Assembly: GCA_026196275.1 (NCBI GenBank)
Contig: JAPHTQ010000024.1
Location: 1-56,012, forward strand
DNA: 56,012 bases
Reading direction: 5' to 3'
Source: Gammaproteobacteria bacterium
Lineage (GTDB): Bacteria; Pseudomonadota; Gammaproteobacteria; Thiohalomonadales; Thiohalomonadaceae
The translations under genes and the position numbers were made by a program. Below, one piece after another: positions 1-56,012 of the stretch. The notes beneath the pieces were generated by a model. That model saw nothing but the letters and a program-made list of their open reading frames with translations, did no database searches and was not told where the DNA came from. Positions within the stretch are counted from its first letter, which is position 1, and every line of letters starts with the position of its first letter.

Positions 1-2
1 GC

Positions 3-410
3 CGGGTTGAGGCCGCAGAGCAGTTGCAACAGGGTCTACAGCACCACCCGGGACACGGCCAGCTCGCCCTGCTCTATGCACGACTGCAGGTCGAGAACGG
101 CGACCACGCCGGGGCGGTTCGGGTGATGCAGCACGCCTTGCAGGAGAGTCCGCAGAACGCCGACTTCCACGCCTTTCTCGCTGCTATCTACCAGCGTCAG
201 GGCGATTACCAAAACAGCATCGCCGCCTACCAGCACGCGCTTAGTCAGCAGCCGGGACAGGGGATCTGGTGGATGGGTATCGGCATCTCCCTGGAGAAAG
301 CCGGCAAGGGGCAAGAGGCCCTGAGCGCCTACCGCGAGGCGATCGACAGCAGCTCTCTCTCGGCACAGTTGCGCGACTACGTCAACGGACGGATCAAAGT
401 GCTGGAATAG
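3..410 (+). CDS. TPR-repeat protein, C-terminal part (MshN-like), 5' end cut by window
   Basis: The reading frame is open from the first bases of the window to a TAG at 408-410, so only the last ~136 residues are present and the true start lies outside. The visible part is helical tetratricopeptide repeats with the usual A/G/Y/A/P spacing (for example QGDYQNSIAAYQHALSQQPG), followed by WWMGIGISLEKAGKGQEALS and a short basic helix ending in IKVLE. This ending (W-x-G-x-G-I-S-L-E, then a last repeat and a YVNGRI-type helix) resembles the C-terminus of MSHA biogenesis protein MshN, but other periplasmic TPR scaffolds end similarly. No partner gene is visible upstream. The role is probably a protein-interaction scaffold; the pilus assignment is inference. 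Confidence 0.8.
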   Translation, partial: RVEAAEQLQQGLQHHPGHGQLALLYARLQVENGDHAGAVRVMQHALQESPQNADFHAFLAAIYQRQGDYQNSIAAYQHALSQQPGQGIWWMGIGISLEKAGKGQEALSAYREAIDSSSLSAQLRDYVNGRIKVLE

Positions 411-422
411 TCGCAGTTGACT

Positions 423-1139
423 CTACCCCCTCCCCGCCCGGGCACAGGCCCACACCTCCACCTCCCGCACCCCGGCCTGTCGCAGGGTTTTGGCAAACTC
501 GCTTACCGTCGCCCCGGTGGTCACCACATCATCGATAATGGCCACATGGGACGGCAGCTCCCCACGCACGGCAAACGCGCCACGCAGGTTGCTTTGTCGT
601 TCATCTCGTTTCAGTGAGGTTTGTGCCACGGTGTGGCGTACCCGTTGGCAGTGCTGCCAGTCCAGCGGGGTCGCCAGTCGGCTCGACACGATGCGGGCCA
701 GTTCAAGCGCCTGGTTGTAACCCCGCTCACCTATCCGTGCCGGACTCAGCGGTACAGGCAGCAACAACTCAGGCAGGGTTCCGGCAACCTCCTGCACGGC
801 CTCGGCCATCAGCCCGCCCAGCAGGGGTGCCAGTTCCAGACGATGGTTGAATTTCAGCCGTTGCAGCAGATGATCCATCGGCGGTGCGTAGCGAAAGGGA
901 ATCACAGCCCGAACATAGGGCGGAGGCCTTCGGCTGCAGGGGCCGCACTCCAAACCGGCCGTCGGCAGGGGGATGCCGCAATGCCGACAACACGACTCAT
1001 TGCGTGGCAGCTCGCTCAAACAGCTGCGACAGAGGTTATACGGCCGCTGTCCCCGCTGGCCACACAGCACACAGACCGGCGGATAGATAAAATCCTGGAC
1101 AAAATTTAGACACTTGTAAACCTTATCGTCCCTCTGCAT
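423..1139 (-). CDS. comF: ComF family phosphoribosyltransferase-like protein (double zinc finger + PRTase fold)
   Basis: ComF/GntX proteins help DNA uptake or use of external DNA in several bacteria; the biochemical activity is not settled. From the Met at 1139 the protein has 238 residues. CxxC pairs at about residues 23-26, 37-40, 51-54 and 66-69 form the N-terminal zinc-binding region. The PRPP-loop signature VAIIDDVVTTGATVSE lies near residue 200, and the family motif RGYNQA lies upstream of it. The frame stays open to 1205, but the extra 22 residues are low-complexity and lack family similarity, so the Met at 1139 is preferred (weak GGG at -7). It is divergent from bioB, and the BirA-like site overlaps its start. 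The gene converges on the TPR gene with a 12-nt gap. Confidence 0.9.
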   Translation of the reverse strand: MQRDDKVYKCLNFVQDFIYPPVCVLCGQRGQRPYNLCRSCLSELPRNESCCRHCGIPLPTAGLECGPCSRRPPPYVRAVIPFRYAPPMDHLLQRLKFNHRLELAPLLGGLMAEAVQEVAGTLPELLLPVPLSPARIGERGYNQALELARIVSSRLATPLDWQHCQRVRHTVAQTSLKRDERQSNLRGAFAVRGELPSHVAIIDDVVTTGATVSEFAKTLRQAGVREVEVWACARAGRG

Positions 1140-1146
1140 TTGACAG
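1114..1146 (+). promoter_or_regulatory. Candidate BirA (biotin repressor) operator upstream of bioB
   Basis: TTGTAAACC at 1114-1122 is identical to the conserved half-site of the enterobacterial bio operator. With the usual ~15-nt spacing, 1138-1146 reads ATTTGACAG, which matches 5 of 9 positions of GGTTTACAA. One arm is therefore perfect and the other degenerate. It sits about 75-107 nt before the bioB start and overlaps the comF start region. BirA-biotinyl-AMP control of this cluster is inferred from this match and from the operon content. Confidence 0.5.
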
Positions 1147-1220
1147 CCCATCCATGACCGGGAATACTCCTCCCCAAGTCTACTTGCCGCGCCAGCGCGG
1201 CTCAAACCGGGAATTTACGT

Positions 1221-2198
1221 ATGAATCAAACCGCCGCAGCCACCGCTGAGAAGGGCGATCTTCGCCACGACTGGAATCTTGAAGAGATCGAACAGCTGTT
1301 CGCCCTCCCCTTCAATGACCTCCTTTTTCAGGCCCAGCAGATCCACCGTCAGCACTTTGAGCCCAACACCGTGCAGGTCAGCACCCTGATTAACATCAAG
1401 ACCGGCGGCTGCGCCGAGGACTGCGGCTACTGCTCGCAGAGCGCCCATTTTGACACCGGCCTGGCGCGCGAGGCACTGATGGCGGTGGATGAGGTCGTCA
1501 GCGCGGCGAAGACCGCCCAGGAGGGCGGCGCCACCCGCTTCTGCATGGGAGCCGCCTGGCGCAAGCCCAGGACGAACGACATGGATCTGGTCATTGCCAT
1601 GATCAAGGGAGTCAAAGGACTCGGCATGGAGGCCTGCGTAACGCTGGGCATGCTGGAACCCGAGCAGGTGCAGCAGCTCAAGGAGGCGGGGCTCGATTAC
1701 TACAACCACAATATCGATACCTCGCCGGAGTACTACGACAAGGTGGTCACCACCCGCAAGTTCGCCGACCGCATCGATACCATCACCCGGGTGCGCGAGG
1801 CGGGGATCAACGTCTGCAGCGGCGGCATCCTCGGCATGGGCGAGGAGCGCCGTGACCGCGCCGCCATGCTGCAGGAGCTGGCCAACCTGCCCGAACACCC
1901 AGGTAGCGTACCGATCAACCTGCTGGTGAAGGTGCCGGGCACGCCGCTGGGCGATACACCCGACCTCGATATCTTCGAATTCATCCGCACCATCGCCGTG
2001 GCGCGTCTCATGATGCCCGCCTCCTACGTGCGCCTCTCCGCCGGCCGCGAGACGATGCACGACGAGGCCCAGGCGCTCTGTTTCCTGGCCGGCGCCAACT
2101 CGTTGTTCTATGGCGACAAACTGCTGACCACCGAGAACGCCACCACCGACCACGACAAGGCCCTGTTCCAGCGCCTCGGTATTCAGGCTGAGGGTTAA
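1221..2198 (+). CDS. bioB: Biotin synthase
   Basis: Radical-SAM enzyme that inserts sulfur into dethiobiotin, the last step of biotin synthesis. It has 325 residues, the normal length. The radical-SAM cluster motif C64-x3-C68-x2-C71 is in [13 protein letters not shown]. The BioB motifs [12 protein letters not shown] and [13 protein letters not shown], and the asparagine/arginine set around the [2Fe-2S] cluster (including VRLSAGRE), are present. The ATG at 1221 starts at the first family-like residues. It is the first gene of bioBFHCD, has the BirA-like operator upstream, and is followed by a long palindromic repeat before bioF. Confidence 0.98.
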
Positions 2199-2204
2199 TT
2201 TTCT

Positions 2205-2338
2205 GCCACAGAGAGCACAGAGGACACGGAGAAAAGCACCATGCCATCTCATAAGATCGCTGCGCCAGGATGTGATCTGCATTACCCGCACCGTGAGACC
2301 GTCATTTCGCCCTCTGTGATCTCTGTGCCCTCTGTGGC
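2205..2338. repeat. Long intergenic palindrome, family A copy 1 (CACAGAG units), bioB|bioF
   Basis: Arms at 2205-2231 and 2310-2338 are imperfect inverted repeats; by hand 23 of 27 positions match. Each arm is three tandem units with core CACAGAG at a 9-nt step, and the loop is ~78 nt. The left arm starts 6 nt after the bioB stop and the right arm ends 12 nt before the bioF ATG, so the element fills the gap. The frames it produces ([20 protein letters not shown] type) are spurious. Confidence 0.85.
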
Positions 2339-2350
2339 AAAAAAAGGCCA

Positions 2351-3547
2351 ATGAAAAACCTTGCCGCTGAACTGGCCGCCCGCGAAGCGGCCGGGCTCTA
2401 TCGCCGTCGCCGCACCATCGACGGCCCGCAGGGGCCGTTGCTGCGCTGTGACGGCCACGAGCTGCTCAGCTTCTGCAGCAACGACTACCTGGGGCTGGCC
2501 AACCACCCGGAAGTGATCGCGGCGCTGAAGCGCGGTGCCGATGAATACGGCGTCGGCAGCGGCGCGGCGCATCTGGTTAACGGCCACTCACGGGCTCACC
2601 AGCAGCTGGAAGAGGAGCTGGCCGCCTTCACCAGGCGGCCCCGCGCCCTGCTCTTCTCCACCGGCTATATGGCCAACCTCGGGGTAGTCAGTGCCCTGGC
2701 CGGTGTCGGCGATGGCGTATTCGAGGATAGACTCAACCACGCCTCGCTGCTGGACGCCGGGCTGCTCTCCCGTGCCCGTCTCAGCCGTTATCCCCATGGT
2801 GATGCCAACACACTGGATAAGAAGCTCGGCGGCAGCAAGGCGAAGGAAAAGTTCATACTCACTGACGGCGTCTTCAGTATGGATGGCGATATCGCCCCGC
2901 TGCCGGCGCTGGCCTTGGCGGCCGAAAAACACGACGCCTGGCTGATGGTGGACGACGCCCACGGCCTGGGTGTGCTGGGCCACAACGGCGGCGGCAGCCT
3001 GGAGCATTTCGGCCTGGGCATCGAGGAGGTACCGATCCTGATGGGTACCCTGGGCAAGGGTTTGGGCAGCTTCGGCGCCTTTGTCGCCGGCGGCGACCAT
3101 CTCATCGAATACCTGATCAACACCGCCCGCCCCTACATCTACACCACCGCCACCCCACCCGCCGTGGCCGAAGCGACCCGGGCCAGCCTGAGACTGGTGC
3201 AAAGCGAGGGCTGGCGGCGGGAGAAGTTACAGGCGCTGATCCGGCGTTTCCGTGACGGAGCCGGTCAGTTGGGGCTTCGGCTGATGGATTCACCCACGCC
3301 GATCCAGCCGCTGCTGATCGGCGATGCCGCCGAGGCGCTGCGCCTCAGCGAGGCACTGCTGGCGCAGGGGATCCTGATCAGCGCCATCCGCCCGCCTACC
3401 GTCCCCGAGGGCACGGCGCGGCTGCGCATCACCCTCTCTGCCGCCCACAGCGAGACGCAGGTCGACCGATTGCTCGATGCGCTTGGGGCGGTCTGTCCCA
3501 GAAAAAACAGTCGCACCGCAGAGGGGGCCGAGGGCACAAAGCCATGA
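2351..3547 (+). CDS. bioF: 8-amino-7-oxononanoate synthase
   Basis: PLP-dependent alpha-oxoamine synthase that condenses pimeloyl-ACP with L-alanine, the first committed step of biotin ring assembly. The PLP lysine is K236 in [13 protein letters not shown]. The [11 protein letters not shown] motif and the [11 protein letters not shown]-terminal signature are present. At 398 residues it is slightly longer than usual, because the last ~15 residues ([15 protein letters not shown]) are encoded by a lone family-A repeat arm, so the native C-terminus was probably extended by repeat insertion. The start ATG follows AAAAAAAGGCC, which can serve as the ribosome binding site at the edge of repeat copy 1. 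Confidence 0.97.
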
Positions 3548-3632
3548 TCGAGATAAAGCTGAATTGTCTGCCTTTTGAAGTATTCGGGCAACGGCCAGCT
3601 CCGGTGGCGAGTGCGCCCTATAGAGCGATCAG

Positions 3633-3721
3633 CCGCAAAGGCGCAGAGACGCAAAGGTACCGAAGAGAATGTCGAAACGGGCAAATCCGGGTCACACCTC
3701 CGCGCCTTTGCGCCTCTGCGG
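3633..3721. repeat. Long intergenic palindrome, family A copy 2 (CGCARAG units), bioF|bioH
   Basis: Arms at 3633-3657 and 3697-3721 match at about 20 of 25 positions by hand, and every difference is A/G. The unit CGCARAG repeats every 8 nt and the loop is 39 nt. A third, unpaired arm of the same type lies at about 3514-3540, inside the 3' end of bioF, so this copy is compound. The right arm ends 16 nt before the bioH ATG. Confidence 0.85.
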
Positions 3722-3737
3722 TAAATTGGATTTAGCC

Positions 3738-4502
3738 ATGACGCTCTATATCGAAACACATGGCAACGGCCCGGACCTGGTACTGCTGCACGGCTGGGGG
3801 CTGCATAGCGGCCTCTTTGGCCCGGTTATCGAACCACTGGCCAAGCGGTTCCGACTGCACCTTGTTGACCTTCCCGGCCATGGCCGAAGCCCAATGCTTG
3901 AGGATGAGTACACCCTCGAAAATGTGGCAAAGGCAGTAGCTGATGCGGTACCAAACCATGCCCTGTGGCTCGGCTGGTCACTGGGAGGGCGTATCACCCT
4001 GGCGGCAGCCGCCGCGGGCGCCGCTGTCGAGAAAATGATCCTGGTCGGCGCCAATCCATGCTTTACGCAAAAACCGGCCTGGCCCCACGCCATGCCCGAG
4101 GCGGAGCTGGAGCAGTTTGCCGCTGCGCTGCGCAACGACTACAAGGCGACCCTGCAGCGCTTTGTTGCGCTGCAGTCGCGCGGTTCCGCCTCGGCCCGTG
4201 AAGAGCTGCGCACCCTGCGCGAGGAGTTGTTCGCCCACGGCGAACCCGACCCGCGGGCCCTCGCCGGCGGGCTGGCGACCCTGCGTGATACCGACCTGCG
4301 CCCCACCCTTGCCGGCATCGGGCAACCAACACTGCTGCTGCACGGCGAGCGCGACACCCTCACCCCGCTGGCAGCGGCCGAGTACACCGCAGCACAACTG
4401 CCCAACGGCAAACTCGAGGTGATCGCAGGCGCCGGTCACGCCCCCTTCATCTCCCACCCCGACGCTTTTATCCGCGCAGTACGGAGGTTTCTCGATGCAT
4501 AA
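3738..4502 (+). CDS. bioH: Pimeloyl-[acyl-carrier protein] methyl ester esterase
   Basis: Alpha/beta hydrolase that removes the methyl ester from pimeloyl-ACP methyl ester and so ends the disguise introduced by BioC. It has 254 residues from the ATG at 3738. The upstream in-frame extension back to 3669 is repeat-derived and lacks family similarity. Seen in the sequence: oxyanion region LLHGWGLHSG, nucleophile Ser81 in GWSLGG, catalytic Asp in HGERDTLTPL near residue 205, and catalytic His in GAGHAPFISHP near residue 235. It lies between bioF and bioC, consistent with the BioC-BioH route to pimelate. Confidence 0.96.
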   Translation: MTLYIETHGNGPDLVLLHGWGLHSGLFGPVIEPLAKRFRLHLVDLPGHGRSPMLEDEYTLENVAKAVADAVPNHALWLGWSLGGRITLAAAAAGAAVEKMILVGANPCFTQKPAWPHAMPEAELEQFAAALRNDYKATLQRFVALQSRGSASAREELRTLREELFAHGEPDPRALAGGLATLRDTDLRPTLAGIGQPTLLLHGERDTLTPLAAAEYTAAQLPNGKLEVIAGAGHAPFISHPDAFIRAVRRFLDA

Positions 4503-4510
4503 ACACATAA

Positions 4511-4624
4511 AACGCAAAGTTCGCAAAGACGCAGAGTACGCGAAGGGTTCAATGCGAAAACATCTGCTCTGCACTCTTGCACTATTCATCTTTGCGTCCT
4601 CTGCGTCTCTGCGACCTCTGCGTT
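4511..4624. repeat. Long intergenic palindrome, family A copy 3 (CGCARAG units), bioH|bioC
   Basis: Arms at 4511-4545 and 4590-4624 match at 30 of 35 positions by hand, with four CGCARAG units per arm stepped 8-9 nt and a 44-nt loop. The left arm starts 8 nt after the bioH stop. The right arm ends 10 nt before the bioC ATG and is followed at once by TTAAGG, which is the best ribosome binding site candidate for bioC. Confidence 0.85.
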
Positions 4625-4634
4625 AAGGTTTTTC

Positions 4635-6190
<1,556 letters not shown>

Positions 6191-6196
6191 GCCTCC

Positions 6197-6694
6197 TCAA
6201 TAGAGGTCGTGCAGACCGCCGTAGAGACCGAGCACAAAACGCTCCCGATCCGGCGCCTTGTCCCTGACGATGCAGTAGCCACCGATCTGCTCCATGGAGA
6301 AGCGATCGCTGTTGCGCACATCCGCCGGCACGTGTGACAGCACCACCTCATTGAACGCATCCGACTCGCTGTCGCGCACATAGCGGGCAACGCAGTAGGT
6401 GTAGTGATAGTTTTCATCATAGATGGCGATATTAAAGCGATTGACCCGCTCGACTTCGCCGCTGTGGGAGTAGAGATCCGGCTTATGCTCGAACTCCTCC
6501 TCCGGAACCCACATTCCCAGCGAATACTCCTCGAAACTGAAGCCGTGGCGGTGCTGCATCATATACTCCCACAACAGAAAGTACTCCAGGGTGACATAGC
6601 GGATACTGCTCTGCCCCTCGCGGTTGACCATCCGGCAGCGGATCAGTTTCTGGAAACCATTGTCACCCGCCTGGGGTGTCTCATCTGTCATCAT
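6197..6694 (-). CDS. Uncharacterised protein of 165 residues
   Basis: I do not recognise this family. From the preferred start (AAGAGG nine nt before the first ATG of an ATG-ATG pair at 6694) the product is acidic, soluble, and rich in Tyr, Glu and Phe. It has no signal peptide or membrane segment. Conspicuous parts are IRYVTLEYFLLWEYMMQHRHGFSFEEYSLGMWVPEEEF, NFHYTYCVARYV-like strands and a C-terminal FVLGLYGGLHDLY. It has only a few cysteines and no obvious metal site. It converges on bioD with a 6-nt gap and is separated from rpoH by its own spacer. The next upstream gene on the same strand, rpoH, ends in a terminator, so this gene probably has its own promoter in the 6695-6810 spacer. Confidence 0.75.
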   Translation of the reverse strand: MMTDETPQAGDNGFQKLIRCRMVNREGQSSIRYVTLEYFLLWEYMMQHRHGFSFEEYSLGMWVPEEEFEHKPDLYSHSGEVERVNRFNIAIYDENYHYTYCVARYVRDSESDAFNEVVLSHVPADVRNSDRFSMEQIGGYCIVRDKAPDRERFVLGLYGGLHDLY

Positions 6695-6810
6695 CGGCTT
6701 CAACCTCTTGGCGCGCCCGCACGGTGCAGGCTTCATTCCTTGGCGTCAGTGTCCAATATACCCTATCGTCACCGGCCACAACAGCTTGGCAGGCTGCCGC
6801 TGACAGATAA

Positions 6811-6838
6811 AAAAGGGGTCTCCGTGGAGACCCCTTTT
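6811..6838 (-). terminator. Rho-independent terminator of rpoH
   Basis: Perfect 13-nt inverted repeat, AAAAGGGGTCTCC and GGAGACCCCTTTT, separated by only two bases (a four-base loop if the top pair opens). It lies 21 nt beyond the rpoH stop, and on the minus strand the stem ends in a T run continuing as TTTTTTATC. Confidence 0.85.
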
Positions 6839-6859
6839 GCTTCTGTTACCGTCCGCGGC

Positions 6860-7714
6860 TCAGGCAGCCAGGACGTTCTTCAGCTTTTTCATCGCATTCT
6901 TCTCCAACTGACGAATGCGCTCGGCGGAAATATCATATTTATCCGCCAGCTCCTGCAGCGTCACCTTGTCCTCGGTCAGCCAGCGTGAGGCAACGATATC
7001 CCGACTGCGCTCATCAAGACCACTGAGGGCCTCGTGCAGCTGGTTGTTATTGTGGCTGGTCCACTGCTCCTCCTCGACCTGGGTGGCCGGTTCGAAGCGG
7101 ACATCCTGCAGATAACTGGAGGGGGTCACCACCATATCGTCGTCATCATCACTGTCCGGCGAGTTGTCGAAGGCCATGTCACGACCACTCAGGCGCGACT
7201 CCATCTCCAGCACATCGGCACGGGTCACGCCGAGGGTTTCGGCGACGTTATCGACCTCTTCACTGGAGAACCAGCCCAGACGCTTCTTGGAACTGCGCAG
7301 ATTGAAAAACAGCTTGCGCTGCGCCTTGGTGGTCGCCACCTTGACGATGCGCCAATTACGCAGGATAAATTCGTGGATCTCGGCACGGATCCAGTGCACC
7401 GCGAAGGAGACCAGACGCACATTCATGGTCGGGTCGAAACGGCGCACCGCCTTCATCAGGCCGATATTTCCCTCCTGGATGAGGTCGGCGTGGGGCAGGC
7501 CGTAGCCGCCGTAGCCGCGAGCGATATGGGCAACAAAGCGCAGGTGTGACATAATCAGCTTGCGCGCTGCGGCGATATCCTCATCGTCGCGGTAACGGAC
7601 AGCCAGCTCGTGCTCTTCCTCGGCACTCAGCACCGGAATGCGGTTGACCGCCTGGCTGTACGCCTCGATGCTGCTCATCGGAAAATTCATCTGTATATCC
7701 AGAGCCTTGGACAT
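6860..7714 (-). CDS. rpoH: RNA polymerase sigma-32 factor (heat shock)
   Basis: Alternative sigma factor that directs RNA polymerase to heat-shock promoters. It has 284 residues, the family length. Region 2 reads [18 protein letters not shown] through [22 protein letters not shown]. The RpoH-specific box QRKLFFNLR is at residues 132-140. Region 4 ends with the helix-turn-helix [27 protein letters not shown]. The start has GGGAGGAAT as ribosome binding site. It lies downstream of ftsYEX, as in E. coli, but a GGDEF regulator gene is inserted between ftsX and rpoH. A good sigma-70 promoter precedes it, and a terminator follows. Confidence 0.98.
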
Positions 7715-7759
7715 TTGATTCCTCCCAACTAAAACCGTTCATGGCAAACACTATAACCT

Positions 7760-7788
7760 ACTATAGCACTCAGGTATTACGTTGCCAA
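7760..7788 (-). promoter_or_regulatory. Sigma-70 promoter of rpoH
   Basis: Read on the minus strand: -35 TTGGCA (7783-7788), a 17-nt spacer, and -10 TATAGT (7760-7765). Each hexamer matches consensus at 5 of 6 positions and the spacing is ideal. It lies 46 nt before the rpoH ATG. Confidence 0.7.
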
Positions 7789-7844
7789 GCCTTTTCGTTG
7801 GTCTTTAAGACAGAGCCCGATCCCACAAGTTCCTCCGCACGAGA

Positions 7845-9209
7845 TCAGGCACTGGACGCCGCCCCCAGCGCCAGCGCTACCGGTGCTGCGCCTGCGGGCG
7901 TGAAGTGGACACGGTTACGTCCCGCCAGCTTGCTGGCGTAGAGGGCTTCGTCGGCCAGTCTCAGCAAGGCATTGAGATCCGCCTGTGGGTGATCCTCGCT
8001 ACCGGCCATACCGATGCTGATGGTGAAGGGTACCCCCTCCGGATGCAGTATCTCGACAGCTTGACGCAACCCCTCTGCCCGGTACATGGCATCCTTGCGT
8101 AGCGTATGGGGCAGCAACACAACGAACTCCTCGCCACCAAAACGGATCACTGTGGCATCCGGGAAGTGGCGATTCAGCAGTTCACCCAAAGCCACCAGAA
8201 TATGGTCACCCACAAGGTGTCCCTGATCGTCATTGATCTGCTTGAAGTGATCGATATCGATAATCATAGACCAGAACGGCTGATTTTCAGCGGCGTTGCG
8301 CAGTGACTCACCGTGCTCAAACAGGTAGTGGCGGTTGCGCACTCCGGTAAGGGAATCGGTGGTTGCCACCTTCTCCATCGCCTGTGTCTGCCGTTGCAGC
8401 ACATCGTACTGTTGTTTGATCAACATCAGCGAGTGAATGCGCGCCATCAGCACCTCTTCGATCATCGGCTTATTGATGAAGTCGTTGGCCCCGGCGTGAA
8501 AGGCCTCCACCTGGGTACGGCTGCAGTCACTGCCGGTGATCATCAATACCGGTAGCGTCTGGCGTGAATACTGATAGCGGGTGCGGATGGCATGCAACAG
8601 ATCACCCCCGGTCATCGACTGCAGATGAAAATCGGTCAAAACAAGATCGAACTGCTCCGCCTCATCCCGTTCCGCCTCAGGGGTATCATGGCGTCGCTGC
8701 AGGATAGCCAGCGCCTCTTCTGCGGAGCTCACATGGGTGACCTGCAGACCATGCCGCTCAAGGATGCGCAGGGTGAAGGTTGCCGCGGTAAGACTGTCTT
8801 CGACATAGAGTACCCGCCCGACCAGACCGGTACTACGCTGATTAAAGGCCTTGATGAACTGGCCAAATAAGGGATAGCCATGGGATTTGTCAAAGTAATC
8901 GGTCACCCCAGCGGCGAATCCCTCTTTCAACAACCGCTCATTGGCATCACCGGAGATCACGATCACCGGGGTAAACCGGTGCCGGCTGGAGGCGCGCACC
9001 CGACGGCACAGATCCAACCCATCGATGTCGGAGAGCATCAGGGCAGTGGTAATCAGGTCGTACTGTTGCTGGTCCAGCTGTTCTAGTGCCTCAAGCCCAC
9101 CGGCGCAGGCGGTGATCTCGGCCCCCTCGATCACCTCGGTCAAAATGCGAATGACGATCTCCCGAGAGACCGCCGAACCGTCCACCACCATAATCCGGCT
9201 TTGCGCCAT
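7845..9209 (-). CDS. REC-REC-GGDEF response regulator, diguanylate cyclase
   Basis: PleD-like layout of 454 residues: receiver 1 (about 3-122), receiver 2 (about 131-255), a coiled linker, and GGDEF (about 285-440). Receiver 2 has the phosphoryl Asp D193 in LVLTDFHL. In receiver 1 the matching position is Ala56 (YDLITTALML), so it should not be phosphorylated in the usual way. The cyclase active site is intact as GGEEF (358-362), with DIDHFKQIND upstream. The residues where an inhibitory RxxD site would be are FPDA, so product inhibition through a canonical I-site is not expected. No cognate histidine kinase is adjacent. It lies between ftsX and rpoH. Predicted to make c-di-GMP in the cytoplasm. 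Confidence 0.93.
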   Translation of the reverse strand: MAQSRIMVVDGSAVSREIVIRILTEVIEGAEITACAGGLEALEQLDQQQYDLITTALMLSDIDGLDLCRRVRASSRHRFTPVIVISGDANERLLKEGFAAGVTDYFDKSHGYPLFGQFIKAFNQRSTGLVGRVLYVEDSLTAATFTLRILERHGLQVTHVSSAEEALAILQRRHDTPEAERDEAEQFDLVLTDFHLQSMTGGDLLHAIRTRYQYSRQTLPVLMITGSDCSRTQVEAFHAGANDFINKPMIEEVLMARIHSLMLIKQQYDVLQRQTQAMEKVATTDSLTGVRNRHYLFEHGESLRNAAENQPFWSMIIDIDHFKQINDDQGHLVGDHILVALGELLNRHFPDATVIRFGGEEFVVLLPHTLRKDAMYRAEGLRQAVEILHPEGVPFTISIGMAGSEDHPQADLNALLRLADEALYASKLAGRNRVHFTPAGAAPVALALGAASSA

Positions 9210-9338
9210 TTCAGACCCCCCCCTGCTGACTGTTTGCCCGCTACCCCGGCATCCTCACAATCCACTGTTATTTTTATGGCTTATGTGTTTTATTTTTATA
9301 GCTATTTTTGCATGATACCACGTTGTGTAAGGTTATTA

Positions 9339-10340
9339 TCAGGTCGGTTCAATCTCCCTCAGGTGCCTGCCCACTGCCAGCCAGGAGCCGCACAGACCCA
9401 GCGACAGGCCTCCCAGCAACAGGGCACCGGCGGTGTCCAGGTCGACCCCTGCGAGATGAAAACTGCTGTTGTACAGACCGGCCAGGTTGTTGACCGGCCC
9501 TGCCAACACCCACAGCGAGGCCTCCACCATGACAAAGGCTATTACCCCGCCGAGCAGGCCATACCAGAAGCCGGTATAGAGAAAGGGGCGGCGGATGAAG
9601 GCGTCAGTCCCGCCGATCAGCTTGGTAATGACAATCTCGTCCCGCCGGTTCTGGATCGCCAGACGGATGGTGTTGCCCACCACCAGCAACACCGCCAGCG
9701 CCAGCAGGCTGGCCAGTACCCAGACCCCGCGGCGACCGATATCCATCAGGCCATAGAGCCGTTTGACCCACTGCATATCCAGCTGTGCCAGATCCACCTT
9801 GGCCTCGCCGCGCAGCTCCTCAACCAGTCGCTGCAGTTGCTCCGGACCCTGCTGCTGCAGCGCCGGGTGGATTACCAGCACCGCCGGCAGCGGATTCTCC
9901 TCAAGCGCCTTGAGCGCATCACCAAAGCCGGAGAGGCGCTGAAACTCGCTCATTGCCTGTTCGGCGGAGATGTAGTCCACACTGGCAATCTCGGAGCGTT
10001 GCTCCAGCTGTGTGGCGAGCGCCAGTGCGCTGCTCTCGGTGGCATCCTTTTGCAGGAATAGCGAGATCTGCGCCGCACTGTCCCAGCCGCTGAGCACCGA
10101 CTGCACATTCTTCAGCATCACATGCAGTCCGGCGGGCATCGCCAGGGCGATGCCGATCACCGCCACCGTCATCAGCGTGGCGAAGGGTCTCCGGCTCAAC
10201 TGTCCCAGTGCGTAGATCAAGGTCTGGGCGTGGCGCAGCAGATAGTTGTTGAGGGCGCTACTGCCGCCCAGACGGCGCCGGCGCGAAGCCCCGCCGTTGC
10301 CGAGTCCATGCTGCTCACGGAGGGTACGGTTACGCTCCAT
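9339..10340 (-). CDS. ftsX: Cell division protein FtsX
   Basis: Integral membrane partner of FtsE; the complex couples septal ring assembly to activation of peptidoglycan hydrolases. From the Met at 10340 (GGAGGGATA just upstream, inside ftsE) it has 333 residues. The N-terminal cytoplasmic part is basic. TM1 is TLMTVAVIGIALAMPAGLHVML, followed by a periplasmic domain. Three further TM helices follow, including WVLASLLALAVLLVVGNTI and GALLLGGLSLGLCGSWLAVG near the C-terminus. The conserved loop AIQNRRDEIVITKLIGGTDAFIRRPFLY is typical. The start overlaps the ftsE stop by 11 nt. The longer frame to 10397 is unlikely, since it would run inside ftsE. Confidence 0.96.
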   Translation of the reverse strand: MERNRTLREQHGLGNGGASRRRRLGGSSALNNYLLRHAQTLIYALGQLSRRPFATLMTVAVIGIALAMPAGLHVMLKNVQSVLSGWDSAAQISLFLQKDATESSALALATQLEQRSEIASVDYISAEQAMSEFQRLSGFGDALKALEENPLPAVLVIHPALQQQGPEQLQRLVEELRGEAKVDLAQLDMQWVKRLYGLMDIGRRGVWVLASLLALAVLLVVGNTIRLAIQNRRDEIVITKLIGGTDAFIRRPFLYTGFWYGLLGGVIAFVMVEASLWVLAGPVNNLAGLYNSSFHLAGVDLDTAGALLLGGLSLGLCGSWLAVGRHLREIEPT

Positions 10341-11013
10341 TATCCCTCCCCCAGAAGCCGTCCCCGGCCAGCTTGCCGTGATCCAGACCCAACACACGGT
10401 ACGGCATGGAGCGGATCAGGGCGTGGTCGTGGCTGGCGATAAGTACACTGACCCCGACCCGGTTAAAGGCCTCGAAGATGCCCATGATCTCCCTTGAGAG
10501 CTCCGGGTCGAGGTTGCCGGTAGGCTCGTCGGCCAGAACCAGCGGCGGTTTGTTGACCACCGCACGGGCGATCCCCACCCGCTGTTGCTCTCCGCCGGAG
10601 AGGGTGATCGGGTAGAGTTTCTCCTTGCCCAGCAGGCCGACTTTGTCCAGCGCGGCGCGCACCCTGCGACCAATCTCATGGTGGCTGTAACCGGCGATGA
10701 TCAGCGGCAGGGCCACGTTGTCGAATACGGTGCGATCGAACAGCAGGCGATGGTCCTGGAAGATCACGCCGATGTTGCGCCGATGGAAGGGGATCTTGCG
10801 CCGGCCCAGTTTGCTGAGGTTCTGTCCATTGACGATCACCTGACCACCGCTGGGGCGCTCGATCAGCGCGATCAGTTTGAGCAGGGTGGATTTGCCGGCG
10901 CCGGAGTGGCCGGTAAGAAAGGCCATCTCTCCCGCCGCCAGATGGTAACTGACATCGTGCAGCGCCTCGTAGCCGCCGGGATAACGTTTACTGACATGGT
11001 TGAAACGGATCAT
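10330..11013 (-). CDS. ftsE: Cell division ATP-binding protein FtsE
   Basis: ABC ATPase of the FtsEX complex, 227 residues. Walker A is GHSGAGKST (about 35-43), the Q-loop is in GVIFQDHRLL, the signature is LSGGEQQRVGIARA, Walker B is PLVLADEPTGNLD, and the H-loop is in VLIASHDHALI. It lies between ftsY and ftsX in the conserved ftsYEX order. Confidence 0.98.
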   Translation of the reverse strand: MIRFNHVSKRYPGGYEALHDVSYHLAAGEMAFLTGHSGAGKSTLLKLIALIERPSGGQVIVNGQNLSKLGRRKIPFHRRNIGVIFQDHRLLFDRTVFDNVALPLIIAGYSHHEIGRRVRAALDKVGLLGKEKLYPITLSGGEQQRVGIARAVVNKPPLVLADEPTGNLDPELSREIMGIFEAFNRVGVSVLIASHDHALIRSMPYRVLGLDHGKLAGDGFWGRDNGA

Positions 11014-11059
11014 AAAATCAGTTGCCAGTTACACGTAGCTAGAAGGGATAATGTTCTTG

Positions 11060-12046
11060 TCACTTGTCACTTTCAAAAAGTGCGTCAACGAACTCGTGCG
11101 CCTCGAACACGCGCAAATCATCGATGCTCTCGCCGACGCCGATAAAGCGGATCGGCAGTCCCATCTTTTTCGCGATGGCAAAGATGATCCCCCCTTTGGC
11201 GGTCCCGTCCAATTTGGTCAGAACGATGCCGCTGACATCGACCGCGGCCTGGAACTGCTGCGCCTGATTCAGCGCGTTCTGACCGGTGCCAGCATCCAGT
11301 ACCAGCAGCACCTCGTGCGGGGCGCTCTCATCCAGCTTGCCCATGACCCGCCGGACCTTCCTCAACTCCTCCATCAGGTTCGCCTGGGTATGCAGACGCC
11401 CAGCGGTGTCGGCGATCACCACATCGATGCCACGGGACTGTCCGGCCTGGATGGCATCGAAGATCACCGAAGCCGAATCGGCACCGCTGTGCTGGGCGAT
11501 CACCGGAATGTCGTTGCGCTCCCCCCACACCTGCAGCTGCTCCACCGCGGCGGCACGGAAGGTGTCCCCCGCTGCCAGCATCACCGATTTGCCCTCGTTC
11601 TGCAGCCGCTTGGCCAGCTTGCCGATGGTGGTAGTCTTGCCGGCACCGTTAATACCCACCACCAGGATGACATAGGGCTTTTTGCTGCTGTCGATCTGCA
11701 GCGGCACGCTGCAGGGGGCGAGCATCTCCTGCATATCCTCCCGCAGTGCCACCATCAGCGCCTCGCTGTCGGCCAGCTGTTTGCGGGAGACCCGTCGGGT
11801 CAGATCGGCGATGATCGCCTGGGTCGCCTCGACCCCCATATCGGCGACCAGCAGCTGGGTCTCGATCTCCTCCAGCAGCTCATCATCGATCTCCTTCCTG
11901 CCCAGCACCAGATCACCGATCCCCTCGGTGAGAGTGCCGCGGGTGCGGCTCAGGCCGCTCTTCAACCGGGCGAACAGACCGGGCTTTTTCTCCTGGACCT
12001 GCTGCTCGTCCTGCCGCTCTTTTTTACCTTTTCCAAAACCAAACAT
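11060..12046 (-). CDS. ftsY: Signal recognition particle receptor FtsY
   Basis: SRP receptor GTPase that docks ribosome-nascent-chain complexes at the membrane. It has 328 residues, with a short charged N-terminal region (KGKKERQDEQQVQEKK) rather than the very long acidic A domain of E. coli. The N domain (about 30-110) is followed by the G domain: G1 GINGAGKTTTIGKLA, DTFRAAAVEQL, G3 DTAGRLHTQANLMEEL, G4 TKLDGTAKGG, and the C-terminal closing motif FIGVGESIDDLRVF. It is the first gene of ftsYEX and is divergent from the M16 peptidase pair. Confidence 0.97.
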   Translation of the reverse strand: MFGFGKGKKERQDEQQVQEKKPGLFARLKSGLSRTRGTLTEGIGDLVLGRKEIDDELLEEIETQLLVADMGVEATQAIIADLTRRVSRKQLADSEALMVALREDMQEMLAPCSVPLQIDSSKKPYVILVVGINGAGKTTTIGKLAKRLQNEGKSVMLAAGDTFRAAAVEQLQVWGERNDIPVIAQHSGADSASVIFDAIQAGQSRGIDVVIADTAGRLHTQANLMEELRKVRRVMGKLDESAPHEVLLVLDAGTGQNALNQAQQFQAAVDVSGIVLTKLDGTAKGGIIFAIAKKMGLPIRFIGVGESIDDLRVFEAHEFVDALFESDK

Positions 12047-12192
12047 GGGTCTAATCCGGGATAATGTTGAACCTGGGCCCCGGCAGCGTTGTCACTACAG
12101 AGCACGGGAGCCTCAAAGGGGTTATCCTACCACCTCGCCCAGCGGCGGGTAAGCAATTAAGAATGCACCACTTAAACAAACAGGCATTGCCT

Positions 12193-13605
12193 ATGTTGAG
12201 ACAATCGATCCGCTTCACATCCTTGTTACTGGCTGCGCTGCTCGGCGGCTGCACCCAGCTTCCGGTCAATACTGAAGGGGGCAAAATCGCCACCAGCGAT
12301 GATGGCACCATCCACGAGTACCGGCTGGATAACGGCATGCAGCTCATCGTCAAGGAGGACCACCGTGCGCCGGTGATGATCTCCCAGCTCTGGTACAAGG
12401 TCGGCGCCAGTTACGAGCATATCGGTATCACCGGCGTCTCCCATGTTCTGGAACATATGATGTTCAAGGGTACCGAGAAACACCCTGCCGGCGAGTTTTC
12501 CCGCATTATCGCCGAGAATGGCGGCAGCGAGAACGCCTTTACCGGCCGGGACTACACCTCCTACTTCCAGCAGCTGGAGAAGAGCCGCCTGCCCATCGCC
12601 TTCGAACTGGAGGCCGACCGCATGCGCAACCTGCAGCTGCCGCAAGAGGAGTTTCTCAAAGAGGCCAAGGTGGTGATGGAGGAGCGGCGCCTGCGCACCG
12701 AGGACAAGCCCACCGCCCTGACCTACGAGAAGTTCATGGCCACCGCCTTCCAGGTCAACCCCTACCACAACCCGGTAATCGGCTGGATGGACGACCTGAA
12801 AAATCTCACCGTTGAGGATCTGCAGCAGTGGTACCGCACCTGGTACGCCCCCAATAACGCCACCCTGGTGGTGGCCGGCGATGTAGACCCCGACGCGGTC
12901 TACGCCCTGGCGCAAAAGCACTTCGGCGACATCGAGCCGAGCGTGCTGCCGCCGCAGAAGCCGCGCAGCGAACCGGAGCAGCACGGCGAGCGGCGCATCA
13001 CCGTACGTCAGCCGGCGGAGCTGCCGATGCTGCTGATGGGTTACAAGACACCCACCCTGCGCACCGCCGAGGCCCCCTGGAAGGCCTACGCCATGGAGGT
13101 GCTGGTCAACATCCTCGACGGCGACGACAGTGCCCGCATTACCCGTGAGCTGGTGCGCGGCGAGGAGCTGGCCGCCAGCGCCGGCGCCGGCTACGACCTG
13201 CAGGCGCGCCACGATACCCTGCTGCTGCTGCAGGGCACCCCGGCGCAGGGACGCAGCATCGATGAGCTGGAGGCGGCGCTGCGCCTGCAGATCGACCGAC
13301 TACAGAACGAACTGGTCAGCCGAGAAGAGCTGGCGCGGATCAAGGCGCAGGTCACCGCCGCCAAGGTCTACGAGCTGGACTCGATCTTCTACCAGGCGAT
13401 GCAGCTCGGCATGCTGGAGACGGTCGGTCTCGACTGGCGCGAGGCGGAGCGCTACGTGGAGCGCATCAACGCGATCACCCCGGAACAGGTGAGAATTGTG
13501 GCGCGGGAGTTCCTGCGCCCCGAGCGGCTAACCGTCGCCACACTCGATCCGCTGCCCCTCGACGACAATACCAGTGCCATGGAGGTGAACCATGCCGCTC
13601 GCTAA
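12193..13605 (+). CDS. M16 family zinc metallopeptidase, catalytic subunit (lipoprotein)
   Basis: Pitrilysin/insulinase-type protease, 470 residues from the Met at 12193. That start opens a lipoprotein signal, MLRQSIRFTSLLLAALLGGC, whose lipobox LGGC is followed by Thr, fitting outer-membrane sorting. The inverted zinc motif HxxEH is in GVSHVLEHMMFKGT, with the third ligand Glu in FELEADRMRN. The M16 C-terminal half follows (SIDELEAALRLQIDRLQ...). In-frame codons back to 12064 have no family similarity. The next gene encodes a partner lacking the zinc motif and overlaps by 14 nt, so a heterodimeric envelope protease is likely. Its substrate is unknown. Confidence 0.94.
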   Translation: MLRQSIRFTSLLLAALLGGCTQLPVNTEGGKIATSDDGTIHEYRLDNGMQLIVKEDHRAPVMISQLWYKVGASYEHIGITGVSHVLEHMMFKGTEKHPAGEFSRIIAENGGSENAFTGRDYTSYFQQLEKSRLPIAFELEADRMRNLQLPQEEFLKEAKVVMEERRLRTEDKPTALTYEKFMATAFQVNPYHNPVIGWMDDLKNLTVEDLQQWYRTWYAPNNATLVVAGDVDPDAVYALAQKHFGDIEPSVLPPQKPRSEPEQHGERRITVRQPAELPMLLMGYKTPTLRTAEAPWKAYAMEVLVNILDGDDSARITRELVRGEELAASAGAGYDLQARHDTLLLLQGTPAQGRSIDELEAALRLQIDRLQNELVSREELARIKAQVTAAKVYELDSIFYQAMQLGMLETVGLDWREAERYVERINAITPEQVRIVAREFLRPERLTVATLDPLPLDDNTSAMEVNHAAR

Positions 13606-14908
13606 ACGACTGTTCGCCCCCCTGCTACTGGCCCTGTTGAGCATTGGCGGTAATGCCGCACTGGCCGTCCCCGACATCCAGCACTGGCGTACCGACAACG
13701 GCGCCCGGGTCTATTTCGTCGAGGCGCCGGAACTGCCGATGGTGGATATCCGCGTGGTCTTCGATGCCGGCGCCGCCCGCGGCGGCGGGCTGCCGGGGCT
13801 GGCGATGCTCACCAACGGCATGCTGGAGGAGGGGGCCGGCGGCCTCGATGCCGACACCATCGCACGCCGCTTCGCCTCCTTGGGCGCTCGCTTCTCTGCC
13901 AGCTCCCACCGCGACATGGCCACCGCCGGCCTGCGCTCACTGACGAAACCTGAGCTGCTACAACCGGCGATGGAGACCTTCGCCCTGCTGCTGTCGCAAC
14001 CCGACTTCCCCGCCGCTGCACTGGAACGGGTGCGCAAACAGATGCTCACCGGCCTGCAGCACGAAGAGCAGCAGCCGGACGAGATCGCCAGCAAGGCCTT
14101 CTATCGTACCCTCTACGGTGACCACCCCTACGCCTCTCCCCCCGGCGGCACCCGTGCCAGCATCGAGGCGATCAGCCGCGACGATGTCGAGGCATACTAC
14201 CGGCGCTACTACGTGGGCGCCAACGCCACGGTCGCTATCGTCGGCGCGGTCGACCGCGGCCAGGCGATGCAGCTGGCGGAGCAGGCGGTGGGCGGACTTA
14301 AAACAGGTCACCCGGCCGAGACACTACACCCCGTCGCCTCTCTGCAAGAGGCCCAACGCGAACATATCGATCACCCCTCCAGCCAGACCCATGTGCTGAT
14401 GGGGCAGCCCGGTGTCTCCCGCGGCGACCCCGACTACTTCCCGCTCTATCTGGGCAACCACATCCTCGGCGGCAGCGGCCTGGTCTCGCGTATCAGCGAG
14501 GAGGTGCGGGAGAAGCGCGGCCTCTCCTACAGCGCCTACAGCTACTTCTCACCGATGCGGGCAAAGGGACCCTTTGTCCTCGGCCTGCAGACCCGCAACG
14601 AGACTGCCGGCAAGGCGCTGCAGGTGCTGCGCGACACCCTGGTCGACTTCCGTAGCGAAGGCCCCACCGGCGAGGAGCTGGAGGCGGCGAAGAGGAACAT
14701 TACCGGCGGTTTCGCCCTCAAGGTCGACTCCAACAGCGACATTCTCGGCTATATCGCGATGATCGGTTTCTACCAACTGCCGCTGGACTACCTCGAACGT
14801 TTCAACGAGCGCGTCGAGGCGGTCACCGCCGCGCAGATCCGCGATGCGTTCCGCCGACGAGTCAACCCGGAGACGATGGTCACTGTCACCGTCGGAGCGC
14901 CGCAGTAG
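13592..14908 (+). CDS. M16 family peptidase-like protein, non-catalytic subunit
   Basis: 438 residues with a Sec signal peptide (MPLAKRLFAPLLLALLSIGGNAALA, then VPDIQHW). The M16 fold is clear, but where HxxEH should stand it reads MLTNGMLEEG, so zinc cannot be bound. The C-terminal R/Y-type motif REKRGLSYSAYSYFSP, which helps bind substrate in non-catalytic M16B subunits, is kept. The ATG lies within the last codons of the catalytic subunit, so translation is coupled. It is probably a periplasmic obligate partner of the preceding lipoprotein. Confidence 0.93.
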   Translation: MPLAKRLFAPLLLALLSIGGNAALAVPDIQHWRTDNGARVYFVEAPELPMVDIRVVFDAGAARGGGLPGLAMLTNGMLEEGAGGLDADTIARRFASLGARFSASSHRDMATAGLRSLTKPELLQPAMETFALLLSQPDFPAAALERVRKQMLTGLQHEEQQPDEIASKAFYRTLYGDHPYASPPGGTRASIEAISRDDVEAYYRRYYVGANATVAIVGAVDRGQAMQLAEQAVGGLKTGHPAETLHPVASLQEAQREHIDHPSSQTHVLMGQPGVSRGDPDYFPLYLGNHILGGSGLVSRISEEVREKRGLSYSAYSYFSPMRAKGPFVLGLQTRNETAGKALQVLRDTLVDFRSEGPTGEELEAAKRNITGGFALKVDSNSDILGYIAMIGFYQLPLDYLERFNERVEAVTAAQIRDAFRRRVNPETMVTVTVGAPQ

Positions 14909-14909
14909 C

Positions 14910-15482
14910 ATGGCGAAGGGCAGGCGACCGGGTGGTAGCAACACCCTGCGCATCATCGGCGGCCAGTGGCGCGGCCGAAAACTGCGCTTCGCCGACGGCG
15001 AGGGGCTGCGCCCCACCACCGATCGGGTACGCGAGACGCTGTTCAACTGGCTGCAGCCGGTGATCAACGGTGCCCGCTGTCTCGACCTCTTCGCCGGCAG
15101 CGGTGCACTGGGACTGGAGGCGCTCTCCCGCGGCGCCGCCAAAGTAGTCTTTCTCGATACCAACCCGCGCGCCATCGCCACCCTGAAGGAGAACCTGTCA
15201 CTGCTGCATGCCGACAACGGGCGGGTGATTCGGAGTGACGCTCTGGACTACCTCAGCGGCGATGAGGGCCGCTTCGATGTGGTCTTTATCGATCCGCCGT
15301 TCCGCCGCGACTTGCTGCAGCCGGCACTGCAGCGGCTGGCGGCCGGCGACTGGCTCGCACCGGGCGCACGGGTCTACCTGGAGCTGGAGTCCGAACAGGG
15401 CGAGCCCGAACTACCTGATGGGTGGGAGCTGCTGCGCAGCAAAAAGGCCGGGCAGGTGGCCTATTACTTAGTTCAAAGTTGA
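14910..15482 (+). CDS. rsmD: 16S rRNA (guanine966-N2)-methyltransferase
   Basis: Methylates G966 in helix 31 of 16S rRNA. It has 190 residues from the ATG at 14910, one base after the stop of the M16 gene. RIIGGQWRGRKLRFADGEGLRPTTDRVRETLFNWL is the RsmD N-terminal signature, split by the RPT-RVRE motif. SAM motif I is CLDLFAGSGALGLEAL and the catalytic N-methyltransferase motif is DPPF. The last residues (YYLVQS) and the stop fall at the start of a family-B palindrome. Its position before coaD is conserved in many Gammaproteobacteria. Confidence 0.96.
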   Translation: MAKGRRPGGSNTLRIIGGQWRGRKLRFADGEGLRPTTDRVRETLFNWLQPVINGARCLDLFAGSGALGLEALSRGAAKVVFLDTNPRAIATLKENLSLLHADNGRVIRSDALDYLSGDEGRFDVVFIDPPFRRDLLQPALQRLAAGDWLAPGARVYLELESEQGEPELPDGWELLRSKKAGQVAYYLVQS

Positions 15483-15483
15483 A

Positions 15484-16452
<969 letters not shown>

Positions 16453-16477
16453 GCCGCTCCCGGCTGGCTGCCAGAAG

Positions 16478-16499
16478 AGGCCCCTCCGGGGCCTTTTTT
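16478..16499 (+). terminator. Rho-independent terminator after the ferredoxin gene
   Basis: Stem AGGCCCC / GGGGCCT with a TCC loop, followed by TTTTT. It lies 25 nt after the ferredoxin stop and just before ggt, which therefore needs its own promoter or read-through. Confidence 0.85.
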
Positions 16500-16533
16500 G
16501 TCGCTAAAGGTCCTCAGTCGCAAGGGAAAAGCC

Positions 16534-18234
16534 ATGAGAATACTGGTTACGCTGCTGTTACTCCTCCCCTGCCTGGTATTGGCCAGCGTCGAGAAACCGC
16601 CGGCATCGGCCATCGCCAGCGCCCACCCGTTGGCCACCGAAGCGGGGATGGAGATCCTGCAGGCGGGCGGAAACGCCTTTGATGCCGCCGTGGCGGTCAG
16701 TGCGGCCCTGGCCGTGGTCGAACCCTACAGCTCGGGGATCGGGGGTGGCGGTTTCTGGCTACTGCACCGCGCGGAGGATGGCTTTGAGACCATGCTCGAT
16801 GGTCGCGAGCGGGCGCCGCTGGCAGCACAGCGTGACATGTACCTGGATGCGGAGGGCGAGGTCATCCCGGGGCTGTCGATGGACGGTCCGCTGGCCGCCG
16901 GTATCCCGGGCGAGCCGGCCGCCCTGGCACACCTCAGCGAACACTACGGGCGGCTGACCCTGGCACGCAGCCTGGTCCCGGCGATCCGCCTGGCCCGTGA
17001 AGGGTTTCCGGTTACCGAACACTACCGCAAAATGGCCACATTCCGCCTGCCGGTGTTGCGCCGCTACCCGCAGGCTGCGGCCATCTTCCTCAAAGGGGGC
17101 GAGGTACCGTCACTCGGACACCTCATCAGGCAGCCGGCACTGGCTCGCACCCTGGAGGCAATGGCACAAGAGGGCGCCGACGGCTTCTACCGTGGCCCTG
17201 TCGCCAAGGCGCTGATCGAGGCGGTTACCTCGGCTGGCGGTAACTGGCAACATGCGGATCTGCAGCAATATGAGGTGGTCGAGCGTGAGCCGATCCGCAG
17301 CGATTATCGCGGGCTGCGCATCACCTCTGCCGCTCCCCCCTCCTCCGGTGGCGTGGCACTGGCCACGATGCTCAATATCCTGGAGCAGTTCCCGCTGGAA
17401 CGGCTGGACAAGGTACAACGCAGCCACCTCGTGGTCGAGGCGATGCGCCGCGCCTACCGTGACCGGGCCGAATACCTCGGTGATACCGACTTTGTCGAGG
17501 TTCCGCTGCAACGCCTGACCAGCAGCGACTATGCCGCAGGCCTGGCCGCCTCGGTCCGCCTCGACCGGGCCACCGCCAGCCATGAGCTGCCGTCGGCCAC
17601 CGCGGAGATCGGCGGCAATCACACCACCCACTTCTCTATCCTCGACCATGAAGGCAACTACGTCTCGGCCACCCTGAGTATCAATTACCCGTTCGGTTCA
17701 GGCTTTGTCGCCGCTGGGACCGGGGTGCTGCTCAACGATGAGATGGACGACTTCTCCGCCAAACCCGGCAGCCCCAACGCCTATGGCCTGGTGGGTGCCG
17801 AGGCCAACGCCATCGCCCCCGGCAAGCGCATGCTCTCCAGCATGTCACCGACCTTCGTCAGCGGCCCTGACGGCGTCGCCATCCTCGGTACACCCGGCGG
17901 CAGCCGTATCATCACCATGGTGCTGCTGGGGATCCTCGAGGTCGCCGACGGCAAGGGGGCCGAGGGGTGGGTCTCCCGTCCGCGTTTCCACCACCAGTAC
18001 CTGCCCGACACCCTCTATTACGAAGCGGATGCCTTCGATGAGGATGAGGCCTTTAAACTGGAGGCTCTCGGACACCGCCTCGAGCGCGCCGAGGGGCGCT
18101 GGGGCAACATGCAGGCGGTGCACTGGCACAAAAAAGAGAACCGTGTGGAGGCCGCCAGCGATCCCAGGGTCGAGGGGCTGGCCCGCGTCCGTGAACAGAA
18201 ACAACACCAGGGAGTCGATGATGAGCCATTATGA
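16534..18234 (+). CDS. ggt: Gamma-glutamyltranspeptidase / glutathione hydrolase
   Basis: Periplasmic N-terminal-nucleophile hydrolase that cleaves gamma-glutamyl bonds of glutathione and related peptides. It has 566 residues from the ATG at 16534, which opens a signal peptide (MRILVTLLLLLPCLVLAS). The substrate-binding region is ASAHPLATEAGMEILQAGGNAFDAAVA. The autoprocessing site is the Thr in GGNHTTHFSILD, which becomes the N-terminus of the small subunit; the glycine-rich GTPGGSRIITMVL follows. It overlaps the next gene by 14 nt. Confidence 0.95.
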   Translation: MRILVTLLLLLPCLVLASVEKPPASAIASAHPLATEAGMEILQAGGNAFDAAVAVSAALAVVEPYSSGIGGGGFWLLHRAEDGFETMLDGRERAPLAAQRDMYLDAEGEVIPGLSMDGPLAAGIPGEPAALAHLSEHYGRLTLARSLVPAIRLAREGFPVTEHYRKMATFRLPVLRRYPQAAAIFLKGGEVPSLGHLIRQPALARTLEAMAQEGADGFYRGPVAKALIEAVTSAGGNWQHADLQQYEVVEREPIRSDYRGLRITSAAPPSSGGVALATMLNILEQFPLERLDKVQRSHLVVEAMRRAYRDRAEYLGDTDFVEVPLQRLTSSDYAAGLAASVRLDRATASHELPSATAEIGGNHTTHFSILDHEGNYVSATLSINYPFGSGFVAAGTGVLLNDEMDDFSAKPGSPNAYGLVGAEANAIAPGKRMLSSMSPTFVSGPDGVAILGTPGGSRIITMVLLGILEVADGKGAEGWVSRPRFHHQYLPDTLYYEADAFDEDEAFKLEALGHRLERAEGRWGNMQAVHWHKKENRVEAASDPRVEGLARVREQKQHQGVDDEPL

Positions 18235-19183
18235 TGTCTTCAACGGCGATGCCGATGGCCTCTGCGCACTGCAGCAACTGAGGCTGGAAAACCCCATCGA
18301 TGATGCGGTGCTGGTCACCGGCGTCAAGCGCGATATCGCGCTGCTGCAGCAGGTTACAGCCTCAGCGGGCGATACGATCACCGTGCTCGACATCTCCCTG
18401 GACAAGAACCGCGAAGCGCTGGAATCCGCCCTTGCCGCCGGTGCCAGCGTCGACTACTTCGATCACCACTTCGCTGGCGAGATCCCGCAACATCCGAAAC
18501 TCACCACCCATATCGACACCTCGCCGGAGATCTGTACCAGTCTGCTGGTCAACGACTCGCTGCAGAGTGCCCGTCTGGCCTGGGCGGTCGCCGGCGCCTA
18601 CGGCGACAACTTCCACGACGCGGCACGCGCTGCCGCTGCCCCGCTCGGCCTTAACGAGCAACAACTGGAGGCACTGTGTGAGCTGGGCACGCTGCTCAAC
18701 TACAACGGCTACGGCAACGAGGTTGCCGACCTCTTCTTCCATCCGCGGGAGTTGGCGCTGAAGCTGCGCCCCTACGCCAACCCATTCGCATTTATCGCCC
18801 ATGAGCCCGCCTACCAAGCCCTGCGCCAGGGCTATGCCGACGACATGGCCCGGGTCGATGCGTTAGAGCCCGAACTGGCGGATGACGAGGTCGCACTGTT
18901 CATCATGCCTGATGCCCCCTGGAGTCGTCGGGTCAGTGGCGTCTACGGCAACCTGCTGGCGCGCAACCATCCGCAGCGGGCCCATGCGATCCTCACCGCC
19001 CTCGAGGACGGTGCCTTCCGCGTCAGCATCCGTGCGCCGCTGACCCGACGTACCGGCGCCGATACCCTGTGCCGAGAGTTTCCCTCAGGCGGCGGGCGGG
19101 CCGCCGCGGCGGGGATCAACCGGCTGGAGGCCGGCGAGTACGGCCACTTTATCGACCGTTTTGCCCACTACTTCAGGTGCTAA
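18221..19183 (+). CDS. DHH superfamily phosphoesterase, specificity unknown
   Basis: 320 residues. The metal-binding motifs of DHH phosphoesterases are present: DADG in FNGDADGLCAL (about residues 7-18), VLDIS, and FDHHF near residue 82. The C-terminal DHHA1-type substrate motif is FPSGGGRAAAAGIN. The family includes exopolyphosphatases, nanoRNases and cyclic-dinucleotide phosphodiesterases; which applies here cannot be read from the sequence. Start: an ATG-ATG pair at 18218/18221 follows GGGAG, and spacing favours the second. The start lies inside ggt, so translation is coupled, although ggt is periplasmic and this protein has no signal peptide. Confidence 0.9.
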   Translation: MSHYDVFNGDADGLCALQQLRLENPIDDAVLVTGVKRDIALLQQVTASAGDTITVLDISLDKNREALESALAAGASVDYFDHHFAGEIPQHPKLTTHIDTSPEICTSLLVNDSLQSARLAWAVAGAYGDNFHDAARAAAAPLGLNEQQLEALCELGTLLNYNGYGNEVADLFFHPRELALKLRPYANPFAFIAHEPAYQALRQGYADDMARVDALEPELADDEVALFIMPDAPWSRRVSGVYGNLLARNHPQRAHAILTALEDGAFRVSIRAPLTRRTGADTLCREFPSGGGRAAAAGINRLEAGEYGHFIDRFAHYFRC

Positions 19184-19226
19184 GGGTGCTGGTCAAAATG
19201 TTGTCAACACCGAGGGCGTGCGTGGT

Positions 19227-19721
19227 TTAGTGGGGTTGCCGGCGAATGTGCAGTCGGTAGAGCCAGCGCGACAGGCCGATTTCCACCAGCAGAAACAGCA
19301 CGCCGGTAGCCAGTGCCTCACCCCAGCCGATAGCGAGATATTTCTGCAGCCCAAGTAACGGCAGCAGCGACTCGGGCAACTGGTCCAGCCCGCTGGCCTT
19401 CGCCGAGGGGGCCAGCCCGAGACGCCGCTTCGCGAAACTGGAGAGGCTATCTCCCACCATCGCCAGCAGGCCGAAGAGCGCGCCCAGCTCAAAACTCCAG
19501 CCCAACACCGGTGCCAGCACTCCACCCGCCACTACGGCGACAAACACCCCGCGCCAGGTCTTGCCGGGGCCGAGCAGTCGCCGACCGTCTCCGGCACAGC
19601 GGCCGCCATCAACGGGCCAGCCGAGCCGCTCACCCAGCAGGCGCGTTGCCACGACCGGTGCGCCGTTTACCACCAGAAGCAGCAACAACAGCGCAAGGAT
19701 CTCTGTCAATGTCTGCAACAC
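19227..19721 (-). CDS. CarS-like / DUF46 membrane CDP-alcohol synthase family protein
   Basis: 164 residues, mostly hydrophobic, with about four or five membrane segments (for example ILALLLLLLVVNGAPVV). The motifs of the CDP-archaeol synthase family (PF01864-type) are visible: NGAPV, DGGR, GPGKTWRGV, GDSLSSFAKRRLGL and LDQLPESLLPLL. Archaeal CarS activates digeranylgeranylglyceryl phosphate with CTP. Bacterial members are common but their substrate is not established, so I give no gene symbol. It is convergent with the DHH gene and separated from hemE by a terminator, so it is probably transcribed alone. Confidence 0.85.
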   Translation of the reverse strand: MLQTLTEILALLLLLLVVNGAPVVATRLLGERLGWPVDGGRCAGDGRRLLGPGKTWRGVFVAVVAGGVLAPVLGWSFELGALFGLLAMVGDSLSSFAKRRLGLAPSAKASGLDQLPESLLPLLGLQKYLAIGWGEALATGVLFLLVEIGLSRWLYRLHIRRQPH

Positions 19722-19794
19722 ATGGCATCCTTTTCTGTGAAGTCGTTGCCGCTATCCTGCTCTATTCCCGATGAAATATCCGGCAGCAGGCTCC

Positions 19795-19830
19795 AAAAAA
19801 ATAAGGCGATGTCTGTGCATCGCCTTATTT
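19795..19830 (-). terminator. Rho-independent terminator of hemE
   Basis: Perfect 13-nt inverted repeat AAATAAGGCGATG / CATCGCCTTATTT with a six-base loop, followed on the minus strand by a T run (A run at 19795-19800). It lies 11 nt beyond the hemE stop and closes the gltB-gltD-hemE block. Confidence 0.85.
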
Positions 19831-19841
19831 GTTTCTTCGTA

Positions 19842-20915
19842 TCAGGTTAATGACGGATGATATTTCGTACTGAGCTCATGCACCGCCTCGATAAAGGCAC
19901 CGGCATGCTCCGGATCCACATGCTGATGAATACCGTGGCCGAGGTTGAAAACATGACCTGAGCCTTCACCATAGCTTTCGAGGATCGTCGCAACCTCCTG
20001 GCGGATGCGCTCCGGTGAAGCATAGAGCACGGTGGGATCCATGTTCCCCTGCAGCGCCACCCTGTCGCCGACACGGCGGCGGGCTTCGTCCAGATCGGTG
20101 GTCCAGTCCAGCCCCAGCGCATCGGCGCCGGTCTCGGCCATCGCCTCCAGCCACTGGCCGCCCCCCTTGGTAAAGAGGATCACCGGCACCTTTCGTCCCT
20201 CGGACTCGCGCTTCAGGCCGTCGACGATCTGCTGCATATAGCGCAAAGAGAACTCGTTATAGTCACGCGGTGTGAGCATGCCGCCCCAGGTGTCGAAGAT
20301 CTGGATCGCCTGGGCACCGGCGTCGATCTGGGCATTAAGATAGGCGGTCACCGACCTGGCGGTGGTGTCGAGCAGCTGGTGCATCAGATCCGGACGGTCA
20401 AACAGCATCCCCTTAACGTAGGCATACTCCTTGGAGGTCCCCCCCTCGACCATGTAGGTGGCCAGGGTCCAGGGGCTGCCGGCAAAGCCGATCAGCGGCA
20501 CCCGCCCATCCAGCTCCTTGCGGATGGTGCTGACCGCATCCATCACGTACTGCAGCTCAGCGTGCGGATCGGTGACCGGCAGCCGCTTCACATCCGCCTC
20601 GCTGCGCACCGGCCTGTCGAAGATCGGCCCCTCGCCCTCGGCGAATCTCAATTCGAGTCCCATCGCATCGGGCACGGTGAGGATATCGGAGAAGAGGATC
20701 GCCGCATCCAGCGGATAGCGCTCCAGCGGCTGCATCGTCACCTCGCAGGCCAGCTCCGGATTCATGCACAGATCCATGAAGCTGCCGGCCCGGGCGCGGG
20801 TCGCCTTGTACTCGGGCAGGTAACGGCCCGCCTGGCGCATCATCCAGACCGGCGTCACATCCACCGGTTCCTTCAACAGGGCACGCAAAAAACGATCGTT
20901 CTTCAGTTCAGACAT
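19842..20915 (-). CDS. hemE: Uroporphyrinogen decarboxylase
   Basis: Converts uroporphyrinogen III to coproporphyrinogen III in heme synthesis. It has 357 residues. The signature [15 protein letters not shown] lies near residues 21-35. [12 protein letters not shown] carries the catalytic Asp, and [17 protein letters not shown] is the second signature. The C-terminus has [15 protein letters not shown]. The start codon abuts a 16-bp perfect palindrome, TTTAAAGGCCTTTAAA, and a family-A repeat fills the gap to gltD. Linkage to gltBD is conserved in pseudomonads. Confidence 0.98.
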
Positions 20916-20928
20916 TTAAAGGCCTTTA

Positions 20929-21078
20929 AACGCAGAGATCGCAAAGGCGCAGAGCTCGCGGAGATTTAATGTCTGTTTGCCCTGTAATACAGTTCGATGA
21001 CCAGTTCATCTTTACCGTATTGGACTTACCAAGCATTAATTCCCTTTGCGCCCTCTGCGTCTCTGCGTCCTCTGCGTT
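20929..21078. repeat. Long intergenic palindrome, family A copy 4 (CGCARAG units), gltD|hemE
   Basis: Arms at 20929-20963 and 21044-21078 match at about 27 of 35 positions by hand, with four CGCARAG units per arm and an 80-nt loop. The right arm lies 11 nt beyond the gltD stop and the left arm ends 13 nt before the hemE start codon (both genes are on the minus strand). Confidence 0.85.
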
Positions 21079-21089
21079 AATGTGTTTTA

Positions 21090-22508
<1,419 letters not shown>

Positions 22509-22535
22509 TCACCATCAGTATGCAAAAATAATTTT

Positions 22536-22631
22536 CACCACAGAGGCACGGAGGACACGGAGAGCTAAAGCTACAACAGCTACGAAACGTGTTTTGTTTC
22601 TTTCCTCCGTGTACTCCGTGTCTCCGTGGTG
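22536..22631. repeat. Long intergenic palindrome, family A copy 5 (CACRGAG units), gltB|gltD
   Basis: Arms at 22536-22562 and 22605-22631 match at 24 of 27 positions by hand, with three CACRGAG units per arm and a 42-nt loop. The right arm lies 10 nt beyond the gltB stop. The left arm lies 33 nt before the gltD start (minus strand). Confidence 0.85.
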
Positions 22632-22641
22632 AACAGGTTTA

Positions 22642-25600
22642 TTACGCCGCGCGCTCGAGCATCACCTCGAGCAGGGTCTCCAGCTCGGCGGCCTTCGGCT
22701 TGACCAGCCAGAACCTGCCGAGGTAGTCCTCGAAGTGATCGAGGATATTCTTGCCGTAGCTCGATCCGGTCTCCTCCACGTACTCCCTGAGGGTATCGCG
22801 CAGGAAGTTGCGGTGGGCCTCGGTCGCCTCGGTGTTGATGCGGTGATAGTCCACATCACCGTTGCAGCGGTCAGCGAACTTGTTCTCCTCGTCGAGGACG
22901 AAGGCGAAGCCGCCGGTCATGCCGGCACCGAAGTTGACCCCGGTCGGACCGAGCACGGTGATCACCCCACCGGTCATGTACTCCCCGCAGTGGTCACCGG
23001 CCCCCTCGATCACCGCATGGGCGCCGGAGTTACGCACCCCGAAACGCTCCCCGGCCATGCCGGCAGCAAACAACTTGCCGCCGGTGGCACCATAGAGACA
23101 GGTGTTGCCCATGATGGCGTTGTCGTTGCTGGCGTAACGACTGTCGGCGGGCGGACGGATCACCAGCTTGCCGCCGGCCATCCCCTTGCCCACGTAGTCG
23201 TTGGCGTCGCCTTCGAGGATCATCTGCAGGCCGCCGGCGTTCCACACGCCGAAGGACTGGCCGGCGGTGCCGCTCAGATGCAGGGTGATCGGCGCATCCT
23301 CCATGCCCAGGGTGTCCCAGCGCTTGGCGATCTCACCGGAGAGACGGGCGCCGACCGAGCGGTTGATGTTCTTCAGTTCATAGCGGAACTCACCGCCGGA
23401 CCTGTTCTCGATAGCGGAGAGGGTATCGGTCACCATCTGTTCGGCCAGCTTACCCTCATCGAACGGCACGTTGCGCGGCTCGATGCAGTACTGCGGCGCA
23501 TCGGCCGGCGCGATAGAACCATCGATGATCGGGGTGAGATCCAGCTTATGCTGCTTGTCGGTCTCGCCCGGCAGGATCTCGAGAAGATCCGTACGGCCGA
23601 TAAGCTCCTCGAGTTTGCGCACGCCCAGCTTGGCCATCCACTCGCGCACCTCGCGGGCAACGAAACGGAAGTAGGTCTCGACCAGTTCCGGCTTGCCCTT
23701 GTAGTGCTTCTCGCGTAGCACATCGTGCTGGGTGGCAACACCGGTGGCGCAGTTGTTGAGGTGACAGATACGCAGATACTTACAGCCCAGCACCACCATC
23801 GGCATGGTGCCGAAGCCGAACGATTCGGCACCGAGGATCGCCGCCTTGACGATATCCAGGCCGGTCTTCATGCCACCGTCGGCCTGCACCCGCACCTTGC
23901 CGCGCAGATCGTTCATGCGCAGCACCTGATGTGTCTCGGAGAGACCCAGCTCCCAGGGGGAGCCGGCGTACTTGACCGAGGCGATCGGCGAGGCCGCGGT
24001 ACCGCCGTCATAACCGGAGATGGTGATGAGGTCGGCGTAGGCCTTGGCCACCCCGGCGGCGATGGTACCGACGCCCGGCTCGGAAACCAGCTTCACCGAA
24101 ACCAGCGCCTCCGGGTTGACCTGTTTGAGGTCGAAGATCAGCTGCGCCAGATCCTCGATGGAGTAGATGTCGTGGTGCGGCGGCGGTGAGATCAGCGGCA
24201 CACCCGGACGCGTGTAACGCAGGGTGGCGATCATGTCATTCACCTTGTGGCCGGGCAACTGGCCGCCTTCACCGGGCTTGGCGCCCTGAGCCACCTTGAT
24301 CTGCAACACCTCGGCGTTGACCAGGTAACCCGGGGTCACACCGAAACGGCCGGAGGCGATCTGTTTGATCTTGGAGAAGCGGCTCTTGTCGACGTAGCGC
24401 TTCGGGTCCTCACCGCCCTCACCGGAGTTGGAGCGGCCGCCGAGGCGGTTCATGGCAATGGCCAGCGCCTCATGCGCCTCGGGTGAGAGGGCACCGAGGG
24501 ACATCGCCGCGGTGTCGAAACGCTTGAACAGTTCCGTTTCGGGTTCAACCTCATCGATGGCGATCGGTTCGACATCCTCGCGCAGTTTCAGAAGATCGCG
24601 CAGCACCATCGGCGGCCGGTTGTTCACCAGCGCGGCGAAGGCCTGGTAGTCGTCCCAGTCGCCGCTGCTGACCGCCTTGTGGATGGTCTTGATCACGTCC
24701 GGGTTGTAGGCGTGCTGCTCGCCGCCGTGAACGAACTTGAGCAGGCCGCCCTGGTCGATCGGCTTACGCGGGTTCCAGGCGCTCTGCACCAACTGCCTGG
24801 CGTCCTTCTCCAGATCGGAGAAGTCGGCGCCCTGCACGCGGGAGGTGGTATCGCGGAAACAGAGCTCCACCACCTCATCCCGCAGGCCGACGATCTCGAA
24901 CAGCTGCGAGCCGCGGTAGGAGGCGACCGAGGAGATCCCCATCTTGGACATCACCTTGTAGAGCCCCTTGTTGATCCCGCCACGGTACTTCTCGCCCAGC
25001 CGGTTTACATCCTGCTCGGCGATCTCGCCGATACGGACCATGTCGTGGATGGTCTCATAGGCCAAATAGGGATAGATGGCGGTGGCACCGTAACCGAGCA
25101 GCACGGCAAAGTGGTGCGGATCGCGCGCGGTGGCAGTCTCCACCACGATGTTGGCGTTGCAGCGCTCGCCCTCGGCGATCAAACGATGGTGTACCGCACC
25201 GGTGGCCAGCGCGGCGTGGACCGGCATGCCGCCACTGGCGATGTTGCGATCGGAGAGGATCAGGATCACCTTGCCGCTGCGCACCGCCTCAATCGCCTTG
25301 CCGGCGATATCCTCGATGGCGTTCCTGAGACCGAAGTCGAGCGGATAGTTCAGATCGATCACAGTATGGGCAAAGTCGCCCTCGCCGTGGTTGAGCAACT
25401 GACGGTATTTGCCCTCGGAGAGCACCGGCGAGTCGGCGATCAGGCGCTTGGCGTGTTCGGCGGTCTCCTCGAACAGGTTCTTTTCGCTGCCGAACAGCGT
25501 CTCCAGCGACATGACGATCTGCTCGCGGATCGGGTCGATCGGCGGGTTGGTCACCTGGGCGAACTGTTGACGGAAATTGTCGTAGACCGAGCGCACACGG

Positions 25601-27147
25601 CGCGACATCACCGGGAAGGGGGCATCGTCACCCATCGAGCCGATCGCCTCGGCACCGCCTTCGGCCAACACGCGCAGCACCTGGTCGCGCTCCTCGAAGG
25701 AGACCTGGAACAGTTTCTGATAGGTATCGAGCTCGCAGTGCTCCATCGGCGTACCGGTAAGCGGGTCGCCCTCCAGCACCGACTCGAGGTGCAGGGCGTT
25801 CTTCATCCACTGCTTGTAGGGCTGGGCGCTCTTGAGCTTGTCGTCGATATCCTGCGGCAGGATCAGCTCGCCGGTTTCGGTGTCGGCGGCGATCATCTGG
25901 CCGGGCTTGAGGCGACCCTTCCTGATCACATCGGCGTTGTCGTAGTCGTAGACGCCGATCTCGGAGGCAAGGGTGATCACACACCCACTGTAATCCCCTT
26001 CTGCGGCTTCTCCCCCTCCCGGTTTCGTAATAACGTAACGGGCCGGGCGCAGACCGTTACGGTCCAGGGTACAGGCAGCGTAGCGGCCGTCGGTCAGGAC
26101 GATGCCGGCCGGCCCGTCCCACGGCTCCATGTGCATGGAGTTGTACTCGTAGAAGGCACGCAGGTCCGGGTCCATGTCACCGACGTTCTGCCATGCCGGC
26201 GGAATGAGCAGACGCATGGCGCGAAAGATGTCGATGCCGCCGGCCATCATCGCCTCGAGCATATTGTCGAGGCTGGAGGAGTCGGAGCCCTCCATCGAGA
26301 CCCACGGACGCACATCGTCCATGTTGGCGATCTTGTCGGTGGCGAAGGTGTGCGAACGGGCGCGGGCCCAGTTGCGGTTACCGCGCACGGTATTGATCTC
26401 GCCGTTGTGTGCCAGGTAGCGGAACGGCTGAGCCAGGCGCCACTCGGGCAGGGTGTTGGTGGCGAAACGCTGGTGGAAGACGCCGATGGCCGACACCATC
26501 CGCTCATCGCCCAGGTCAGGGTAGAAGACCGGCAGGAACTCCGGCATCACCATGCCCTTATAGGAGACAACCTGGGAGGAGAAGGTCGGCACGTAGAACA
26601 TGCTGTCGCCGGCGGCCTCGCGGGCCTTCTCGGCACGCCGGCGGGCGATGAACAGGTGGCGCTCGAAGTCGCCTGCCTCCATCCCCTCGGGACGGCTGAC
26701 GAAGATCTGCTCGATCTGTGGCTGGGTCGCCTTGGCCGCTTCACCGCAGGCGGAGGCGTCGGTAGGGACCACGCGCCAGCCGGCTACGGCAAGGCCTTCG
26801 GCCTCCACCTCTTTGGCCAGCACCTCACGACCCGCGGTAGCGGTCGGCTCATCCTGGGCCAGGAACACCACGCCCACGGCGTAGTCGTCGGCCAGTTCGA
26901 TATTGGCCTCGGCCGCCACGGCGCGCAGGAAGCTGTCGGGCTTCTTCAGCAGCAGACCACAACCGTCGCCGGTCTTGCCATCGGCGGCGATCGCGCCACG
27001 GTGGGTCATGCGGCCCAACGCTTCGATAGCAGTGCTCACCAACCAGTGGCTGGTGGCGCCGTCCATATGGGCGATCAGGCCGAAACCACAATTATCCCGC
27101 TCGAAGTCGGGACGATATAAACCTTTATATACTTTTAATTCGCTCAC
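22642..27147 (-). CDS. gltB: Glutamate synthase (NADPH) large subunit
   Basis: Alpha subunit of GOGAT: hydrolyses glutamine and moves the ammonia to 2-oxoglutarate. It has 1501 residues, in the normal range. The class-II glutaminase nucleophile is the Cys in [11 protein letters not shown] near residue 20, reached after removal of a short propeptide. Domains in order are amidotransferase (about 20-420), central domain, FMN-binding synthase domain (about 820-1190; [12 protein letters not shown] and [13 protein letters not shown]), and the GXGXG beta-helix at the C-terminus ([20 protein letters not shown]). The 3Fe-4S ligands are C-x5-C-x4-C in [13 protein letters not shown] promoter with a palindromic spacer lies upstream. 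Confidence 0.99.
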
Positions 27148-27233
27148 AGTCGGTAACCGATTGGTTGCGTTGCGTCAATGAAAACCGGGAGTCTACACCG
27201 GCATTACCCATCAGCTGGGCAAAACGGCCAAGC

Positions 27234-27262
27234 AGTATACTGCCGCGGGGCGGCAGGTTCAA
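27234..27262 (-). promoter_or_regulatory. Sigma-70 promoter of gltB with a palindromic spacer (candidate operator)
   Basis: On the minus strand: -35 TTGAAC (27257-27262), a spacer of exactly 17 nt, and -10 TATACT (27234-27239). The whole spacer, CTGCCGCCCCGCGGCAG, is an inverted repeat with 7-bp arms around CCC. It lies about 87 nt before the gltB ATG. The promoter call rests on hexamer match and spacing; operator function is inferred from the symmetry only. Confidence 0.6.
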
Positions 27263-27338
27263 TTGCCGCGCCAAAAAGCGCGTATTTGGCGGGGAATTGG
27301 GCAAACCTGAGAGAAACCGTTCAGTCTTGCCTTCGCAC

Positions 27339-28541
27339 TCAGGGGAGCGGCGTGGCGCGGCTTATCTCGTCGTGCAACTCGGCAAAACGCCGCGGCCAGG
27401 GCTTCGCCTTCTGCAGCGCCTCCGGCAGACGCAAAATGGCCTCGCGGGCCGTCGTATCGCTGGCGAAGCTGCCATAAACCAGGACATACCAGCGTCTCCC
27501 CTGTCGCAGGGTCTGCACAACGGCCATCTCACCCGGCAGTGAGACCCGCCGCATCGTCGCCTCCACAGCCTGTTCGTTAACCGAGGCGGCCAGCTGCAAG
27601 GTGTAGTGGGTCGGATCCTGACTCCACAGCCAGGCGGTGTCCCGGACCCGGGGGGCTGAGAGGGTCCCTCCACCCGCGCCGACCGGTTGCGTTCCCGTCG
27701 GCGCCTCACGCAGCATCACCTGCTGAATACTACCCATGGAGCGAATCCACGGCTCGATGCCTTCAGGAAGAGCCTGCGCGGCATCCTCGGCGGCGGCACG
27801 ATCAGTAAAGCTGCCCAGGGTCAGGGCATAGAGGCGCTCTCCGCCTCGTTCCATGGCAAAGCGGGCCAGCGGCGGCGTTAGCTCATACCGACTCGCCATC
27901 CACTCCAGACTCTCACGGCTATTGCTGGCCACCAGCTGCAGGGTAAGGTTCGTCTTTGGCTGGTCAGCAAGCCACTCGTAGCCATGCAACGTTACGCTCT
28001 CTCCCCTGCCGGGTTTGTCCGCCGGCTGTGGTGTTGCGGTTACCGCCGGCTCCGTGCCAATGGTGGTCTCTTTCCCGCCCGCTGAGACCGGCACGACCTG
28101 GAACCGCAGCACATTGGAGTGACGGTCGTCGAACGTGCTGATCTGTACCGCCCAGTTACTCTGCTGCTCACCGGGGGTGATCTGCAGGGCCAGGTGTTGA
28201 GTGTCGATCACACGCAGCTGCTCCGGTCCCAGCAGCGTTATCTCGCCGTTGCGGCTGATCGCCGCCCGGCTGCCCGGGACAAATCCACTGCCCTGCAGGA
28301 TGATCTCCCGTGGGGCGCTGTCGGCGGGTACGGGAGACGGCTCGATAGCGGTGAGCCGCACTTCAGCGGCCTCATCCCCGCCCGGTTTCGCTGCCTGCGC
28401 TGCCCCCTCCACTGCATTGTCTGCCAACTGTAGCGGCTCTCCGCCGGCTTGGCGCGACTCTGCTGCCGCAATGATGTCTGCCTGCAGACCGGCAAGCGCC
28501 GCCACGGCCACTACACACCACTGGCGGCAACGTTCTGTCAT
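27339..28541 (-). CDS. Periplasmic protein with IPT/TIG-like domain and two SPOR domains
   Basis: 400 residues from the Met at 28541, which opens a likely signal peptide (MTERCRQWCVVAVAALAGLQADIIAAAE). A longer start at 28589 is possible. An IPT/TIG-like fold (about 70-140; IILQGSGFVPGSRAAI and LALQITPG) is followed by two SPOR repeats (about 190-275, TNLTLQLVAS...YALTLGSF; about 310-385, HYTLQLAAS...YVLVYGSF). SPOR domains bind denuded septal glycan. The gene sits where damX stands relative to aroKB and gltBD in relatives, but it has a cleavable signal instead of an ATPase or TM anchor. A role at the division septum is inferred. Confidence 0.85.
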   Translation of the reverse strand: MTERCRQWCVVAVAALAGLQADIIAAAESRQAGGEPLQLADNAVEGAAQAAKPGGDEAAEVRLTAIEPSPVPADSAPREIILQGSGFVPGSRAAISRNGEITLLGPEQLRVIDTQHLALQITPGEQQSNWAVQISTFDDRHSNVLRFQVVPVSAGGKETTIGTEPAVTATPQPADKPGRGESVTLHGYEWLADQPKTNLTLQLVASNSRESLEWMASRYELTPPLARFAMERGGERLYALTLGSFTDRAAAEDAAQALPEGIEPWIRSMGSIQQVMLREAPTGTQPVGAGGGTLSAPRVRDTAWLWSQDPTHYTLQLAASVNEQAVEATMRRVSLPGEMAVVQTLRQGRRWYVLVYGSFASDTTAREAILRLPEALQKAKPWPRRFAELHDEISRATPLP

Positions 28542-28612
28542 CGCCTTTTTCCATTGTGTTCGGCAATTTCGCATCAGCACTGTCAGCATCTTCTCTATGG
28601 TGTTGAGCGGTA

Positions 28613-28867
28613 TCAGTGTGGTGCCCCCTCTCCCTGAAAGAACATCACCCGATAGCCCCGTTTGAGTTGCACATCGCGGTGGCGGATCATCGCCTCAATT
28701 GCCTCATCACGGCTCTCGTAGTGATCGCGCTGCAGGGTGCCAGAGGCGCCTTGGTAGCCCCACTGCCTGACCAGCGACCAGCCCCCCAGCAAATCCTCCT
28801 GCAGGAACAGGTGGTAGTAGCGGGGCGGCCGCTCTGCGCTTACCGGGGTCTGCAAATAGATACGCAT
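28613..28867 (-). CDS. WGR domain-containing small protein
   Basis: 84 residues. RYYHLFLQEDLLGGWSLVRQWGYQGASG matches the WGR core (W-x-L-x-R-x-W-G-x-x-G), here split into the segments WSLVRQWG and GASG. The domain occurs in PARP-like and MolR-like proteins and is thought to bind nucleic acid. Here it stands alone, between dgt (17 nt upstream) and the SPOR gene, and is likely co-transcribed with aroKB-dgt. Confidence 0.85.
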   Translation of the reverse strand: MRIYLQTPVSAERPPRYYHLFLQEDLLGGWSLVRQWGYQGASGTLQRDHYESRDEAIEAMIRHRDVQLKRGYRVMFFQGEGAPH

Positions 28868-28883
28868 GGGGGGCTGTCTACCA

Positions 28884-30032
28884 TCAGGTTAGCTCATTGG
28901 CACGAAACAGCTTTTGATGTTCCGAGATCGCAAAGCGATCGGTCATCCCGGCGATATAATCCGCCACCGCCCGTGCCCGTCCGCTCTCACCCAGTTCACG
29001 CTCCAGCGTCCCCACCCTGTTCTGGTGCTCCGGCGGCAGCAGGCGCGGATCGTCGAACAGGGCATTGAAGAGATCCTGCACCATCCGCTGGGCCTTCACG
29101 CTCATGCGATGCACCCGATAGTGGCGGTAGAGATTCTCGTGCAGGAAGCGCTTCAGTTCGAGGTGTTCCTCCTGCATCGTCGCACTGAAACGGATCAGCG
29201 CCTCAGGATGATCACGCACCGCCTCGACATCGGCCGGCGCCGTCGCCGCCAGCAGCTGCTTGCTGGTACGCAGCAAATCGACCACTTGGTGATTGATCAT
29301 GCGACGGATGATCTCGTGGATCAGGCGCCGCCCTTCCAGCCCAGGGTAGCGCTCCAGCACCTCCTGGTGCTGATTGGCAAAAATAGTGACCTTGCACAAC
29401 TGTTCGATGGTGATCAACCCCGCGCGCAGGCCGTCATCCACATCGTGGTTATTGTAGGCGATGGCATCGGCGACATTGGCGATCTGCGCCTCCAGTGCCG
29501 GGCGCCTTCCGGTAAGGAAGCGCTCACCCACATCACCAAGCTGTTCGGCATTGGCCCGCGAGCAGTGTTTGAGGATCCCCTCGCGGGTTTCGAAAGTAAG
29601 GTTGAGGCCGGTGAAATCGGCATAGCGCTGTTCCAGCTCATCGACTACCCGCAGCGACTGAAGGTTGTGCTCAAACCCGCCGTGACCCTGCATGCAGCGG
29701 TTGAGTGCATCTTGGCCGGCATGGCCGAATGGCGTGTGACCCAGATCGTGAGCCAGGCTGATCGCCTCGGTCAGGTCTTCATTGAGACCCAGGGCGCGGG
29801 CCGTGGCACGGCCGATCTGCGCCACCTCGATCGAGTGGGTGAGGCGGGTGCGGAACATGTCCCCCTCGTGGTTGACGAACACCTGGGTCTTGTACTCCAG
29901 GCGACGAAAGGCGGAGGAGTGGACAATCCGATCGCGGTCGCGCTGGTACTCGCTGCGATAGAGCGGAGCGGACTCCGGTTGCCTGCGCCCGCGAGAGCTC
30001 TTCTCGGTGACGGCGTACGGGGCAAAACTCAT
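28884..30032 (-). CDS. dgt: dGTP triphosphohydrolase-like HD-domain protein
   Basis: Hydrolyses dNTPs, classically dGTP, to the nucleoside and tripolyphosphate. It has 382 residues, the shorter dgt-like type rather than the ~505-residue E. coli form. The HD metal site is H66 in [16 protein letters not shown]95-D96 in [13 protein letters not shown], and a later Asp in [15 protein letters not shown]. The N-terminal [22 protein letters not shown] is the family signature. Its ATG overlaps the aroB stop (ATGA), so the two are coupled. Confidence 0.94.
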
Positions 30033-31120
30033 GTCTGCCCCCCCTGGAGGTGTCGGTCCAGCATCGCGGTGATCTGCTCCCGGCCGGCCTCGGCGCTGAT
30101 CACCGCCTGGCCCAGCCCCTTCATCAACACCAGCCGCAACTGGCCGTCCTGCACTTTCTTGTCCACCGCCATCAGCTCCAGAAAGCGTGCGCTGTCCAGC
30201 GCGGCGGGGGCCTGTATCGGCAGCCCTGCCTGCTTAATCAGGTTACGGATCCGCCGCACCTCATCACTACGCAACCAGCCCAGATCCTCTGAGAGCTCCG
30301 CCGCCAGCACCATCCCGGCAGCCACCCCCTCGCCATGCAGCCATTCACCGTAGCCCATCCCGGTCTCTATCGCGTGGCCGAAAGTATGACCCAGATTGAG
30401 CAGGGCACGCTGGCCGCTCTCCCTTTCGTCCGCCGCCACGATGTCGGCCTTGTCCTGACAGGAACGGGCGATCGCGTAGGCCAACGCAGTGGGCTCACGT
30501 GCCAGCATGGCATCCATATTCTGCTCCAGCCAGGCAAAGAATTCCGGGTCATTGATCAGACCATACTTGATCACCTCGGCAATACCGGCACTGAGCTGGC
30601 GCTCATCCAGCGTATTCAGCGTGTCGGTATCCGCCAGCACCAACTGTGGCTGGTGAAAGGCACCGATCATGTTCTTGCCCAGCGGATGGTTGACCCCGGT
30701 CTTGCCGCCCACCGAGGAGTCGACCTGGGCCAGCAGGGTCGTGGGGATCTGGATAAAATCCACTCCGCGCTGATAGGTCGCCGCGGCAAAGCCGGTCATA
30801 TCACCGACCACACCACCACCCAGTGCCACCAGGGTACAGCCGCGGTCAAAACGCTTCTCCAGCAGGGCGGTATAGATGCGGTTGCAAATCTCGAGGCTCT
30901 TGTACTGCTCACCATCAGGCAGGATAACCACCTCGGTACGAAAACCGGCGAAGGCCTGTTGCACTCTATCGAGGTAGAGCGGTGCCACCGTCTCGTTACT
31001 GACGATCATCACCTGAGTGCCACGCAGATGGGGGGTGACAAGTTCGGGACGGCCCAGCAGGCCGGTGCCGATCTGGATGGGGTAGCTACGCTCCCCGAGG
31101 TCAACGTGAAGTGTTTGCAT
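30029..31120 (-). CDS. aroB: 3-dehydroquinate synthase
   Basis: Second step of the shikimate pathway: NAD+- and metal-dependent cyclisation of DAHP. It has 363 residues from the Met at 31120 ([15 protein letters not shown]), the usual N-terminus; the open frame to 31183 lacks similarity. The NAD-binding motif is [21 protein letters not shown]. The substrate and metal ligands include the Lys in [17 protein letters not shown] and the histidines in [11 protein letters not shown] and [10 protein letters not shown]. It follows aroK on the same strand. Confidence 0.97.
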
Positions 31121-31192
31121 GGATAGTGGTTGCTGTAAATACCAAATCAAGGAGTTAGAGCAACCTAATATACCCGATCGCAAGGTGTGGCG

Positions 31193-31732
31193 TCATTTCT
31201 GTTGATACTTGCTCTTGCTCTCGCGCTCCAGCCGGATCAGGATCTCCTTGACCACGCTCTTGATCGAACGGTCATCGGTGTGCACCACCATATCGGCCAC
31301 CTCCCGGTAGAGCGGATCGCGCTGAGCCAGCAACTCCTCAAGCTTGCCACGGGGGTTTTCGGTCTGCAGCAGGGGGCGGTTGCGATCACGGCAGGTACGC
31401 TCATAGAGCTGATCCAGCGAAGCGAAGAGGTAGAGCACCACCCCGCGTTCCCTCAGATGGCGACGGTTCTCCTCGCGCAACACCGCACCACCACCGGTCG
31501 CCAGCACAATGTTCTGCCTTTGCGTCAGCTCATCGATCATCGCCGCCTCGCGCTTGCGAAACCCCTCCTCACCCTCGATCTCGAAGATGAGCGGGATACT
31601 CGCCCCGGTGCGGGCAACGATCTCGTGATCGCTGTCCTTGAACTCCTTCTTCAGGACGTTGGACAGCTGGCGACCGATGGTGCTTTTGCCGGCCCCCATG
31701 GGGCCGACAAGGAATAACCTGTTAACTGCCAT
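31193..31732 (-). CDS. aroK: Shikimate kinase
   Basis: Phosphorylates shikimate at the 3-hydroxyl. It has 179 residues. Walker A is [16 protein letters not shown] (about 8-23), the shikimate Asp-Ser-Asp motif is KDSDHEI, the FRKRE motif is present, and GGG is in LATGGGAVL. The lid contains RNRPLLQ. It starts only 8 nt after the stop of the giant Ig-repeat lipoprotein gene, so the two are almost certainly co-transcribed. Confidence 0.97.
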
Positions 31733-31740
31733 GACAACCT

Positions 31741-34700
31741 TTAGGGAAGTGTCACCGTTACCGACACCGAGGCGTCTCCCGCACGCCAGGTAATCGTCGC
31801 CTTGTCATCCTTCGCCGCATTTTGACCAATCTTCACTGTGGCGGTACAGCTTCCTGTGACGGGATTGCCCGCTACGAACTGACCGGGATTGTCGGTGATA
31901 CAGCCCAGATTGGTAGTATCTACCAACGGAACTGACGTCCAAGTTTCACTAGCCGCCTCACAGGTATCTTTCGATGTGTAGGCTGGATCGCTGCAGACAC
32001 CGGCAGAACTCTTCTCCACAACTACGATAGGCGTGATCTCCTTGAAGGGGAGGGGAATCACATCCCCCCCATCCACCAGCCACAAAGTAACGGTGGCATC
32101 CCCGCTCAACTTGTCATGGGAGGCGGTGAGTGACCAGCCGGCAATCGAGGCAAAACAGAATTGACCATGATTGACGGTGACAGCGCTCTCGGTGGTTGCC
32201 TCGCTGGTGCTGGCAACGACATAGACCTCCGCGGATGAATTGGGAATGTACCGCTCGTCACGGTAGAGACCCCAAACCCCGCCGTTTGCAGTGCACCCAA
32301 CACCCGGGGCATCGGTTTGGTAGGTCGGGTCACTGCAGGCAAAACCACCAATCCCACAACCCATCGAGATCGTTTGCCCGTTGGCCGGGTACTTCACATA
32401 GAAGGTAACTTGGCCGTCCACTGTCGTGCCCCAGCCTTTGACCTCGGCGCCGGTATCGACGTGATCGACACCGAAAATCTCGGCGCCCACCAAGCTACTG
32501 CCGATAACATAGTTAAGATCCGAAGCGGTGTTCAGATAAGGCTTTGACACCGTCACTTGACTGCCTGAATCCACACTACTGATATGGCGGCTCTTGTCTT
32601 CCGCCAGCGCATTCCGCAGGAGGATCCTGTCATTTGTCTGAATGTACCGACGAACATCGTTCCTCAACACTGATGCGATATTAAGCGCAGGAGCAGGATC
32701 GGACAAATTGCTGCCGTCATCGGTCATCGTACTGGCCGCTGCGGTGGTGGTGCCGTCAATATCCTGTGCAACCACCGTATCAATAATACCTAAGTTGACG
32801 ATCGTCCCGTCAGGTACGGCATTGCCGTAACGGTCCGAAACGATGGCCGTGCCCACCCGCTTGTAGACACCCCCCCCCATATTCTCGATCGAGTTGGTAT
32901 AGGGGCTGGTGAGATTGATGGCATGGGCTGGCCCGGAGGCAATGACGATTTGCGGCACTACCGCAGAAATAACAGTGCCACCCACGTCGTCGATGACCTC
33001 GATCAGGATCTCAACAATACCCGGGAGGGTGCCCGACTGTATGCCAAAACTGGTCTGACCGGATTTGGTATAGATCTCGATAGAACCAGTTGCAATACTG
33101 TCTACCGGCACAGGCGAGAGGGGGTTTGTCGTACCACTAATAAACTCACCTGCATTCGGTTTGGTTACCAGGCTGACGCGAACATTATTATAGGTTTCAT
33201 CCGGAATGGGCGAGCCGGTTCCGTCCAGCACTTTCAGGGTGACTGTTGCCGTCTCCTCCCTGCCGACCCCAGCCACGGTAATTTGGGAGCGGTCACTGCT
33301 GACTTGAATGCTCGCCGGGTCACCCGCCGTGGTACCGGCGCCATAAGTCATGGTGAGACTGATGGTGTCGTTTTGGAACAAATAGAACGTGTCAGTGCCC
33401 GCCTCTGAGGCCGCGGTCACCGTAAACGTCGCACGACCGTTTGTAGTTGAAGTGCTGGAAGGAGTTACCGTTGCATCGGTTATGCCAGACATCTCTTGTA
33501 GCAGGGAAACCGTTGTCCCGTCGGCCACAGGATGCCCATAGGCATCTTGCAACGCGACAGTAATAGTCGAGGTAGAGGTTCCATCGGCGGGCAGCGATGA
33601 TGGCTGTGCCGTGATGACTCCCGTGGCAAGCGGGCCGGACACAAAATCGACGCTGGTATAAGCACTGTATCCACCGGCGCTGGTCGTGATATATGCGGTG
33701 GCCAGACTCGTCCCCGATGTCAAGGTCACCTGTGCGACGCCCGAGGCGTTGGTGTCGGCAGTTGCCGCACTCAAAGTGCCGGCAGAGCTGGAAAAGTCTA
33801 CGGTCACCCCCTCCATCGGCTGGCCATCGGTATCCTTCACCGTCGCCTGTAAAGCCGTTCCCGAGGTGCCGTCAGCCGTAATGGTAGAGCTCAACGCGTT
33901 CACGGTGACACTGGCGATCGATGTGCTCACCGCATCGATGGTAATGTCGATAGTGTTCTGCACCGGCACCGTAGCGCCATTAGCGACAATGATACTATCG
34001 GTACCTGAAACCGTTGCATCGGCAGTGTAATCGATGGTGGCGATACCAGAGGCATCTGTTGTTGCAGAACCCGTTGCGGCGCTGTATCCACCCGCATCGG
34101 TAAAAGTCGGATTTGTGCTTGTGCTTGTGCCATCAACAGTGAAGGTCAAATTCTCATTGGGTACCGGGTTACCATACTGGTCACGCACAATGGCCCTTAT
34201 ACTGCTTGTGTCCTGCAAGCCAATTGAGGTCGGCGAGGCGGAGAGCTCTATGTTGGTCGCAGCGGCATTTATGAACGACAGGGGCAAAGTCGTCGTCTTT
34301 GTCCCCGAACTACTCACCACCTGTGCAGTAATGGTCGCTCCACCGGTGTTCAATCGTGTTGGAACAGTAAAGGACTGTGTTGCCGCACCCTGGCCATCGG
34401 TTGTCACCGAGGCGTAGCTGGCGCCATCGAGACTGCCGTCCCCCACCAGGACAAGCGACACGGCCTGGTCTGCTACTCCGGAATTATTTGTATCTATTAC
34501 CGCGATGTTCAGATCAATTTCACCGGCGCCAGCGACAAATATAGGTAATGGCGGATCGGCGATTAAAGTCAAGCTGGCGATATCAGCAACCGCGGTTTGA
34601 ACACCAATCTTGACGGAATCCGCGAGCCCTGCACCACTTACTGAAACTGTGTCTTCCACACCACCAGTTTCGCCCGCGGTATAGGTCAAGGTGGCTACAC

Positions 34701-35010
34701 CATTGGAACCGGTCTTCGCCACACCAATCCCCATCGTAGCACCGCCGCTGTTGTCAACCGATACAGTAAAATCCACCAGAACATCCGCAACCGGGTCACC
34801 AACATTGTTTAAAATCGTGACACTGATATCGCTGTCTGATTTCGTGCCTACCAAATTGGGGCTTGCTTTGACATCTATATAAGCCGCTGTAGTCGTATCA
34901 GTACCATCCGAGTCGCCCCCATCTCCGGTAATTGAGTCACTTCCTCCACAACTTGCCAATATAGCGAAGGAGAAGAACAAAAGGATTGTTTTGGCCATAT
35001 TTAACTTCAT
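31741..35010 (-). CDS. Large lipoprotein with about six bacterial Ig-like (Big_1/invasin-type) repeats
   Basis: 1089 residues. The lipoprotein signal [21 protein letters not shown] has lipobox LASC followed by Gly. Ig-like units start near residues 42, 145, 250, 363, 458 and 560, each showing the D-x-x-G-x-P-V/M-x-x-x-x-V-x-F-x-x-x pattern and a G-x-A-x-x-T/S-x-T strand. A longer C-terminal part has few repeats but paired cysteines ([56 protein letters not shown]), probably disulfides. It lies between pilQ and aroK, a place where relatives have no gene. A cell-surface or pilus-associated role is inferred from position and domains. Confidence 0.88.
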
Positions 35011-35148
35011 TTCGGATCCCTATCGAATTGGATGCACCCCGGGTGATACAGCGATAATATCACCACACTCCCGTCATCATCGGCTTTTCACTACATTTTT
35101 GTGTTTCATCACACTGCTTCATCCACGATGGATTTACACAAATAAATC

Positions 35149-37269
35149 TTACTCAACAGCGGCGGCAAGCCCCTCTTTGAGAATCTTGGGTGTCACAAAG
35201 ACCAGCAGCTCCGCCTTGTTTTCCTTATTGCTTTTCGAACGGAACAGGTAACCCAGCAGCGGTATATCACCCAGCAAGGGTACCTTGCTCACCCCCTCGG
35301 AACTGGATGTCTCATAAATGCCACCGAGGACAACGGTGTCCCCATTATCCACGAGGACCTGCGTTGTCACCGAGCGGGTGTCGATAGAGGGGATCCCGCT
35401 GTAGATGCCGCCGACGCTGTCCTTGTTCACTTCCAGATCCATATGTACCCGATCGTCCGGTGTGATTTGCGGTGTGACGGCCAGACTCAGCACGGCCTTC
35501 TTGAATGAGACACTGGTGGCACCGCTTGAACTGGCTTCCTGGTAGGGGATCTCGACGCCCTGCTCGATGACCGCCTCCGTCTGGTTGGAGGTCACCACCC
35601 TCGGGTTGGAAATCACCTCGCCGCGCCCCTCGGTTTGCAGTGCCGAGAGCTCAAGATCGACCAGATAGTCTCCCCCCAGTATACCCAGGGCAATGCTGGG
35701 CGCGTTAGCTGCAGGAAGATTGACATTGTATCGACTGCCCAAATCGGGTACGTCGACCGGATAGGCCGAGCCTGTTGAGTTGATATTATCAATGGCACTG
35801 CCCGTAATCGTGTCCGTACCTTCAACGCTACCGGTCGTTGCGACGACACCATCGGAGCCGTTATCACCGACGTAGGTCGAACCGAATCGGACGCCAATAT
35901 CCTTGCTGAAATCGTCGTTGGCGATCACGATGCGACTCTCGATCATTACCTGTTTGATCGGCACGTCCAGCTGGTCGATAAGCTTCGCCACCTCGGCATG
36001 TTTCTCTGCTGTCTCCAGCACCATCAGGGTATTGGTACGGGTGTCGATAGTGACGCTTCCACGATCGCTGAGGATAGAGTTTTTTTCCGCCTTGAGCAGT
36101 GTGGCGATATCACTGGCCTTGGCGTAGTTGATGTTGTAGAAAGCCGTTCGCAGTGGCGCCAGATCGACCATCTGCTTTTTCGCCTCCAGCTCCTGTTTTT
36201 CCCGCGCTGCAAGCTCTGCATTGGGCGCCACCAGAATGACGTTTCCAGTCTGGCGCATACCCAGGCCTCGGGTCTTCAGTACGATGTCCATCGCCTGATC
36301 CCAGGGCACATTCTTCAACCTCAGGGTGATGCTCCCCGTCACGGTATCACTGGCAACAATATTCAGGCCGGTAAAGTCGGCGAGCAGCTGGAGTACTGCC
36401 CGGACCTCGATATTCTGGAAGTTGAGCGAGAGCTTCTCCCCGGAATAGCCCAATTCGTCCTTTTTCGCCTCCTCCGCTTCCTGCTCAGTCAGCGGTTTAA
36501 GCTCAACGGTGTATTCATCACCCGCCTGATAGGCCAGATGCTCATAGTTGCCCACAGCGCTAATCGCCAGCCGGGCACCGGAACTTGTATTGTAAAAATC
36601 AACAAACCTTGCCGGCGTGGCAAAATCCGTCACATCGAGGCGACGACTCAACTCTTCAGGAAGTTTGAAATTATAAAAATCGACAACAAGCTTGTCCGCT
36701 TTTTCATTGATACTGATGGAGGCATTTTCGTGACTCAGCCTGACCTTTACCGCGGCACCGCCATCCACACTACGACTGAAATCCAGATCTTTGATCTCTG
36801 CCTCGGCGACAGAAGCTGCACCTGACCGTACGCTGGCTGCAGACTCCTCTTTCAGGCTAATAAAGACCTGGTTGTTTTGCGTTCGAATTTCATGTGGAAC
36901 GACCTTGATTAGATTCACAACAACGCGCGAGCGCCCTCCGCCCTCGACAGCACGGATGTTTTTCACTGCCCCGACATCGACGTAGATATTTTTCTCCTCG
37001 AGGTTCAGGCTTGTCCCCGCAAAATCCAGAACAAGGCGTGCCGGGTTGTCGATGGTAAAGCTTTTAGGGGTTGGCACCGGTTCTGACAGAGTCAGCATAA
37101 TTTGCACGTTTTTGGATGACAGCATCGAATACTCAATGCTTTCCATCTCCACGGCATGCGCAGTCAGCGGGAACATTGCCATGAAGCATAGGCTAGTGAC
37201 TGCGGATTTAATTATCTGATTTACTCGTGACATCGCCATTTCCCACAAATTGTATTTTGAGTGATCCAT
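35149..37269 (-). CDS. pilQ: Type IV pilus secretin PilQ
   Basis: Outer-membrane secretin through which the type IV pilus passes. It has 706 residues. The start at 37269 has GGAG eight nt upstream; an alternative Met at 37233 begins nearer the signal peptide (MSRVNQIIKSAVTSLCFMAMFPLTAHA). AMIN-type domains bind glycan (about 40-250; ARLVLDFAG and KLVVDFYNFKL). The STN/N0 domain follows near 285-335 (SLNFQNIEVRAVLQLLADFTGLNIV), then the N1 domain and the C-terminal secretin beta-domain (about 530-700; VISNPRVVTSNQTEAVIEQGVEIPYQ). It is the last gene of pilMNOPQ. Confidence 0.97.
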   Translation of the reverse strand: MDHSKYNLWEMAMSRVNQIIKSAVTSLCFMAMFPLTAHAVEMESIEYSMLSSKNVQIMLTLSEPVPTPKSFTIDNPARLVLDFAGTSLNLEEKNIYVDVGAVKNIRAVEGGGRSRVVVNLIKVVPHEIRTQNNQVFISLKEESAASVRSGAASVAEAEIKDLDFSRSVDGGAAVKVRLSHENASISINEKADKLVVDFYNFKLPEELSRRLDVTDFATPARFVDFYNTSSGARLAISAVGNYEHLAYQAGDEYTVELKPLTEQEAEEAKKDELGYSGEKLSLNFQNIEVRAVLQLLADFTGLNIVASDTVTGSITLRLKNVPWDQAMDIVLKTRGLGMRQTGNVILVAPNAELAAREKQELEAKKQMVDLAPLRTAFYNINYAKASDIATLLKAEKNSILSDRGSVTIDTRTNTLMVLETAEKHAEVAKLIDQLDVPIKQVMIESRIVIANDDFSKDIGVRFGSTYVGDNGSDGVVATTGSVEGTDTITGSAIDNINSTGSAYPVDVPDLGSRYNVNLPAANAPSIALGILGGDYLVDLELSALQTEGRGEVISNPRVVTSNQTEAVIEQGVEIPYQEASSSGATSVSFKKAVLSLAVTPQITPDDRVHMDLEVNKDSVGGIYSGIPSIDTRSVTTQVLVDNGDTVVLGGIYETSSSEGVSKVPLLGDIPLLGYLFRSKSNKENKAELLVFVTPKILKEGLAAAVE

Positions 37270-37290
37270 TTCACCAACTCCAAGCGAATA

Positions 37291-37866
37291 TTATTCGCGC
37301 ATGCTCAGCGCCGCCTCGCGCTCAATCCAACCGCCCATGCCATCCTGTATAATTTCCGTTATCATGATCTTCGTTTCGCTAATCGCGATGATTTCACCGT
37401 AGTTCATGCCCAGATGGTTACCCACCCGTACCCGGTGCACAAGCTTGTCCGGCGAGGTAATGATTGCCCACTGCTGTCCGCCCTTTTCAAGATGCCCAAC
37501 AAATTCGAGCGTATCCAGCGGATACTGCTCAAGTGTCTCCTTATTGCGATCCATGTCGGGCATAAGGTCACTGGTACTGGACATCTCCTCGGTTATCTCG
37601 GCAGCATTATCAAACATCTTGAACGGATCGCGCAGATCTCTCGCCGTGTATTCAAACGTCTTGTAGGATTCAAACTCCGGTACCGGCGCAATCCTTCCTG
37701 CAGGTTTGGCTTTCACGCTTTTTATGTACCCGCGCAGATCGGAGTAATCCGAGTTGGAACAGCCGGTTAATGAAAGGAGCAGCACAGACACCATGATCAG
37801 CCCGATACTTTTTGTCCCTTTCTCGGGAAACATGTCTATGTTCGCCTCGCCACAATTAATCTTCAT
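37291..37866 (-). CDS. pilP: Type IV pilus assembly lipoprotein PilP
   Basis: Inner-membrane lipoprotein that links the PilNO dimer to the PilQ secretin. It has 191 residues from the Met at 37866, which has AGGGGAT as ribosome binding site; the frame is open to 37896 inside pilO. The lipobox is SLTGC after a hydrophobic stretch (LIMVSVLLLSLTGC). The N-terminal flexible part with the PilQ-contact region (ARDLRDPF) is followed by the small beta-domain (LEFVGHLEKGGQQWAII and the GNHLGMNYGEI region). Confidence 0.93.
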   Translation of the reverse strand: MKINCGEANIDMFPEKGTKSIGLIMVSVLLLSLTGCSNSDYSDLRGYIKSVKAKPAGRIAPVPEFESYKTFEYTARDLRDPFKMFDNAAEITEEMSSTSDLMPDMDRNKETLEQYPLDTLEFVGHLEKGGQQWAIITSPDKLVHRVRVGNHLGMNYGEIIAISETKIMITEIIQDGMGGWIEREAALSMRE

Positions 37867-37892
37867 TTTTATCCCCTGGCAGATAGCAACCA

Positions 37893-38531
37893 TCAACGCC
37901 GACGACGCTTTTTGCTGGCCCGGCCAGCAGCAAGTTCGTCCTCGTCCAGGTAACGGTAGGTCTTCGCGGTTGCCGCCATCTTCAGTTGCCCCTCCTTGCC
38001 CGCCTTAATCTGGATATCATGCAATGTCACAATTCGCGGCAATGCAGCGACACCACTGACAAACGCTCCCAACTGATGATAGCCGCCATTCACCTCGATA
38101 GAGATCGGCAGTTCGGCATAGAACTCTTTTGGACTTTCATTGTTGGGCTTAAACAGGTCAAATTCCAGACCGCTGGCAAGGCCGGTCTGGGTTATATCTA
38201 CCAGCAGGTCAGCGACCTCCGTCTTGCTCGGAAGCTGGCGCAACATGGTGCCAAATGACTCCTCCATCTCGACCATCTGCGCCTGGTAAGCCTCCAGATT
38301 CACCGCCTTAGATTGCTTTTTTTCAAAATCTTTTTTAAGCGTATTCTCCGTCGACTCATGCCGTGCCAGAACCTCCAGCTGATTTTGTGTGTCGAAGTAA
38401 TAACCGGCACCCAGCACCGCCACAGCGACTATCAGCACAATCAGGCCACGGACCAGTACCGGCCAGTTACCGATATTGTCCGGATCGAGATTTCTGAACT
38501 GATCAGCGAAATTATTAAGATCGATGCTCAC
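37893..38531 (-). CDS. pilO: Type IV pilus inner-membrane protein PilO
   Basis: Partner of PilN in the inner-membrane alignment complex. It has 212 residues: a short cytoplasmic N-terminus, one TM helix (LVRGLIVLIVAVAVLGAGYYF, given in two parts LVRGLIVLIV and AVAVLGAGYYF), a coiled coil (about 50-95), and a ferredoxin-like periplasmic domain (about 115-195). The basic end ASKKRRRR is unusual for a periplasmic tail. It overlaps pilN by 4 nt. Confidence 0.94.
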   Translation of the reverse strand: MSIDLNNFADQFRNLDPDNIGNWPVLVRGLIVLIVAVAVLGAGYYFDTQNQLEVLARHESTENTLKKDFEKKQSKAVNLEAYQAQMVEMEESFGTMLRQLPSKTEVADLLVDITQTGLASGLEFDLFKPNNESPKEFYAELPISIEVNGGYHQLGAFVSGVAALPRIVTLHDIQIKAGKEGQLKMAATAKTYRYLDEDELAAGRASKKRRRR

Positions 38532-39087
38532 TCCTTACCCTCCTTATCGCCGTTTTTCTGTGCGACAAGCAGTGAGAACTCGCGTGTCGTTTGGCCACCG
38601 GTAACCTTGGTGGAGATAACGCTAAGCTTGGGTTCAGCAAACCAGGCAGAGGCCTCCAGCCTGCGCATAAAGGCCGAGACGCGTGCATTGGACTGGGCGT
38701 TACCGTCAATCGTGATGGTTTTCTCTTTCTGCACCATGCTGCTGATGTAGAGCCCTTCGGGGACGATCTTTGCTATCTCATCAAAGAGATGGACAATTTC
38801 AGGGCGATTGCCCTGTAACTCCTCAATCACACGCATGCGGGCGATCAGCTGCTCCTTTTGCCGCTCAAGTTCGCTGATCTCCTTAATCTTGCCTTCAACG
38901 GTCTTGATTTCCTGGCGCAGGATGTCGTTTCTGGACTCCTGGTAACTGATCATGCCGGCGATGTACATGTGTACCAGCAGGACCACCCCGCCAAAAACGA
39001 TCGCCGTACCCGCAATGACGGTAAAGAACTCCTTTTTCTTTTGCTTGCGAAGCTCCTCACGCCACGGGAGTAGGTTGATATGTGCCA

Positions 39088-39088
<1 letters not shown>
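38528..39088 (-). CDS. pilN: Type IV pilus inner-membrane protein PilN
   Basis: 186 residues. The N-terminal INLLPWREE motif (residues 4-12) binds PilM in the cytoplasm. One TM helix (VIAGTAIVFGGVVLLVHMYI), a coiled coil (about 50-85) and a periplasmic ferredoxin-like domain follow. Its ATG overlaps the pilM stop (ATGA) and its stop overlaps pilO, so the three are translationally coupled. Confidence 0.95.
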
Positions 39089-40167
<1,079 letters not shown>

Positions 40168-40195
40168 TTATATATCCACAGTTACATGATTTACT

Positions 40196-40224
40196 TGTTT
40201 AATAACATTAAATACTAGAGTCAA
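40196..40224 (-). promoter_or_regulatory. Possible sigma-70 promoter of pilMNOPQ
   Basis: On the minus strand: -35 TTGACT (40219-40224), a 17-nt spacer, and -10 TAAACA (40196-40201). The -35 matches 5 of 6 and the -10 only 3 of 6. It is placed in the AT-rich 180-nt gap shared with the divergent PBP1A gene, 43 nt before pilM. Confidence 0.35.
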
Positions 40225-40332
40225 GTATAGATCAACCAGTAATTTCGTCGACCAGTTATTAGAGGCGACCCTGAAAAACCTTTATACTGCATTGCTTTAC
40301 TGCCTGACCAGACTCGGATCACAGATCACAAC

Positions 40333-42882
40333 ATGACTTTTTTTTCATCTCTCCGGTGCATCGCCGCCCGCTACCACTTGCTGCGCTGGTTTCTGCTCGG
40401 TAGCCTGGCGATGGTTCTTGCCGGATCTGTCGGCATTGCCGGCCTCTATCTCTATCTGGTCCCCAAGCTGCCGGGGATTGAAACCCTCAAGGATGTCCGC
40501 CTCCAGGTCCCGCTACGGGTCTACAGCAGGGATGCCAGACTGATCGCCGAATTTGGCGAGATGAAGCGTACCCCTCTGCGCTACGGACAACTGCCCGAAC
40601 AGATGGTCCAAGCGATCCTGGCCGCCGAGGATAACCGCTTCTTCGAACATCCCGGGGTCGACTACCAGGGCCTTATCCGCGCAGCCTTGCACCTCCTCCG
40701 CACCGGTGAGCGGGGGCAAGGGGGGAGCACCATCACCATGCAGGTCGCGCGTAACTTCTTCCTAAGCCGGGAGAAGACCTATACCCGGAAAATCAACGAA
40801 ATACTCCTCTCCCTGAAGATTGAGCGGGAACTGAGCAAGGAGGAGATCCTTGAGCTCTACCTGAACAAGATCTACCTGGGCAAAAGAGCCTACGGTGTAG
40901 CCGCCGCTGCACAGGTCTATTACGGCATGGAGCTTGACCAGTTGACCCTGCCGCAACTGGCCATGATCGCCGGCCTGCCCAAGGCGCCCTCCGCCTACAA
41001 CCCGATTATCGACCCGGCAAGGGCGCTGCTGCGTCGAAACTATGTACTGCGGCGCATGCACGAACTCGAATTTATCACCGACGAGGAGTTCCAGCAGGCG
41101 ATGGATGCCCCGGTAACGGCACTCGAGCATGGCTTCAGTACCGAAATAAGCGCCCCTTTCCTGGCCGAAATGGTGCGCGCTGAAATGCTCTCCCGCTACG
41201 GTGAAGATGCCTATACCTACGGTTACCGCGTCTATACGACCGTCGACAGCCGGATGCAAACCGCGGCCAACCAGGCGCTGCACAACCACCTGCTTGCCTA
41301 TGAGCACCGTCATGGCTATCGCGGTGCAGAAAAACATATCGAACTGACTGAAGAGGCCGACACCACGGTGTGGCAACAGGCCCTCGACGGCATGAGCGCC
41401 ATCGGCGGCCTGCAACCGGCGCTCGTTGTCGGCCTGGCGGAGCAAGAGGCAACGATTGTCCTGAGGGACGGCACTGAGGCGACCCTGTCCTGGTCGGGTA
41501 TGGAGTGGGCCCGCCCCTATATCAACGAGAATGCCCGGGGGGCCGTCCCGGAAAAGGCCAGTGATATCCTGAGAAAGGGGGATGTCATTCGGGTCGAGCA
41601 GGATGATGAGGGGCAATGGCAGCTGGCACAGGTGCCCGAGGTCTCCGCCGCCCTGGTATCCCTGCATCCCGGCAGCGGTGCAGTACTGGCCCTGAACGGC
41701 GGGTTTGACTACTACTACAGCAAATTCAACCGCGCCACCCAGGCAGAGCGTCAGCCCGGCTCCAATTTCAAGCCCTTCCTCTACTCCGCTGCGCTAGCCA
41801 ACGGCTTCACCCCCGCCAGCATCATTAACGACGCACCCGTGGTATTTGCCGATAGCGCCCTGGAGAGCGACTGGCGCCCTGAAAACTACAGCGGGCGCTT
41901 CTACGGACCGACACGACTGCGCGAGGCCCTGGTCAACTCCCGCAACCTGGTCTCCATCCGTCTGCTGCAGAGCATCGGCATCAGCACCGCCATCAATTAC
42001 GCCAACAATTTCGGGTTCAGCCGTGATCGACTACCGCGCGACCTGTCACTCTCCCTCGGCAGCGCCACCATGACCCCGCTTGAGGTGGTACGCGGTTATG
42101 CCACCTTCGCCAATGGCGGTTTTCTCATCGAGCCCTATTTCATCCAGCGCATCGAAGCCCCGGACGGCACCCCCCTGTTCGAGGCCAACCCCGCGATTGC
42201 CTGTGACAAGGAGTGTCAGCGGCAGCTTGAGCAGGAGCAGAAGCTGGCCGCCCGGCTGGCCGCTGAGCTGCTCGGCACAACTGAACCGGCACCGGCTGTA
42301 CCACCACCATCGCCCCTCGTCCCCGACGAGGTAATGGTGGATACCATGGATGTCGCCCAGGAACAGGAACCCCGCTTTGCCCCGCGCACAGTAGAGGAGC
42401 GTAACGTCTACCTCATCCGCTCCATCATGCAGGATGTCATCCGGCGCGGCACCGGTCGGCGCGCCCTGCAACTGGGTCGCAATGATCTGGCCGGCAAGAC
42501 CGGAACCACCAATGAGCAACACGACGCCTGGTTCTCCGGATTCAACAATGATGTGGTGACCACGGTGTGGGTGGGGTTTGATAACCCGCAACCACTGGGG
42601 GCACGCGAAACCGGGGCACAGGCCGCGCTACCGATGTGGATCGACTATATGCGCGAGGCGCTGCGCGACAAACCGGAGCATACCATGGCGCAGCCCGAGG
42701 AGATGGTGTCGGTGCGCATCGACGCCAACACCGGCCTCTACACTTCGGCCGACAACCCGGACGCCATTTTTGAGCTGTTCCGCGCGGAGAACGCCCCCCA
42801 GCCCGGCAGCGAGTCGCAGCTCACCCCGGACGGCGGCCACGATGGCAGCGGCGGCAGTACAATCACCGAAGGTCTCTTCTAG
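40333..42882 (+). CDS. mrcA: Penicillin-binding protein 1A (bifunctional transglycosylase/transpeptidase)
   Basis: Class A PBP that polymerises and cross-links peptidoglycan. It has 849 residues. One N-terminal TM helix (FLLGSLAMVLAGSVGIAGLY) is followed by glycosyltransferase GT51 (about 60-230) with EDNRFFEHPGVD, GGSTITMQVARN and RKINEILLSLKIERELSK. The transpeptidase domain has the SxxK serine in QPGSNFKPFLYSAAL, SRN in NSRNLVSIRLL, and KTGT in LAGKTGTTNEQHDAWFSG. An OB-like insert lies between the domains (about 320-450). The C-terminus is Gly/Ser-rich. Also called ponA. Confidence 0.97.
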   Translation: MTFFSSLRCIAARYHLLRWFLLGSLAMVLAGSVGIAGLYLYLVPKLPGIETLKDVRLQVPLRVYSRDARLIAEFGEMKRTPLRYGQLPEQMVQAILAAEDNRFFEHPGVDYQGLIRAALHLLRTGERGQGGSTITMQVARNFFLSREKTYTRKINEILLSLKIERELSKEEILELYLNKIYLGKRAYGVAAAAQVYYGMELDQLTLPQLAMIAGLPKAPSAYNPIIDPARALLRRNYVLRRMHELEFITDEEFQQAMDAPVTALEHGFSTEISAPFLAEMVRAEMLSRYGEDAYTYGYRVYTTVDSRMQTAANQALHNHLLAYEHRHGYRGAEKHIELTEEADTTVWQQALDGMSAIGGLQPALVVGLAEQEATIVLRDGTEATLSWSGMEWARPYINENARGAVPEKASDILRKGDVIRVEQDDEGQWQLAQVPEVSAALVSLHPGSGAVLALNGGFDYYYSKFNRATQAERQPGSNFKPFLYSAALANGFTPASIINDAPVVFADSALESDWRPENYSGRFYGPTRLREALVNSRNLVSIRLLQSIGISTAINYANNFGFSRDRLPRDLSLSLGSATMTPLEVVRGYATFANGGFLIEPYFIQRIEAPDGTPLFEANPAIACDKECQRQLEQEQKLAARLAAELLGTTEPAPAVPPPSPLVPDEVMVDTMDVAQEQEPRFAPRTVEERNVYLIRSIMQDVIRRGTGRRALQLGRNDLAGKTGTTNEQHDAWFSGFNNDVVTTVWVGFDNPQPLGARETGAQAALPMWIDYMREALRDKPEHTMAQPEEMVSVRIDANTGLYTSADNPDAIFELFRAENAPQPGSESQLTPDGGHDGSGGSTITEGLF

Positions 42883-43508
42883 TGAGTCGGCATGACACCC
42901 TTCAGCATGATCCGCAGCTACGCCTGCTGATCGCCCAGAGTGCCGCCAGGATGATGGCGGAGGAGGGGGTGCGCGATTTTGCCCTGGCCAAGCGCAAGGC
43001 CGCCGCACAGTATGGGGTGGTCAGCGGTAAAAATCTGCCGGGAAATGACGAGATCCAGGCGGCCCTGGAGGAGTACCAGCGCCTGTTCCGCAGTCACGTT
43101 CAGCCACAGATAGTGCAGCAATTACGGCATACCGCCCTGCAGGCCATGCGCCTGCTGGCCGACTTCCGACCCTGCCTGGTCGGCCCCATTCTCAACGGCA
43201 GCGCCGATGAATATACCCCGGTCTACCTGCACCTGTTCGCCGACACACCTGAAGAGGTGCTGCTCTTCCTGCTGCAACAGCAGATCCCCTTCGAACAGGG
43301 CGAGCGGCGGGTCCAGTATGCCAGCGGCAAGAGTGAAAACCTCGCCAAATTCAGTTTTCTCGCCGGCGAGACGGAGATCCAGCTGACGGTCTTCCCTCCG
43401 CACGGCCGGCGCCAGGCACCCCTCAGCCCGGTTGACGGCCGTCCGCAACAACGCGCCGAGCGCAAGCAGCTCGAAGCACTGATGGAGGCGGATCAGTCAG
43501 CCGGATAG
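42882..43508 (+). CDS. Conserved-looking protein of unknown function, 208 residues
   Basis: I cannot name this family. The GTG at 42882 shares its first base with the PBP1A stop (TAG then TGA context), so it is coupled to PBP1A. The N-terminal third is helical and basic ([18 protein letters not shown], then [21 protein letters not shown]), followed by [41 protein letters not shown]. This resembles a minimal nucleotidyltransferase-like core with a G-S motif and acidic residues, but the catalytic pair is not certain. No signal or TM segment is seen. The last 16 nt overlap the 3' end of the convergent malic enzyme gene. Confidence 0.8.
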
Positions 43509-44755
43509 CGCTCCGGCCAGGGCAATCTGGCCACACCGCTATCGATGGCGGCCCGGGCAACCGCCGCAGGCAGCTGTTCGATCAGCCTCGGGTCAAACGG
43601 TTTGGGCAGGATATAGTCCGGCCCGAACTCCAGCGCCTCCAGCCCGTAGGCATGCAGCACACTCGCCGGCACCGGCTCCTTGGCCAGCTTGCACAGGGCG
43701 TGCACCATTGCCACCTTCATCGCCTCGTTGATCGTCGAGGCACGCACATCGAGCGCCCCGCGAAAGATGAATGGAAATCCCAGGACGTTATTGACCTGAT
43801 TGGGATAGTCGCTGCGCCCGGTGGCCATGATCAGATCATCGCGCACCTGATGTGCCAGCTCAGGCCGGATCTCCGGGTCGGGATTGGCCAGGGCGAACAC
43901 GACCGGGCGAGGCGCCATCGAGGCGAGCATCCGCTCGCTCAGCAGGTCTGCCCCGGAGACACCGATAAAGACATCAGCCCCGACCAGCGCATCAGCCAGC
44001 GTGCGCCGCTCGGTTTCAACCGCGAAGGGCTGCTTGTAACGGTTGAGATCCCCGCGGCTGCTGTGAACCACCCCCTGACGGTCCACCAGCAGCAACTGCT
44101 CACGCCGCGCCCCCAGCGCCAGCAGCAGGTTCATGGAGGCGATCCCGGCAGAACCCGCCCCCAGACAGACGATACGGCTCTGCTCCAGGGTTTTGCCCTG
44201 CAACTCCAGCGCATTGAGCAGGCCGGCGGCAATGATGATCGCCGTGCCGTGCTGGTCGTCGTGGAAAACGGGAATCGCGAGCCGCTGTTGCAACTCCCGC
44301 TCGATCTCAAAGCAGTGGGGAGCGGCGATATCCTCCAGATTGATGCCACCGAAGGTCGGGGCAATCGCGGCGACGGCCTCGATGAAGGCCTGCGGCGTAT
44401 CGCTCTGCACCTCGATATCGAACACATCGATATCAGCAAAGCGCTTGAACAGCACCCCCTTGCCCTCCATCACCGGCTTGCTTGCCAGCGCACCGACATC
44501 GCCCAGCCCCAGTACCGCCGAACCATCGCTGATCACCCCGACCAGGTTGCCCTTTCCGGTGTAGCGATAGGCCGCCGCCGGATCAGTGGCGATCGCCGAG
44601 ACCGGCGCGGCCACGCCGGGGGTATAGGCCAGCGCCAGCTGGGCCTGCGTCTCGCAGGGTTTGGTGATCGCCGTGGCCATCTTCCCAGGTCGGGGATTGG
44701 CATGATAATCAAGCGCGGCCTGATACTGGGTGTCGACTGTAGCGTTCTCTGGCAT
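43493..44755 (-). CDS. maeB: NADP-type malic enzyme (short form, no phosphotransacetylase domain)
   Basis: Oxidative decarboxylation of malate to pyruvate. It has 420 residues and so lacks the C-terminal PTA-like half of E. coli MaeB. The malic domain has [20 protein letters not shown] and [26 protein letters not shown]. The catalytic Lys/Asp region contains [15 protein letters not shown] and [11 protein letters not shown]. The Rossmann motif is [15 protein letters not shown]. Cofactor preference is inferred from family. It converges with the PBP1A-linked gene and overlaps it by 16 nt. Confidence 0.94.
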
Positions 44756-44774
44756 CGGTTATCCTGTCGGCGGG

Positions 44775-45533
44775 CTATTCAGCACGAAGCGGTTGCAGGG
44801 CATGGGGATGACGCACACTCATGCGCCACTTCTTCTTATAGTAGGTCAGCCAGCCGCGAGCCTCTACCGTACGACCAACCAACCCTTGTGGCGCCATCCC
44901 GGCAAAGTAGTGCAGATCCCGTTTGGGGATACGCAGGGCCGCCTCGCCCTCCAGCTCCAGCCAAAGACTGTTGCGACTCTCATCCACCGCCTCAACGCGT
45001 CCCTGGAGCAGGGCAAAACCCTCATCGCCGCGTCGTAGGCCGGTACTGGGTTTGATCACCGTCGCACTCCCTGACCAGATCCCGCGCCGGGCATCCCGGG
45101 CCTTGCGCTCGCGCGCCAGATAACAGTCACTGTGCCAGAGGTTCGGCGGCACCACGACCGCCGCCGCTAACCCCTCCTCCAGCAGGGTTTGACTCACACT
45201 GCGGCCATCGGGCAGATAGGGATGGGCGAGCAGGCGCCCGTAACGATCGCGGGGCTCCTTATCATGGCGCAGCACCACCTGCCCCCCGGCCAGCAAGGCC
45301 TGCAGGCGCAGGCGCGCAGCACGGGCAAAGGGCTCGGAGGGGCCGCCATCGTGGTTGATCTCGGGGCTATTGATGCCGACAAAGCGGACCTTGCGCCCGT
45401 CATCCAGACGCAGGGTATCGCCATCGTAGACATAGGCGACAGCCGCGCTCTCATCGGCCCGGTCCAGCGGGCAGGCGTTGGCGAGGAGCGGGAAGAGCAG
45501 GGCGGCCAGCAGCAGCGTACCCCGCAGAAACAC
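44775..45533 (-). CDS. Secreted thermonuclease-family (SNase-like) nuclease
   Basis: SNase OB-fold with motifs VAYVYDGDTLRLDDGRKVRFVGINSPE, DKEPRDRYGRLLAHPYL and [11 protein letters not shown], plus YLARERKARDARRGIW; the catalytic Arg/Asp/Glu positions look intact. A second small OB-like domain follows (about residues 170-245; LLQGRVEAVDESRNSLWLEL). I choose the GTG at 45533, giving MFLRGTLLLAALLFPLLANAC, a good signal peptide. The frame is open to 45632 with ATG at 45584, but that extension runs through the rpmE terminator hairpin and into rpmE. The final residue before processing is Cys, so lipid attachment is possible. It is downstream of rpmE on the same strand. Confidence 0.85.
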   Translation of the reverse strand: MFLRGTLLLAALLFPLLANACPLDRADESAAVAYVYDGDTLRLDDGRKVRFVGINSPEINHDGGPSEPFARAARLRLQALLAGGQVVLRHDKEPRDRYGRLLAHPYLPDGRSVSQTLLEEGLAAAVVVPPNLWHSDCYLARERKARDARRGIWSGSATVIKPSTGLRRGDEGFALLQGRVEAVDESRNSLWLELEGEAALRIPKRDLHYFAGMAPQGLVGRTVEARGWLTYYKKKWRMSVRHPHALQPLRAE

Positions 45534-45561
45534 AAAAGGGGCGCCCTTCCGGAGCGCCCCT
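45531..45561 (-). terminator. Rho-independent terminator of rpmE
   Basis: On the minus strand, AGGGGCGC, a nine-base loop, then GCGCCCCT followed by TTTGTG. It lies 28 nt beyond the rpmE stop and touches the proposed GTG start of the nuclease gene. Confidence 0.75.
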
Positions 45562-45588
45562 CTTGCCAGCCGCTGCACGGCCATGAAC

Positions 45589-45792
45589 TTACTTGCGGCC
45601 GTACTTCTGGCGGAACTTGTCGACGCGGCCACCGGTATCCAGAATCTTCTGCTTGCCGGTATAGAAGGGGTGGCAGGCTGAGCAGACTTCCAGGCTCAGG
45701 TCATGACCGGCAGTAGAGCGGGTCTTGAAGGAGTTACCGCAGCTGCAGGTAACGTTAACTTCGTTGTAATCGGGATGGATATCCGCTTTCAT
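45589..45792 (-). CDS. rpmE: 50S ribosomal protein L31, zinc-binding form
   Basis: 67 residues. Four zinc ligands are visible, C16 and C18 (CSCG) and C37 and C40 ([15 protein letters not shown]), so this is the C+ form rather than the zinc-independent YkgM/RpmE2 form. The basic end [12 protein letters not shown] is typical. It is followed by a terminator and preceded by a 367-nt gap that holds a palindromic element. Confidence 0.97.
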
Positions 45793-45933
45793 TTCGTTCT
45801 AACCTCGTCAATATGGTTATGCGCCGCTACCCATTTCCACAACAGGCACCGCGCAGCCCTTTAAACAGCCCGACATCCTACGAAAAAGCTGGCTGCTTGG
45901 CAAGTAATTATGCCAACGTGTCAGGGTGAGCGC

Positions 45934-46063
45934 ACACTCACATAAAGTGAGTGTCCGGCTGGCGTAACTTCCTGATTTGCGGTTGTCGGCCGCAGGGATG
46001 CGGCCTTCAAGCCTACATGGATGTATTCACGGCGTACCGCAAATCAGGAAGTTACGCCAGCCG
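45934..46063. repeat. MITE-like palindromic element in the rpmE|glgP gap
   Basis: The 45793-46159 gap has no gene. It holds a perfect 28-bp inverted repeat (45956-45983 and 46036-46063; arm begins CGGCTGGCGTAACTTCC). Inside the 52-nt loop is GGCCGCA-GGGA-TGCGGCC, a 7-bp hairpin (about 45988-46005), followed by AAGCCTACATGGATGTATTC. Directly left of the element is a separate 8-bp hairpin, ACACTCAC / GTGAGTGT (45934-45941 and 45947-45954). No transposase is encoded. The structure fits a non-autonomous palindromic repeat; I saw only one copy in this window. Confidence 0.8.
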
Positions 46064-46159
46064 TCGAAAAGTATGCGGATGTCCTGGCCAACGCATTGGA
46101 ATCGGGACCACTTCCTCGACTATGCTTGATACAGTCTACCGCTGCAGGAATCAGCCACC

Positions 46160-48646
46160 ATGAACCACACCCCGGACAAAACCCTTCTCAAGTACGATTA
46201 CGAAGGGATGGATACCGCCTCGATCAAGCACTCCCTGGCCAACCGCATGATCTACACCGTCGGCAAGGATAACTTCACTGCCACCGATCGCGACTGGTTC
46301 CACGCCGTCGCCCATATGGTGCGTGACCGGCTCACCGAGCGCTGGATGGAGACCATGCGCAGCTATTACAACACCGACACCAAGCGGGTCTATTACCTGT
46401 CGATGGAGTTTCTTATCGGCCGGACCCTGCTCAACAGCATCCTCAATCTGGGCTTCTATGAAGAGGCCAAGACCGTGCTGCAGGAGCTGGGCATGGACAT
46501 CGAGGAGATCGCCGACCTGGAGTTCGATGCGGCGCTGGGCAATGGGGGGCTGGGGCGGCTTGCCGCCTGCTTCCTCGACTCCCTGGCCACCCTGCGCCTG
46601 CCCGGCTATGGCTACGGCATCCGCTACGAGTACGGCATGTTCCGCCAAGCCATCGAGAACGGCGCCCAGGTGGAGCACCCGGATAACTGGCTGCGTTATG
46701 GCAACCCATGGGAATTCGCCCGTCCCGAGGTGCTGTTTCCGGTCAAGTTCTTCGGCCAGGTAGTCGAATATCGCGGCGATGACGGCCATGTCCGTCACCA
46801 CTGGGTCGATACCGAGGAGGTCATGGCCATGGCCTATGACACCCCGATCCCAGGCTACGATGTGGACACCGTCAATAACATGCGCCTGTGGGCGGCCAAG
46901 GCGACCCGTGACTTCGACCTCAAATATTTCAATGAGGGCAACTACACCAAGGCGGTGGAGGACAAGACCCACTCGGAGAACCTCTCCAAGGTGCTCTACC
47001 CCAACGACGTCACGGAGATGGGCAAGGAGTTGCGCCTCAAACAGCAGTATTTCTTCGTCAGTGCCTCACTGCAGGACATTATCTCCCGCTTCCTCAAGCA
47101 GTACGATGATCTCTCCCTGCTGCCGGAGAAGGTGGCGATCCAGCTCAACGACACCCACCCCTCGATCGCCATCCCCGAATTGATGCGCATATTGTTGGAT
47201 GTCCACCATCTGGGGTGGGACAAGGCGTGGGATATCACCGGCCGTACCTTCGCCTACACCAACCACACCCTGCTGCCCGAGGCGCTGGAGACCTGGCCGG
47301 TGCCGTTGTTCGAGCGCATGCTGCCGCGGCACCTGCAGCTTATCTATGAGATCAACCACCACTTCCTCAACGAGGTGATGCACTGCTATCCCGGCGATGT
47401 GGAGCGGCTGCAACGGATGTCGATCATCGATGAACAGGCCGAACGTCAGGTGCGCATGGCCCACCTGGCCATCGTCGGCAGCCACAAGGTCAATGGCGTG
47501 GCGGCGCTGCACACCGAGCTTCTCAAGCAGCAGATGTTCCATGACTTCAATGCCTTCTATCCCGACAAATTCATCAACATCACCAACGGCATCACCCCCC
47601 GACTGTGGCTCCACCAGTCCAATCCGCAGCTCACCGAGCTGCTCAACGGACAGAATGGCAAGAGCTGGTTGACCCACCTGGATCAACTGCGTGAACTGTT
47701 ACCCCTGGCCGAGGAGAAAAGCTTCCGCGAAAAATTTCGTCGCATAAAACTCGAGAACAAGCGGATGCTGGCGGAGAAAATTGGCCACCATCTCGGCCTC
47801 AGCGTCGATCCGCACAGCCTGTTTGATGTACAGGTCAAACGCATTCATGAATACAAGCGCCAGCTGCTGAATGTGCTGCACATCATCACCCGCTACAACC
47901 ACCTGCGTGACGGCACCGACAGGCCCGTGGTGCCGCGCACGGTCATCTTCTCCGGCAAGGCCGCTCCCGGCTACTGGATAGCAAAGCTGATCATTCGTCT
48001 GATCAACGATGTGGCCGACATCATCAACAACGACCCGCAGATCGGCGATAGGCTCAAGGTCGTATTCATCCCCAACTACGACGTCACCACCGCCACCGAC
48101 ATCATTCCGGCGGCGGATCTCTCGGAGCAGATCTCCACTGCCGGCACCGAGGCCTCCGGCACCGGCAACATGAAACTGGCACTCAACGGCGCACTGACTA
48201 TCGGCACCCTGGATGGGGCCAACATCGAGATCCACAATGAGGTGGGAGAGGAGAATATCTTCATCTTCGGCCACACCGTGGAACAGATCAGGGAACTACG
48301 CCATAAAGGTTACAACCCGCGTGAGCACTATGAAAGCAACATTGAGCTCAAACGCACCCTCGACATGATTGCCTCAGGCTTTTTCTCCCCCGGCGAACCC
48401 GACCGTTTCAAACCGCTGATCGACAATCTGCTGCAACAGGACCCCTACTTCCTGCTGGCGGACTTTGATGCCTACGTCGCCACACAGGAGCGTGTCGATG
48501 CCCTCTATCTGGACGAGGAGGAGTGGAGCCGCAGGGCGATCATCAATGTACTCCAGTGCGGCCACTTTTCATCGGATCGGACCATTAACGAATACGCCGA
48601 GAAGATTTGGAATATCAAGCCGGTGCTACACAAACACCCGGGATAG
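46160..48646 (+). CDS. glgP: Glycogen/starch phosphorylase
   Basis: Phosphorolysis of alpha-1,4-glucan to glucose-1-phosphate. It has 828 residues. The N-terminal GT-B half includes YYLSMEFLIGRTL and EEIADLEFDAALGNGGLGRLAACFLDS. The PLP lysine lies in the signature EASGTGNMKLALNGALTIG, with DGANIEI after it. LDPHSLFDVQVKRIHEYKRQLLN-type residues are also seen (here SLFDVQVKRIHEYKRQ). No other glg genes are adjacent. A shared terminator separates it from the convergent rho gene. Confidence 0.98.
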   Translation: MNHTPDKTLLKYDYEGMDTASIKHSLANRMIYTVGKDNFTATDRDWFHAVAHMVRDRLTERWMETMRSYYNTDTKRVYYLSMEFLIGRTLLNSILNLGFYEEAKTVLQELGMDIEEIADLEFDAALGNGGLGRLAACFLDSLATLRLPGYGYGIRYEYGMFRQAIENGAQVEHPDNWLRYGNPWEFARPEVLFPVKFFGQVVEYRGDDGHVRHHWVDTEEVMAMAYDTPIPGYDVDTVNNMRLWAAKATRDFDLKYFNEGNYTKAVEDKTHSENLSKVLYPNDVTEMGKELRLKQQYFFVSASLQDIISRFLKQYDDLSLLPEKVAIQLNDTHPSIAIPELMRILLDVHHLGWDKAWDITGRTFAYTNHTLLPEALETWPVPLFERMLPRHLQLIYEINHHFLNEVMHCYPGDVERLQRMSIIDEQAERQVRMAHLAIVGSHKVNGVAALHTELLKQQMFHDFNAFYPDKFINITNGITPRLWLHQSNPQLTELLNGQNGKSWLTHLDQLRELLPLAEEKSFREKFRRIKLENKRMLAEKIGHHLGLSVDPHSLFDVQVKRIHEYKRQLLNVLHIITRYNHLRDGTDRPVVPRTVIFSGKAAPGYWIAKLIIRLINDVADIINNDPQIGDRLKVVFIPNYDVTTATDIIPAADLSEQISTAGTEASGTGNMKLALNGALTIGTLDGANIEIHNEVGEENIFIFGHTVEQIRELRHKGYNPREHYESNIELKRTLDMIASGFFSPGEPDRFKPLIDNLLQQDPYFLLADFDAYVATQERVDALYLDEEEWSRRAIINVLQCGHFSSDRTINEYAEKIWNIKPVLHKHPG

Positions 48647-48706
48647 AAGCCCCGGAATCCCGGCGATGTCAGGCCATTGGCTGTCCTGGGCCGCACACAG
48701 AAAACG

Positions 48707-48739
48707 AAAGAAGGGCGCCTTTGGGAGGCGCCCTTCTTT
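48707..48739. terminator. Bidirectional terminator between glgP and rho
   Basis: Perfect 13-nt inverted repeat AAAGAAGGGCGCC / GGCGCCCTTCTTT with a 7-nt loop. It lies 60 nt beyond glgP on one side and 23 nt beyond rho on the other. The T-rich ends allow termination on both strands. Confidence 0.85.
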
Positions 48740-48762
48740 GGTACGAACAACCGGACCGGAGA

Positions 48763-50019
48763 TTATCGCTTCATCGAAGCGAAGAACTCCTCGTTGGTCT
48801 TGGTCGCCTTGATCTTGTCCTGCAGGAACTCCATCGCCGCCACTTCATCCATCTCATGCACCAGCTTGCGCAGGATCCACATCTTCTGCAGCTCCTCCGC
48901 ATTGGTCAGCAACTCTTCGCGGCGAGTGCCCGAACGGTTGATGTTAATCGAGGGGTAGATACGCTTTTCGGCAATACGGCGCTCCAGATGGATCTCCATG
49001 TTACCGGTACCCTTGAACTCTTCGTAGATCACATCGTCCATGCGTGAACCGGTTTCGATAAGGGCGGTGGCGATAATGGTCAGCGAGCCACCCTCCTCGA
49101 TATTGCGTGCGGCGCCGAAAAAGCGCTTGGGGCGATGCAAGGCATTGGCATCGACACCACCGGTGAGCACCTTGCCGGAGGAGGGGATCACGGTGTTGTA
49201 GGCGCGGGCCAAACGGGTAATGGAGTCGAGCAGGATCACCACATCGTGCTTGTGCTCGACCAGGCGCTTGGCCTTCTCGATGACCATCTCCGCCACCTGC
49301 ACGTGGCGACTGGCCGGCTCATCAAAGGTGGAAGAGACCACCTCGCCGCGTACCGAGCGGGCCATCTCGGTGACCTCCTCCGGGCGCTCGTCGATAAGCA
49401 GTACGATCATGTAACACTCAGGGTGCTTGCTGGTGATCGATTGGGCGATGTTCTGCAGCATCATCGTCTTACCGGTCTTGGGCGGTGCAACAATAAGGCC
49501 CCGCTGGCCTTTGCCGATGGGCGCCGCCAGGTCGATGATGCGGGCGGTCACATCCTCGGTGCTGCCATTACCCATCTCCAGTGACATGCGCTCATTGGCG
49601 TGCAGCGGGGTGAGATTTTCGAACAACACCTTGTTCTTGGCATTCTCCGGCGGCTCATAGTTGATCTGGTCAACCTTAAGCAGGGCAAAGTAGCGCTCCC
49701 CCTCCTTGGGTGGCCGGATCTTGCCGGAGACGGTATCCCCGGTGCGCAGATTAAAGCGGCGGATCTGGCTGGGTGAGACATAGATGTCGTCCGGTCCTGC
49801 CAGGTAAGAGCTGTCCGCCGAGCGCAGAAAGCCGAAACCGTCCTGCAGGATCTCCAGTACACCATCGCCGTAGATATCCTCACCGCTCTTGGCGTGCGCC
49901 TTGAGGATAGCGAAGATAACGGCCTCTTTTCGCGAACGGGCAATGTTATCAATGCCCATTTCCTCGGCGGTTTTAAGAAGTTCAGATGCAGGTTTTCTTT
50001 TTAATTCGGTTAGATTCAT
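48763..50019 (-). CDS. rho: Transcription termination factor Rho
   Basis: Hexameric RNA-dependent ATPase that ends transcription. It has 418 residues, close to the E. coli length. The N-terminal helix bundle and primary RNA-binding domain contain [15 protein letters not shown]. The P-loop is [11 protein letters not shown], Walker B is [17 protein letters not shown], and the Q-loop is [11 protein letters not shown]. The R-loop region is in the GKG of [11 protein letters not shown]. It follows trxA on the same strand after 221 nt, in the order conserved with E. coli. The gap holds a small CGCTT/AAGCG hairpin but no clear gene. Confidence 0.99.
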
Positions 50020-50240
50020 TGCGGTTGCCGTTGTGCAGATACTACTTTGGATGGATTAATGTCAGGTGACGTAGCGCATAGGGTCGATTGGCCGGAAAAG
50101 ATCGAGAAAATCTCCGGGCCGGAAAGGGGATCAAGCGAAGTGGTTTAGTTTAGCTTACTTGGGATTTGGTGTGAGTCTAGCACCGCTTGGCGCAAGCGTC
50201 CAGCCCTCGCAGGCCGGACGGCAGTGCAGTTCAACTTCGC

Positions 50241-50567
50241 TTACAGATTACTGTCAATAAATGCCGTCAGCTGTGACTTGGAGACCGCACCGACCTTGGT
50301 CGCTTCAACATTGCCGTTCTTGAACAACATCAGGGTAGGAATACCGCGGATTCCGAACTTGGGCGGAGTGTTGGGGTTCTCGTCGATGTTCAACTTAACC
50401 ACCTTAAGCTTGCCGGTATAGTCCTCGGCGATCTCATCCAGGATCGGCGCGATCATCTTGCATGGACCACACCAGTCCGCCCAGTAATCGACCAGAACGG
50501 AACCCTCCGCGTTGATCACCTCTGCATCAAAGGTATCGTCGGTAACGTATACGATTTTATCGCTCAA
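50241..50567 (-). CDS. trxA: Thioredoxin 1, TTG start
   Basis: General protein disulfide reductase. It has 108 residues from a TTG at 50567, with GGAGG seven nt upstream; this gives [13 protein letters not shown], the family N-terminus. The ATG at 50585 would place GGAGG inside the coding sequence and add six atypical residues. The active site is WCGPC (Cys33 and Cys36), the cis-proline loop is [11 protein letters not shown], and the buried Asp is in VLVDYWADW. It is upstream of rho and divergent from rhlB. Confidence 0.97.
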
Positions 50568-50706
50568 TGTTGTGCCTCCACTCATTCGACGGATTCCATG
50601 GCTGAATGCACCATGGGCCTAAAGTTTCTTCTTGCCGACATTTGAGCCCAATATGCCTGCTATTTCAAGCCCAAAACCCTCCACAATTTGGTATTCTTGG
50701 CAGACT

Positions 50707-52020
50707 ATGAGTGAAAAACATCTAAGTGACACCCGATTCAAGGACTTCAATCTACCCGCAGAGCTTCTGCAAGGCATTGAAGAAACAGGCTTTTCCCACT
50801 GTACACCGATACAGGCCGAGACCCTTCCCCATGCCCTGGCGGGACATGATGTCGCCGGCCAGGCACAGACCGGCACCGGCAAAACCGCCGCCTTCCTGGT
50901 CGCCCTGTTCAGCCACCTGCTGAACCATCACCCCGGCGAGCAACGCCGCCCCAACCAGATTCGTGCTCTGGTGCTGGCCCCGACCCGGGAGCTGGCGATC
51001 CAGATCCACAAGGATGCGGAGGTGCTGGGCCGCCACACCGGACTGAAGCTGGGGCTCGCCTACGGTGGCACCGGCTACGAGCAGCAGCGCCAGCAACTGA
51101 GCGATGGGGTCGATGTGCTGATCGGCACCCCGGGGCGCATCATCGACTACTTCAAGCAACACGTGTTTGACCTGCGTGCACTGCAGGTAATGGTGCTGGA
51201 TGAGGCGGACCGCATGTTCGACCTCGGTTTCATCAAGGACATCCGTTACCTGCTGCGACGCATGCCGCCGCCGCAACAGCGCCTGAGCATGCTCTTCTCC
51301 GCCACCCTGTCGCTGCGGGTCACCGAACTGGCCTACGAGCACATGAACAACCCGGTCACGGTCGAGGTGGTGGCCGAGCAGGTCACCGCCGACAGGGTCA
51401 ACCAGCGCGTCTACTATCCGGCGATGGAGGAGAAGATCCCGCTGCTGCTCGGGCTGTTGAAGAGGGAGCCGCCGCAGCGGGCCATCATCTTCGTCAACAC
51501 CAAGCGTGCCGGCGAACGCGTTTGGGGCTATCTCGAAGGCAACGGCATCAAATGCGGCATCCTCTCCGGTGATGTACCGCAAAAGAAACGCCAGAGCCTT
51601 CTCAGCCAGTTCGAGACCGGGGAGTTCCCGGTGCTGGTGGCCACCGATGTGGCCGCCCGTGGTCTGCACATCCCCGACGTCAGCCACGTGTTCAACTACG
51701 ATCTGCCGCAGGATGCCGAGGATTACGTGCACCGCATTGGCCGCACCGCCCGCGCCGGCGCCAGCGGCCAGGCGATCAGCTTCGCCTGTGAGGAGTCCGC
51801 CTTCTCCCTGGCGGAGATCGAGGAGTACATCGGGCAGAAGATCCCGATGGAGGCGATCAACGGCGAACTGCTGGTCGAGCCGCAGCCGCCGCTGAAGATG
51901 GAGCGGCCCAGACGCCCGCCGCACCACGGCAAGGGGAGAGAGAGACGTGGCACAGGCCGCGGTAAACCACCGCGCAACCGCCACCCACGCAACCCTTCCG
52001 ACAATGGCGGCGGCAACTGA
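50707..52020 (+). CDS. rhlB: ATP-dependent RNA helicase RhlB
   Basis: DEAD-box helicase that works with RNase E in the degradosome. It has 437 residues from the ATG at 50707 ([17 protein letters not shown], the RhlB N-terminus); earlier in-frame codons lack similarity. The Q motif is [14 protein letters not shown]. Motif I is [11 protein letters not shown], Ia [35 protein letters not shown] and [12 protein letters not shown]. The C-terminal tail is short, basic, and rich in Arg, Gly and Pro. It is divergent from trxA-rho, as in E. coli. Confidence 0.97.
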
Positions 52021-52051
52021 ACGCCGCACCACCCCGGCAATGGCGATAGCG

Positions 52052-52456
52052 ATGGCGAAGAAACCGAAAAATCCTCTGCCCGAGCAGAAGTGCAACCTCT
52101 GCCACAACTCCAAGTGCTGCACCTACATCACCCATCAGCTCGACACCCCGCGCTCGATGAGCGAATTCGACGTGCTGCTATGGCAACTCTCGCACCAGAA
52201 CGTCCAGGCCTACAAGGATGACGACGGCTGGTTCCTGTTGATCAACACCCCCTGCCTGCACCTGCAGCCCGGCGGTGGCTGCGGCATCTACCAGGAGCGG
52301 CCGCAGATCTGTCGCGATCACTCCAACGACTACTGCGAATACGACGCCCCTGCCGAAGAGGGCTTCGAACTCTTCTTCGACGGCTACGACAGCCTGCTGA
52401 AGTATTGCCGCAAGCGCTTCAAAGGGTGGGATAAGCGGTTCAAGAAGAAAAAATAA
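52052..52456 (+). CDS. YkgJ/UPF0153-type cysteine-cluster protein
   Basis: 134 residues from the Met at 52052; in-frame starts at 52040 and 51947 are possible but the extra residues are out-of-frame rhlB-like sequence. The eight-cysteine pattern that probably binds a metal or Fe-S cluster is CNLCHNSKCCTY, CLHLQPGGGCGIYQERPQIC and DYCEYD. The C-terminus is basic (FKGWDKRFKKKK). The molecular role of the family is unknown. It starts 31 nt after rhlB on the same strand and converges on yrfG across a family-B palindrome. Confidence 0.87.
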   Translation: MAKKPKNPLPEQKCNLCHNSKCCTYITHQLDTPRSMSEFDVLLWQLSHQNVQAYKDDDGWFLLINTPCLHLQPGGGCGIYQERPQICRDHSNDYCEYDAPAEEGFELFFDGYDSLLKYCRKRFKGWDKRFKKKK

Positions 52457-52464
52457 GAGTTCAA

Positions 52465-52578
52465 AATTTCAAGTTGCAAGTTTAAAGAGACGCATTCCCA
52501 CTGACTCGCTTTCTGGCAGCCGTTGCGCGTCCGTTGCACGGAACAACTCTTTCAACTAGAAACTTGTAACTTGAAACT
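52465..52578. repeat. Intergenic palindrome, family B copy 2 (TTTCAAGTT arms), ykgJ-like|yrfG
   Basis: Arms at 52465-52483 (AATTTCAAGTTGCAAGTTT) and 52560-52578 match at 17 of 19 positions, with a 76-nt loop. It occupies the whole gap between two convergent stop codons (52456 and 52581). It shares AAAGAGACGCATT and ACTAGAAACTTG with the copy near 15.5 kb, in the same order. Confidence 0.8.
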
Positions 52579-52580
52579 TC

Positions 52581-53234
52581 TCAGCTCGGCAGAATATCGC
52601 GGAAGGTCTCAATCGCCTCGAACTCCTCCACATCACGCCGCGGCTGTTGCGTATCCGGCTCGTAGACCGCCAGCAGCCAGGCGATGCCATACTGCCGCGC
52701 CGAACGCAGCACCGGCAGGCTGTCGTCGACCAGCAGGGTACGTCCGGGCTCGAACGACTCCACCCCCTGCAGCTTGTCCCAGAAATCGGGCTCCTCCTTG
52801 GGCAGGCCGAAGTCGTGGGAGACCACCATGCGGTCGAAATGGCCGCCCAGACGGGTCTTCTCCATCTTCAGCTCCAGGCTCTTCATGTGGGCGTTGGTCA
52901 CCAGCACTGTGCGCTTGCCGTGACGGCGCAGCGCATCGAGGAAATCGGTCACATAGGGGTGCACCGCGATCAGGTGATCCACCTCCTGCTTGAGCAGGGC
53001 GATATCCAGTTCCAGCTCCTCACTCCAATGATCGATGCTGTACCAGCGGATGGTACCGAGCAGCGCCTGATAGCGGGCCATCAGTTTTGCCTTGGCCTCC
53101 TCCAGCGGCACACCGTGTTTCTCGCTGTAACGCAGCGGCACATGCTCGAGCCAGAAGTAGGTATCGAAATTGAGATCGAGCAGGGTGCCATCCATATCCA
53201 GAAAGACCGTGTCGATCTGCTGCCACTCCACCAT
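52581..53234 (-). CDS. yrfG: HAD-family GMP/IMP nucleotidase (YrfG-like)
   Basis: HAD phosphatase, 217 residues from the Met at 53234 (MVEWQQIDTVFLDMDGTLLD); the open frame to 53294 is not family-like. Motif I is DMDGTLLD (about 13-20), motif II VLVTNAH, motif III in GLPKEEPDFWDKL, and motif IV LLVDDSL. The helical cap (about 25-95) includes YFWLEHVPLRYSEKHG, a YrfG signature. Dephosphorylation of purine monophosphates is known for E. coli YrfG. It is divergent from nudE. Confidence 0.92.
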   Translation of the reverse strand: MVEWQQIDTVFLDMDGTLLDLNFDTYFWLEHVPLRYSEKHGVPLEEAKAKLMARYQALLGTIRWYSIDHWSEELELDIALLKQEVDHLIAVHPYVTDFLDALRRHGKRTVLVTNAHMKSLELKMEKTRLGGHFDRMVVSHDFGLPKEEPDFWDKLQGVESFEPGRTLLVDDSLPVLRSARQYGIAWLLAVYEPDTQQPRRDVEEFEAIETFRDILPS

Positions 53235-53351
53235 TCTCCGCCCCCTGTCTGTTACCGGTATCCCCTCGCCTTGCGGGGCCCTGGGTGTGTTCACTGCCTG
53301 TTCGGGGTATCATGCCCCTACCGGGCAGATAGTCCCCAACTCAGCTATTCT

Positions 53352-53897
53352 ATGCCAAACAAACCCACGATACTCAACCGTCGAACCCTGGCCAAGACCC
53401 GGGTGTTCCATATCGAGCAGCTGGATCTGCGCTTTAGCAACGGGGTTGAGACCCGCTATGAACGCCTGCTCGGCTCGCCCCAGGGGGCCGTGCTGATTGT
53501 GCCGCTTATCGATGACGAAACGGTGCTACTGATCCGCGAGTATGCCGCCGGAACCGACCGCTACGAGTTGGCCCTGCCCAAGGGGCGCATCGAGCCGGGC
53601 GAGGAGCTGCTCGCCGCTGCCAACCGCGAGATCAGGGAAGAGGTGGGCTATGCCGCGAATGCACTCCACCACCTCACCTCCCTCAGTCTGGCCCCCGGCT
53701 ACGTCGGCCACTGCACCCACGTGGTACTGGCACGAGATCTCTACCCGAGTAAGGCCGATGGGGATGAACCCGAACCGCTTGAGGTGATACCGTGGCGCCT
53801 CGACGAGTTGCCGCAGTTGCTGACACGCAGTGACTGCAGCGAGGCACGCAGCATCGCCGCACTGTTCATGACCCGTGAGTACCTGGCCAATGTCTGA
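53352..53897 (+). CDS. nudE: ADP compounds hydrolase NudE
   Basis: Nudix hydrolase acting on ADP-ribose, NADH and Ap(n)A-type ADP compounds. It has 181 residues from the ATG at 53352. The Nudix box GRIEPGEELLAAANREIREEVGY is present, in parts GRIEPGEELL and AANREIREEVGY, fitting GX5EX7REUXEEXGU. The NudE N-terminus KPTILNRRTLAKTRVFHIEQLDLRFSNG is also seen, split at RVFHIE. It overlaps cysQ by 8 nt, and the yrfG-nudE-cysQ neighbourhood is common in Gammaproteobacteria. Confidence 0.95.
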   Translation: MPNKPTILNRRTLAKTRVFHIEQLDLRFSNGVETRYERLLGSPQGAVLIVPLIDDETVLLIREYAAGTDRYELALPKGRIEPGEELLAAANREIREEVGYAANALHHLTSLSLAPGYVGHCTHVVLARDLYPSKADGDEPEPLEVIPWRLDELPQLLTRSDCSEARSIAALFMTREYLANV

Positions 53898-54711
53898 CAA
53901 ACCCGACGATCGCCACTGCGACCCCTGCCTGCTGCTGACCCCGGCGCTGGAGATCGCCATCGGGGCGGGACGTGCCATCCTTGAAATCTACGAGGAGGGC
54001 TTCCAGGTCGAATCCAAGGCGGACAACACCCCGCTGACCGAGGCGGATCTGGCGGCACACAAGGTTATCGAGGAGAGGCTGCGTGCGCTGACCCCGGATC
54101 TGCCGGTGCTCACCGAGGAGTCTGCCGCCATCCCCTTCGAGGAGCGTCGCCAGTGGCGCCGCTACTGGCTGGTCGACCCGCTCGACGGCACCCGTGAATT
54201 TATCTCCCGTAGCGGCGAGTTCACCGTCAACATCGCCCTGGTGGAGGAGGGTGATCCGGTGCTCGGGATCATCTACGCCCCGGTACTCGGGATCTACTAC
54301 TACGCCTGCCGCGGCCAGGGGGCCTACAAACGCGAGGCCACCAGCGAACCGGAACAAATCCACGCCCGCCACTGGAACGGCGGCAAGGCCACCGTGGTCT
54401 GCAGCAGCGCCACCCACAGCGGTAAATTCCTGCAAAACCTGCTGGATAATATTGGCGACTACGACGTTGTCTGCCTCGGCAGTGCACTCAAATCGTGCCT
54501 GGTAGCCGAGGGACGGGCCGACATCTACGCCCGCCTCGGCCCCACCTCCGAGTGGGATACCGCCGCCGCGCAATGCATCGTCGAAGAGGCCGGCGGTCAC
54601 ATCACCGACACGCAAATGCGCCCGCTGCGCTACAACACCAAGGACTCACTGCTCAACCCGCACTTTCTGGTCTTCGGCGAGACCAAACGGGACTGGTCGG
54701 AATACCTGTAG
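53890..54711 (+). CDS. cysQ: 3'(2'),5'-bisphosphate nucleotidase CysQ
   Basis: Removes the 3' phosphate of PAP, the toxic by-product of sulfate assimilation. It has 273 residues from the ATG at 53890, inside the end of nudE. The Li-sensitive phosphatase motifs are the Asp in SKADNTPLTEADLAAH, Glu-Glu in VLTEESAA, DPLDGTREFI with the second DxDGT-type metal site, and WDTAAAQCIVEEAGG near the C-terminus. It probably forms a two-gene unit with nudE, followed by a hairpin. Confidence 0.95.
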   Translation: MSDKPDDRHCDPCLLLTPALEIAIGAGRAILEIYEEGFQVESKADNTPLTEADLAAHKVIEERLRALTPDLPVLTEESAAIPFEERRQWRRYWLVDPLDGTREFISRSGEFTVNIALVEEGDPVLGIIYAPVLGIYYYACRGQGAYKREATSEPEQIHARHWNGGKATVVCSSATHSGKFLQNLLDNIGDYDVVCLGSALKSCLVAEGRADIYARLGPTSEWDTAAAQCIVEEAGGHITDTQMRPLRYNTKDSLLNPHFLVFGETKRDWSEYL

Positions 54712-54729
54712 AGCCCGCTCATGCGGGCT
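54712..54729 (+). terminator. Terminator-like hairpin after cysQ
   Basis: AGCCCGC-TCAT-GCGGGCT, a perfect 7-bp stem starting right after the cysQ stop. The following bases (GAAGGGATTTTG) give only a weak T run, so it may be a 3'-end stabiliser or a poor intrinsic terminator. Confidence 0.5.
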
Positions 54730-54781
54730 GAAGGGATTTTGTCGGGATTCTCCCAGGGGACCGGACTCCGGCGACCGAACC

Positions 54782-54991
54782 TCAGCCTCGCTCGTCGTAG
54801 ACGGCCATCACCGCCTTGAGCTCCTCAAGTACCATGCTGCGCTCCTTCTCGGAGAGGGTTTCTACCTGGGGAACGACTGCACCGGTCTCCATCGCAGCGA
54901 TGGTGGCACGTACCGCATCGCAACCACACTGGCAAAGTACTTCAATGCATTGGCTGAGCTGTTCTGAGTTCACGATAACTGCCTGATTCAT
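54782..54991 (-). CDS. Small cysteine-containing protein of unknown function, 69 residues
   Basis: MNQAVIVNSEQLSQCIEVLC starts the product, which goes on with QCGCDAVRATIAAMETG and a C-terminal helix (LSEKERSMVLEELKAVMAVYDERG). The CIEVLCQCGC cluster of four cysteines suggests a metal or Fe-S site, but no family is recognised. The ribosome binding site is weak. Codon use resembles the housekeeping genes, so it probably belongs to the conserved side of the boundary at about 55.0 kb. Confidence 0.65.
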   Translation of the reverse strand: MNQAVIVNSEQLSQCIEVLCQCGCDAVRATIAAMETGAVVPQVETLSEKERSMVLEELKAVMAVYDERG

Positions 54992-55527
54992 CGGACTAGG
55001 GCCTGAAATCGTATCCCAAAAAAGGGCAACAATAAAGGCCCGCTCCGAAATGGAAAACGGCGTCCCATGCTTTATTTATACCCACCAAATTAGTGCGAAC
55101 ATCCAACTTGGCGCATAAGCCGACAAAATAGATCTGCATGGCAATATTTAATTTGTTAGCAGAAAGTCGATACTTAATGCACGCACCATTTTAATCCAGC
55201 TTACCCGTGGCTTCCTGCCTTTTTCTCGACGTGCGGTGATTTCGTCTGACACACATTCAGGACCATCAAGCCACGCACTTCCCCCTGATCTTATTAGAAC
55301 AGAAAATTGCCTCTTAACGATTCCAATACGTTCCTCACATAATGGCCTCAGGGCCATTTAGACGTAGCACATGATTACGCATCACAAAAGTAGTGAGTCA
55401 GTGCGCATTACCACGTGAAAATTGCCCCTTAACGGATTGTTCTAACCAATAAATAATGATTTAACGGCGCATCATCGGTATAGCCAGATGACACAGTAAA
55501 CATATCGATTAACACCAGGAGAACAAA
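54992..55527. other. AT-rich non-coding stretch at the edge of a probable accessory region
   Basis: 536 nt without a convincing gene. Base composition drops to AT-rich just after 54992. It holds an 18-nt direct repeat (separate entry) and a 7-bp hairpin AATGGCC-TCAG-GGCCATT (55341-55358). A minus-strand frame of 69 codons (55148-55357) starts within that hairpin and looks like chance or decayed sequence. A ribosome binding site for the next gene lies at its right end. Confidence 0.6.
55302..55434 (+). repeat. Direct repeat GAAAATTGCCYCTTAACG, two copies 115 nt apart
   Basis: Copies at 55302-55319 and 55417-55434 differ at one of 18 positions (T/C). The second lies 93 nt before the start of the truncated gene at the window end. 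They could be recombination sites, protein-binding sites or a small duplication. Confidence 0.7.
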
Positions 55528-56012
55528 ATGACTGCCAAATCGAAAAAAATAACGATGGCCAATACAAACGCAATTAAGCCCTTGGAAATAGCCGATATTG
55601 AGACTCTTGTGCAGGCCAGAGAAGAATATGCAATGGCCGTCGCCTGCGTCAAAAAGCAGCGCGAAGAGGAAAAAAAATTCGCACATAAAAGATTCGTACA
55701 AAAATTACCTGATAATTATAGGCCTCCATTAATTGGGCGCTTTACAAAACAACATCGTCACGCGTTCACAAGGACCAAGAAAACCGAAGTCCAATACATG
55801 AAACGGGCAAGATCACTGACAAAACGGTTTGAGTGTGATCCCGCCGTTAACGGACGATCTGATGAAGATGCTTTTTTTATGTGGATTTTGATCAGAAAAC
55901 AGCTGATCAAAACATCCACATGGAAGGGCGACCGTTCCGCACTACTATATTTCTTCAGTAGCACATCCTACCTGCACGCACTAATACTCAATACCAACAA
56001 TGTTGGTGGAAA
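55528..56012 (+). CDS. Truncated open reading frame, possible integrase-like N-terminus, 3' end cut by window
   Basis: Starting at the ATG at 55528, with a strong CCAGGAG site six nt upstream, the frame is open for 161 codons to the window edge, with no stop. I translated it by hand. The first ~70 residues are Lys/Glu-rich and helical (AREEYAMAVACVKKQREEEK), followed by a basic middle (RFTKQHRHAFTRTKK). Then comes MWILIRKQLIKTSTWKGDRS and ALLYFFSSTSYL, which recalls the helical core-binding domain of tyrosine recombinases (TW-x-x-x-R-S-AL). The catalytic domain, if any, lies outside. Codon use is AT-rich, unlike its neighbours. The recombinase idea is weak; the coding call is firmer. Confidence 0.65.
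   Translation, partial: MTAKSKKITMANTNAIKPLEIADIETLVQAREEYAMAVACVKKQREEEKKFAHKRFVQKLPDNYRPPLIGRFTKQHRHAFTRTKKTEVQYMKRARSLTKRFECDPAVNGRSDEDAFFMWILIRKQLIKTSTWKGDRSALLYFFSSTSYLHALILNTNNVGG

Follow-up and report, generated by a model that had tools for sequence, protein, structure and literature searches.

YPAL (RU-2) repeats of Yersinia were reportedly described by De Gregorio in 2006. A sequence of this family is printed by Delihas (2007; PMC2759123, available in part), and the accessible portions of the literature portray YPAL as a dispersed intergenic palindrome of ∼168 bp without a protein, which has internal inverted repeats, lacks a terminal TA motif and terminal repeats, and is flanked by duplications of 3 to 26 bp (PMC2229807). 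The element analyzed here, found in a 56,012-nucleotide stretch of gammaproteobacterial DNA (the window), shares with YPAL the dispersed intergenic position, the palindrome, the approximate size, and the lack of a protein, and the printed Y. pestis sequence folds into the same three helices, namely, P1, P2 (loop AAGGAT), and P3 (loop ATGGAT, bulge TTTAC). However, elements of the window family end in terminal repeats (16 bp in the window element), and their duplications are 10 bp long; because the core is common to YPAL but the ends and duplications differ, the element is not filed as YPAL.

Like bacterial MITEs, the element is short and non-coding, has terminal repeats and target duplications, and occurs in several copies, but its interior is a structured module common to chassis with differing ends, and the search described below revealed no autonomous parent. 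REP/BIME elements and integron attC sites are likewise structured palindromes of variable sequence, although with another motif, size, and architecture. The RNAs CsrB, CsrC, RsmY, and RsmZ also contain multiple hairpins with GGA loops, at distances suited to CsrA dimers; these, however, are single-locus sRNA genes, whereas the window element is mobile and consists of a long stem topped by two hairpins. Neither the element nor the window as a whole has an Rfam match at the gathering threshold. CsrA was discovered in glycogen metabolism (glgC), and, according to the available part of the same source, its SELEX consensus is RUACARGGAUGU, with loops mostly of six nucleotides and most hairpins of no more than four contiguous pairs, its relative RsmE binds ANGGAN loops, and a CsrA dimer bridges sites 10 to 63 nucleotides apart, with an optimum above 18 (PMC7652899). 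Most CsrA targets contain two GGA stem-loops at bridging distance, as stated in the accessible text of PMC7535981.

Almost certainly, the window feature is a MITE-like insertion: it spans 165 bp, codes for no protein, ends in 16-bp terminal repeats, and is bounded by a 10-bp target duplication (Table 1). An insertion of this type between two genes is ordinary in kind. An earlier sequence-only reading had described a perfect inverted repeat with 28-bp arms between rpmE and glgP, and both its coordinates and its complementarity proved exact: the arms are 28 nucleotides each, 100% complementary, and separated by a 52-nucleotide spacer. No other perfect inverted repeat with a spacer of ≤200 nucleotides is as long in the whole window, and the longest arms in 20 dinucleotide shuffles were 11 to 16; the fold is far more stable than expected (z-scores of −8.1 for RNA and −11.0 for the minus DNA strand; 0 shuffles equally stable). 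The nested 7-bp hairpin with a GGGA loop noted in the same reading is also present, the 7 bp and the GGGA being due to an extra A-U pair that the folding program places over an AGGGAT hexaloop; a second hairpin inside the arms, P3, had escaped it. The element itself extends beyond the stretch described there, to CAGGGNNNNCGCAYAC ends, and is flanked by a duplication that is retained at 8 of 10 positions. The glgP start codon lies 73 bp past the element end. The independent 8-bp hairpin reported on the left side was found as well, and, because the aligned copies on contigs C76 and C33 lack it, it looks like a quasi-palindrome that turned perfect.

Table 1. Positions of the insertion, its parts, and the neighboring genes in the window (genes were called with a custom ORF scorer)
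Feature	Positions	Strand	Basis
Left target-site duplication GCCAACGTGT	45912..45921	.	Matches 46087-46096 at 8/10
Whole MITE-like element, 165 bp	45922..46086	+	Terminal repeats, flanking duplication; relatives' copies 163-173 bp with 10-bp duplications
Left terminal repeat CAGGGTGAGCGCACAC	45922..45937	+	End comparison
8-bp hairpin ACACTCAC-ATAAA-GTGAGTGT	45934..45954	+	Fold; absent in aligned C76 and C33 copies
Left arm, stem P1	45956..45983	+	Inverted-repeat search, covariation
52-nt two-hairpin module	45984..46035	+	Conserved core, covarying helices in 100 sequences
Hairpin P2, GGCCGC-AGGGAT-GCGGCC, loop AGGGAT, GGA 45996-45998	45988..46005	+	Fold and module alignment
Hairpin P3, stem GCC-TAC/GTA-TTCAC-GGC, loop ATGGAT, GGA 46019-46021, 3' bulge TTCAC	46011..46033	+	Module alignment
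Right arm, stem P1	46036..46063	+	Inverted-repeat search, covariation
Right terminal repeat, minus-strand reading CAGGACATCCGCATAC	46071..46086	-	End comparison
Right target-site duplication GCCAACGCAT	46087..46096	.	Pairs with left copy 45912-45921
rpmE (ribosomal protein L31), left neighbor	45589..45792	-	ORF and translation
glgP (glycogen phosphorylase), right neighbor	46160..48646	+	ORF; homologs in relatives

The suspicion that the structure is a dispersed repeat was borne out by a DNA search of the same genome, which retrieved two further near-full-length copies and a 43-bp fragment at C66. The nearest copy (C76:25616-25779, 164 bp when extended to its ends) is 83% identical over 157 bases, and the other (C33:5646-5811, 166 bp) is 85% identical over 102 bases, and its core is inverted with respect to the outer ends. 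By eye, the flanks TCAACTGG and GGCAAATCGC are common to these two copies, each shifted by one base. Among same-family relatives, 7 of the 56 genomes searched contain pattern matches, where the copies have CAGGGNNNNCGCATAC ends and span 163 to 173 bp, with one exception of 214 bp. Altogether, among 14 distinct elements with CAGGG-type ends, the duplication is conserved at ≥9/10 positions (or 9/9, 10/11) in 9, at 8/10 in the window copy, and is not seen in 4. A search of 19 other genomes identified GlgP homologs in 13 of them, with 18 loci in total. In two relatives (G001 and G007; 2 of the 18 loci had an established rpmE neighbor), the reversed rpmE beside glgP is kept without the element, and the intergenic gaps there are 189 and 191 bp, compared to 367 bp in the window; subtraction of the element and one duplication from the latter (367 − 165 − 10) leaves 192 bp, which fits insertion. 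The opposite outcome that the sequence-only reading had considered, a single copy strictly conserved at this locus, is thus contradicted both by the additional copies and by the two relatives that keep this gene pair without the element.

A search with PF13808 for an autonomous parent found no match in genome G000, and, although matches were present in four of five relatives, no CAGGG-type end pair surrounds them; no parent with the same ends was found in this search. Target duplications of ISAs1 elements are 8 to 10 bp; an ISAs1-type parent was sought in this search, and ends matching an insertion sequence of the family were not found. As to carriage by phages, exact matches in viral_contigs numbered 0. 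The three larger copies in this genome (C61, C76, and C33; n = 3) all occupy divergent gaps, namely, rpmE|glgP, tkt|metK, and the gap between a phosphofructokinase-like ORF and adk (names from ORF reading).

The perfection of the arms had been taken as a sign of recent insertion, which the comparison of copies does not support. When a consensus was derived from the six arms of the three copies in this genome, both window arms were found to carry the same three changes (C4T, T7C, and C23G), whereas the C76 arms contain three unpaired changes on the left and one on the right, and C33 is similar. Three changes shared by both window arms indicate that the two arms of a copy evolve in concert, through either template switching or selection, so that their perfection is no clock; paired change in both arms, whether by template switching or by compensatory selection, accounts better for it. 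Decay of the target duplication to 8/10 and 83% identity to the nearest copy also disfavor recency. Template switching between the arms would shift both arm perfection and loop orientation.

The inner sequence had been thought to resemble repeats of other Gammaproteobacteria, and such matches, including the printed YPAL/RU-2 sequence, were indeed found. The pattern GCAGGGATGC-N6-20-TACANGGATGTA occurs in at least 119 stretches in genome_contigs. Among 80 titles of the matches listed, the names belong to what we take to be gammaproteobacterial groups, the sole exception being a MAG titled Rhodobacteraceae (L077). Of 276 genomes from the class, 21 matched a pattern that leaves the loop open, and the reversed-pattern control matched 0. 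In a stricter sample of the phylum, 23 of 397 genomes matched, with 23 of 164 in the class of the window and 0 of 233 in the other classes (class tally by hand). Copy numbers can be high: in Methylotuvimicrobium buryatense 5G, a cultured methanotroph, the P3 hairpin was matched 391 times at ≤1 mismatch. Modules can also be arrayed in tandem, as at G451:C1:94445-95378, where five P3 matches in the same direction are spaced 227 to 229 bp apart. For the module in 18 fetched loci, Rfam yielded no family at the gathering threshold; the only match was a SAH riboswitch (60.2 bits) upstream of an ahcY-like ORF at L015:5191-5269. Permissive Rfam matches on the minus strand, to mir-2331 (28 of 100 bits), mir-2004, and Ysr224 (18.8 of 70), are sub-threshold and were set aside as chance or fold similarity.

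For analysis of the module structure, 100 distinct modules were taken from 123 matches in L050-L168, leaving out those with other spacing or <60 bases of flank. The pattern that selected these modules fixes both loops, so only the stems of this set count as evidence. The module is a 52-nucleotide three-way junction formed by the long variable stem P1 and the hairpins P2 and P3. P1 (25 to 30 bp) is free in sequence, and yet 87.5% of its positions are paired, compared to 46.8% after the right-hand partners were permuted across the sequences; at 23 of its 25 pairs, all four Watson-Crick types are represented. P2 (94.0% paired versus 63.5% shuffled) consists of five pairs, a T.Y mismatch with T in 96 modules, and two further pairs, and a conserved A occupies the junction between P2 and P3. 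P3 is built as GC-N-TAC/GTA, a TTCAC bulge, and N-GC, with 86.0% of the outer pairs formed versus 76.7% shuffled; the N/N position is C-G in 57 modules and G.A in 27, so this pair is sometimes non-standard.

Because the loops were fixed in this set, a loop-open search was made, and 175 of the 185 distinct P3 copies have kept the GGA. By contrast with the GGA, the second base of the P3 loop varies freely (G in 81, T in 80, C in 16, and A in 8), and the last base is T in 128, C in 55, and A in 2. In the P2 loop, which lay outside the selection, an ANGGAN hexaloop closed by C-G is present in 19 of 31 copies; 2 have a hexaloop without GGA, and the script detected no such hairpin in the remaining 10. 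One copy (L183) has lost the GGA in both loops.

These loops suggest a ligand. The two window loops, AGGGAT and ATGGAT, both fit ANGGAN, their GGAs are 20 nucleotides apart, inside the 10- to 63-nucleotide range of CsrA, and P3 contains UACANGGAUGU. The genome itself encodes CsrA, residues 1-59 of which align with E. coli CsrA (1y00; 1.2e-28) and residues 1-52 with RsmE (2jpp). Plus-strand transcription of the element would yield an RNA with the two ANGGAN loops, which one CsrA dimer would bridge. Judging from sequence and predicted folds, CsrA is probably the ligand of the module, and the account as a whole, that of a MITE-borne module that binds CsrA once transcribed, is the best explanation, judged somewhat more likely than not. 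Several observations fit this account less well. Near the window copy, the plus strand showed no promoter; the P2 stems, at 7 bp, are longer than those of most SELEX hairpins; and CsrA does not account for the conserved TTCAC bulge, the junction A, or the T.Y mismatch, all of which are conserved. The csrA gene is present in 21 of 21 carrier genomes and 221 of 255 others, a difference that is not significant (Fisher P = 0.087).

Within P1, the GGA strand has more G.T pairs than A.C mismatches, at 131 versus 60 at fixed positions and 342 versus 192 when arms were seeded with Watson-Crick pairs only and the seed was excluded from the count. All six groups lean the same way, although the excess is individually significant only in G239 and G094. 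This asymmetry suggests that selection acts on a single strand in its folded state, RNA or single-stranded DNA alike, and selection of this kind is very probable. A rather unlikely alternative is that the folded plus strand, like attC sites or REP/RAYT elements, is recognized as single-stranded DNA by an enzyme of recombination or transposition, with ANGGAN as the motif of the enzyme and the CsrA match coincidental. Such a substrate would be consistent with stems that vary in sequence while the structure is kept and the unpaired bases are conserved, with the flips of the loop relative to the outer ends (window, C76, and L024 versus C33 and others), and with YPAL, the targets of which span or adjoin dyads and the duplications of which vary in length (available text of PMC2229807).

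Gene orientation bears on the same question. Relative to tandem genes, the module lies in the same versus the opposite direction in 25 versus 27 cases in M. buryatense (an even sample of 40 × 20 kb with 93 modules), 5 versus 31 in G094 (40 stretches, L235-L274; P = 1.3e-5), 5 versus 9 in G292, and 20 versus 23 in mixed named loci, or 55 versus 90 when these four are summed by hand; a cruder count gave 15 versus 25. Consistent sense orientation was not found in these samples, which counts against the CsrA reading, and G094 is strongly antisense. Both this lack of an overall sense bias and a G.T excess that peaks in G094, a genome with mostly antisense modules, speak for the DNA substrate, the second fitting single-stranded DNA as well as RNA; our guess is that the antisense excess may reflect purging of harmful sense insertions. 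Against the DNA substrate, the window and GTAACTAYTC families have terminal repeats and fixed duplications of 10 and 8 bp, respectively. Double-stranded DDE transposition gives fixed duplications of this kind together with terminal repeats. Moreover, two equal ANGGAN hexaloops 20 nucleotides apart are what CsrA requires.

The same module is carried in different chassis. One has CAGGG-type ends and 10-bp duplications; a second has GTAACTAYTC ends and 8-bp duplications (among nine elements, 8/8 in four, 7/8 in two, and none in three); and six further elements have CGTCATCTAA-type ends. Conversely, an element of the same genome (C7:34912-35102; L206:1500-1691) combines CAGGG ends and a 10/10 duplication with a different palindromic interior that contains a GGGAGAGGGGTTGGGGTGAGGGG-type repeat, which shows that the interior can be exchanged independently of the ends. 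Coreless short forms also exist, of 58 bp (L225; duplication 10/10) and 59 bp (L220; duplication 8/10). These deletion derivatives, the exchanged interior at C7, and the paired changes in both window arms could be expected of a plain selfish MITE, in which template switching alone keeps the palindrome perfect and the module has no ligand. We consider this improbable: template switching leaves unexplained the invariant GGA beside free loop neighbors, the covarying P2 with its kept T.Y mismatch, and the presence of one core in chassis with differing ends across many genera. Finally, an rpmE-glgP transcription terminator or attenuator, or a locally conserved glgP leader structure, is scarcely credible despite the position and the very stable fold, with no terminator-like site within 45780-46200, empty sites in two relatives that also have rpmE beside glgP, and the module at 0 of the 18 other glgP loci, several of them shortened by contig ends.

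Under the preferred CsrA reading, the element would spread as selfish DNA, with unrelated MITE chassis carrying the same module. As the loops fit the CsrA rule and the module is mobile, such repeats may scatter candidate CsrA sites through bacterial genomes. Any action in cis would depend on the landing site, which for the window copy is the upstream region of glgP, a gene of glycogen metabolism, from the study of which CsrA first became known; for genomes that contain hundreds of copies, action in trans by titration of CsrA would be conceivable. If CsrA binds the module, mobile repeats would be a source of new CsrA sites beside many genes and a possible genome-wide sink for a global regulator, and long-known orphan repeats (YPAL and its kin) would gain a candidate function. 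More tentatively, and again from sequence comparison, the module might be a mobile two-site CsrA-binding RNA cassette that has been taken up by unrelated transposon chassis, has spread through Gammaproteobacteria to hundreds of copies in places, and rewires or buffers the CsrA regulon, with YPAL as its first described member, the ligand of which went unrecognized. Among the matches listed, no paper joining CsrA with YPAL-like repeats was found in the open literature searched, and PMC2759123 was the sole relevant paper containing the exact core strings; the term CsrA has a count of 0 in the accessible portions of PMC2759123, PMC2229807, PMC2267715, and PMC5193452.

The module also occurs in elaborated forms. 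In longer copies (L221, L210, L216, L039, and L042), P2 or P3 encloses extra hairpins, several of which have GGA loops, as in L042 and in the reverse complement of L210, in keeping with the CsrA reading; the insert in L221 has its GGA hairpins on the opposite strand. A different-looking repeat, in which GCAGGGATGC is accompanied by a CTACANGGATGTAG hairpin, is present in L087 and L125 (Silvania confinis).
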